From NCBI GenBank assembly GCA_003165675.1, contig PMNU01000015.1, positions 32,248-71,713 on the forward strand: DNA of 39,466 bases. The letters are read 5' to 3'. Shown here in pieces: positions 1-39,466 of the stretch. Under the pieces are notes generated by a model. It worked only from the letters and a program-made list of their open reading frames with translations. It was not told where the DNA came from and did no database searches. The position numbers and the translations under genes were made by a program. The first letter of the stretch is position 1. The number at the start of each line of letters is the position of its first letter. The DNA comes from Chloroflexota bacterium. GTDB taxonomy: Bacteria; Chloroflexota; Limnocylindria; Limnocylindrales; CSP1-4.

Positions 1-635
1 AGCAGCGTCTTGCCGGTTCCCGGAGGACCGACGAGGAGCACGCCGCGCGGGATGCGTGCGCCGAGGGAGTTGAACTTCTCGGGGTACTTGAGGAACTCCA
101 CGACCTCCTGCAAGTCCGTCTTGGCCTCATCGACACCTGCCACGTCAGCGAAGGTGACAACCGTCTTGTTGCCGAGGAACATGCGCGCCCGGCTCTTGCC
201 GAAGCTCAGGGCCTGGTTGTTCGTACCCTGGGCCTGCCGCATAAAGAAGAAGATCAGCAGGACGACCAGACCGACCGGGACCAGCGTGCTGAGCAGCAGC
301 ATGATCCAGCCGGTGTCGGCCGGAGGAACGATCTTGTAAATGACGCTGTTCGCGGGCTTTCCGGCAGCTACGAGCCAGTCCGAGATCTCAGATCCGATGC
401 CGTTCTGGGTGTCGTCCGCGACCGCGGTATAGGTCGTGCCATTGGTCTTTGTCACCGTCAGAGTCAAGTCCTGACGATCGACCTCCTTCACGAGACCGTT
501 CTGGACATCCTGCTTGAACTGCGAGTAGGGCTCGCTGGATGCCTGGGCAGGCTGGATGAGCGCATATAGAAGCGCTGCTGTAGCGGCAACGAGAACGAGC
601 ATGACGATCCCGTTGCGCATGAAACGCGTGTTCAA
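1..635 (-). CDS. ftsH: ATP-dependent zinc metalloprotease FtsH, N-terminal part (gene runs off the window)
   Basis: Membrane-anchored AAA+ protease that degrades misassembled membrane proteins and some soluble regulators. Only about the first 211 codons lie in the window. Reading the minus strand, there is a first membrane segment at about residues 8-28, an extracytoplasmic domain, a second membrane segment at about 111-132, and then the AAA domain with Walker A GPPGTGKT at about 203-210, preceded by the family motif [12 protein letters not shown]. The protease half (HEXXH) is outside the window. I chose the TTG start at 635 because GGAGG lies 12 nt upstream; the in-frame ATG at 620 is the alternative. 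The family assignment is secure; the start is moderately sure. Confidence 0.95.
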
Positions 636-689
636 GGTATGACAGAGCCTCCGGGTGTGGCGGTCGGTACGAGTCCGATCGGCCGTCGC

Positions 690-695
690 AGTATA
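690..695 (-). promoter_or_regulatory. ftsH: Candidate -10 box for ftsH
   Basis: The minus strand reads TATACT here, five of six matches to TATAAT, inside very GC-rich sequence. It would place the transcript start about 48 nt before the TTG start of ftsH. No good -35 hexamer is seen at 16-18 bp. Confidence 0.35.
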
Positions 696-916
696 CGCCC
701 GACCATCTGGCGGCCCGCGCAGAGCAGGCCTCCGGACGGGAGTCCAGGCTCCCTGGTCGCAAGCCGCGCGACGGCTTCAACAACAAGACTGCCGGGCGAT
801 GCCTTGCGTTCGGCTGAAAGCCGGACAGTCGGTCGTGTCTCGTCTCGCGGTCCGGCGCGGCCTTCGGGCCGGTTGCAGAACTTGACGGCCCCGGGGAGCG
901 TGACGAGTCCAACGAC

Positions 917-941
917 ACGGCCCGAGCGATGCCCGGGCCGT
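917..941 (-). terminator. GC-rich hairpin downstream of tRNA-Met, without a U tract
   Basis: ACGGCCCG and CGGGCCGT form a perfect 8-bp stem around a 9-nt loop, 12 nt beyond the tRNA 3' end. No T run follows, so it is either a U-tract-free terminator or a 3' processing or stability hairpin. Confidence 0.4.
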
Positions 942-953
942 TGCGACAATCGA

Positions 954-1028
954 TGGTAGCGGAGACAGGATTTGAACCTGTGACCAAGGGCTTATGAGTC
1001 CCCTGCTCTACCACTGAGCTACTCCGCC
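954..1028 (-). tRNA. tRNA-Met (anticodon CAT), elongator type
   Basis: The minus strand folds as a complete 75-nt cloverleaf: acceptor GGCGGAG with CTCCGCT (terminal G-U pair), D arm GCTC-GAGC, anticodon loop CTCATAA with CAT at 996-994, T arm ACAGG-TTCAAAT-CCTGT, discriminator A and an encoded CCA. The loop and the variable-to-T-arm stretch GGTCACAGGTTC resemble E. coli elongator tRNA-Met. It lacks the initiator hallmarks (unpaired 1-72 and three G-C pairs next to the anticodon loop). The last anticodon-stem pair is an A-G mismatch. Lysidine-modified tRNA-Ile2 also carries CAT and is the main alternative. Confidence 0.9.
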
Positions 1029-1040
1029 GTGGCGCGGCGT

Positions 1041-1070
1041 AGTGTAGCGGATGGGCCGTCGGCCGGCCAA
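1041..1070 (-). promoter_or_regulatory. Candidate promoter of tRNA-Met
   Basis: Minus strand: TTGGCC (1070-1065), an 18-bp spacer, then TACACT (1046-1041). The predicted transcript start is about 6 nt before the mature tRNA 5' end. Confidence 0.45.
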
Positions 1071-1112
1071 GGCGACGTCGGCCTATGGCGGCGGACTGAC
1101 TGGCGGCCGCAG

Positions 1113-2051
1113 CTAGCCTCGGTCGAGGAGCTCGAGGGTGGGCGCGAGGGCCTCGATCGACTCCACGGTGATGGGATCGACGACCAGCTGGACCTCGGCC
1201 AGGCCTGCTCGAGCGTACGCGCGGAGTTCTTCTGCGATTACCTCCGGCGGACCCTGAAGCGGATTGGGCGTGGCGTCGATGCTGCCGTCTCCCTGACGGC
1301 GACCCATGCCACCGGCCATCCGCACCAGCGCCACGACCGTGGCGTCTACCGTCGCCGGATCGCGTCCGACCCTCGCGCAAGCAGCGGCCACTCGAGCCAG
1401 CAAAGGTGCAACGCCGTCAGGACTGTTGTGGGTTTCGGTGTGCCAGACGTTCCAGGCCTGCACGTACGGCAGCGTGATGTTGAGCATCCGTTCGCCCACC
1501 GAGCCGATCATGATCGGCGGCCCGCCGGGCCGCGACTGCGGTACGAGCTGGCAGTCGCGGGCGCTGAAGTACTCGCCTTGGAAGTCGATCTGGCCCTCCT
1601 GGAGCAGCGTGCGGACGATCGTGAACGCCTCTTCGAAGCGCCCGATCCGATGGTCGAACGGGACGCCGTATCCGCGGAACTCGACCTCGTTCCAGCCGGC
1701 GCCAAGCCCCAGGACCAGACGGCCGCCGGAAATCTCGTCCACCGTGGCGGCCTTCTTGGCGAGCACCGCCGGGTTATAGAACCCGACCGGAGTCACAAGT
1801 GGACCCAGTGCAACTCTCGACGTCATCGCCGCCGCAGCGGCCAGAACAGACCACGCGTCCCACGGCCCTTCGGCGGACCCGTCGGCCATACGGTACAGGA
1901 AGTGGTCGCCCGTCCAGATGGAATCGAAGCCGGCATCCTCGATCGCGCGGATCATCGACGCGAGCTCGGGCCATCGAACCGGTCGTTCGATCTCGGGAAG
2001 CTGGATGCCAACCCTCAGGGGACGGCGGCTGGCGACCGCGGCTGTGTCCAC
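1113..2051 (-). CDS. LLM-class (luciferase-like) F420-dependent oxidoreductase
   Basis: About 312 residues, a bacterial-luciferase-like TIM barrel of the LLM class, which usually uses coenzyme F420 or FMN. The visible family pattern includes the N-terminal VGIQLPE strand, the GFDSIWTGDHF segment, a PLVTPVGFYNPAVLAKKA helix, and the signature SGGRLVLGLGAGWNEVEF followed by GVPFDHRIGRFEEA. The substrate cannot be told from sequence. The GTG at 2051 is the first start past the stop of the division gene (2075) and gives a conventional N-terminus, but no clear Shine-Dalgarno precedes it. It is probably cotranscribed with the division gene 23 bp upstream; the tRNA lies downstream on the same strand. 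Confidence 0.88.
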   Translation of the reverse strand: MDTAAVASRRPLRVGIQLPEIERPVRWPELASMIRAIEDAGFDSIWTGDHFLYRMADGSAEGPWDAWSVLAAAAAMTSRVALGPLVTPVGFYNPAVLAKKAATVDEISGGRLVLGLGAGWNEVEFRGYGVPFDHRIGRFEEAFTIVRTLLQEGQIDFQGEYFSARDCQLVPQSRPGGPPIMIGSVGERMLNITLPYVQAWNVWHTETHNSPDGVAPLLARVAAACARVGRDPATVDATVVALVRMAGGMGRRQGDGSIDATPNPLQGPPEVIAEELRAYARAGLAEVQLVVDPITVESIEALAPTLELLDRG

Positions 2052-2074
2052 GCCATGATCGTAGCGCCGAACGG

Positions 2075-2530
2075 CTACTGCTGCGACCCGAAGAGGACCT
2101 GCAGCCAGGAGTCGAGCGGGCTGGCGGTCTGGGGCGGCGCATCCGGCTTGATACCGGTCGAACCGGGCGCGTCGGACGGCAGCGGCGGTGCGTTTGGCGC
2201 CACCGTGAATGGAATCTCCTTCGGCGATCCGAGCAGATAGCCGCGAGCCATTTGCGACACGAATGCGGGTTGCTCGATGAGCTTGAGCTCCTGCTCCAGC
2301 GACGCCACGTCTTGCTCCATCGCCACGTTTCGGGCACGCATCTGATCGGCTTGACCGGCCGCGGAGGCAGCTTCCCCGACCTGACGGGCAAAGACGCCCA
2401 CCAGCCAGAGCGCGAACAGGCCTGCGACGAGCAGCGCCAGCCGGCGCCTCGTGAACGGAATCGGGGCTCCAGGCAGGGACGAGGTCACCGGAAGATCGTC
2501 CGCCGAGTGCCCCAGATCGCGTCCGTCCAT
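2075..2530 (-). CDS. Septum formation initiator family protein (DivIC/FtsB-like)
   Basis: A 151-residue bitopic protein with a short cytoplasmic N-terminus ending in RRR, one membrane segment at about 31-48, then a coiled coil at about 55-95 rich in Glu, Gln and Leu, and a proline-rich C-terminal tail. This is the architecture of FtsL/FtsB/DivIC division proteins, which link the divisome to septal peptidoglycan synthesis. Family level only: sequence alone does not separate DivIC, FtsB and FtsL. The start codon lacks a Shine-Dalgarno but has a good promoter directly in front of it (2537-2565), which suggests a leaderless mRNA. The LLM oxidoreductase follows 23 bp downstream. Confidence 0.82.
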   Translation of the reverse strand: MDGRDLGHSADDLPVTSSLPGAPIPFTRRRLALLVAGLFALWLVGVFARQVGEAASAAGQADQMRARNVAMEQDVASLEQELKLIEQPAFVSQMARGYLLGSPKEIPFTVAPNAPPLPSDAPGSTGIKPDAPPQTASPLDSWLQVLFGSQQ

Positions 2531-2536
2531 GGTCCA

Positions 2537-2565
2537 AGCGTAGCTTTGAGCAGCTGACGTGTCAA
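2537..2565 (-). promoter_or_regulatory. Candidate sigma-70 promoter giving a leaderless mRNA for the DivIC-like gene
   Basis: Minus strand: perfect -35 TTGACA (2565-2560), a 17-bp spacer, -10 TACGCT (2542-2537), then only TGGACC before the ATG at 2530. The predicted transcript start falls on or next to the A of the ATG, and no Shine-Dalgarno is present. Confidence 0.5.
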
Positions 2566-2637
2566 CACAGGTTCACGCTTGCGGACGCTGCTAAACTGAC
2601 ACCGGCTTTAGCACGTCCGTTCCCTTTGAGGTGGCTC

Positions 2638-5004
2638 ATGCGGTACTACGAGCCGGCCGGCGTTGAGGCTGTACTGAATCGACTTCTGGCTGAGCCGTCG
2701 ATGTCGCGCGGAGTCCTGCACCACGCCCGCGTGCCCGTCCGGGAGGCCGATTTCGTGCCTATGCCGGAGTGGCTGAGCCCCGGCCTCCGAACCGGCCTCG
2801 AGAGCCGCGGCGTCACCGCCCTGTATCGTCACCAGGCCGAAGCGATAGAGGCCGTCCGGACCGGCGAGGACGTGGTGGTCGTTACGCCCACCGCGTCCGG
2901 CAAATCGCTGTGCTATCTGGTGCCGACGCTCCAGGCGCTCGTCGAGGATCCCACCGCGCGAGCTCTCTATCTCTTCCCAACCAAGGCTCTCGGCCAGGAC
3001 CAGGTGGCCGAGCTCGGCGAATTGAGCCGGGCCGCAAATCTGCACATCAACGCCTCCACGTACGACGGCGATACTCCCAACCCAATCCGTTCCTCAATCC
3101 GCTCCGCGGGTCAGGTCGTGGTCACGAACCCGGACATGCTCCACGCGGCCATCCTGCCCCACCACACGAAGTGGTTCCAGCTCTTCGAGCAGCTCCGGAT
3201 CGTCGTCATCGACGAGCTGCACACTTACCGGGGCCTCTTCGGCAGCCACGTCGCCAACGTCCTCCGCCGGCTGCTCCGGATCTGCGCCCACTACGGCTCG
3301 CACCCCGTGATCGTGTGCTGCTCCGCCACGATCGGCAACCCGGGCGAGCTCGCAGCGCTGCTGACGGGGCGCGCGGCGCGGGTCGTGGACAGGAACGGCG
3401 CCCCGTCAGGCGAGCGCCGGATTCTCATGGTGGAGCCGCCCCTCCTGGATCCCTCCACAGGCGCACGCGGCTCGGCCGGGGCGCTGGCGACGCGCTGGGC
3501 GCTACCTTTCCTTCGAGCCGGGCGCCAGACGCTCGTCTTCGGCCGCTCACGAGTCGGCGTCGAGCTTATGCTCACGACCCTTCGCGAGGCGCTGCGCCCG
3601 GGCTACGGCCCCCGAACCCAAGTCCGCGGCTATCGCGGTGGATACCTGCCAACCGAGCGGCGGGCGGTGGAGCGTGGGCTGCGCGGCGGCGAGCTGCTCG
3701 GCGTCGTGAGCACCAACGCTCTCGAGCTCGGCGTGGACGTCGGCCAGCTCGACGTCGCGATTCTCGCCGGGTATCCGGGTTCGATCGCCGCCACCAGGCA
3801 GCAGATGGGGCGGGCGGGTCGCCGGCAGGGCACCAGCGTGTCGGTGTTGATCGCCGGCGGCGGGCCGGTCGATCGGTACGTCGTCGAGCATCCGGAATTC
3901 CTGCTGGACTCGGCGCCGGAAGAGGCTCGGCTCGATCCCGACAACGTTCATGTCCTGCTTGGCCATCTGAAGGCGGCCTGCTTCGAGCTGCCGTTCGAGC
4001 CTGGGGAGCGATTCGGCTCGGCCGAAGCGGAACCGCTTCTGGCCTTCCTCGGCGAAGAAGGACTCGTCCGTCGTGCCGGCGACGACCGCTGGTACTGGTC
4101 GAGCGAGAACTTCCCGGCCTCGTCGGTTTCGCTGCGGGCGGCCGCCGAGGAGAACGTCGTGATCGTCGACACGACGCCGGATCGGCCGCGTGTCATCGGC
4201 GAGATCGATATCTTCGCCGCCCAGACGCTCGTCCACGAAGACGCGATCTACATGCATGAGTCGGCCCAATTCCATGTCGACAGGCTCGACTGGGACGAGC
4301 GCAAGGCCTACGTCCGCCGCGTTGACGTCGACCACTACACGTACGCAGATCGGGCCGTGACGCTCAAGCCGCTCGAGACGTTCGCGACCTCGCCCGCGAC
4401 CGGAGGCGACCGCGCTCACGGCGAGGTCATGGTCTCGAGCCTGGTCAGCATGTTCAAGAAGCTCAAGTTCGGGACGGACGAGAACCTGGGTTGGGGTCCG
4501 GTTCACCTGCCCGAGATCGAGCTTCAAACAACGGCCTACTGGCTGATGCTCGGCTCGGCGGCGGAGGGCTGGCGGCGGGCCGATCTCGACGTCGCGCTGC
4601 TCGGGGCCGGACGGGCGATTCAGGCTGTAGCGGCGGTCCTTCTCATGGTCGACCCTCGCGACCTCGGCCTTGTCAGCCAGGTCCGCTCCCCACACAACGG
4701 AGCCCCCACGGTCTATCTGTACGAAGCCGTGCCGGGCGGAGTCGGCCTCTCCGAACGTCTCTTCGAGCGCCACAACGAGCTGATGGCCGGGGCGGCCGAC
4801 CTGATCGCCGGGTGCGGTTGCGAAAGTGGCTGCCCAGCCTGCACTGGCCCGAGGCTTGAACCCGGCCTGGACGCGAAAGCCCTGGCGCTGAGACTGCTGA
4901 GCGCGCTGGATGCCGGCGCCGGCGAGGACAAGACCGCTGCCGGAGAGCGCCCGCCAGGCGGAGGAATGGCAGGCCCCGCGGGGCGATCGGCAGCCACGCC
5001 GTGA
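2638..5004 (+). CDS. mrfA: DEXH helicase with C-terminal DUF1998, MrfA/YprA family
   Basis: A 788-residue superfamily 2 helicase. Motif I PTASGKS is at about 84-90, motif II IDELH at 191-195, motif III SAT at 229-231, and motif VI has QQMGRAGRR. The C-terminal DUF1998 module carries a four-cysteine metal site (C726, C728, C732, C735). In Bacillus subtilis this family (YprA, MrfA) works with YprB/MrfB in mitomycin C repair independently of UvrABC; that role is transferred by family and by the adjacent mrfB-like gene. I chose the ATG at 2638 because GAGGTGG lies just upstream; a TTG at 2626 is also in frame. The stop overlaps the next start in GTGA, so translation is probably coupled. Confidence 0.9.
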   Translation: MRYYEPAGVEAVLNRLLAEPSMSRGVLHHARVPVREADFVPMPEWLSPGLRTGLESRGVTALYRHQAEAIEAVRTGEDVVVVTPTASGKSLCYLVPTLQALVEDPTARALYLFPTKALGQDQVAELGELSRAANLHINASTYDGDTPNPIRSSIRSAGQVVVTNPDMLHAAILPHHTKWFQLFEQLRIVVIDELHTYRGLFGSHVANVLRRLLRICAHYGSHPVIVCCSATIGNPGELAALLTGRAARVVDRNGAPSGERRILMVEPPLLDPSTGARGSAGALATRWALPFLRAGRQTLVFGRSRVGVELMLTTLREALRPGYGPRTQVRGYRGGYLPTERRAVERGLRGGELLGVVSTNALELGVDVGQLDVAILAGYPGSIAATRQQMGRAGRRQGTSVSVLIAGGGPVDRYVVEHPEFLLDSAPEEARLDPDNVHVLLGHLKAACFELPFEPGERFGSAEAEPLLAFLGEEGLVRRAGDDRWYWSSENFPASSVSLRAAAEENVVIVDTTPDRPRVIGEIDIFAAQTLVHEDAIYMHESAQFHVDRLDWDERKAYVRRVDVDHYTYADRAVTLKPLETFATSPATGGDRAHGEVMVSSLVSMFKKLKFGTDENLGWGPVHLPEIELQTTAYWLMLGSAAEGWRRADLDVALLGAGRAIQAVAAVLLMVDPRDLGLVSQVRSPHNGAPTVYLYEAVPGGVGLSERLFERHNELMAGAADLIAGCGCESGCPACTGPRLEPGLDAKALALRLLSALDAGAGEDKTAAGERPPGGGMAGPAGRSAATP

Positions 5005-6317
5005 CCGTCGATGGGACCCGGCTCCAGCGCCACCTGGACCAACTTCGGCGAGGCCGGGCGGCAGCCCACGTTGATCGTATCGGCGAGGCGGACCCCGAGA
5101 TCAGACGGGTCATCGCCGCAGTCGTGGCCGCGGGCGAGCGCAGCACTCCTCAGCCCGTGTGGCGTGGCGCCGGGGCCGCAGACCCGGCATCGCTGGCCAT
5201 GCGGCTGGCCCAGGGACTGGACGCGGATGCGGTCGAGACTCCTCACGGCTGGTATGTCCGCCGCGAGCTCCGGCCCGTGTACCTGCCCATCGATCGCGAC
5301 CGACTTGCCACTCTCCCGGGGATGCCCGCACCGGGCACTCCCCTCGTGTGTCTCGATACCGAGACGACCGGCTTGGGATCGGCCGCGGGCACTGTCGCTT
5401 TCCTGATCGGGATCGGCCGATGGCAGGGCAATCGGCTGCGCCTCGTTCAACTGCTGCTCCCGGACCACTCGGAGGAGCGCGCCCTCCTCGACGCCCTGGC
5501 TGACGAGACGCCGCCCGGATCCTGCCTGGTCACCTACAACGGGCGTACGTTCGACTGGCCTCTCCTCGAGACCCGGTTTCGAATGGGCCGCCTGGTGCCG
5601 CCCGCCCTCGATGGCCACCTGGACCTGCTGCTTCTCGTCCGGCGGCTCTTCCGGCATCGCCTCCCCGATGCCCGCCTCCAGACCGTGGAACGGCACCTGC
5701 TCCGCCGCCACCGCGCCCCGGACATTCCGTCGTGGGAGATTCCCGCCGTCTACCACTCGTTCCTGCGCGGCGGCCCAGCCGGGCCGATCCGGGTGGTAGC
5801 CCGCCACAACGCCGAGGACGTGGTCACGCTCGGGCGCATCCTGGCACACCTCGAACGCGGCTACGGCGTGGGCGAGGAACGGCGCTGGGCGCCTGCCGGG
5901 GATCTGGTGCGGCTGGCGCGGCTGTTCCGTCACGATGGCCAGATCGACGAAGCGATCGCCTGCCTGGAGATCGCCGGCGCTCCCATAGACGGCGGCGATC
6001 CAGATGTGGCCCTTGCCACGCTGGAGTTGGCTCGGCTGCTGCGCCGCTGCGGCCGCCTAGCCGAGGCCGGCGTGGCCTGGAGCCGCCTCGTAACGGCTCC
6101 GGGGCCGCTCGCGGCGCTCGGCTGGATCGAGCTGGCCAAGGAGCGCGAGCACCGCAAGCACGACCTGACCGGAGCGTGGACCGCCACGGACGAAGCTCTC
6201 CTGGCGCTATACCGCAGCCGGGGCCGTGGGCAGGCGGCGGTGCGGCGTGGTCTGGAGGCGGATCTGGCGGGTCGCCGGGCAAGACTGGCGCGGCGGCTGG
6301 AGCGGGCAGCGATCTGA
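5001..6317 (+). CDS. mrfB: DEDDh exonuclease with C-terminal TPR-like region, MrfB/YprB family
   Basis: A 438-residue RNase H-like exonuclease. Catalytic residues are visible: D119 and E121 in CLDTETTG, D185 in YNGRTFDWPLLETR, and H269 with D273 in HNAEDVVTL, the DEDDh set. After about residue 290 the chain becomes helical and alanine/leucine/arginine-rich with repeats like GQIDEAIACLEIA, consistent with the TPR region of MrfB. In B. subtilis MrfB acts with the MrfA helicase on mitomycin crosslinks; here the GTG start overlaps the mrfA stop by 4 nt, which supports a joint function. The N-terminal 100 residues are not assigned. The assignment is inferred from family and context. Confidence 0.88.
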   Translation: MTVDGTRLQRHLDQLRRGRAAAHVDRIGEADPEIRRVIAAVVAAGERSTPQPVWRGAGAADPASLAMRLAQGLDADAVETPHGWYVRRELRPVYLPIDRDRLATLPGMPAPGTPLVCLDTETTGLGSAAGTVAFLIGIGRWQGNRLRLVQLLLPDHSEERALLDALADETPPGSCLVTYNGRTFDWPLLETRFRMGRLVPPALDGHLDLLLLVRRLFRHRLPDARLQTVERHLLRRHRAPDIPSWEIPAVYHSFLRGGPAGPIRVVARHNAEDVVTLGRILAHLERGYGVGEERRWAPAGDLVRLARLFRHDGQIDEAIACLEIAGAPIDGGDPDVALATLELARLLRRCGRLAEAGVAWSRLVTAPGPLAALGWIELAKEREHRKHDLTGAWTATDEALLALYRSRGRGQAAVRRGLEADLAGRRARLARRLERAAI

Positions 6318-6438
6318 TCCACAACCGATGGACGCCCAACTGAGTCCATTCGGCCCCGCCGCCACCTCCGTACGGCACACTCGGGACCACCTCGACGCGT
6401 CCGACGATTCGCGCGTCACGACAGCAACAGGAATTGCC

Positions 6439-7068
6439 ATGAAGCCAGCCTCGTTGATCCGGCAGACGCTCGACCTGATCGTGGCGATCCCGCTGTTCGC
6501 CGTGACGCCGGTCATCCGGCCGTGGCATACGCGCTGGGGCGCGAGCCCGACCGAGGTCGGTTCTGCGATGCCCGGCGACGATCTCTTTCCACGGGCGCAG
6601 TTCCAGGCGACCCGTGCGATCACCATCGACGCAGCGCCGAACGAGGTGTGGCCGTGGCTCGTGCAGGTCGGATTCGGCCGAGCCGGCTTCTACAGCTACG
6701 ATCTGCTGGATTCGCTCGGCCACCAGAGCGCCGAGCGAATCGTTCCCGAGCTCCAGACGCTCAGCGTCGGCGACTGGGTGCCGATGTCCCCGACGGTCAC
6801 CGCCACCACCGCCTTCAAGGTCGATTCATTCGATCCCGCCGCCTGGTTGCTCTGGCGCAAGCCCGACAGCACATGGTCGTGGCGTCTCGACCCGGCAGGA
6901 CAAAGGACTCGGCTCGTCACCCGCATTCGCGTGGTCTACGACTGGCATAAGCCGGCGGCGGCGCTCCTGTCGGTCTTCCTGATCGAGGTTGGCGACTTCG
7001 CCATGATGCGCCGGATGCTGAAGGGGATCAGGCGCCGGGCGGAGACCCAGACGACGCGCGTAGCCTGA
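6439..7068 (+). CDS. SRPBCC (START-like) domain protein
   Basis: A 209-residue protein. An N-terminal hydrophobic stretch at about 8-30 may be a membrane anchor or a signal-like segment. Then comes a SRPBCC fold with ATRAITIDAAPNEVWPWLVQVG, the standard first strand and helix of the family, followed by W-rich strands (WLLWRKPDSTWSWRL) and a late helix. Such proteins bind hydrophobic ligands; no specific ligand can be inferred. The ATG at 6439 has CAGGAA about 7 nt upstream, so I preferred it to upstream in-frame starts. The 3' end overlaps the 3' end of the convergent kinase gene by 41 bp. Confidence 0.75.
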   Translation: MKPASLIRQTLDLIVAIPLFAVTPVIRPWHTRWGASPTEVGSAMPGDDLFPRAQFQATRAITIDAAPNEVWPWLVQVGFGRAGFYSYDLLDSLGHQSAERIVPELQTLSVGDWVPMSPTVTATTAFKVDSFDPAAWLLWRKPDSTWSWRLDPAGQRTRLVTRIRVVYDWHKPAAALLSVFLIEVGDFAMMRRMLKGIRRRAETQTTRVA

Positions 7069-7972
7069 GTCTCTCGGCCACCTGCGCCTCGGTGGGCACG
7101 CCCGCGATCCCCGCGCCAGCGACCGCGCACGATCCCGCTGCAGCGGCGAAGCGAAGCGCCCGCGACGTGGCCACGTCCCCGTTCAGCAGCCACTCGACCA
7201 TGAGCGCGGCTAGGAACACGTCGCCCGCGCCGGTCGCATCGACGACCCGGGGCGCCGGGACCGCCGGGTAGCGGACGAGGCGCTCGTCGCGCATAGCCAG
7301 ACCTCCGCGATCGCCAGCGGTAAGGAAGATCGCGGCTCGTGGCGCGAATGCCCGCAGCTCCGCCAGGCCGACGCCAGGGGGGACGTCGTCCACGCTCGCA
7401 CACACCAACCCAGCCACGCCCAGGATGGCCGACCGTGCGGGGTCGACGCGCTTCACCCAGCCATCGGCGGCGAACTCGCGCAGCATCCCCTGCCAGCCGA
7501 CCGCCACGCAGGCGTCCTTTCGGGTCGAGGCGACCTTTGCCCATTCCGGCGGCACCTCCCCGGCGACCGGCCCGAGCAGCCAGCCCCGCGTCCCACGCCA
7601 CTCTGCCGGGAGAGCCGCGGCGGGCACGCGGTCGCACTTCGAGAGCCATCGCTGACGGCGATGCCCATCCCGCTCGATGTTCTCGAAGACCGGCCCTCGC
7701 TCGAGCGCGACCCGGTGCACCAGGACACCGGCCGCCTCGAGCGAGGCCAGCTCCTCCGCGTCGGCCGCCGGTCCGTCGACACCCATGACGCACCCGACCC
7801 GCAATCCCAACCGCGCCGCCGTCAGCGAGCAATACGTCGCCGCGCCGCCGAGCCGCCAACCTCGGGGATCCTCCGGAGTGACGTCCCGCGACGCGGCCCC
7901 AACCACGATCAAGTCTAGGGGGCCGCCGGAACCGGCAGGCGACCCGTCGTATACTCCGCTGGCTTCCGACAT
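7028..7972 (-). CDS. PfkB-family carbohydrate kinase
   Basis: A 314-residue ribokinase-like sugar or nucleoside kinase. The N-terminal strand LDLIVVGAASRDV and the GGAATYCSLTAARLG segment match the first PfkB signature. The C-terminal signature DATGAGDVFLAALM holds the anion hole and the catalytic Asp. The substrate is unknown; the middle region is divergent. The ATG at 7972 has AGGGAGG 4 nt upstream and gives a normal N-terminus; an in-frame GTG or ATG further up is possible. The start codons of this gene and of the divergent acidic protein are only 22 bp apart, so each promoter must lie within the other gene. Confidence 0.85.
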   Translation of the reverse strand: MSEASGVYDGSPAGSGGPLDLIVVGAASRDVTPEDPRGWRLGGAATYCSLTAARLGLRVGCVMGVDGPAADAEELASLEAAGVLVHRVALERGPVFENIERDGHRRQRWLSKCDRVPAAALPAEWRGTRGWLLGPVAGEVPPEWAKVASTRKDACVAVGWQGMLREFAADGWVKRVDPARSAILGVAGLVCASVDDVPPGVGLAELRAFAPRAAIFLTAGDRGGLAMRDERLVRYPAVPAPRVVDATGAGDVFLAALMVEWLLNGDVATSRALRFAAAAGSCAVAGAGIAGVPTEAQVAERLRLRASSGSPPGA

Positions 7973-7994
7973 GCAGCCTCCCTGGAGTCGAACC

Positions 7995-8351
7995 ATGTTC
8001 TTCTACGAGCTTCGCGAAGGCGACGAGAACATCTTCGCCGACGTGCTACTGGTTCGCGAGGAGGAAATGGATGCGGACTCCTTCTTCGAGCTGGTCCAGG
8101 AGATCCGGCGGCGAGTGCAGGACACCTTCACTCAGGACACCTTGATCGAGGCCGTCGCCGAGGAACTGGAGCGCGACCACGCCTTCATCGCCATCTCCGA
8201 CGAGCGGCTATCGGCCTCGGTCAACGTCTCGAAGCTGGATGACGACAACTATCTGGCCAGCATCGACTCAGACGATGACGACGATCCGGACGCGCCAGAC
8301 TACCGAGGCATCTTCGTCAACCTGCCTCGCGACGGTTTCCTCCCGAACTAG
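7995..8351 (+). CDS. Small acidic protein of unknown function
   Basis: A 118-residue, strongly acidic protein with no signal peptide or membrane segment. Residues 1-80 look like a compact alpha/beta fold (MFFYELREGDENIFADVLLV, then a helix-rich middle). A DSDDDDDPDAPD run follows near residues 91-102, and the tail is conserved-looking (YRGIFVNLPRDGFLPN). I do not recognise the family. The coding signal is good (codon use typical of the window), and a GGAG lies 8 nt before the ATG. It diverges from the PfkB kinase and converges on the YchF-like gene. Confidence 0.7.
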   Translation: MFFYELREGDENIFADVLLVREEEMDADSFFELVQEIRRRVQDTFTQDTLIEAVAEELERDHAFIAISDERLSASVNVSKLDDDNYLASIDSDDDDDPDAPDYRGIFVNLPRDGFLPN

Positions 8352-8363
8352 GACAACGCCCGA

Positions 8364-8377
8364 GGGCCAACCGGCCC
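8364..8377. terminator. Short GC hairpin between convergent genes
   Basis: GGGCC-AACC-GGCCC in the 63-bp space between the acidic-protein stop and the YchF-like stop. It could act in both directions, but no T run follows on either strand. Confidence 0.3.
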
Positions 8378-8414
8378 CGCAGGCGTGTCGCGGCAGGAGC
8401 GCGCCACCGGACAG

Positions 8415-9518
8415 CTACCTGCTGAAGAGGATCTCGATGACGTCGCCGTCCTTGACCGTGTAGCTCTTGCCCTCGGAGCGGAGCTTGCCGTGCTTGCGCG
8501 CCTCCGCCGTCGTCTTGAGCGCAAGTAGATCCTCGTACGACACGACTTCGGCCCGGATGAAGCCACGCGCCAGGTCCGTGTGGATGGCCCCGGCCGCGTC
8601 CACCGCGTTCGAGCCGTCGGGGATCGGCCAGGCTCGTACCTCGTCCGGCCCGGCGGTCAGGAACGAGATCAGGCCAAGCAGTCGATAGCTGAGCCGCAGC
8701 ACGCGGTCCAGGCTCGACTCCGCCAGACCCAGCTCGTCCATGAAGACGGCCGCCTCCTCCGGCTCGAGCTCGCCCAGCTCCATCTCGATCTTGGCGGAAA
8801 GCGCATCGACCAGCGTTCGCTCATGCTTGTAGCGTCCCGCTATTTCGGCAGCGATCTCGGCCTCGCGTGGGAGGTCCGACTCGCCGACGTTGAGCAGGAT
8901 CAGGACTGGCTTCTGGGTCAGGAAGCGGAAGCCGCGGATCGACTTCTCCTCCTCGGCCGCCAGTGACTCCTCGCGCAGCGGCTTCCCCTCGGTCAGCGGG
9001 CGGTGAAGCCGCTCCAGTAACTCGAGCTCCCGATCGTTCGCATCGCGCTCCGCCGCCGTGCCGTGGTGGCCGGCCGCCTTCAACCGATCGATGCGTTTCT
9101 CCATTACCGACAGATCGGCCAGAGTGAATTCGAGGTCCAGGCGCTCGAGATCCCGCCATGCATCGACCGAACCGTCCGGGTGCGGTAGCGCCGGGTCTTC
9201 GAACGCTCGAACGACATGCAGCAACGCGTCGGCTTCCCGCAGTCGGGCCAGCTGGTCGGCCGGCAACTCTTCGGTTCCGACTCGGCCCTCCGTCGAAGCC
9301 GGCGGTGCCGGAAGATCGAAGTAAGTCACGTCGGCATGGACGATCTTGCGAGGCTTGAATATCTCCGCCAGCCTGTCGAGCCGCTCGTCGGGAACCTTGA
9401 CCGTCCCCACATGCAGCTCCAGGCCGCCATATCCACCAGTCTGGGCGTGACCCCTGGTCAGGGTGTTGAAGACGGTCGTCTTCCCCGACCCGGCGAGCCC
9501 GACAATGGCGATCTGCAT
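8415..9518 (-). CDS. Divergent YchF/OLA1-like P-loop NTPase (DUF933/TGS C-terminus)
   Basis: A 367-residue protein that matches YchF along its length, especially in the second half: the AEEAAVFMDELGLAESSLDRV helix, FLTAGPDEVRAWPI, and the C-terminal TGS-like DUF933 module ending GKSYTVKDGDVIEILF. The G4-equivalent LLNVGESDL has the NxxE form that lets YchF prefer ATP. The P-loop is GLAGSGKTT (residues 7-15) instead of the usual GLPNVGKST, and the switch II/DxxG region reads DLPAPPASTEG, so two nucleotide-handling motifs differ from YchF. It is probably a paralogous subfamily. YchF proteins bind ribosomes and act in stress responses; whether that holds here is unknown. The ATG at 9518 is preceded by AGGAGG 10 nt upstream. 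Confidence 0.85.
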   Translation of the reverse strand: MQIAIVGLAGSGKTTVFNTLTRGHAQTGGYGGLELHVGTVKVPDERLDRLAEIFKPRKIVHADVTYFDLPAPPASTEGRVGTEELPADQLARLREADALLHVVRAFEDPALPHPDGSVDAWRDLERLDLEFTLADLSVMEKRIDRLKAAGHHGTAAERDANDRELELLERLHRPLTEGKPLREESLAAEEEKSIRGFRFLTQKPVLILLNVGESDLPREAEIAAEIAGRYKHERTLVDALSAKIEMELGELEPEEAAVFMDELGLAESSLDRVLRLSYRLLGLISFLTAGPDEVRAWPIPDGSNAVDAAGAIHTDLARGFIRAEVVSYEDLLALKTTAEARKHGKLRSEGKSYTVKDGDVIEILFSR

Positions 9519-9580
9519 GAGCTGGTGGCCTCCTGCGCGAGATGCCGTTGCGCCCCGCACATGCTACCGGAGTGCCGCTC

Positions 9581-10612
9581 TCAATAGCCGGCGGCTGGGT
9601 CGACCGCGTGTTTCAGGGGCTCACCTGCGCGGTAGCGCCTCAGGTTGTCACAGAAGACATCCAGAGTCCGCCTGAGAACCGCAGCGCTGGACCAGCTCGT
9701 GTGGGGCGTAACGATGCAGTTGGGTAGCCGGTAGAACGGCGACGTCTCGGGCAGCGGCTCCTCCCGGAAGGCGTCCAGCACAGCACCGCCCAGCGGACCG
9801 GATCGCAGCGCTCGCAGCATCGCCAGTTCGTCGACCAATGCGCCACGGGCGACGTTGAGTATCCAGGCGCCCGGCTTGGCGCCGGCAAGGGATTCATCGT
9901 CGATGAGCGCTTCCGTCTCTCCCGTGAGTGGCAATGCCAGGACGACGAAGTCGGAAACGGCCATCAGCCTGGGAAGCGCCTCTAGACCGCCGAGGACATC
10001 CACGCCCTCCACCGGCCCGGCGTTGGGTCTGCGGCGGATGGCCACGATCCGCGGGCCGAACGGACGCGCCAGCGCCGCAATCTCGCAGCCGATGCCGCCC
10101 AGGCCGACCAGGCCGATCGTCGTCTCGGCCAGCTCTCGGGCCTCGAGCGGCTGCCAGGTTCGCTCGCGCTGCAACTCGAGCAGCTGAGGCAGCCGCCGGC
10201 ATATGGCCAGAAGCATCGTCATCACGTACTCGGCGATGGGCCGGTCGAAGACGCCGCGGCCGTTCGTTACGGTCAGGCCGCGCACCCGCACGCACGGCGT
10301 GAGGACCGACTCGACACCGACCGACACCGAATGGATCCAGTGCAGCCTGGGTGCTCGACCGAGGAGACGGTCCAGCGCGTCCCCACCCAGGGACCAGCCT
10401 CGCAGGAGAACCTCTGCGTCTTCGAGCGACTCGTCCGCGATCCCCTCGGCGCTAACCGGAATGAGCCGCGCACCCGGGGCGGCTTCGAGGATCCTCTCGC
10501 TCATCGACCCGAATGCGTCGCGGCCGGTGAGAACCGGGCTCATGGCGATCGCAGACGGCGAGCCGCCCGGTCCATGCCCCGGGCCTGCGGTTGCGGGAGT
10601 CTCAGCGTTCAT
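9581..10612 (-). CDS. D-isomer-specific 2-hydroxyacid dehydrogenase
   Basis: A 343-residue NAD(P)-dependent dehydrogenase. The Rossmann motif GLVGLGGIG follows the substrate-binding half. The catalytic triad of the family is visible: Arg in LNVARGALVDE, Glu in DAFREEPLPE and His in VTPHTSW. It lacks the C-terminal regulatory domains of SerA, which is encoded separately at 26165, so it is more likely a glyoxylate/hydroxypyruvate-type or other 2-oxoacid reductase; the substrate is unassigned. Its start overlaps the end of the zinc-protease gene by 11 bp, so it is in the same transcription unit. Confidence 0.88.
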   Translation of the reverse strand: MNAETPATAGPGHGPGGSPSAIAMSPVLTGRDAFGSMSERILEAAPGARLIPVSAEGIADESLEDAEVLLRGWSLGGDALDRLLGRAPRLHWIHSVSVGVESVLTPCVRVRGLTVTNGRGVFDRPIAEYVMTMLLAICRRLPQLLELQRERTWQPLEARELAETTIGLVGLGGIGCEIAALARPFGPRIVAIRRRPNAGPVEGVDVLGGLEALPRLMAVSDFVVLALPLTGETEALIDDESLAGAKPGAWILNVARGALVDELAMLRALRSGPLGGAVLDAFREEPLPETSPFYRLPNCIVTPHTSWSSAAVLRRTLDVFCDNLRRYRAGEPLKHAVDPAAGY

Positions 10613-11882
10613 GTGAGTCCCCGATGCTGGCCGGCGCCGCTCGGAAACCGGCCATGACTCTTGCCAGCCAGAGTGACGGAAGATCTATCTCCTCCGGCGT
10701 CGGCAGAGTCTCAGGGCCGAGCCAGAGCAAGCGCAACGCCCCAGCTCCCCGAGCCCTGGCGATGGCGGCGACGAACTCCTCTCCCATGCGGTATTGCTCC
10801 ATCTTGAGGTCCATTCCGGTGAGCCGCATCATCGCCCGCTCGAAGCCTGTCCGCTGCTCGCGACGTGCATGAAAGCGAGCGCTGATGCGCTCGACATCCG
10901 GGACCAGATTGCGACCGACCTCGTCCATGATGTAGTCCCCGAAGCCCTCGAGCAGGCTCATCACGGCCTGAATCTCGCGAAACTCGCGACGCTGATCCGC
11001 CGTCATGAGCCCCTCCATCCAGTTCTCGCCCGAGCTTGCGCCCCGCAGGGCGCGGCCCAGATGGCCGAGGGCATCGCGGCTCATGGTAGACATGCCGTTT
11101 GAAAGTGAGACGAGCTGCCGTTCCAGCCGGCCGGCAAGATACGGCCGAAGCCACGGATGGGCCTCGAACTCGTAGGCGTGCGTCGTCTCGTGGAGAGCTA
11201 TCCAGGTCCGAAATGGATTGAGTGGCACCTGCAGGGTGGCGGCCGTCCGCCGGATGTTCTCGTCGACGAAAAGAAGCCGGCCCGGCGCCGATTCGGCCGA
11301 GAGCAGCGCGAGATCGTACTGGCCAAGCACGCGCTGTCCCAGGAAGCTCAGCAGGTACCCGAACTGCCGCGTGGTGACCATGCGATTGGCGATCGCCATC
11401 GTCGCCTTGACCAGGCCCGAGCCGGGCGGAAGGACCTGGTCCAGGAGGTCGCCCTCCACCTTGCCCATCAGGGCGGCGAACGTGGCCACGTTGGCATGGA
11501 CCCATGTCGCGCGATCGACGACGCCGCTCCGCTCGACCACCCCTGGCAGCTCCGCGTCGACGGCGCGGCTCAGGGCGGGCACGATCTCCGCCATCGCCGC
11601 CGCGTAGATCGGGGCGGCACGTCGCAACTCGACCGGGTCGAGGGACCCCGGCGCATTCCGAAGGCGCCTCGCGGCCAGGCGCTCCGCCGCCTTCCAGTCG
11701 ATGAGGCCGCGACGGGCAGACTGCTCGGCGCGGCGCCCAAGAACGGTCACGGTAGCGCCGACGACTGCTCCGGCGAGGAACCCGGCCTGAAGAAACGAGT
11801 CGCGCGCCCAACCGGGCCGGCCGGCGCGACGCGGTGCGGCTGTCCGGTCGCCGCGCCCATCGGTCGCGGGCTCGCCGCTCAC
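10602..11882 (-). CDS. Zinc-dependent metalloprotease-like protein of the F420-biosynthesis-associated family
   Basis: A 426-residue protein of the family usually named zinc-dependent metalloprotease or coenzyme F420 biosynthesis-associated protein. The zinc motif HETTH is at 231-235, followed by EFEAHPWLR; a later EGFGDYIMDEV could supply a further ligand. A hydrophobic segment at about 31-48 may be an anchor. The true substrate is unknown, and the F420 link is a phylogenetic-profile association, not a shown activity. The GTG start overlaps the murI stop in GTGA, implying translational coupling. The presence of an LLM oxidoreductase in the same window agrees with an F420-using organism. Confidence 0.82.
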   Translation of the reverse strand: MSGEPATDGRGDRTAAPRRAGRPGWARDSFLQAGFLAGAVVGATVTVLGRRAEQSARRGLIDWKAAERLAARRLRNAPGSLDPVELRRAAPIYAAAMAEIVPALSRAVDAELPGVVERSGVVDRATWVHANVATFAALMGKVEGDLLDQVLPPGSGLVKATMAIANRMVTTRQFGYLLSFLGQRVLGQYDLALLSAESAPGRLLFVDENIRRTAATLQVPLNPFRTWIALHETTHAYEFEAHPWLRPYLAGRLERQLVSLSNGMSTMSRDALGHLGRALRGASSGENWMEGLMTADQRREFREIQAVMSLLEGFGDYIMDEVGRNLVPDVERISARFHARREQRTGFERAMMRLTGMDLKMEQYRMGEEFVAAIARARGAGALRLLWLGPETLPTPEEIDLPSLWLARVMAGFRAAPASIGDSHER

Positions 11883-12799
11883 GCGAGCCCGGCTTCCAGA
11901 TTCACGGCCTCGATGTCGGGAAACTCCTCGCCGAACATCCTCTCTGCCACAGCCCTGAACGCTGCCACGTCGCCTGTGGTCAGCTGGCGGTGAGTCGGCG
12001 CCTCCGCTGTCTCCTCCGGCGGCTCGTGACCGGCAATGCCCGCGTCGGCGGCCGTACCTCGCGTGGTGCCAGGAGCCTCGAGCGCATTCACTGACAGCAG
12101 CTCTGCCAGGGACGAGGCCGTAGCCGTGGCCGAGTCGACTATCGCCACTCCATCCCCGACGCAAGCGCGCAGGACGCTCGCCAGCAGCGGATAGTGGGTG
12201 CACCCGAGCAGCAACGTGTCGATCTTCGCCGACGGCGGCAGCGCGAAGATGAAGTCGCCGTCCTCGTTCCGCTCGCCGAGCAACGGGGCCACGGCCTCCC
12301 GGACAGCCGCCTCCACCTCGGGGCCGGCCAGACGGCCGGCCTCCACGAGCGGCACGAGTCCCGGCGTGGCGTGCTCGTACACCTCGATGGCCGGGTTCTC
12401 GTCCTTGATGGCGTTGAAGTAGGCCCGCGACCGCACCGTCGCCGGCGTTGCGATGACGCCGACGCGCCGGTTTCGCGTGGCCAGCGCCGCGGCCGCCGCC
12501 CCGGGCCGAACCACGCCCAGCACCGGAAGGTCGTACCGGCGTCGGAAATCGCCGAGAGCGACCGAGGTCGATGTGTTGCAGGCCACGACCAGCGCCTTCA
12601 CCTCGCGGCGAACGAGGGCATCGAGGGCCTGAACGCTGAATCGCCGAACCTCGTCGTCGGTTCGAACGCCGTAGGGAGCGCGAGCGTTGTCGCCAAGGTA
12701 TACGGTCGACTCGAACGGAAGACGGCGCAGGATCTCGCGCAGGACGGTCAGACCGCCGACACCCGAGTCGAATATTCCAATGGGACGCAGATCGGACAC
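11879..12799 (-). CDS. murI: Glutamate racemase MurI
   Basis: A 306-residue enzyme that converts L- to D-glutamate for peptidoglycan. Catalytic cysteines are C74 in VACNTST and C200 in GCTHYPLL. The N-terminal IGIFDSGVGGLTVLREI and the YLGDNARAPYG segment are diagnostic. The C-terminus is about 35 residues longer than typical, with a low-complexity insert at about 240-270 (EAPGTTRGTAADAG and following residues). It starts 4 bp after the CpaE-like gene and overlaps the protease gene by 4 bp. Confidence 0.95.
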   Translation of the reverse strand: MSDLRPIGIFDSGVGGLTVLREILRRLPFESTVYLGDNARAPYGVRTDDEVRRFSVQALDALVRREVKALVVACNTSTSVALGDFRRRYDLPVLGVVRPGAAAAALATRNRRVGVIATPATVRSRAYFNAIKDENPAIEVYEHATPGLVPLVEAGRLAGPEVEAAVREAVAPLLGERNEDGDFIFALPPSAKIDTLLLGCTHYPLLASVLRACVGDGVAIVDSATATASSLAELLSVNALEAPGTTRGTAADAGIAGHEPPEETAEAPTHRQLTTGDVAAFRAVAERMFGEEFPDIEAVNLEAGLA

Positions 12800-12803
12800 G
12801 GCC

Positions 12804-13946
12804 TCAGTGTCTCACCGGGGCATCTGCAGTGCGACCCAGAAGCGTCTCCGCCGTGCGTCGAATGTCTCTGCTGACGGCTGCGTCCGGGCTGGACACAACG
12901 AATGGCATGCCCTCGTTGTTGGCCTGGACAACCAGGCGGCCGTCGGAAACGACCTCGAAATCCGGCCTACGGCCCAGGGCCTTGGCCAGCTCGTCACGGC
13001 CGATGCCGCCACTCGAGTCGGCTCGATTGACCAGATACCTCAGTTTCTCGGGGCCGTAGCCGATCGACCCAAAGACCTCGGAAACGGCGACGGTATTGTG
13101 AATCGTCGTCGAGTCGTACGTGACGATCGAGAGGATCACGTCGGAGGCATCGAGCAGGGCCAGTGTTACCTCCGAGAGAGTGGTCGGCGTGTCGATGACT
13201 ATCGCCTCGTAGAGGCGACGCAGCAGCGAGACCGTCTTCTCGACGTCGCGCACCGTGACCATTTCGGCCATCTCCACGCGAGGCGGCGCCAGCAGGATGT
13301 CGACGCCCGCCGGGTCGCGCCACAGCACATCGCGCAGGTCGGACTCCTGCACCCTGTCTGTGGGTAAGTCCAGAATCGAAGGGACGTCGCTCGGGACCTT
13401 CAGCAATGAGCGAAGGTCACCATATTGAAGACTCCCGTCCACGAGCGCCGTTGCCACGCTCAACTGGCTCAGAGCCACGGCCAGGTTGAACGCGATCGTC
13501 GTCTTGCCGACACCACCCTTTGGAGAGAACACGGCTACGACCCGGCACGCGCTCGACGTCCTGGCCTGGCGATCTGCTAGAACGTGGCTGAAGGTGTTGA
13601 CCAGCTCGAAGCCGCTGAACGGCAGAGTCAGGACCGCGTCGATGCCACGGTCGGGGTCGCGGACGAGCGGATGCTGCGGCACGGTAAGCACCACAACCGG
13701 GACATCGAGGCCCGACCCTCGCAGCTTCTCGATCAGCTCGGGCCCCTTGACCTTGCCCTGCAGCAGCAGGTCGATCATCACGACATCCGGCCGAAGCTGC
13801 CCGACCGCCTCCACCACCTTCGAGCCGTCGCTCAGGACTTCGAGCAGCTGCACCTGTGACTGCACGCCCAGGAGGTTCCGAACGTGTTGGCCTACCTGCG
13901 GCACATCTTCCGCGACCAATAGCCGAATGGAGCTGGGTTTAGCCAC
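12804..13946 (-). CDS. CpaE-like protein: degenerate receiver domain plus MinD/ParA-type ATPase
   Basis: A 380-residue two-domain protein. Residues 8-125 form a CheY-like receiver with the acidic pair E13/D14, phosphoacceptor-position D59 and T88, but the conserved Lys is Leu (L108 in VLTLPFSGFEL), so phosphorylation signalling is doubtful. Residues 135-375 are a MinD/ParA ATPase with the deviant Walker A KGGVGKTT (143-150). This is the architecture of CpaE/TadZ, which localises Tad pili; no other pilus gene lies in the window, so the role is open. Start GTG at 13946: a TATAGT box ends 6 nt before it and there is no Shine-Dalgarno, so a leaderless transcript is possible. Confidence 0.85.
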   Translation of the reverse strand: MAKPSSIRLLVAEDVPQVGQHVRNLLGVQSQVQLLEVLSDGSKVVEAVGQLRPDVVMIDLLLQGKVKGPELIEKLRGSGLDVPVVVLTVPQHPLVRDPDRGIDAVLTLPFSGFELVNTFSHVLADRQARTSSACRVVAVFSPKGGVGKTTIAFNLAVALSQLSVATALVDGSLQYGDLRSLLKVPSDVPSILDLPTDRVQESDLRDVLWRDPAGVDILLAPPRVEMAEMVTVRDVEKTVSLLRRLYEAIVIDTPTTLSEVTLALLDASDVILSIVTYDSTTIHNTVAVSEVFGSIGYGPEKLRYLVNRADSSGGIGRDELAKALGRRPDFEVVSDGRLVVQANNEGMPFVVSSPDAAVSRDIRRTAETLLGRTADAPVRH

Positions 13947-13952
13947 AGTGCG

Positions 13953-13958
13953 ACTATA
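13953..13958 (-). promoter_or_regulatory. Candidate -10 box of the CpaE-like gene
   Basis: Minus strand TATAGT (five of six matches) sits directly after the methyltransferase stop and 6 nt before the GTG start. No clear -35 is seen. It would produce a leaderless message. Confidence 0.35.
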
Positions 13959-14774
13959 TCAAGCTGGCGGAGCGGGTCTCCCCCGCATCCGCGCCACCAG
14001 AACCGCTCTCTCGTCATGAGGGCCCACCGGATTGAGGTTGTAATCGCCGGCGACGACCTCCACCTCGAGCCCTGCCGACTCGGCCATCGACCGCAGATCG
14101 TCGGCGTTGACCAGTCTCAGCCGGTCTTCGCGAACCCAACGGCGAGGCTCGCCGCCCTGGGCAGCCTCTTCGTAGATCGCGGTCAGATGGATGTGCCCGG
14201 TCGCGGGCTCGTGCTGCGCCGCAGCGGTCTTGGTCACGAGCAGCCCGGTTTCCAGATCGTCGCGTACGTACTCCAGTCCGACCCGGCCGTCATAGCGGGC
14301 CAGTTCGTCCGCGCTGGGCAACCACACGTCGACCACGGCGATTCCGCCGGGCTCCAGGTGCCGGGCCATCGCCTCGAGCGCGGCTTCCTGTGCGTCGCGC
14401 GTCTCCAGCAACAGGATCGAGTTCAGGGCCAGAATCGCGAGTCGGAACCTGGCGCCGCCGGGCAGGTTCAACCCGACGATATCGGCCTCGACGCGCTCGA
14501 GCCTGGCAGGGACCTCGGGCCCGGCTTGCGCGGCCGCCTTCTCTGCCCGGGCAAGCATCGCTGGATCGATATCGACGGCGGTGACCTCGTAGCCCGCTTT
14601 CGCGAGCGGGACAGCCACTCGCCCGGACCCGGCTGCGATCTCAAGGATCGGGCCGCCGGTCCGAGACGCGAGGGCCAGGTACAGATCGATGTCGCCCGGA
14701 TCGTCGAGCAGGTCGAGGTCGTATAGCCGGGCCAGCGCCGCGGCAGTCTTCGGATCGCGTCGGAGCATGGCCAT
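13959..14774 (-). CDS. Class I SAM-dependent methyltransferase
   Basis: About 271 residues. Motif I ILEIAAGSGRVAVPLAKAG binds SAM; VTAVDIDPAMLARAEKA is motif II; FRLAILALNSILLLETRDAQ and HLEPGGIAVVDVW give the later motifs of the Methyltransf_25/31-type fold. The substrate is unknown. I used ATG 14774; an in-frame ATG at 14816 would add 14 residues but lies inside a perfect inverted repeat. Neither start has a good Shine-Dalgarno. The stop is 12 bp before the CpaE-like start. Confidence 0.82.
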   Translation of the reverse strand: MAMLRRDPKTAAALARLYDLDLLDDPGDIDLYLALASRTGGPILEIAAGSGRVAVPLAKAGYEVTAVDIDPAMLARAEKAAAQAGPEVPARLERVEADIVGLNLPGGARFRLAILALNSILLLETRDAQEAALEAMARHLEPGGIAVVDVWLPSADELARYDGRVGLEYVRDDLETGLLVTKTAAAQHEPATGHIHLTAIYEEAAQGGEPRRWVREDRLRLVNADDLRSMAESAGLEVEVVAGDYNLNPVGPHDERAVLVARMRGRPAPPA

Positions 14775-14801
14775 CCGGCTAAGCCTGACATAACTCGTTG
14801 T

Positions 14802-14831
14802 CGAGAGTCCGATCATTTGCGCGGACTCTCG
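14802..14831. repeat. Perfect 10-bp inverted repeat in a divergent promoter region
   Basis: CGAGAGTCCG and CGGACTCTCG are separated by 10 nt. The repeat lies 28-57 nt upstream of the methyltransferase start, in the 245-bp space shared with the phosphotransferase. It could be an operator or an RNA hairpin. A second short palindrome, GGCTAAGCC (14777-14785), sits where the Shine-Dalgarno would be. Confidence 0.6.
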
Positions 14832-15019
14832 CGGGGAGACCTGGCAGCAGCCTATCCGGCAGATGACCGTTGGCGCCTGGCCCAGTGGCCGCGCGAAGCG
14901 TCGCCGATCGGGGACCGGCTGACGGCCACTTGAACGCCAAACGCGGTCGACCAGTAGGCTGTCGGCGAACCGCCGCACGGGGCGTGGTCTTGACGGCAAC
15001 CGATGGAAGGGGTCCGAGC

Positions 15020-15967
15020 TTGTCGGGATTTCGACGGATCCATACCGCTGCATGGATTGAGCATTTCACCCGGCGAGGTTACTCGGACGTAAGGCCGCTA
15101 GGGTCCGGAGCAGAAGGTGCAATCTACCGTCTCGGCAACGGGACAGTGGCGAAGGTGTGGGGCGGCCGTCGCGAAGCAGAGCTCGTCCGGATGCAGGGGT
15201 TCTACGCGGATGTCGCCCGTGCCGGATTGCCGTTCGCCACTCCGGTGATTCTGGGGGTCGAGGAAGTCGACGGCGTTGCCGTGACGTTCGAGCAGGAGTT
15301 GCACGGCGAGCCGCTGCAGAAGCGGCTGGCGTTTGAGGACGCCCAGCTGGATCCTGCCACCGTGAATTGCGTCGTTGAAGTGCTCCGGGCGCTGGCCACC
15401 GTGCCTGGCACCGACACGATGCGAGAGATGCCAGTGCTGGATGAGGAGCGCCCGTTCTGGGCGGGCACGCACGACTTCCGCACTGCCCTAGTCGCGCTAT
15501 TGGAGCGCCGCGTGGCACGTTTCGGCGGCGTGCTGCGTAGCCACATGCCGGACTTCGACCGCCGCTACATGGGGATCCTGGAGAAGCTGGACGGACTCGA
15601 TAACGTGCCGACTGCGGTCATCCATGGAGACCTCTTCGGCGAGAACATCCTGGTGGACGAGAAACTCCGGCCAGTGTCGGTACTCGACTTCGGATTCCTG
15701 TCCACGGCAGGCGATCCCCGGCTGGACGCGAGCATCGCCGCTGTGATCATGAACATGTACGGTCCGCACGCCGCGGCGATCGCTGCTGCGGTCACCGATC
15801 GCTTCGCCGCCGAACTCGGATACGCCGTCGAGGCGATGTTGGTCTACGGTGCCGCATACGCCGTGGCGACCAGCAACGCGTTCACGCCGGACGGCAGCGA
15901 CGGCCACTTTCGGTGGTGCGTCGCGCAACTCACCCAGGCGAGGCTGACCGCGGTATTGGATCTCTGA
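15020..15967 (+). CDS. Aminoglycoside phosphotransferase (APH)/choline kinase-like family protein
   Basis: About 315 residues with a protein-kinase-like fold. The N-lobe is PLGSGAEGAIYRLGNGTVAKVWG (glycine loop plus Lys). The catalytic loop is AVIHGDLFGENILVDE (Asp and Asn) and the metal-binding motif is VSVLDFG. This superfamily phosphorylates small molecules; sequence does not show antibiotic resistance. I chose the TTG at 15020 because GGAAGGGG precedes it by 7 nt; earlier in-frame GTG or ATG codons are possible. It stands alone, divergent from the methyltransferase run. Confidence 0.82.
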   Translation: MSGFRRIHTAAWIEHFTRRGYSDVRPLGSGAEGAIYRLGNGTVAKVWGGRREAELVRMQGFYADVARAGLPFATPVILGVEEVDGVAVTFEQELHGEPLQKRLAFEDAQLDPATVNCVVEVLRALATVPGTDTMREMPVLDEERPFWAGTHDFRTALVALLERRVARFGGVLRSHMPDFDRRYMGILEKLDGLDNVPTAVIHGDLFGENILVDEKLRPVSVLDFGFLSTAGDPRLDASIAAVIMNMYGPHAAAIAAAVTDRFAAELGYAVEAMLVYGAAYAVATSNAFTPDGSDGHFRWCVAQLTQARLTAVLDL

Positions 15968-16029
15968 CTGGCTCATCGCCATGTGCGAGGCGAACCCGTC
16001 CAGCCGCTCGACCGTTCCCGAACAGCCGC

Positions 16030-16404
16030 CTATCGCTCCATGGAGAGTGTGATCTCGGCCAGCAAGACCAGGACCACGACGAAGACGGCGATCGGCAGGC
16101 TCAACACGGCCTGGATTCGCAGCGCGACGAAAAGCGCGATGACCGCGGCGACCCACGTGCCTCTGCGAATCGCCCGGCCCCAATCGCCAAGGAGCGCGAT
16201 ACGGCGATGACGCGCGAACGGCACCAGCCAGCAGAGAGGCACCGCCGTCAGCCCGCAGGCCACTCCTATCAGCCCGGCACCAACCAGACCGGCCATCGCA
16301 TTCTCACGCGGGTACGTCGTCGTCACGGTCTGCGCCACGGCAAGCCAGGCGATCAGCGCCGCGCCTACGAAGAAGCAGTTGCCCAGCCGATCTCTGGCGT
16401 CCAT
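16030..16404 (-). CDS. Small integral membrane protein, unknown function
   Basis: About 124 residues with four likely membrane segments at roughly 11-27, 38-60, 82-98 and 100-118. No recognised domain. A positively charged loop (FARHRRIALLGDWGRAIRR) separates the two hydrophobic pairs. ATG 16404 follows the HAD stop (16418) closely; a GTG one codon earlier is equally possible. It is likely the last gene of the helicase-HAD unit. Confidence 0.6.
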   Translation of the reverse strand: MDARDRLGNCFFVGAALIAWLAVAQTVTTTYPRENAMAGLVGAGLIGVACGLTAVPLCWLVPFARHRRIALLGDWGRAIRRGTWVAAVIALFVALRIQAVLSLPIAVFVVVLVLLAEITLSMER

Positions 16405-16417
16405 CACTCAGGCCAGT

Positions 16418-17218
16418 CTACCGACCGGACCGGGCGGCAGACAGGCCGAGCGCGGACTCGAGGTCAAGGACCGAGTCGATCGTCAGATCCGGCCGTGCGT
16501 CTGGAGCCGGCGGAGCCACCGGCAGATACGAGTCCTCGGGCTTCCGCCTGACCCAGGCCGCTCTCCAGCCGACTGCGTGGGCCCCCATGACGTCTGCGCC
16601 GATGTCGTCACCGACGTGGAGTATCTGAGGCCCGCAGGCTACGCCCAATATCCTCGCCGCGATGTCGAAGATCTCCGGTCGGGGCTTGATGACGCCGACC
16701 CGGTGCGACACCACGACCGCCGACAGATGTGGAAGCCAGCCGGCGGCCTCGACGAAACGATCGACGGCGAGAGCGAGAGGCCAGTTGGACACGATGGCCA
16801 GGCGGTGGGAGCGGGCCAGTCGCCCGAGCATCGGACCGATCTCCGGCGGGATCGGGGTGTTGCCCGCAAAGTTGTCGGCATAGGCCTCCAGGATGGCCTC
16901 GATTTCGCGCGGCTCCGAGTATGCCTTCAGAGCGGCGTCGTCCCAACGGGCTCCGTTGGACGGCACCGGCCGGCCCCGCATTCTGGCCAGCACGCGGAGG
17001 AGGCGAACGTCCATGTCGGCCTCCCGGCCCTCCGGAACTTCCTCGTCGAACTGACGGCGACGCTCGTCGCCCCAAACGTCGACGAAGTCATCGACCGAAC
17101 AGCCGACCAGCTTGGCCGCCAGCTTGGCGGTCAGGTGCAGCACCCTGGCCATCGATCCTGCCGGGAACGGCACCAGAGTGTCACCGAAGTCGAAGGTTAT
17201 CGCCTCGACGCCATCCAT
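16418..17218 (-). CDS. HAD-superfamily hydrolase
   Basis: About 266 residues. HAD motif I is DFGDTLV (residues 9-15); the nucleophile Asp is followed by Gly and then Asp, slightly unlike DxDGT/DxDxT. Motif II is IVSNW, motif III has the Lys in VIKPRPEIF, and motif IV is HVGDDIGADVMGA, all as in the HAD-IA/YjjG group of small phosphatases. The substrate is unknown. Its ATG overlaps the helicase stop in TGATG, so translation is coupled to the helicase. Confidence 0.88.
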   Translation of the reverse strand: MDGVEAITFDFGDTLVPFPAGSMARVLHLTAKLAAKLVGCSVDDFVDVWGDERRRQFDEEVPEGREADMDVRLLRVLARMRGRPVPSNGARWDDAALKAYSEPREIEAILEAYADNFAGNTPIPPEIGPMLGRLARSHRLAIVSNWPLALAVDRFVEAAGWLPHLSAVVVSHRVGVIKPRPEIFDIAARILGVACGPQILHVGDDIGADVMGAHAVGWRAAWVRRKPEDSYLPVAPPAPDARPDLTIDSVLDLESALGLSAARSGR

Positions 17219-20200
17219 CACTTAGCCACGCTCGCAGGGCAGATGTCGCGGAAGGCGCAGTAGCCGCACGCGATGTAATCCGGAGTGGCTTCGAATCGGC
17301 GGGCGCGGATGCCGCGGGCCGCCCGACGAACTGACTCACGAGCCTTCTGGAGCCGCTTCTCGTCCACGTCGACTCGTCCCACCAGGCCCGACTCCAGGAA
17401 CCACAGCTGCAGAGCCGCCGGCAAGCGGCCAGTCTCAGCCTCCCAGGCCATCGCATAGATCTGCAATTGGAGCGACTCGCGGGCACGCTCGCGAGCTCGA
17501 GCCGGGTCGCGAACGTCGCTCGACTTGTAGTCAGTGATAGTTACGCGCTCCGGATACAGACCCGGCAGCGCCGGCGTGACGGTGTCGGACCCTGGTCCCT
17601 CCCCCGCTCCATCGTCGGGGGCCGGGGCGGCCGGCAAACGCTCGATGTCGACGCGGTCTATGCGGCCACGAATGCGATCGCCGTCCAGGGTGAAGCTGAA
17701 CTCGTGTTCGACATAGGCCGGCACGGGCGCCCCGGGCTGCAGCTGTCCCTCCCTGAATCGGAGCAGCGCGGCCCGCCCCGCTGCCAGGCGCGCCTCCTCA
17801 TGCTCGCGCGTAAGAAATCCCTCATTCGACCAGGCCCGATCGAACGCCGCCAGCAGCTCGTCCTCTGTCATGACGGCCCCGCGCGCCGCGCGGCGGTGGA
17901 ACTCCTGGACGGCCTGGTGCAGAGCGGAGCCGTACACGATGGAGTGGTGCGGCGCAATCGGCACGCGGAGAACGTGCACGTACTTGTACTTGAGCGGGCA
18001 AGTCAGGTAATCGTCCACCTGGTAGAAACTGAGCGAAAGCGGCCCCTCGCCTGGCTGGCGCCCGGGTTCGACCGGTTCGGCCACCGGCTCAAACGCAGCC
18101 AGCCGTTCGAGAGGAGAGTGGGCCGCAGCGTCGGCAGCGGCACCGGTGGCCGCCGTTGCGGGCAGGTCGAGCGCTTCCAGCACGAACTGCGACACACGGC
18201 GGGTCCGCCGCCCACCGTAGTCGGCGGCGTGAGAGAGCACCAACTCATCACGAGCCCGGGTCATACCGACATAGAACAGCCGACGTTCTTCCTGGAGGTG
18301 AGCGTCACCCTCTGGCAGGACTTCCTTTACTAGCTCAGTAGGGAGACGGAGCGGCTCGCGCCGGGTCCGGGCCGGGAAGCGGCCATCGACCAGGCCCGTC
18401 ATGAAGACCACCGGGAACTCCAGGCCCTTTGCCTTGTGAACCGTCAACACCGCGACGGCCTCGGCCTCCGGATCGACCTCGGCCGTCGCCGGATCGTCGC
18501 CCGCATCGATCAGCGTCTGAAGATGCCGCGCCACGAAAACCACGCGATCGTCCGGCAGCAGATCGGACTGGGCTCGAATGATTTCGAAGAAGCGGGCGAC
18601 GTTCTGGAGGGCCTCTTCGGCCGCCACCGAATCCGTGGATGCCAGCCTCGAGAGCAAGCCGCTGTCCCGCAGGAATCGGTACAGGACTTCTCCGGCCGGG
18701 CGCTCGTGCGCGAGCTCGGTATAGCGCCGCAGGTCGGCGACGAGCCGCTCCAACTTGGCGCGAGTGTCGGGGGTCAGCCGCAGCAGACCGGGCTGTCGCG
18801 TCAGCTCGTCGAAGACCTCCCACAGCGAGCGGTTTCGACGACGCGCGCTGTTGACCAGGGCCGTGAGATCGGGCCCGCCCAGGCCGTACACGTCGGATGC
18901 TGCCAGCGCGTAGACATCGACGCTGCCGGAAAGGTCCGCGACCGCCCGCAGGAAGGCCAGCAGGAGCCGGATCTCCGGCCGTGCGTACAAACCCGAGGTG
19001 CCGGAGAAGCGCCACGGCACTCCGGCGAGGTTAAGGCTCCGCAGAATCGGATCCGCATCCGCGTTCGCCCGAACCAGGACGGCGAAGTCCCGCGGCGCCG
19101 CCCCGGCTGCAACCCGCGCGGCTATTTCGCGCGCCACGCCGTCCGCCTCTTCGGAACCCGTGGCGAACACAAGATGCCGAACCGGCCTCTGGGCGCTCCG
19201 GCGTTCGGGGACGAGCCGCTTGTCGATCCCGTTGCGAACCTCGAGGCGGTCCGGGTCGTTGAATCGGATGAGGCGGTAGCTCGCATCGAGGAGCGGCGCC
19301 CCCGAGCGGTAGTTGCGGCGCAGCACGATCTGGCGGACGCGACGATGCCGCCGCTTGAACTCCAGGATGTTGCTGATGGCCGCGCCGCGGAACTTGTAGA
19401 TGGATTGATCGTCGTCGCCAACGACGGTTACGTTCCCGTGCGGAGCGGCAAGGAGTTCCACCAGCTCCGCCTGAGCCCGGTTCGTGTCCTGGAACTCGTC
19501 CACAAGGATGTAGCGGTAGCGGCGCTGAAGCTCCAACCGAGCGGCCGGCGACTCGCGCAGCAGCCGTAAGGCCAGACTGACCTGGTCGCCGAAGTCGATC
19601 AGGCCGGCCTCACGCAGCAGCTTCTGATACTGCTCGTATGCTCGAGCGAGCTCAGTCTGGCGGCGAGCATCCTCCGCGAGTGCGGCAGTGTCGTCGGCAT
19701 CGAACCCAACGCCAGTTCCGGCACCAGTCGGGCGTTCGGCACACTGCGCCCGCAACTCGGCCGCAAAGTCGACGTAGGCACCCGGGCTCACGTCCTCGTC
19801 CTTGCATCGGCTGAAGAGCGTCGCAAGCGCCCCGAGGAAACGCGTCGGATCGCCCAGCGGCCGATACTCCTCCAGTTCGAACTCGAATAGCCGCTCTCGA
19901 AGGAAGATCACGACCTCCGGCCGCGACAGCACACGCAAGTCGGTGGGGAGGCCCAGCTCGAGCGCGAACTCACGGACAAGACGGTCACCAAAGGCGTGGA
20001 ACGTGGAGATGGCCGCGTCCGTGTAGCCGTACGGGACCAGCTGGTCGACTCGGACTTGCATCTCGTCCGCGGCTTTGTCCGTGAAGGTGAGGGCCAGGAT
20101 CTCCGACGGGCGGGCCCTGCGGGTTGCGATCAACCACGCAATTCGGCGAGTGATTACCTGCGTCTTGCCCGTGCCTGCGCCGGCCACGACGAGCAACGGA

Positions 20201-20376
20201 CCGTCGCCGTGGCACACGGCGCGCCGTTGCTCTGGATTCAGCCCTTCTATGAGTGAGTCGACGCCATCACCCGCCCCGGCTGGCTGCGGGTCCTCGTTCG
20301 GCTGCGCCCTCCAGACAGGTATCTGCTCCAGCGGCAGCGGTTCATGTGTCGATGCCCTGCGGCCCTGACGCGTCAT
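17218..20376 (-). CDS. UvrD/Rep-type helicase fused to a Fe-S PD-(D/E)XK nuclease (AdnB/AddB-like)
   Basis: A 1052-residue protein. The N-terminal superfamily 1 helicase has Walker A AGAGTGKT (65-72), VDEFQDTN, GDDDQSIYKFRGA, a late VHKAKGLEFPVVF and LFYVGMTRARDEL. The C-terminal nuclease has VYGSALHQAVQEF, GRIDRVDI and ITDYKSS (the D-x-K core), LQLQIYAMAWE, and four cysteines (C793; C1037, C1040, C1046) placed like the 4Fe-4S cluster of AddB and Cas4 nucleases. Fusions of this type occur in AdnAB break-processing enzymes of actinobacteria. No second subunit lies in the window. It processes DNA ends by inference only. The ATG at 20376 has a weak Shine-Dalgarno. Confidence 0.92.
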   Translation of the reverse strand: MTRQGRRASTHEPLPLEQIPVWRAQPNEDPQPAGAGDGVDSLIEGLNPEQRRAVCHGDGPLLVVAGAGTGKTQVITRRIAWLIATRRARPSEILALTFTDKAADEMQVRVDQLVPYGYTDAAISTFHAFGDRLVREFALELGLPTDLRVLSRPEVVIFLRERLFEFELEEYRPLGDPTRFLGALATLFSRCKDEDVSPGAYVDFAAELRAQCAERPTGAGTGVGFDADDTAALAEDARRQTELARAYEQYQKLLREAGLIDFGDQVSLALRLLRESPAARLELQRRYRYILVDEFQDTNRAQAELVELLAAPHGNVTVVGDDDQSIYKFRGAAISNILEFKRRHRRVRQIVLRRNYRSGAPLLDASYRLIRFNDPDRLEVRNGIDKRLVPERRSAQRPVRHLVFATGSEEADGVAREIAARVAAGAAPRDFAVLVRANADADPILRSLNLAGVPWRFSGTSGLYARPEIRLLLAFLRAVADLSGSVDVYALAASDVYGLGGPDLTALVNSARRRNRSLWEVFDELTRQPGLLRLTPDTRAKLERLVADLRRYTELAHERPAGEVLYRFLRDSGLLSRLASTDSVAAEEALQNVARFFEIIRAQSDLLPDDRVVFVARHLQTLIDAGDDPATAEVDPEAEAVAVLTVHKAKGLEFPVVFMTGLVDGRFPARTRREPLRLPTELVKEVLPEGDAHLQEERRLFYVGMTRARDELVLSHAADYGGRRTRRVSQFVLEALDLPATAATGAAADAAAHSPLERLAAFEPVAEPVEPGRQPGEGPLSLSFYQVDDYLTCPLKYKYVHVLRVPIAPHHSIVYGSALHQAVQEFHRRAARGAVMTEDELLAAFDRAWSNEGFLTREHEEARLAAGRAALLRFREGQLQPGAPVPAYVEHEFSFTLDGDRIRGRIDRVDIERLPAAPAPDDGAGEGPGSDTVTPALPGLYPERVTITDYKSSDVRDPARARERARESLQLQIYAMAWEAETGRLPAALQLWFLESGLVGRVDVDEKRLQKARESVRRAARGIRARRFEATPDYIACGYCAFRDICPASVAK

Positions 20377-20398
20377 CTGGCGAGACTCGTCGGCGGCA

Positions 20399-20417
20399 GT
20401 GACATCTCACGTGTCAC
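20399..20417. repeat. Short inverted repeat upstream of the helicase-nuclease
   Basis: GTGACA-TCTCACG-TGTCAC, a perfect 6-bp inverted repeat 23 bp before the helicase start, in the 86-bp space between this gene and DUF4446. A second one, GCAGA-TCCG-TCTGC, lies at 20434-20447. Both are possible operators. They do not match the Gram-positive LexA pattern CGAAC-N4-GTTCG. Confidence 0.35.
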
Positions 20418-20462
20418 GGCACGGGGTGGGCAGATCCGTCTGCTGCATCCCCTGTTCGAGGC

Positions 20463-21278
20463 CTAACGGCTCCCAGGCTTGCGGCCGACACGTTCGGCAT
20501 CGACCTCGACAGGCTCTGCGGCCGGCAAGTCTTTCGGCTTCTCCTGGCCCTTCGCACGGTCGCTGGTCGGGCGCTTGGCAGTCTCGTGGACGAGACCAGC
20601 GGGAACTGGCGGTGCGGCCTTCGGGGCCTGGGCCGAACCCCCATTAACGGCGGCTGCCGGAGCCGAAACGTCACGGGTCCTGGCAGCCGGCGCAACCGCC
20701 GCAGGAGCGTCTTTCGGCGCGGCGGGAACCGCGCTCGGCGCCGGCGCCGCCCTGCCCGCGGCTGCAGATCGCGCCGGCGTAGCCGGCCGCATCGGCCGCC
20801 TGGACCGAGCTTCGTCAATCGCCTCCTGCTCCTCGGTGGACAGCGTGGTATCTGCCTTGCCACCGACCACGGCTTTGGCGTAGATGCGAGTGCCGGTTCG
20901 CGAGTGAAGGCTGCTGATTACGAACCCGTCATCGGACTCGTCCAGCAAGGCCAGAACGAAGCTCTGGTTTCCACCCGTGTCGGGGAACGGATTGAATCTG
21001 ATCAGCCCCTGCCGCGAGAAGTGGTGGCGAGCCGAACTCTCGAGGATCGTCGTCCGACCCGTTAGCTCGTCCAGGTCGCGCCCGACCTGATGGACCTTCT
21101 CCAGGTGCTGGCCCAGAACCGCCTCCAGATCGCCTCCGTCGGCGCCGCCGGTGAGTTGATTGATACGCCGCTTGAGTCCGCTCAATTGCAGCGACTGCAG
21201 CATGACGATCGCCAGCAGGCACAAGCCAGCCAGGACCAACGCAATGGCGGCCGCGTTGTTGGAAAAGAAGTCGACCAC
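20463..21278 (-). CDS. DUF4446 family protein
   Basis: A 271-residue protein with an N-terminal membrane segment at about 9-30, a short coiled coil at about 32-75, then the family core (SRQGLIRFNPFPDTGGNQSF, with ALLDESDDGFVISSLHSRTG), which I recognise as DUF4446. The last 120 residues are a low-complexity Ala/Pro/Arg/Lys tail unlikely to fold. Function unknown. Start GTG at 21278, GGAGG 5 nt upstream. Confidence 0.85.
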   Translation of the reverse strand: MVDFFSNNAAAIALVLAGLCLLAIVMLQSLQLSGLKRRINQLTGGADGGDLEAVLGQHLEKVHQVGRDLDELTGRTTILESSARHHFSRQGLIRFNPFPDTGGNQSFVLALLDESDDGFVISSLHSRTGTRIYAKAVVGGKADTTLSTEEQEAIDEARSRRPMRPATPARSAAAGRAAPAPSAVPAAPKDAPAAVAPAARTRDVSAPAAAVNGGSAQAPKAAPPVPAGLVHETAKRPTSDRAKGQEKPKDLPAAEPVEVDAERVGRKPGSR

Positions 21279-21303
21279 AGGTACCTCCGCTCGATCGCCT
21301 CCG

Positions 21304-21312
21304 AGTCTACCA
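21304..21312 (-). promoter_or_regulatory. Candidate extended -10 for the DUF4446 gene
   Basis: Minus strand TGG-TAGACT, an extended -10 (TGn) with four of six hexamer matches, 25 bp upstream of the start codon. No clear -35. Confidence 0.3.
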
Positions 21313-21513
21313 GCCGCGGGCGCACGGGTGCTCTGGATGCGGCGCCAACAGCGCCGACGCGACTCCCACGAGAAGGCGGCCCCGCCGAGAAAGGGACTCC
21401 GACGAGGCGAACCGGGATGTTATCCTCCGCGCGAGCGAAACGAGACAGTGACCAATCTGCGGGGCTCGCCCCGCGTCGCCCACGCTGGAGTCAACGGAGG
21501 CCCCTCACACAAG

Positions 21514-21909
21514 ATGGCCAAGCGAAACCGCGGATCGAACCGTCCCGGCCAACGGCGTCCCGATAGGCACGGTTCCGCCAGACCCCAGTCACAGCCCACG
21601 CCTCGCGCCGGGGGCAGTCTCTCGGCGGCCGAGGAAGCTCGAGCGGCCGAGATCGAGTCCCAGATCGTCGCTCAGGAACGCGCCTCCGAAGCCGGCCGAG
21701 CTCGGACGCGAGAACGCACTCGAGCCAGCGAAACCGCGCGGCCTGGCCGAGCCGGCGGCCAGGGCTTGCTGGCTGCTCGGGCGGCTGAGGAATACGCCTA
21801 CGTGGTTCGGGACGTGCGCCGGATCCTGGTCGTCGGCGGGACGGTTGCCGCAGTTCTCGCCGTCCTCTATGTCCTGATCGACGTGGCCCACGTCGTCACG
21901 ATCAGCTAG
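21514..21909 (+). CDS. Small basic protein with a C-terminal membrane segment, unknown
   Basis: A 131-residue protein. The first 90 residues are low-complexity, rich in Arg, Ala, Ser and Glu (an RASEAGRARTRERTRASE-like helix). One hydrophobic segment near the C-terminus (about 104-127, LVVGGTVAAVLAVLYVLIDVAHVV) could anchor the protein like a tail anchor. It starts at an ATG with GGAGG 13 nt upstream, longer than ideal. No family recognised; coding confidence is moderate. A hairpin (GCGGGG-CTCG-CCCCGC, 21459-21474) lies in its leader. Confidence 0.55.
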   Translation: MAKRNRGSNRPGQRRPDRHGSARPQSQPTPRAGGSLSAAEEARAAEIESQIVAQERASEAGRARTRERTRASETARPGRAGGQGLLAARAAEEYAYVVRDVRRILVVGGTVAAVLAVLYVLIDVAHVVTIS

Positions 21910-21940
21910 CGCCGCGCCGCCCCCAACGGCGAAAGAAACC

Positions 21941-22115
21941 TCAACCGTCTCGATTTGGTCTGTCCAGAACCCGTCTCACGGCGTCGCGCAGTTCCTTTGG
22001 CGTGAACGGCTTGGCCGGGACCGCACCTTTGGCGGCCGCACTCGTCAGCTCGTCTTCGCGATCCCGAGGATAGCCGGACATGAAGAACGTCCGCGGCGCG
22101 CGACCCCCTTTCCGC
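21941..22115 (-). pseudogene. Remnant of a response-regulator receiver domain (C-terminal fragment)
   Basis: One minus-strand frame reads from about 22115 to a TGA at 21941 and gives RTFFMSGYPRDREDELTSA, then AAAKGAVPAKPFTPKELRDA and VRRVLDRPNRDG. This matches the end of a CheY-like receiver domain: the beta-4 FFMSGY, the conserved Lys-Pro-Phe (KPFTP) and the final helix. The N-terminal half with the phosphoacceptor Asp is missing, and no start codon with a Shine-Dalgarno was found. It is probably a decayed remnant of a two-component protein. Its 5' boundary is approximate. Confidence 0.65.
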
Positions 22116-22182
22116 CAGGGGTGTGATGTTATTCGCGTAATTGCAGCTGTCGGGAAACCGGCCAGCCTGTAGCATCGAGTTC

Positions 22183-23685
22183 ATGGCACCGCGCCGAGTC
22201 AATTCCACGCCAGCCGGCGACTCCGGCGTTCAGCAGTCCGCGTTCGTGCCCCCGCGTGGTCGGCAGCCCCTGGCAGCCCGTATGCGTCCCCGAACGATCG
22301 ACGAAGTTGTCGGTCACGAACGGCTGATCGGCGAACGTGGGACGCTCCGCCGGGCGCTTGAGGGCGGCCATCTCGGCTCACTCCTCCTCTGGGGACCGCC
22401 TGGCAACGGCAAGACGAGCCTGGCCCGGGTCCTGGCCGACGCTGCACACGCACGGATGGTCACCATCTCCGCGGTCATGAGCGGCGTCGCGGAGGTTCGC
22501 GCTCTGATCGTCCAGGCCCGCGAGCGGCTGGCCCTCAACGGCCAGCAGACGATCCTGTTCATCGACGAGATCCATCGTTTCAACAAGGCCCAGCAGGACG
22601 CCCTGCTCCCGCACGTCGAGGATGGGACGGTCACCCTCGTCGGAGCGACTACTGAGAACCCCTACTTCGAGGTCAACTCGGCTCTTCTGTCACGGCTTCG
22701 GGTGTATCGCCTTGAGCCACTCACAGATGAGCAGGTTGCGACGGTCGTCCGGCGCGCCCTCACCGATCCGGATCGCGGTCTGGCCGGCGACCTGGGGCCG
22801 GCCGGCGGAGTTGCCCTTGCCGACGAGGCGTTCAACCTCCTCGTCGAGCTATCCGCCGGGGACGCCCGACAAGCACTCAACGTTCTCGAGGGCGCCGTCT
22901 CGATTGCCGATTCGGACAAGATCCGCGACACCGAAGGGCACGTCGCACCGCGCGTCGAAGACGTCGAAGCCGCGGCCCAGCAGCGGGCCCTGGCCTACGA
23001 CCGCGCCGGCGACGGCCACTACGACACGGTCAGCGCCTTCATCAAGAGCATTCGCGGCAATGATCCGGACGCCGCCCTGTACTGGCTGGCGTCGATGATC
23101 GCGGCCGGCGAGGACCCCAGGTTCATCGCCCGAAGGCTGATCATTCTGGCTTCTGAGGACGTAGGTCTGGCGGATCCTCGCGCGCTGGCAACGGCCGTAG
23201 CCGCCGCTCAGGCTCTCGAGTGGGTCGGCTTGCCCGAGGCCCAATACGCCCTGGCCCAGGCCACGGTCCTGCTCGCGGTCACGACGAAGAGCAACGCCGT
23301 AGGCCGGGGCTACTTCGCCGCCATGGCAGACGTACTCGGCAAGGGCTCGCTGCCTGTCCCCGCCCACCTGAGATCGAGCGGCTTCGGTCGCCGCGATTAT
23401 CGATACCCCCACGACTTCGAGGGCGACGACATAGATCAGCAGTACCTGCCCGATTCCCTGACGGGCCGCCGCTACTACTTCCCGGGCGACCAGGGCGCCG
23501 AGGTCAAGATCGGCGAGAGACTCGAGCGTCTCGCGACCGCCCGCAGAACGATCACTCGCCGCAAGACTCCCGTCGAGGGCCAGCCACACGCCGACCCTAT
23601 GGCCACAGGCTCGGAAGGGATGCGCCGGCGGCAGCAGAGCCTCCGCGATCTCGCCGACGAGGAGCGTCGCGACGCCGGGGAGTGA
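22183..23685 (+). CDS. rarA: Replication-associated recombination protein RarA (MgsA)
   Basis: A 500-residue AAA+ ATPase that acts at stalled replication forks. After an unstructured 30-residue N-terminus come [20 protein letters not shown], Walker A GPPGNGKT (71-78), Walker [12 protein letters not shown], sensor 1 [12 protein letters not shown] and arginine-finger SALLSR. The C-terminal family part contains [38 protein letters not shown] and the terminal [10 protein letters not shown] segment. ATG 22183 is preferred; a TTG at 22141 is in frame but belongs to the region overlapping the receiver remnant. A TAGCAT box lies 7 nt before the ATG, and no Shine-Dalgarno is seen. Confidence 0.95.
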
Positions 23686-24056
23686 CCGCCGCGAGAACCC
23701 CCACTACGCCACGGGTCCTGGGCCTCCCAGCCTTACTCAACCGGGTTATTGCGGCAGCCTCAGGTCGGTTGCAGCGTTCACATGGAAGTTACGAGGCGTC
23801 GGGCAGACCTCTCCCGAGCTGGCGAATCTGCATTGCCGTCGCTGAGCCGCCCGGTACGGATCCAACCAGACCGACCAATACTCAGTTGCGTCTCCAGGTC
23901 TGCATAGGGAATGCCATGTCACGAGCGCACGCTGTCGCGCCCATCGTCGGCGTAGAGGCACCATTTCGGGGACCTGTGAAGGTCGTGCGGCCTGCCGTCC
24001 CATGAGCCGCACGCCACCTCAGGGAGCCGACCACCTCGTGCTATCTCGAGCGAGCC
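23686..24056. other. Gene-free stretch after rarA
   Basis: 371 bases with no gene I can support. Open frames on both strands, including one of 88 codons (23746-24012, minus), give translations without any recognisable domain. A short hairpin (CTGGG-CCT-CCCAG, 23718-23730) downstream of rarA could be a weak terminator. The next small frame begins at 24057. Confidence 0.5.
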
Positions 24057-24209
24057 ATGCTCGCCGGGCAGTCGCCGGCGATCACCGACCCCACCTACGA
24101 GTCGGCCGGGTGCGACTCCGGCAGGGTCGACGCCGACCGCGGCTCGCTGCGTGTCGTCGGAAATGAGCGGGGAAACGTGATCGAAGCCAAGGATCGCCTG
24201 CCGGCCTGA
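24057..24209 (+). CDS. Possible 50-residue small protein, unknown
   Basis: ATG-to-TGA frame of 50 residues (MLAGQSPAITDPTYESAGCD, followed by a charged C-terminus). The upstream frame stays open for several codons, and GAGCGAG precedes the ATG. No family recognised. It may be a real small protein, a gene remnant or chance; evidence is thin. Confidence 0.25.
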   Translation: MLAGQSPAITDPTYESAGCDSGRVDADRGSLRVVGNERGNVIEAKDRLPA

Positions 24210-24233
24210 TCCCCGCGCCGCCGTCCGATGGAT

Positions 24234-24647
24234 CTAGGGCTCCAGATCGAGGACGCGGACGTGCTTGGGCCGGAATATCGCGATCGGAGGACGGTCGAAC
24301 GCGGCCACCCGAGTCACTCCAAGTCGCTCGGCGGTAGCCACCAGAACCGCGTCCGTCAGCCGCGGCCGGTACTCGGTAGTCTCGCGCATCAGTTCCGTGG
24401 CGCGGAGGAGATCGGCCGTCGTCGGCCCAACCACCTTGACGGCGCCGCTGCCGATCGAACTGAGGAGCGCGAAGGTTGCGCCCAGACCCAGCTCCCTCTG
24501 GAGCAGCAGGTCGAGCTCGGCCAGGGTGAGAGCCCCAATCATCAACGGTTCGTCGACCCGACCGAACCAGGCGACGGCGGCGCGGTGGTTCAGATCGGAC
24601 TGATCGGCCGCCGCGAGAACGGCGCTGGAGTCGAGAAGGATCGCCAC
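24234..24647 (-). CDS. vapC: PIN-domain ribonuclease toxin, VapC type
   Basis: A 137-residue PIN domain. Acidic active-site residues are visible: D6 in ILLDSSAV, E44 in LTLAELDLLL, D99 in RLTDAVLVATAE and D118 in AAFDR. VapC toxins cleave RNA (tRNA or rRNA) when not bound by antitoxin. It follows the antitoxin gene by 3 bp, as usual for vapBC. Confidence 0.88.
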   Translation of the reverse strand: MAILLDSSAVLAAADQSDLNHRAAVAWFGRVDEPLMIGALTLAELDLLLQRELGLGATFALLSSIGSGAVKVVGPTTADLLRATELMRETTEYRPRLTDAVLVATAERLGVTRVAAFDRPPIAIFRPKHVRVLDLEP

Positions 24648-24650
24648 CTG

Positions 24651-24902
24651 TCAGACCTCGTCGGGTCCGGGTCGAAGTCCGGCCTCACGGCGCGCAATCA
24701 ACCGGCCGTCGAGCGACAGCCTTCCGTGTTCGCTGCGGCCGACCGCCAAGAACGGCAGGTCCGGCACGGCGTCGTGAGCCTCGAGGTACGACTGCACTGC
24801 GGCAGTCAGGACCGCGGTCTTGGTCATGGCGCTCCGAGCCGCAAAGCGATCGAGCCTGTCCAGCAGATCCGAGTCGATCAGAATGGTCGTCCGCTTCTGC
24901 AT
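24651..24902 (-). CDS. vapB: Ribbon-helix-helix (CopG-like) antitoxin, VapB type
   Basis: An 83-residue protein. Residues 1-45 fit a ribbon-helix-helix DNA-binding fold (strand KRTTILIDSDLLDRLDRFA, then a helix containing MTKTAVLTAAVQSYLEAH). The C-terminal part is the likely toxin-binding tail. RHH antitoxins neutralise the PIN toxin and repress their own operon. The start overlaps an AT-rich inverted repeat. There is no Shine-Dalgarno; the -10-like TATATG is 7 nt upstream, so translation may start on a leaderless transcript. Confidence 0.85.
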   Translation of the reverse strand: MQKRTTILIDSDLLDRLDRFAARSAMTKTAVLTAAVQSYLEAHDAVPDLPFLAVGRSEHGRLSLDGRLIARREAGLRPGPDEV

Positions 24903-24917
24903 ATGCCGTCATATATA
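24901..24917 (-). promoter_or_regulatory. Candidate operator and -10 region of the toxin-antitoxin pair
   Basis: ATATG-CCGT-CATAT (24901-24914) is a perfect inverted repeat overlapping the antitoxin start codon. The minus strand continues with TATATA/TATATG, a -10-like box. It is an AT-rich island in GC-rich sequence, where an autoregulatory RHH repressor would bind. Confidence 0.45.
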
Positions 24918-24986
24918 CCACACCCGTAGGGCCTGGGCGAGTCGTTACTATTCCTCGACATCCCAATACGCAGAGAGGTGGCCGCC

Positions 24987-26153
24987 GTGAATCGCTTCGA
25001 GCCCAACCTTCGAATACCAGGTCCTACCTCGCTCCCGGACGCCGTCCGCGAGGCCGGGGCCCGCCAGATGGTCAACCATCGTGGGCCCGAGTTCGCAGTC
25101 CTGCAGAACCGGGTTATCGATCGGCTGAAGGCCTTCTACAAGACTCAGAACGACGTTCTGATCGTGACCGCGGCCGGGACTGGAGGTCTCGAGTCGGCCA
25201 TCGTCAGCTTCCTCTCGCCTGGCGACAAGATCCTGGCGGTGACGATCGGCGCCTTCGGAGATCGCTTCGCTAAGATCGCCACCGTCTACGGTGCCGACGT
25301 GACCAAACTCGCCTTCGAGTGGGGCAAGGCCGCCGATCCGGCGAAGGCTCGGGACGCCCTTCGAGCCGGCGGACCGTGGAAGGCTGTCCTGTTGACCCAG
25401 AACGAAACCTCCACGGCCATTACCAATCCGATCGAGGAGCTGGCGAAGATCGTCAGGGAAGTGGCCCCCGAGGCTTTGATCCTCGTCGACGCGATATCCG
25501 GCCTCGGTGCGGTTCCGTTCGAGACCGATGCCTGGGGCCTGGACGTGGTCGTCAGCGGCTCGCAGAAGGCATGGATGGTCGCCCCCGGACTCAGCTTCGT
25601 CTCGGTTTCGCCGCGGGCGTGGAAAGCTGCCGCCGTGGCCAGGATGCCGAAGTTCTACTTCGATCTGGCCGCGCACAAGACCAGCGCCGAGTCGGGTCAG
25701 ACCCCCTGGACACCGGCCGTGGCCGTCATGTTCCAGCTCGACGTCGCCCTCGAGATGATGGAGCAGGAAGGCCTCGAGGAGATCTGGAAGCGCCACGCAG
25801 CCGTGGGTGCCGCGGTTCGAGCGGGCCTCACGGCGCTGGGATTCAAGCTCCTGGCGGATTCGGCGTTCGCCTCCGACACGGTGACGGGCGCCTGGATCCC
25901 GGAGGACCTCGACTGGAAGGCCTTCAACGGAAAGCTTCGCAAGCTCGGCCTCATCGTGGCCGGCGGGCAGGGCAACCTGAAGGGCAAGATCTTCCGGATA
26001 GGACACCTGGGCCACGTCACCGTCCCGGCTATCCTCAACGCAATGGCCGTCCTAGAGCAAACGCTCATCGAGCTCGGGCGGCCGGTCACTCCCGGCGCAG
26101 CCGTCGAGGCTGCTCAGGTGGCAGCTCTGAAGTCGCTCGGCCTGGCCAAGTAA
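24987..26153 (+). CDS. Class V PLP aminotransferase (serine-glyoxylate/phosphoserine type)
   Basis: A 388-residue fold-type I aminotransferase of the alanine/serine-glyoxylate (small-subunit hydrogenase-like) family. The N-terminal LRIPGPTSLPDAV and MVNHRGPEFA are typical. D168 in LVDAISGLGAVP and the PLP lysine K194 in SGSQKAWMVAPG are visible. With serA 11 bp downstream and a phosphatase after that, the best guess is the phosphoserine or serine aminotransferase step of serine synthesis. GTG 24987 has GAGAGG 8 nt upstream; a GTG at 24978 is too close to that site. Substrate specificity is inferred from context. Confidence 0.88.
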   Translation: MNRFEPNLRIPGPTSLPDAVREAGARQMVNHRGPEFAVLQNRVIDRLKAFYKTQNDVLIVTAAGTGGLESAIVSFLSPGDKILAVTIGAFGDRFAKIATVYGADVTKLAFEWGKAADPAKARDALRAGGPWKAVLLTQNETSTAITNPIEELAKIVREVAPEALILVDAISGLGAVPFETDAWGLDVVVSGSQKAWMVAPGLSFVSVSPRAWKAAAVARMPKFYFDLAAHKTSAESGQTPWTPAVAVMFQLDVALEMMEQEGLEEIWKRHAAVGAAVRAGLTALGFKLLADSAFASDTVTGAWIPEDLDWKAFNGKLRKLGLIVAGGQGNLKGKIFRIGHLGHVTVPAILNAMAVLEQTLIELGRPVTPGAAVEAAQVAALKSLGLAK

Positions 26154-26164
26154 AGGAGCTGGAC

Positions 26165-27748
26165 GTGAAGATCCTCGTTGCCGAGCCCCTGGCCAAGCAG
26201 GGTCTCGAGATCCTCCGGGCCCATCATGAGGTGGACGAGAAGATCGGCTTATCACCGGAAGAGCTGGCCGCGATCATCGGCGACTACGACGCGCTGCTCG
26301 TCCGCAGCCAGGTCAAGGTCACAGCCGAGATCCTCGCCCACGCCAATCGTCTGGTCGTCATCGGCCGAGCCGGCGTGGGGGTTGACAACGTCGACCTCGA
26401 GGCCGCCACAAAGGCCGGCATCGTGGTCGTCAACGCCCCGACCGGCAATACCGTCTCCGCCGCGGAGCAGACGATCGCCCTGATGCTGGCGCTCGCCCGA
26501 AAGACGGCCGCGGCGGATTCTTCGATGCGCAAGGGGGAGTGGAAGCGCAGCAACTTCACCGGCGTCGAGCTGCGCGGCCGCATCCTCGGTATCGTGGGCC
26601 TGGGCAAGATCGGCCAGGCCGTGGCCGATCGGGCCCGAGGGCTCGAGATGACCGTCATCGGCTACGACCCATTCGTTACCGCCGAACAGGCCGCCCTGCA
26701 CGGCATTGCCCTGGTCGAGCTGGACGCCATCATCGAGAAGTCGGACGTCATCACCGTCCACGTCCCGCTGAACAAGGCGACCCGCGGCATCATCAACGCC
26801 GAAAACATAGGCAAGCTCAAGCCCGGCGTCATGCTCGTCAACGTCGCCAGGGGCGGCGTCTACGACGAGGCGGTCGTAGCCGCGGCTCTGGTCGACGGCA
26901 AGATCGCCGGCGCCGCATTCGACGTGTACGAGAAGGAACCGCCGGTCGACTCGCCATTGCTGACGGCGCCCAACACTGTTCTGACGCCGCACCTGGGCGC
27001 ACTCACCGCCGAGGCCCAGCTGCGCGTCGCCGAGGAGGCCTGCGAGCAGGTCATCGACGTCCTCGCCGGACGCTCGGCGCGCTATGCGGTCAACGCCCCG
27101 CTCCTCACTCCCGAAACCTCGCGGGCCATCGCCCCGTACCTGCCACTGACCGAGATCCTCGGCCGCTTTGCCGCCCAGTACATGCGCGGCGGGGTGAGGG
27201 CTTTGACGATCGACGTCGCCGGAGACCTGGCCGATCACGACGCCTCACAGCTCACGGCGGCCGCTCTGCGCGGCATCCTCGAGAACGCCACGAGCGAGAA
27301 GGTGAACCTCATCAACGCCGGGTTCCTCGCCAAGAACCGGGGCCTGACGGTGACCGAGCGCAAGACGAGCGACGCGGGCACGTTCGCATCGCTGGTGACC
27401 CTCACGGTCGAGGGCGACAACGGCACGGCCGTCGTAGCCGGCACGATCGCCAACGGCGAGCCTCGACTCGTCCGTATCGACGACAACTGGCTCGACATGG
27501 CGCCGGCCCCGCTGATGGTCGTCACCCGCCACCAGGACAAGCCCGGAACCATGGGCCGCATCGGCTTGATCCTTGGCGAGGCCGACGTCAACATCAGTTC
27601 CATGACTCTTTCGCGAACCGCGGCCCGCCAGGACGCCCTGATGCTCCTCGCCGTCGACGATGACGTGTCGGACGCGGTTGCCGCGGCAATCCGGAACCAC
27701 CCGGCGGTTCTCGACGTGTGGGTCATCCGGGCCGCCCCGGAACGTTGA
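26165..27748 (+). CDS. serA: D-3-phosphoglycerate dehydrogenase SerA (long form with ASB and ACT domains)
   Basis: A 527-residue enzyme of serine synthesis that oxidises 3-phosphoglycerate. The Rossmann motif GIVGLGKIG is at 142-150. The catalytic triad is R229 in NVARGG, E258 in YEKEPP and H276 in PHLGA. The second half holds the ASB domain (about 310-440) and an ACT domain (about 450-527, MVVTRHQDKPGTMGRIG), the long form typical of actinobacteria and others; ACT often gives serine feedback. GTG at 26165 with AAGGAG 8 nt upstream. The stop overlaps the next TTG start by 4 nt (TTGA). Confidence 0.96.
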   Translation: MKILVAEPLAKQGLEILRAHHEVDEKIGLSPEELAAIIGDYDALLVRSQVKVTAEILAHANRLVVIGRAGVGVDNVDLEAATKAGIVVVNAPTGNTVSAAEQTIALMLALARKTAAADSSMRKGEWKRSNFTGVELRGRILGIVGLGKIGQAVADRARGLEMTVIGYDPFVTAEQAALHGIALVELDAIIEKSDVITVHVPLNKATRGIINAENIGKLKPGVMLVNVARGGVYDEAVVAAALVDGKIAGAAFDVYEKEPPVDSPLLTAPNTVLTPHLGALTAEAQLRVAEEACEQVIDVLAGRSARYAVNAPLLTPETSRAIAPYLPLTEILGRFAAQYMRGGVRALTIDVAGDLADHDASQLTAAALRGILENATSEKVNLINAGFLAKNRGLTVTERKTSDAGTFASLVTLTVEGDNGTAVVAGTIANGEPRLVRIDDNWLDMAPAPLMVVTRHQDKPGTMGRIGLILGEADVNISSMTLSRTAARQDALMLLAVDDDVSDAVAAAIRNHPAVLDVWVIRAAPER

Positions 27749-28614
27749 AGTCCACTTTGCGCGACCTGGAGCGGCTCCAAGCCGGGGAGAACCCGGTCTC
27801 CGGAGCCGCTCCGTTCATACCCCGCGGTCTCGACGGCGTCCTCGTCCTGCTGCGCCACGGGCAGACCCAGTTCATCGTCGAGAAACGCTTCCAAGGCGCG
27901 ATGGAGGCGCCGCTGACAACCCTGGGCGAGCTGCAGGCGACCCTGGCGGGCCGCCGCCTGGCCGCCCCCACCGCCGACCCGGCGTTGCCCATCCCCGATT
28001 CCGCGCCGTTTGCCATCGTCCACTCCCCGTTGGGACGGGCACGGCGCAGCGCCGAAATCGCAGCGGAGGCGCTACGCCCCGCCGGCCGCTCCGGTCCCCC
28101 ACTCCGCTCCGATGCCGGTTTCACCGAGATCGGCCAGGGCGGCTGGGAGGGCCTGACGGACGCGGAGATCACCGCCCGCTTCGGCGACTCGCTAGCCAAC
28201 TGGCGACGCTGGCCCACCAGGTTCGCGGCTCCCGGCGGCGAGACACTCGAGCAGGTTGCCGCACGCGTCGAGGCATCGCTCTCGGCGCTCCTCGCCGACA
28301 TGGCGGACGGGAGCGTCCCCGGGACCCTGGACCGCCACCAGGTCCTTGGATATGACGATGCCGCTCCGGATCGGCGTCGATGGTCGCTTATCGTCGCCCA
28401 CGGCGGCGTCTTCAGGGTCGTGGTCTGCGTCCTGCTCGGCCTCCAACTCGAGCACTTCTGGAACTTCGACTTCGGCCTTGGGGCGATCACCGTCGTGGAA
28501 GTCCGAGCCGGCCGCGCGGCGCTGCGGGCTCTCAATCTGGACTCGCACCTCGGCGCGGAGGCGAATCCGGAGACCGCGGAGACGTCCGGGAGAGAGGCCA
28601 GCGGGGCACTCTAG
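27745..28614 (+). CDS. Histidine phosphatase superfamily protein, possible phosphoserine phosphatase
   Basis: About 289 residues. The catalytic motif LLRHGQT has H38; the second His is in LIVAHGGVFRVV, with the Arg/Glu pair in HSPLGRARRSAEIA and GWEGLTDAEITARFG. These are the dPGM-like phosphatase features. Metal-independent phosphoserine phosphatases of this superfamily are known from Hydrogenobacter and Chloroflexus; the gene shares a 4-nt overlap with serA and follows a serine aminotransferase. A general phosphatase or phosphoglycerate mutase cannot be excluded. I used TTG 27745 because of that overlap; nearby in-frame starts exist. Confidence 0.8.
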   Translation: MKSTLRDLERLQAGENPVSGAAPFIPRGLDGVLVLLRHGQTQFIVEKRFQGAMEAPLTTLGELQATLAGRRLAAPTADPALPIPDSAPFAIVHSPLGRARRSAEIAAEALRPAGRSGPPLRSDAGFTEIGQGGWEGLTDAEITARFGDSLANWRRWPTRFAAPGGETLEQVAARVEASLSALLADMADGSVPGTLDRHQVLGYDDAAPDRRRWSLIVAHGGVFRVVVCVLLGLQLEHFWNFDFGLGAITVVEVRAGRAALRALNLDSHLGAEANPETAETSGREASGAL

Positions 28615-31004
28615 CGCTTGCGACCGCGCCTGCGGAACTGAGGCCTGCGGAAGGCCAGCCTCAGCAGAGCCTGGCGGACGATCCGTTGCGCAGTTGCTAG
28701 GAACACCAGTCGCTCGGAACTGAGGGTCTGCCTTCCGTAGGTGACGTCGACCGTCGCATTAGCCACGATACCCAGGGATTCGCGCGCTCTGGGCACGACG
28801 TCGGCCAGCATTCCGGTGTACTCGTAGACCGTTTGAGTCGGCCGTGGCTTGTAACCGAGCCGGCTGGCCAGCCGGACCACGTTGCGGTAGACGGTGTCCG
28901 GGCCTTCCAAGCGCCTGGGCCGGCGTCGCCAGATCGTGAATAGCGCAAGCGCGAAGACCGCCGCGAGAACGCCGGGCACGAGCAGAGCGGTGGGGCCGTT
29001 ATCGTTGTTCGTGGAGCCGGCTCCCTGGTCGGATCCGGGAGGGCGGCTTGGCCGGTTGGGGCCGGTCTGGTCGTCGGTGGCCGCCGCGGATGGCGTTGGA
29101 GTCGCGGTTACCGCGCTGCCGGGCACGAGTTGGGTCGGCTCACCCACGCCTCCTCCGGTGGGGTCGAACGGGATCCAGCCGTAGCCCGGGAAGAAGACCT
29201 CCACCCAGGCGTGCTTCTGCTGGCTCGTGACCTGCTCGATCAGCGTGTTCTGAGCCACGGCACCGGGCAGGTAGCCCTGCACATATCGCGCCGGATAGCC
29301 GTCCATCCGCATCAGCATCGTCATCGTGGTCGCGTACTGCTCGCAGAAGCCTTGCCGGACGAGGGCGAAGCAGTCGACCGTCGAGAGCCCCTGGCATTGG
29401 GTCATCAGCCCGCTGATGTCGGTGTTGTAGGTGAACACGTCGCTTCGCAGGTAGTCCTGGATGGCCTTGGCGACGTCGTACTCGTTGTCGAACGGGTTGC
29501 CGTTCGCGCGGGCCCAGTCGTCGATCTCCTTGAGCAGCGCCTTGCCCTCCGTTCCGACCTGGTCGGCGCCCTGCGTATACCTGGCGAGGAGTGCTGGCGG
29601 GTAGTCCGAGCCGGCATGGATGAGCCGCCATTCGGTCAGGCCCTGGCCGGTCGGATCGAGTTCCGGGACGTAGGACGAGATGGTGTAGTCGGCGGCCGTG
29701 GAGGCGTACCAGGCCACGTCGGCGCTCGACTCGTTGCCGACCACCGTCCGCTGCACCCCCGTGTTCACGGTGTCCGGTTCGTTGGCAACCACCAGGTGCC
29801 TAAGCGAGCTGTCCTGAACGTGGACGACGATGGTCACCTGGCTGCGACCGGGTGTGTCGGCGCCGACCAGATCCAGGGTCCCGCCGTCCAGGGTCCCGCC
29901 GGCGATGACGTTGTCCTGACGCGAGCCCGAGCCAATCGACCATCCCGTCCTCTGGAAGGTGTCGTACGAGATCACCCGCCAGTGGAACGATACGGAGCCG
30001 CTCGGGACACGGATGGTGAAGACGGGGCGGGTCGACTCGCGGAACGTCGAGCTGATGGGCGAGACCGACCCAAAGTCCGAGTTGGGCTGGTACCGGCTCG
30101 CGCCGCCGTTCGGCAGATAGCCGCTCATCCAGCTCAGCGTGTCCTGGAAGTTGGAGCCTATGTCCTTGAACGTGCTCGCGAGAGGTGCGGAGCTGGCCAC
30201 CGTGGTGAGTACGAGCGATCCGGCCACGGCGAATGCTGCGAACAGAATGCCGCCCTGCAGGTGCGGCGCCTGGATGTCGCGGCCACGCCAGATGCGATGA
30301 CGGAGCCAGCTCGATCGCTCGTCGGCGGCGTGGGCCAGCAACAGCAGCACCAGGGCCGCGGCGCTGAAGACAACCAGCGCCCCAAACTGGTCCTGAAGCG
30401 TCAACGCCATGTTGGCGATCAGGACGACCGCCAGCAGAAGCACGCCGTTGACCGACCGGTGGTAGCCGAAGATGTCGTAGGAGGCCGCCTGGGCGGTCCC
30501 CCAGACCAGAACCCCGAGGATCAGGCAGAAGTGGCCGACCTGAAGGGTCGACACCTGGTGGCGCCAGGTCAGATCCAGGTAGGCCTGCGTCACAGAGTTT
30601 GCGGTGGCCTGGAACCAGGTCGTCAGACCGGGGGTTGTGTTCGGAAGCGAGGCGCCGACCGCCTCGATGAGGATGAATGCCGCAATGGTGCACCCCAGAG
30701 CCTGGGCCAGCCATGCCGGCAGGTCGAGTCGCGCACTCAGGTAGCCCCACAGCGCCCCCGCGAGGGCCACCCAGATCAGGAAGCTCGTGAGCTCGTCCCG
30801 CCCGAGAATCCACCGGGCATCGGCGATTGACCAGGCCATGGTCCCGGTCAGTAGCAGAACCAGCGGCAGGCTGTACCAGCCCTCGTCGGGACGCATTCGG
30901 GCGCGGATCCGGCCGATCGATCCCGGCTCAACGAGGTCGGACACTTCGCCTCTGGACCGGTACACGTCTGGGCGACTCGTTGGAAGCCAGCTTGCATTTG
31001 CCAT
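28611..31004 (-). CDS. Transglutaminase-like membrane protein (TgpA family with DUF4129)
   Basis: A 797-residue membrane protein. The N-terminal third has about six membrane helices. The extracytoplasmic part holds a transglutaminase-like fold with the triad C554 (RQGFCEQYAT), H598 (KHAWVEVFFPG) and D614 (IPFDPTGGG). A low-complexity Thr/Pro/Ser linker and a C-terminal membrane segment (about 695-715) follow, then a cytoplasmic DUF4129 helical tail. This family is found with MoxR and DUF58 proteins. The precise role in the cell envelope is unknown. The stop shares the CTAG palindrome with the stop of the convergent phosphatase gene. ATG 31004 has GGGGGC about 9 nt upstream. Confidence 0.92.
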   Translation of the reverse strand: MANASWLPTSRPDVYRSRGEVSDLVEPGSIGRIRARMRPDEGWYSLPLVLLLTGTMAWSIADARWILGRDELTSFLIWVALAGALWGYLSARLDLPAWLAQALGCTIAAFILIEAVGASLPNTTPGLTTWFQATANSVTQAYLDLTWRHQVSTLQVGHFCLILGVLVWGTAQAASYDIFGYHRSVNGVLLLAVVLIANMALTLQDQFGALVVFSAAALVLLLLAHAADERSSWLRHRIWRGRDIQAPHLQGGILFAAFAVAGSLVLTTVASSAPLASTFKDIGSNFQDTLSWMSGYLPNGGASRYQPNSDFGSVSPISSTFRESTRPVFTIRVPSGSVSFHWRVISYDTFQRTGWSIGSGSRQDNVIAGGTLDGGTLDLVGADTPGRSQVTIVVHVQDSSLRHLVVANEPDTVNTGVQRTVVGNESSADVAWYASTAADYTISSYVPELDPTGQGLTEWRLIHAGSDYPPALLARYTQGADQVGTEGKALLKEIDDWARANGNPFDNEYDVAKAIQDYLRSDVFTYNTDISGLMTQCQGLSTVDCFALVRQGFCEQYATTMTMLMRMDGYPARYVQGYLPGAVAQNTLIEQVTSQQKHAWVEVFFPGYGWIPFDPTGGGVGEPTQLVPGSAVTATPTPSAAATDDQTGPNRPSRPPGSDQGAGSTNNDNGPTALLVPGVLAAVFALALFTIWRRRPRRLEGPDTVYRNVVRLASRLGYKPRPTQTVYEYTGMLADVVPRARESLGIVANATVDVTYGRQTLSSERLVFLATAQRIVRQALLRLAFRRPQFRRRGRKR

Positions 31005-31050
31005 CGCTAGCTGCCCCCAAACGTCCAGAAGGCCGTCAGCGGTCGTGCTC

Positions 31051-32274
31051 TCACGCCAGCACCGACCCGAGGTTGTCTCCGGCGTGGACCTCGTAGGCCT
31101 TGATGTCGTACTCGGCCAGGGCGAGGCGCAGCGCGCGCTGCTGCGCGGCCGCGTCGCCATCCGCCTCGATCCTCCGACGCGCCGCAGCGGACAACTCGTA
31201 GGAGCCGGCGGCGATCGCCACCACGGCCGCGTTCACGCCCCGGACCCGAAGCGACGTGAGCGCCCTGACCCACTGCCGGTCCCGTGACGGAGTGACGACC
31301 AAGGCCGTCATCCCGCGCCGAAGCTTCGGCAGGCCAGCCAGCAAGACTTCCTCGAGGGGCGATTGACCGTCGCCCTCGACCGCCGCCAGGAGTTGCATGA
31401 TCTTCTGGTGCTGCCTCGGGCCTCGGTCAGCCGGGATGGATACGAGCCTGTGGCCGCTCGTCGTCAGACCCACCGCCCGGTTCTCGACGATCGCATCGTG
31501 AGCGATGGAAGCCGCAACGCGGAGGGACTCCTCCACGGTCGAAATGTCACCCTCGCCCCTCTGCACTGTCGACTCGAGATCTACGAAAATCCAGACATCG
31601 GCGGTCTGCTCCAGGTCGAATTCCTTGACCTGGATCTCGCCCAGTCGCGCCGTGCTGCGCCAGTGGATCCGGTTGAAGCTGTCGCCGGGTGCGTACGGGC
31701 GAACCGTCGTAGCCAGAGGAGTCGTCTGTAGAGTCCGCTCGGGAGAGGAGTGAGTGCCCTCTAGGAAGGCGTTGGGGAGGCGCCAGCGGGGCAGTGGCAC
31801 GACGCGCGGAAAGACCGTCACCACGGTTGGCCTCCCGACAGTCGCGGCAGCCTCGAAGAACCCGAACGGGTCGCCGGTCCTGACAACCATCGGCTCGATG
31901 TGGAAGGTCCCGCGTCGGGTCAGCGGCACAATGCCGACCCACGAACGCTGAGCCCAGGAACGCAGCCCCAGGGCCCGACCCGGCAGCGGCACTGGCAGAT
32001 CCGTCGGGTTGTATATCTCGAGCCACGGCTTGGGCAGGCTACTGGCGTTGGAAATGCTGTACGTCGTTCTGAGGTCGTCGCCGACGTGGCCCTGACGATG
32101 GTCGACCCGATATCCGGCCTCGAGATCGGCAAGGCCAAAGTGGGTCAGCACGTAGCTGCCGCCGACGGCGAGCAAGCCCAGATAGACGACATAGAACAGG
32201 AACCCGAGTCCGGTCGAAAAGGCCGCGATCAACAGGACGACTACAACGATCAGGAACTGGAGCCGCCTGATCAC
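31051..32274 (-). CDS. DUF58 domain-containing protein
   Basis: A 407-residue protein. Two membrane segments at about 6-24 and 25-45 form an N-terminal hairpin, and a beta-rich domain follows. The DUF58 signature is RPYAPGDSFNRIHWRSTARLGEI, followed by a vWA-like region (WIFVDLESTV, then GMTALVVTPSRDR). DUF58 proteins are usually partners of MoxR ATPases. Start GTG 32274. Between the MoxR stop (32296) and this start is 21 bp. Confidence 0.92.
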   Translation of the reverse strand: MIRRLQFLIVVVVLLIAAFSTGLGFLFYVVYLGLLAVGGSYVLTHFGLADLEAGYRVDHRQGHVGDDLRTTYSISNASSLPKPWLEIYNPTDLPVPLPGRALGLRSWAQRSWVGIVPLTRRGTFHIEPMVVRTGDPFGFFEAAATVGRPTVVTVFPRVVPLPRWRLPNAFLEGTHSSPERTLQTTPLATTVRPYAPGDSFNRIHWRSTARLGEIQVKEFDLEQTADVWIFVDLESTVQRGEGDISTVEESLRVAASIAHDAIVENRAVGLTTSGHRLVSIPADRGPRQHQKIMQLLAAVEGDGQSPLEEVLLAGLPKLRRGMTALVVTPSRDRQWVRALTSLRVRGVNAAVVAIAAGSYELSAAARRRIEADGDAAAQQRALRLALAEYDIKAYEVHAGDNLGSVLA

Positions 32275-32295
32275 GAGCGGACGCCCCCGGGTTGG

Positions 32296-33324
32296 CTAGC
32301 GAGTTGGGCTGCCGGCGGCGCCACGTGTGGCTGCTCCCGCCTGCGACCGTCGGGCTGGAGCGCCGTCGCGGATCCCGCCGGCCGACCCGCTCGAATCCAC
32401 TGGAACGGTGTTCAGCAGCTCGGCTATCACCAGCCGTGGATCGATATCGTGCATAGACGAACTCGTCTTGATGATCAGCCTGTGGGCCAGAGCCGCCTCG
32501 GCAAGGACCTTGATGTCGTCAGGGATGACGTAGTCGCGGTCGGACAGGGCCGCCAGAGCCTGGCCCGTGCGATATAGCGCCAGGGATCCGCGCGGCGATG
32601 CCCCCAGATAGACATCCGGGTGAGTTCGCGTCGCGTTGACCAATCGGACGATGTAATCGGCGACGCTGGGATCGACATAGACCTGGCGGACGGCGGCCTG
32701 GATCTCGCGCAAGTCCGAAACGTCGAGGACTTCTTTGAGGTCGTCGAGCGGATGGCTGATCTTCTGCTCATCGAGGATCGTCTGCTCATCGGCCTGGCTC
32801 GGGTAGCCAAGCCGGATGCGGAGCATGAACCGGTCCAGCTGGGCCTCCGGCAGGGCGAACGTGCCCTCGTATTCGATCGGGTTCTGCGTGGCAATGACCA
32901 GGAATGGCTCCGGCATCTGGTACGTGGTGCCGTCGATCGTGGCCTGGTGCTCTTCCATGCATTCGAGCAGCGCGGACTGAGTCTTGGGCGTGGCCCGGTT
33001 GATCTCGTCCGCCAGGACGACCTGAGCCATGATCGGCCCCGGTCGGAACTCGAACTCCTGCGTCTTCTGGTTGTAGATCGACAGGCCGGTCACGTCCGAC
33101 GGAAGGAGGTCCGGCGTGAACTGGATGCGTCGGAAGCTGCAGCCAAGGCTGCGCGCCACCGCTTTCGCGAGCATCGTCTTGCCAGTGCCGGGCACATCTT
33201 CGATCAGGAGATGGCCGCGGCACAGCAGCGCAACGAGGGTGAGTCGAACCTCCTGGCGTTTGCCGATGATGACTCGCTCGACGTTCGCGGCTACCTTCTC
33301 GCCGAGATCTTGGATCTGGGTCAT
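32296..33324 (-). CDS. MoxR-family AAA+ ATPase
   Basis: A 342-residue AAA+ ATPase of the MoxR group. Walker [13 protein letters not shown] at about 43-54, Walker [11 protein letters not shown] at 102-111, sensor [22 protein letters not shown], and the lid domain [23 protein letters not shown]. MoxR proteins act as chaperone-like partners of DUF58/vWA proteins. It is the first gene of the MoxR-DUF58-TgpA unit. The last 30 residues ([18 protein letters not shown] and following residues) are low-complexity. ATG 33324 with AGAGAG just upstream. Confidence 0.94.
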
Positions 33325-33427
33325 GACTCTCTCTTCAGGACGCGAAGGTGGATGGCAGGCCGCGAACGATTCGCGGAGCCCCTGGTTGCCGGACGCCCCA
33401 ACCGCCACCAAGGGCGGAGGTCGCCAC

Positions 33428-33433
33428 ATACTA
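33428..33433 (-). promoter_or_regulatory. Candidate -10 box of the MoxR operon
   Basis: Minus strand TAGTAT, four of six matches, about 100 nt upstream of the MoxR start. The -35 is not convincing. Confidence 0.3.
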
Positions 33434-33466
33434 ACCCGTGACGATTGCGCCGTTGCCGTTGTGATA

Positions 33467-33495
33467 GGTGCGTCTCGCTCTGGGGGCGACGCACC
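33467..33495. repeat. Inverted repeat (8-bp arms)
   Basis: GGTGCGTC and GACGCACC with a 13-nt spacer. An alternative pairing joins GGTGCG with CGCACC and TCGC with GCGA for a longer stem. It is just upstream of the candidate MoxR -10 on the minus strand. Confidence 0.6.
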
Positions 33496-33649
33496 CATTC
33501 GGTCTGCCGGGCAACGCGCGGGCAATGAACCGTGCGGGGCCGATCCGGCCCGGCGACCACTCCGAATCGGCGACGTGTGGGACCTTCCTTGCATTTGGCC
33601 TTGCAGTCGACCGGACCTTCGGACCCCGCAGGTGAGTACGAGCAGGCCT

Positions 33650-33686
33650 GATGTCGAGAGCGAGACATAGGCGTACGCTCGACATC
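33650..33686. repeat. Perfect 9-bp inverted repeat upstream of the zinc-ribbon gene
   Basis: GATGTCGAG and CTCGACATC separated by 19 bp, ending 52 bp before the ATG at 33739. It could be an operator for a dimeric regulator or a leader hairpin. Confidence 0.6.
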
Positions 33687-33738
33687 GAGCGTTGTGCCGG
33701 CAGCGCTCAGGTTTCGCCTGCAGGACCACGGAGCAACA

Positions 33739-35679
33739 ATGCCCGACTTGACCGACTCGTTTTGCGAGCGCTGTGGTGCTCGCCACGTCGTGTCTCCGAA
33801 CGCGCCCCGGGCACTGTCGTTCAAGCGGGCGCGCGTCCTTGCAACGGGCCTGAAGTACTTCGTTCTTACCGACGGCCAGTCGATGCGCGACTCGCTGACT
33901 CTGGCGCGCCACGAAGACGAACATCAGGATACGAACCGAGCGACTGAGTCGTTCCACCGCATCTTCAACTTCTGCATGACGTGCCGGCAGTACGCGTGCG
34001 ACCGCTGTTGGAACTCCAATGCCAGCGCATGTTTGTCTTGCGCCCCTGAGACCGGCATCGAACCTGTTGCGCCCGAAGATCACTTGATCGTCCGGACGCC
34101 AGTCGCCCGATGGGACGCCGACTGGTCGCAATTCCCTGATGGTCCCGCCGTCGAGCCGCTGGCCCGCCCGGCTGCTCCGGTGCCGCACGGCGCGCCCCTT
34201 CCCTTCGCGGAAGCGCAACCGTTGCGCCCGCCGGAGCAGCCGGATCCGCTGGCCTGGCCCGCGGCGGATCTGCCGGCAGCCGCTACGGCTTCGACGCCTG
34301 GCCACGACGGCAAGCGCCACCACGCGTCCCAGCCGTCTGCCGACCCAGAGGCCTGGAGCCTGTGGCCGATTGCCGATGAGATTGCGCCCGAGATGACCCT
34401 GACCCCCGAGGAACTGGAGCTTGTCGAGTCAAGGCTCGGGCAGGTAGACGCAATGCCGGATCCCCTGCGGGACCGCGCGGCCGCTTTGGAAGCACCGCTC
34501 CCCGATGGCCCGGCGCCGTCGACCCCGAAAGCCACTCTCGCGGAGGACATGGCTCGAGCGCCCGAGGGCACGCCCGGTAGCGATGCTCCGATGGCCTGTT
34601 CCACTCTAGTCTCGGAGCCTGAGCCAGCTGCGGCTGAGGACTCGGCGGGAATGACGCTGCCATCGGCTCAGCAACCAGCGGTCCCGATACCCGAAACGCA
34701 GATCCAGCCGCAGCGCATCCTCCGCAAGTCAAGGGCAAACCAATCCCAGCTCCTGCCTCTGCAGACGCACCCGGCGCCGCCAACCCATCTACCGGAGACA
34801 CGCGAACGCACCCCCATCTTCGCGAGGCTGCTTGGCAGACGCGCCCCCGAGTCCGCGACCGATCCGACCGCGGACACCCAGGACTCCAATGCGCCTGCTG
34901 TGGAACCGGTCCGCGACCCCTGGCCGCACGCGACGCTCTGGTCGGACCGCTCGCCGGCAACTCGGCCTCGAGGGGCGGAGGGCGAGGCGTTGGGCAGAGA
35001 CGCAGCGCCCGAGCTGGTGGCCCCCTCCATCGCTCCGGCTCCCGTTCCTGCTCCTGCTTTGGCTCCTGCCGCGGCCATGGAGGCGGCGGAACCGGTAGCC
35101 GCTCCGGCAACCCAGGCAATTCAGGCGGCGAGGCCCGAAACCGTCCGCCTCCAGGCCGAGTCGGCTCCAATCGACGCCCGCTCGGCCGCCGCCGTCCGAC
35201 TCTCCGCGGTGTCCGCGAGTCCGGCCGAGCCGGCCGGAACCACCCAACCGACAGTGGACCTCACTGTCGGTTGGGTCGAAGCGCCGACCGATCCAACCCC
35301 CGCCACGCCGGCTATGGGTCAGCCGCAGGTAGATCTGCCTTCGGTTGCGGGAAGGCCACAAGTCGCGGCGGCGTCGACTCCCGATCGGCCCACAGAACCC
35401 CCCGTCGTGCGCTCAACATCTCCGGCGCCGTGGCCGCCGCTCGGCGCAAGCTGGCCGCCTCAGGAGGACCGCGGGGCGGTGTGGCCCGGCCCCGACGCAG
35501 CGTCCGTTCCCGCTGCTCTCGCGGCTCGACAGGGCGCGACGCCCACACTGGACGCGATGTGGGCCCTTTCCGCTCAAGAAGTGCTCAGCCGCGGCTCCGT
35601 CCGGGTCTGCCACCGATGTGCCCTGCCGGTCTCGACGCAGGCTCGGTTCTGTCGGCGCTGCGGAACGCAGCAGGCCTGA
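33739..35679 (+). CDS. Protein with zinc knuckles at both ends and a long disordered middle, unknown function
   Basis: A 646-residue protein. The N-terminal 101 residues contain CxxC pairs C9/C12, C79/C82, C87/C90 and C98/C101, enough for two zinc sites, with a folded-looking segment between them ([20 protein letters not shown]). The last 25 residues hold a second zinc ribbon (C624, C627, C638, C641). Residues about 110-600 are low-complexity Pro/Ala/Glu-rich, almost certainly disordered. No membrane segment or signal peptide is seen. Function not recognised. GGAG lies 6 nt before the ATG. The middle part contains a perfect 15-bp inverted repeat (35242-35276). Confidence 0.75.
35242..35276. 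repeat. Perfect 15-bp inverted repeat inside the zinc-ribbon coding region
   Basis: ACCCAACCGACAGTG and CACTGTCGGTTGGGT flank a 5-nt loop (GACCT). The repeat lies in frame in codons about 502-513 and encodes [11 protein letters not shown]. It is much stronger than neighbouring structure and cannot be explained by codon use alone. Confidence 0.9.
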
Positions 35680-35757
35680 TCGGATTGAGGCCGCAACGAG
35701 GTGGCCAGCGAACCCGCCACGCTGCGCCCACGACCGCAGTGTCGACAGCCACCGCGT

Positions 35758-35779
35758 CGCCGGCCCTCTACGGCCGGCG
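35758..35779. terminator. GC-rich hairpin at a convergent gene end
   Basis: CGCCGGCC and GGCCGGCG (8 bp) with a 6-nt loop, between the zinc-ribbon gene and the convergent membrane gene. The stop codon of the membrane gene (35768-35770) sits in the loop. No T run on either strand, so a bidirectional U-tract-free terminator is only a suggestion. Confidence 0.4.
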
Positions 35780-36532
35780 GCGCGTCGACCTTCTCCACAG
35801 CGAGACGCTCAGGGCCGGCCCGAGCAGAATGCCCACCAGTCCGAGAGCCGCCAACCGCGCAACTGACGTGTCGCTCCCGCCCATCGCCCCGTCCAGCCAC
35901 ACGGCCGTCACCAGGCCCAAGGCGGCTCCCGCCGCCCCGACCGTCGGCGGGAGCGCCAGGTCCGGCGTCACGCGCTCCATCTTGGGGCCCTCCTTTTCCG
36001 GGGAGACCCACTGCCCGTGAGAGGTCGGGCGAGCGGCTTCGCGTTCAGCGCGGCGCTGCAGTCCCATTCTGACAAACGCGACCGACGTGGCCGCTCCTCC
36101 CGCAGCGACGAGCATGCTTCCGATGACTTCGACCGCCATTCCGGGGTCCAAGGAGGCCGCAGTGCCCATCGATTGGTAGTCCCCCATTGCAGTCGTGGTC
36201 ACCTGCACCCCGTCGAGCAGCGCCGCCAGCAAGCTCACGCTGAGCAACGCCGGCAGAACCTGGACGATCCGCGAGTCGCTGCTTGCCGCCGAGTGGGAGA
36301 CGACGACGAGGAGGATCAGCAGGCCGATCAGAAGCGTAATCAAGCCGTCGGGCTCGTTGCGGCCGTCGATGATCACCCGTTCCGGAATCGAGGCCCAGGA
36401 CAGGACGAATTCGGCGCCGGCGAGGACGGCCAGGCCGGCCAGAATCGCCAGGTTGGCCGGTTTAGCAAGCATCCCTGGCTCGGCCGCGGGCGATGCCGGC
36501 GGTGGAGGACCGATCCGCGGCCTGTCGATCAT
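35768..36532 (-). CDS. Multi-pass membrane protein, unknown function
   Basis: A 254-residue protein with about six membrane segments: residues about 27-46, 65-79, 88-105, 132-152, 196-213 and 225-243. The N-terminus (GPPPPASPAAEP) is proline-rich and a cytosolic loop (QRRAEREAARPTSHGQW) is charged. No family recognised. AAGGAGG lies 6 nt before the ATG. It is the last gene of the operon that begins at 37883, 50 bp after the HTH gene. Confidence 0.65.
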   Translation of the reverse strand: MIDRPRIGPPPPASPAAEPGMLAKPANLAILAGLAVLAGAEFVLSWASIPERVIIDGRNEPDGLITLLIGLLILLVVVSHSAASSDSRIVQVLPALLSVSLLAALLDGVQVTTTAMGDYQSMGTAASLDPGMAVEVIGSMLVAAGGAATSVAFVRMGLQRRAEREAARPTSHGQWVSPEKEGPKMERVTPDLALPPTVGAAGAALGLVTAVWLDGAMGGSDTSVARLAALGLVGILLGPALSVSLWRRSTRRRP

Positions 36533-36582
36533 CGCCGCCCTCCTTACTGTCTCGACCGAGCAGACACCGTCGGCTTGGCGGG

Positions 36583-36825
36583 CTAGTCGTCCAGGTCCTC
36601 GAACAGACCCGCCTGCAGGTCGTCGTCGTGAAGCGATCCGCGCGGTCGCAGCAGTGATCGCACCTGCGCCTTCCGGACGAAGCGCCGGTTACCGAGCTTG
36701 ATGCTCTGGAGCTGTCCCCCGCGAGCCCACCGGCCGATGGTGCCCGGGGTGAATCGCACATTCGAGGACGCCAGCAGTTGAGCTGCCTCCGAAAGTGATA
36801 TCCAGTCGGACGGTGGTCTGGGCAT
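36583..36825 (-). CDS. Small helix-turn-helix (excisionase/MerR-like) DNA-binding protein
   Basis: An 80-residue protein with a winged-helix-like N-terminus: DWISLSEAAQLLASSNVRF, then a recognition-type segment TPGTIGRWARGGQLQSIKLG and the wing NRRFVRKAQVRSLL. This matches the small excisionase/MerR-type HTH proteins that bind specific DNA sites. An acidic tail (DDDLQAGLFEDLDD) follows. It starts 2 bp after the FmdB stop. A DNA target is not known; it could regulate this operon. Confidence 0.72.
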   Translation of the reverse strand: MPRPPSDWISLSEAAQLLASSNVRFTPGTIGRWARGGQLQSIKLGNRRFVRKAQVRSLLRPRGSLHDDDLQAGLFEDLDD

Positions 36826-36827
36826 CG

Positions 36828-37130
36828 TCAGCCAGCGTCTTTCGGGGCTGGCTCGGACTTCGTGGACGCCCCGGTGTCGCCGGCGGACGAGCTGGCTCCC
36901 TCCCCCGAGCCAGAGCCCGTCTCTGTAGACCCTGCCCGACTCGGCTTGCCCGCGCTCGACCTGTCCTTGCGCGCCCAGCCGGTCCCCTTGAAATGAACGG
37001 CCGGCGGCGAGAATGCCCTCTTCATCGCTCCGCCGCACTTGGGGCAGCTCGCGGGACCGTGGCCGTGGACGGAGTGCATGACCTCCATCTCGTGGCCGCA
37101 GTTTGCGCAAACGTAGTCGTAGTTCGGCAC
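36828..37130 (-). CDS. FmdB-family zinc-ribbon protein
   Basis: A 100-residue protein. The N-terminal zinc ribbon MPNYDYVCANCGHEMEV has C8/C11 and C29/C32, the FmdB/DUF3835-like regulatory domain. The basic middle (FKGTGWARKDRSSAGK) is the common FmdB follow-on motif. The rest is a Ser/Gly/Glu low-complexity tail. FmdB-type proteins are proposed regulators, but their target is rarely known. It is in the same operon as the other zinc-ribbon protein, 21 bp downstream of it. Confidence 0.85.
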   Translation of the reverse strand: MPNYDYVCANCGHEMEVMHSVHGHGPASCPKCGGAMKRAFSPPAVHFKGTGWARKDRSSAGKPSRAGSTETGSGSGEGASSSAGDTGASTKSEPAPKDAG

Positions 37131-37151
37131 ATAGTCCTCCAGGCAGTCGCG

Positions 37152-37883
37152 TTAGCCGCGCACCATCCGCATGCCGCATTTCGGACAATAGAACGGTCTC
37201 TCGTGTCCGGAGTTGAAACCGCAGTGAGGGCACGCCATGCCTTCGGCGCCGGACTGCGGCACCGGCCGGTCCACCGTTACCGTTCCGACTGCGTGGGTGT
37301 CGCCGGCGATGTTGTTGAACAGGCCGGCCAGAATGCCTGCGGCGTTTCTATCCGTATCGCCGCGGACGCCCTTGCCGCCCCACGCGACCACGGCGCGAAC
37401 GACCAGGTCGCCGGTCACCTCGTCGAAATGGGAAACGACGCCGCCGACGATGGCGTTGTACTCCGGATAGCCGGCGGTGTCGGTCTCGCCGGATAGCAAG
37501 CCGCAGACGAGGGTCTCGTACACCAGATCGATCGCGTCGACTGATTCGAGGACGACGAGCGCGTGACGGGTCACAGGGGACCGCTCGTGGTGGTATTGCA
37601 GCCACTGGGCGCTGCCTGGCATGCGGGCGATGTAGGGGGAAGCTTGACCCAGTTCCACCGGGAGCGGCTCGACGAGCTCCGACTCGCCCAGCACATAGCC
37701 GGCGAGCATGCTGTGGAGTCGCTGGACAAGACCGGGGCCGGCCTTGAGCCGCACGCCTTCGGAACTCTTCGCCGAATACGAAAGCTTCAGGGAGTACTCG
37801 TGCGAACCCACCTCAGCCGGCTGAGGCTGCGGAGTCGAAGACTGATCCTGGCCTGTGCGATGAGGCCTGCCGAAGAGCGGCAC
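37152..37883 (-). CDS. Protein with a C-terminal zinc ribbon, unknown function
   Basis: A 243-residue protein. Residues about 30-200 look folded, with a beta-rich N-terminal half (HEYSLKLSYSAKSSEGVRLK) and segments such as VTRHALVVLESVDAIDLVYE and GGVVSHFDEVTGDLVVRAV. The C-terminus has CPHCG and CPKCGMRM motifs, a zinc ribbon. I do not recognise the domain. GTG start at 37883 with AGGAGG 5 nt upstream. First gene of the four-gene zinc-ribbon operon. Confidence 0.65.
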   Translation of the reverse strand: MPLFGRPHRTGQDQSSTPQPQPAEVGSHEYSLKLSYSAKSSEGVRLKAGPGLVQRLHSMLAGYVLGESELVEPLPVELGQASPYIARMPGSAQWLQYHHERSPVTRHALVVLESVDAIDLVYETLVCGLLSGETDTAGYPEYNAIVGGVVSHFDEVTGDLVVRAVVAWGGKGVRGDTDRNAAGILAGLFNNIAGDTHAVGTVTVDRPVPQSGAEGMACPHCGFNSGHERPFYCPKCGMRMVRG

Positions 37884-37917
37884 TGTCCCTCCTGAAAGGT
37901 AGTGCGGACTTGCACGT

Positions 37918-37926
37918 ATCCTAGCA
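37918..37926 (-). promoter_or_regulatory. Candidate extended -10 of the zinc-ribbon operon
   Basis: Minus strand TGC-TAGGAT, an extended -10 with four of six matches, about 35 bp upstream of the GTG at 37883. No clear -35. Confidence 0.35.
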
Positions 37927-37944
37927 GTGCCTTGGGTTCGGGTT

Positions 37945-37977
37945 GTTCCCGTACGCTCGGGCATGCGCCACGGGAAC
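37945..37977. terminator. Inverted repeat downstream of valS
   Basis: GTTCCCGT and ACGGGAAC with a 17-nt spacer, 56 bp beyond the valS stop. A second hairpin, GCAGG-CCGA-CCTGC, lies at 37996-38009. Neither has a T tract. Possible terminator of valS. Confidence 0.35.
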
Positions 37978-38032
37978 CGCGGCCCGACCCGACCAGCAGG
38001 CCGACCTGCGCATCGCCGGCTCCGCGAGGACT

Positions 38033-39466
38033 CTACTCCAGCCGTTGGACCAGGCGCGCGACGAGCTCCTCCAGTTCCGTGGCTCGCGCCCTGGCGCCCT
38101 CCACGACCGCCGCAGGCGCCCTCGACGTGAAGGCTTCGTTGGCGAGGCGGGCGCGGGCCGACGCCAGGAGTGCCTGGGCCTCCGCCAGTTCGCGCTCCAG
38201 CCGGGCGCGGTCGCGTTCCTCCTGGGCTTCGTCTCGGGCTGCGGGCCGGACGATCGCTTCGATCTCGCCGTGGATGACCGAGAGGCCGCCTTCCACTCCC
38301 ATTCGGATCGACGCGAGGCTCATCTCGCGGCGGAGCGGCCGTGCCCGCGCCAGCCGCTCGATCGCGGGCCGGAGCGCCTCGAAGGTGAGACCGAGCGAAT
38401 CGGGCACGAAGACGTCGACGGGAAGCCACGCCGCGGGTTCGACGCGAGCCTCGGCGCGCGCGTTTCGCACGGCCCGGACCAGTTCTATGAGGGCGGCGAC
38501 TTCGACCTCCGCGGCGGTGTCCGCCGCTTCGCCTGCGACGGTTGGCCAGTCGGCCACTATCAGGAGCTTGGGATCGCCGGCCGTGTGCGGAAGCCGCTCC
38601 CAGAGCGCCTCCGTGATGAAGGGCATGGTCGGGTGCAGCAGGCGCAGGTAGGTGTCGAGCGCCTCGACGAGCGTCCACCACGTGGCCTCTCGCTCGGCGG
38701 TCGGCAGGTGCTCGTCGCCCAGCCGGATCTTCGCCAGCTCGACGCCCCAGTCGCAGTACTCGTTCCAGATGGCCTCGTAGAGGATCTGGCTCGCGTCTCC
38801 GAAGGCGTACTGGGCCATGGCCCGATCGACCGCGGCCACGGTCGCGGCGGCGCGCGACAGGATCCAGCGGTCGGCCGGTCCGGCGCAGGCCCGGTCCGGC
38901 AGCTCCCGAGGCGCACCAGCCGGAATAGTGGCGGGACGGGCGCTCAGGACGAAGCGGGCCACGTTCCAGAGCTTGTTGGCAAAGTTGCGGGAATTCTCGA
39001 GCTTCTCGGCGCCCAGCCGCGAATCGTTACCCGGGGCCGTGCCGTTGACCAGGGCAAAGCGCAGCGCATCCGCGCCGACCTCGTCGATCGTCTCGAGCGG
39101 ATCGACCACGTTGCCCTTGGTCTTGGACATCTTCTGGCCGTACGGGTCGCGGATCAGGCCCGACAGATAGACGGTGCGGAACGGCGCCCGGCCGGTCAGG
39201 TGGATGCCCAGCATCATCATCCGGGCGACCCAGAAGAAGATGATGTCGTAGGCGGTCTCCATGACCGAGCCGGGGTAGAAGCGCTCGAAGTCGGGCGTCT
39301 TCTCGGGCCAGCCGAGCGTCGAGAACGGCCACAGCCCTGAGCTGAACCAGGTGTCGAAGATGTCCTCGTCCTGGCGCAGATCGGCGGCTGGTCGGCCGCA
39401 GACCTTGCACGCCATCGGTCCTGCCGGATCAGCCGTCACGGTCGTGTGGCCGTCCGGGCAGTACCA
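38033..39466 (-). CDS. valS: Valyl-tRNA synthetase, C-terminal part (gene runs off the window)
   Basis: Aminoacylates tRNA-Val. About 477 residues of the C-terminal half are present; the N-terminus lies beyond position 39466. Visible are a zinc-type segment WYCPDGHTTVTADPAGPM with CKVCGRP, QDEDIFDTWFSSGLWPFSTLGWP, the KMSKTKGNVVDP signature of class I synthetases (the ATP site), the anticodon-binding domain with WNEYCDWGVELAKIRL, and the C-terminal coiled coil (ARDEAQEERDRARLERELA) that ends ValRS proteins. The long leucine-rich end supports ValRS rather than IleRS or LeuRS. Confidence 0.95.
   Translation of the reverse strand, partial: WYCPDGHTTVTADPAGPMACKVCGRPAADLRQDEDIFDTWFSSGLWPFSTLGWPEKTPDFERFYPGSVMETAYDIIFFWVARMMMLGIHLTGRAPFRTVYLSGLIRDPYGQKMSKTKGNVVDPLETIDEVGADALRFALVNGTAPGNDSRLGAEKLENSRNFANKLWNVARFVLSARPATIPAGAPRELPDRACAGPADRWILSRAAATVAAVDRAMAQYAFGDASQILYEAIWNEYCDWGVELAKIRLGDEHLPTAEREATWWTLVEALDTYLRLLHPTMPFITEALWERLPHTAGDPKLLIVADWPTVAGEAADTAAEVEVAALIELVRAVRNARAEARVEPAAWLPVDVFVPDSLGLTFEALRPAIERLARARPLRREMSLASIRMGVEGGLSVIHGEIEAIVRPAARDEAQEERDRARLERELAEAQALLASARARLANEAFTSRAPAAVVEGARARATELEELVARLVQRLE

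Follow-up and report, generated by a model that had tools for sequence, protein, structure and literature searches.

A candidate serine-synthesis operon with putative stand-ins for SerC and SerB in an uncultured Chloroflexota lineage

Described systems and the locus

Replacement of canonical enzymes in the phosphorylated serine pathway has precedents, the closest of which (compared by enzyme type only) lies in another phylum, in Synechocystis PCC 6803. According to passages in two papers that both ascribe the work to Klemke et al. 2015, this organism has an aminotransferase from outside the SerC family, Sll1559, as its phosphoserine aminotransferase (PMC9997740), and a PGM-like protein, Slr1124, annotated as phosphoserine phosphatase (PMC11257934). 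Following these reports, neither substitution is new, nor is their co-occurrence in one organism. In human gut bacteria, SerC3 (PF00266)-serA and SerB2 (PF00300)-serA pairs occur in different taxa and the fuller serine operons carry SerB1 or SerB4, while serC3, serA and serB2 together are not described in the available section of that paper (PMC9026213). What the aminotransferase studied here has in common with the gut SerC3, as far as that section describes it, is membership of PF00266 and linkage to serA. The closest described phosphatase is iPSP1/PspA of Hydrogenobacter thermophilus (4ij5, 4ij6), with which the phosphatase of the present locus shares fold, catalytic residues and a C-terminal N..HL segment, but from which it differs in sequence (25% identity) and in an N-terminal extension and an insertion that are conserved in its own family.

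The window (the whole stretch of 39,466 nucleotides that was analysed) is part of contig 103 in a genome of 2.35 Mb and 166 contigs that is 81.67% complete. Read directly from the sequence, it contains a trio of genes on one strand, which begins with a class V aminotransferase (AT), continues with serA and ends in a histidine-superfamily phosphatase:

24987..26153, + strand: AT, proposed phosphoserine aminotransferase (SerC3-like); GTG start; PF00266
26154..26164, + strand: AT-serA spacer of 11 bp with a ribosome-binding-like sequence, AGGAG
26165..27748, + strand: serA, D-3-phosphoglycerate dehydrogenase, long form; GTG start; TIGR01327; intervening and ACT domains
27745..28614, + strand: proposed phosphoserine phosphatase from branch 1 of the histidine phosphatase superfamily; TTG start; PF00300

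Re-reading of the coordinates bore out the tight joining described in an earlier note on this DNA, with serA beginning 11 bp past the AT stop (AGGAG lying upstream of it) and the phosphatase start overlapping the serA stop by 4 nt (TTGA). The identity of SerA, which the note had read from its catalytic triad, also stands: the protein contains the R, E and H motifs (NVARGG, EKEPP and TPHLGA) and passes the TIGR01327 equivalog (627 bits versus a cut-off of 454), besides carrying PF19304 and an ACT domain (PF01842, 31.9 versus a cut-off of 27).

On the reading preferred here, the three genes would be transcribed together and would encode the phosphorylated route to serine. SerA (assigned to its family by sequence) would convert 3-phosphoglycerate to 3-phosphohydroxypyruvate, which the AT, in SerC's stead, would transaminate to O-phospho-L-serine, as its displacement by SerC and its operon context suggest, while the phosphatase, in SerB's stead, is predicted to release serine from phosphoserine in a metal-free reaction through a phosphohistidine on His38. 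That the trio represents this pathway, with stand-ins for SerC and SerB, seems to us the probable reading. In the literature searched, the trio was not found as one operon (which is no proof of its absence from print), and nothing was found on serine biosynthesis in Limnocylindria or on a class V aminotransferase with serA in an operon. Of the non-canonical character that the earlier note saw in the trio, the operon-level combination is therefore unmatched in that literature, but the mix of enzymes is known from Synechocystis and the pairs from gut bacteria, as far as the passages cited above go. Overall, judged from sequence, this is an ordinary pathway in a new operon combination, with a distinct group of putative phosphatases.

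Conservation of the trio and replacement of the aminotransferase by SerC

The arrangement was followed in 121 genomes (the own genome and 120 relatives), 73 of which form the own family (f1). In 58 of these 73 the AT and the phosphatase lie on the same strand, separated by a serA-sized gap of 1.1-2.0 kb, which confirms the conservation of the trio among related genomes that the note had proposed as a check; serA occupies the gap in those trio loci that were read directly. Adjacency by chance was considered and rejected on the same count. The remaining family genomes have the two genes adjacent without serA (1), on different contigs (3), the phosphatase only (6), the AT only (2) or neither (3). 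For this placement, weak AT rows were set aside as paralogues together with the weak phosphatase rows found in G027, G031 and G033. The cut row of G109 was also left out, while those of G035 and G070, which are split, were scored as present. In family f4, 6 of 14 genomes have the AT directly beside the phosphatase without serA between them (AT only in 4, phosphatase only in 1, neither in 3), and one genome of family f3 has an AT-serA pair without the phosphatase. Among the best 80 of 552 named relatives, a selection that both the limit of 80 and the query bias towards close relatives, AT-serA is found in 67 loci, followed by a histidine phosphatase in 19, by none in 34 and by the contig end in 14; the others show AT-phosphatase (4), AT alone (6) or are too short (3). 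These AT-serA loci are mostly from Chloroflexota, but also from MAGs titled Armatimonadetes, Bacillota and Desulfosporosinus. AT-serA therefore looks like a broad, older unit to which the phosphatase was added in a few lineages. The loci in which AT-serA lacks such a neighbour (the f3 genome and 34 of the named loci) count against the main reading of the trio.

The canonical enzymes, whose genes the note had not seen, were not found in the own genome or genus either. In the own genome (81.67% complete, as stated), neither TIGR01364 (E<=1e-10) nor TIGR01366 (E<=1e-20) gives a match, and canonical SerC is found in 0 of the 21 genomes of the own genus. PF00266 matches at nine places in the own genome, including the trio AT, and none of the four stronger places reads as SerC; by their context these look SufS- and NifS-like. 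SerB (TIGR00338) exceeds its cut-off in 0 of the 121 genomes, against 7 of 14 in the control. HAD-IB proteins that score below threshold are present in G002 and G071, a point against the main reading. Incomplete assembly as the sole cause of these gaps was rejected in view of the counts across the genus and the whole sample. The trio would supply the steps for which serC and serB seem to be lacking, and without it this uncultured lineage of Chloroflexota would look like a serine auxotroph.

The AT belongs to PF00266 (71 bits), but exceeds the cut-off of no curated equivalog and falls far below those of canonical SerC (TIGR01364, serC_1, 19.8 of 443.6 bits; TIGR01366, serC_3, 43.2 of 401.65 bits). 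Its K194 (in SQKAW) and R337 (in FRIGHLG) are invariant in all 15 rows of the alignment. The nearest solved chain is 2dr1, followed by 6pk1, a serine-glyoxylate aminotransferase; 'serine-glyoxylate-type' is a label for the relatives of the AT rather than for its activity.

An indication of function comes from the nine family genomes (of 73) that lack the AT. Seven of these nine hold a true SerC, versus 6 of the 64 genomes with an AT (Fisher p 3.2e-5, uncorrected for relatedness, the seven genomes representing four genera and hence a small effective sample). It matches TIGR01364 in G031, G047 and G062 and TIGR01366 in G036, G042 and G069, as well as in G059, where it is partial and cut by a contig end; of the two AT-less genomes without SerC, G027 has a completeness of 62% and G033 one of 54%. 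The AT and true SerC tend to substitute for each other. From this displacement, together with the operon context, the AT is very likely a phosphoserine aminotransferase. The presence of SerC alongside the AT in six genomes counts against the main reading.

The phosphatase and its relation to PspA

Six of the nine AT-less genomes retain serA-phosphatase, and all six have SerC. As SerC works on a keto acid that is phosphorylated, the place of the phosphatase should be after SerC, with phosphoserine as its substrate. It falls in PF00300 (146 bits) and in branch 1 of the superfamily, and its catalytic residues (RHG37-39, E128 and H219) are invariant in 22 of 22 rows. The score for cofactor-dependent phosphoglycerate mutase (TIGR01258) is below the cut-off (28.6 of 81.7 bits), but so are those for the curated PspA models (NF045917, 72.4 of 350 bits; NF009994, 49.1 of 277 bits). 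In a single-sequence search PspA came first with 53 bits and PhoE followed with 50, while a profile of the phosphatase run against solved sequences placed the iPSP PspA first (141.7 bits) and PhoE as the next different enzyme (114 bits). The predicted model (pLDDT 86) likewise has PspA as its top structural match (4ij6 and 4ij5, Z 27.8 and 27.3; rmsd 1.4 over 203 residues on 4ij6), ahead of PhoE (Z 26.8) and the riboflavin phosphatase 9mmh (Z 26.0). In the part of PMC12051542 consulted, the Aquifex riboflavin phosphatase too has iPSP1 as its closest structure; with PspA leading PhoE by only 1.0 Z in our case, such similarity does not fix the substrate. Neither would linkage to serA do so in every organism: a putative phosphatase beside serA in Desulfovibrio, according to the passage available in PMC5764234, does not rescue E. 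coli serB and is dispensable in defined medium.

The main difference from PspA concerns the position of His85, a residue reportedly necessary in the H. thermophilus enzyme (Chiba 2013), at which the window phosphatase has Gln131. Among the trio phosphatases (45 loci in 43 genomes, two genomes counting twice), this position is Gln in 41 genomes, His in one (G055) and Met in one (G024), compared to Phe and Tyr in the genome's own paralogues (C6 and C157, respectively) and Leu in PhoE and GpgP. A polar residue at this position is suggestive, but no proof. The C-terminal segment shared with iPSP1 recurs in C157, which ends in N..GHL. In a poorly resolved tree of 27 phosphatases, the trio phosphatases fall in groups of their own, with their relation to PspA not settled and the own paralogues on long branches. 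Given the Gln and the separate tree groups, the assignment in the earlier note to the phosphatase type of Hydrogenobacter and Chloroflexus is not supported. Two trios outside the class do have His at the position in question: the phosphatase of L192 is near PspA (170 bits), whereas that of L160 (Anaerolineae) scores higher with PhoE (127 bits) than with PspA (92.5 bits) and favours the iPSP case less cleanly. With the phosphatase profile, 374 of 400 genomes of the phylum give some match, but only the own family and two f4 genomes exceed 215 bits; the weak matches were not counted, as the superfamily is common.

Overall, the trio phosphatase probably acts as a phosphoserine phosphatase. The trio phosphatases would then provide a testable sequence group for function assignment where sequence alone misleads.

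ThrH and the alternative readings

The earlier note's statement that no HAD-type SerB is present holds for SerB above its cut-off, but not for the genome if ThrH is counted as a phosphoserine phosphatase. The sub-threshold TIGR00338 matches of the own genome include a protein on contig 119 (the best, at 51.1 of 144.15 bits) which is ThrH, a HAD enzyme passing TIGR02137 (294 bits, cut-off 223) and NF010109, i.e. the same family models as ThrH of Pseudomonas aeruginosa. According to the passages available, phosphoserine phosphatase activity is described for this family (PMC5764234, PMC1079889), and ThrH moves phosphate from phosphoserine to homoserine (PMC1079889). ThrH exceeds the TIGR02137 cut-off in 18 of the 21 genomes of the own genus (with fragments in two more) and was found in none of the 100 other relatives. 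In contrast to the P. aeruginosa protein, it sits in a genus in which homoserine kinase (ThrB, TIGR00191) was detected in 0 of 21 genomes, while 86 of the 100 relatives outside the genus have ThrB at E<=1e-15 (82 over the cut-off). ThrH has thrC as its neighbour both in G002, where aspartate kinase is also close by, and in G020, where hom adjoins as well and the orientation is convergent. ThrH is therefore probably used for threonine synthesis, and the simplest reading of its distribution is that it replaced homoserine kinase in this genus; part of the phosphoserine would then probably donate its phosphate to homoserine via ThrH. This suggests a chemical coupling of serine and threonine synthesis in one genus. 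The more extended proposal, in which the trio phosphatases act on phosphoserine but stand apart as a group of their own that joined AT-serA independently of the iPSP type, and phosphoserine is a branch point that makes threonine of the genus dependent on the serine operon via ThrH, is put forward tentatively, its chances being a little short of even.

ThrH also gives rise to the most serious alternative, in which AT and SerA make phosphoserine, ThrH is the true phosphoserine phosphatase of the genus and the histidine phosphatase is merely co-transcribed, acting on another substrate (e.g. a sugar phosphate or a riboflavin precursor). The activity credited to the ThrH family in those papers, its wide presence in the genus and the absence of His85 from the trio phosphatase would all fit, and hydrolysis by ThrH could indeed add to the serine supply. 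Yet ThrH was found in none of the 100 other relatives examined, while the serA-phosphatase linkage holds in most of the own family, which leaves the histidine phosphatase as the best candidate there, and within the genus ThrH tracks the loss of ThrB and adjoins threonine genes; we consider this alternative unlikely.

Two further alternatives were weighed. The top NCBIfam scores of the AT are those for BhcA, an aspartate-glyoxylate aminotransferase (NF045640, 301 bits), and PhnW-AepZ (200 bits), well above serC_3 and serC_1, so that it might be a glyoxylate- or 2-aminoethylphosphonate-type enzyme, with phosphoserine coming from another, unrecognised aminotransferase. However, both scores are under their cut-offs (650 and 361 bits), and the adjacency to serA among the best 80 of the 552 named relatives and the appearance of SerC in place of the AT elsewhere make this reading very unlikely. 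Still less probable, and only slightly so, is a glycerate route without phosphorylated intermediates, in which the phosphatase acts on 3-phosphoglycerate, the dehydrogenase on glycerate and the AT converts hydroxypyruvate to serine. It needs only the same three enzyme classes, and the nearest named solved relatives of the AT include serine-glyoxylate aminotransferase, but SerA passes the phosphoglycerate dehydrogenase equivalog, the six AT-less genomes combine serA-phosphatase with a SerC that takes a phosphorylated substrate, and ThrH, a phosphoserine user, seems to stand in for ThrB in the own genus.

ThrH and ThrB in the window's genus

The window's own genome carries a gene for ThrH, a HAD enzyme of a family with phosphoserine phosphatase activity:

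contig 119:1854-2426 (L242:1830-2429), minus strand, ThrH gene

ThrH was detected across the genomes of the genus (further loci L239 and L240), while no homoserine kinase (ThrB) was detected across them, and thrC adjoins ThrH in both genomes that were inspected (n = 2). It is probable that in this genus homoserine kinase is replaced by phosphoserine-driven transfer via ThrH.

Related loci in MAGs not titled Chloroflexota

The aminotransferase-serA-phosphatase trio is also present outside Chloroflexota, at 5001-8499 of L192, from a MAG titled Desulfosporosinus, where the phosphatase is PspA-like and has His85, which makes it a good comparison enzyme for assays. The aminotransferase-phosphatase pair, elsewhere seen in Chloroflexota family f4, occurs in a MAG with the proteobacterial title Steroidobacteraceae (L168), perhaps through a binning or naming error.

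Other genes in the window

9698-10222, minus strand, D-2-hydroxyacid dehydrogenase additional to serA (PF02826, 163-165 bits)
24234-24902, minus strand, PIN-domain protein (PF01850)
28611-34323, minus strand, consecutive MoxR-type AAA, DUF58 and transglutaminase-like genes, convergent with the serine operon

The small gene ahead of the PIN-domain gene has no match in Pfam; together they resemble a VapBC toxin-antitoxin pair and point away from the serine operon (i.e. divergently).
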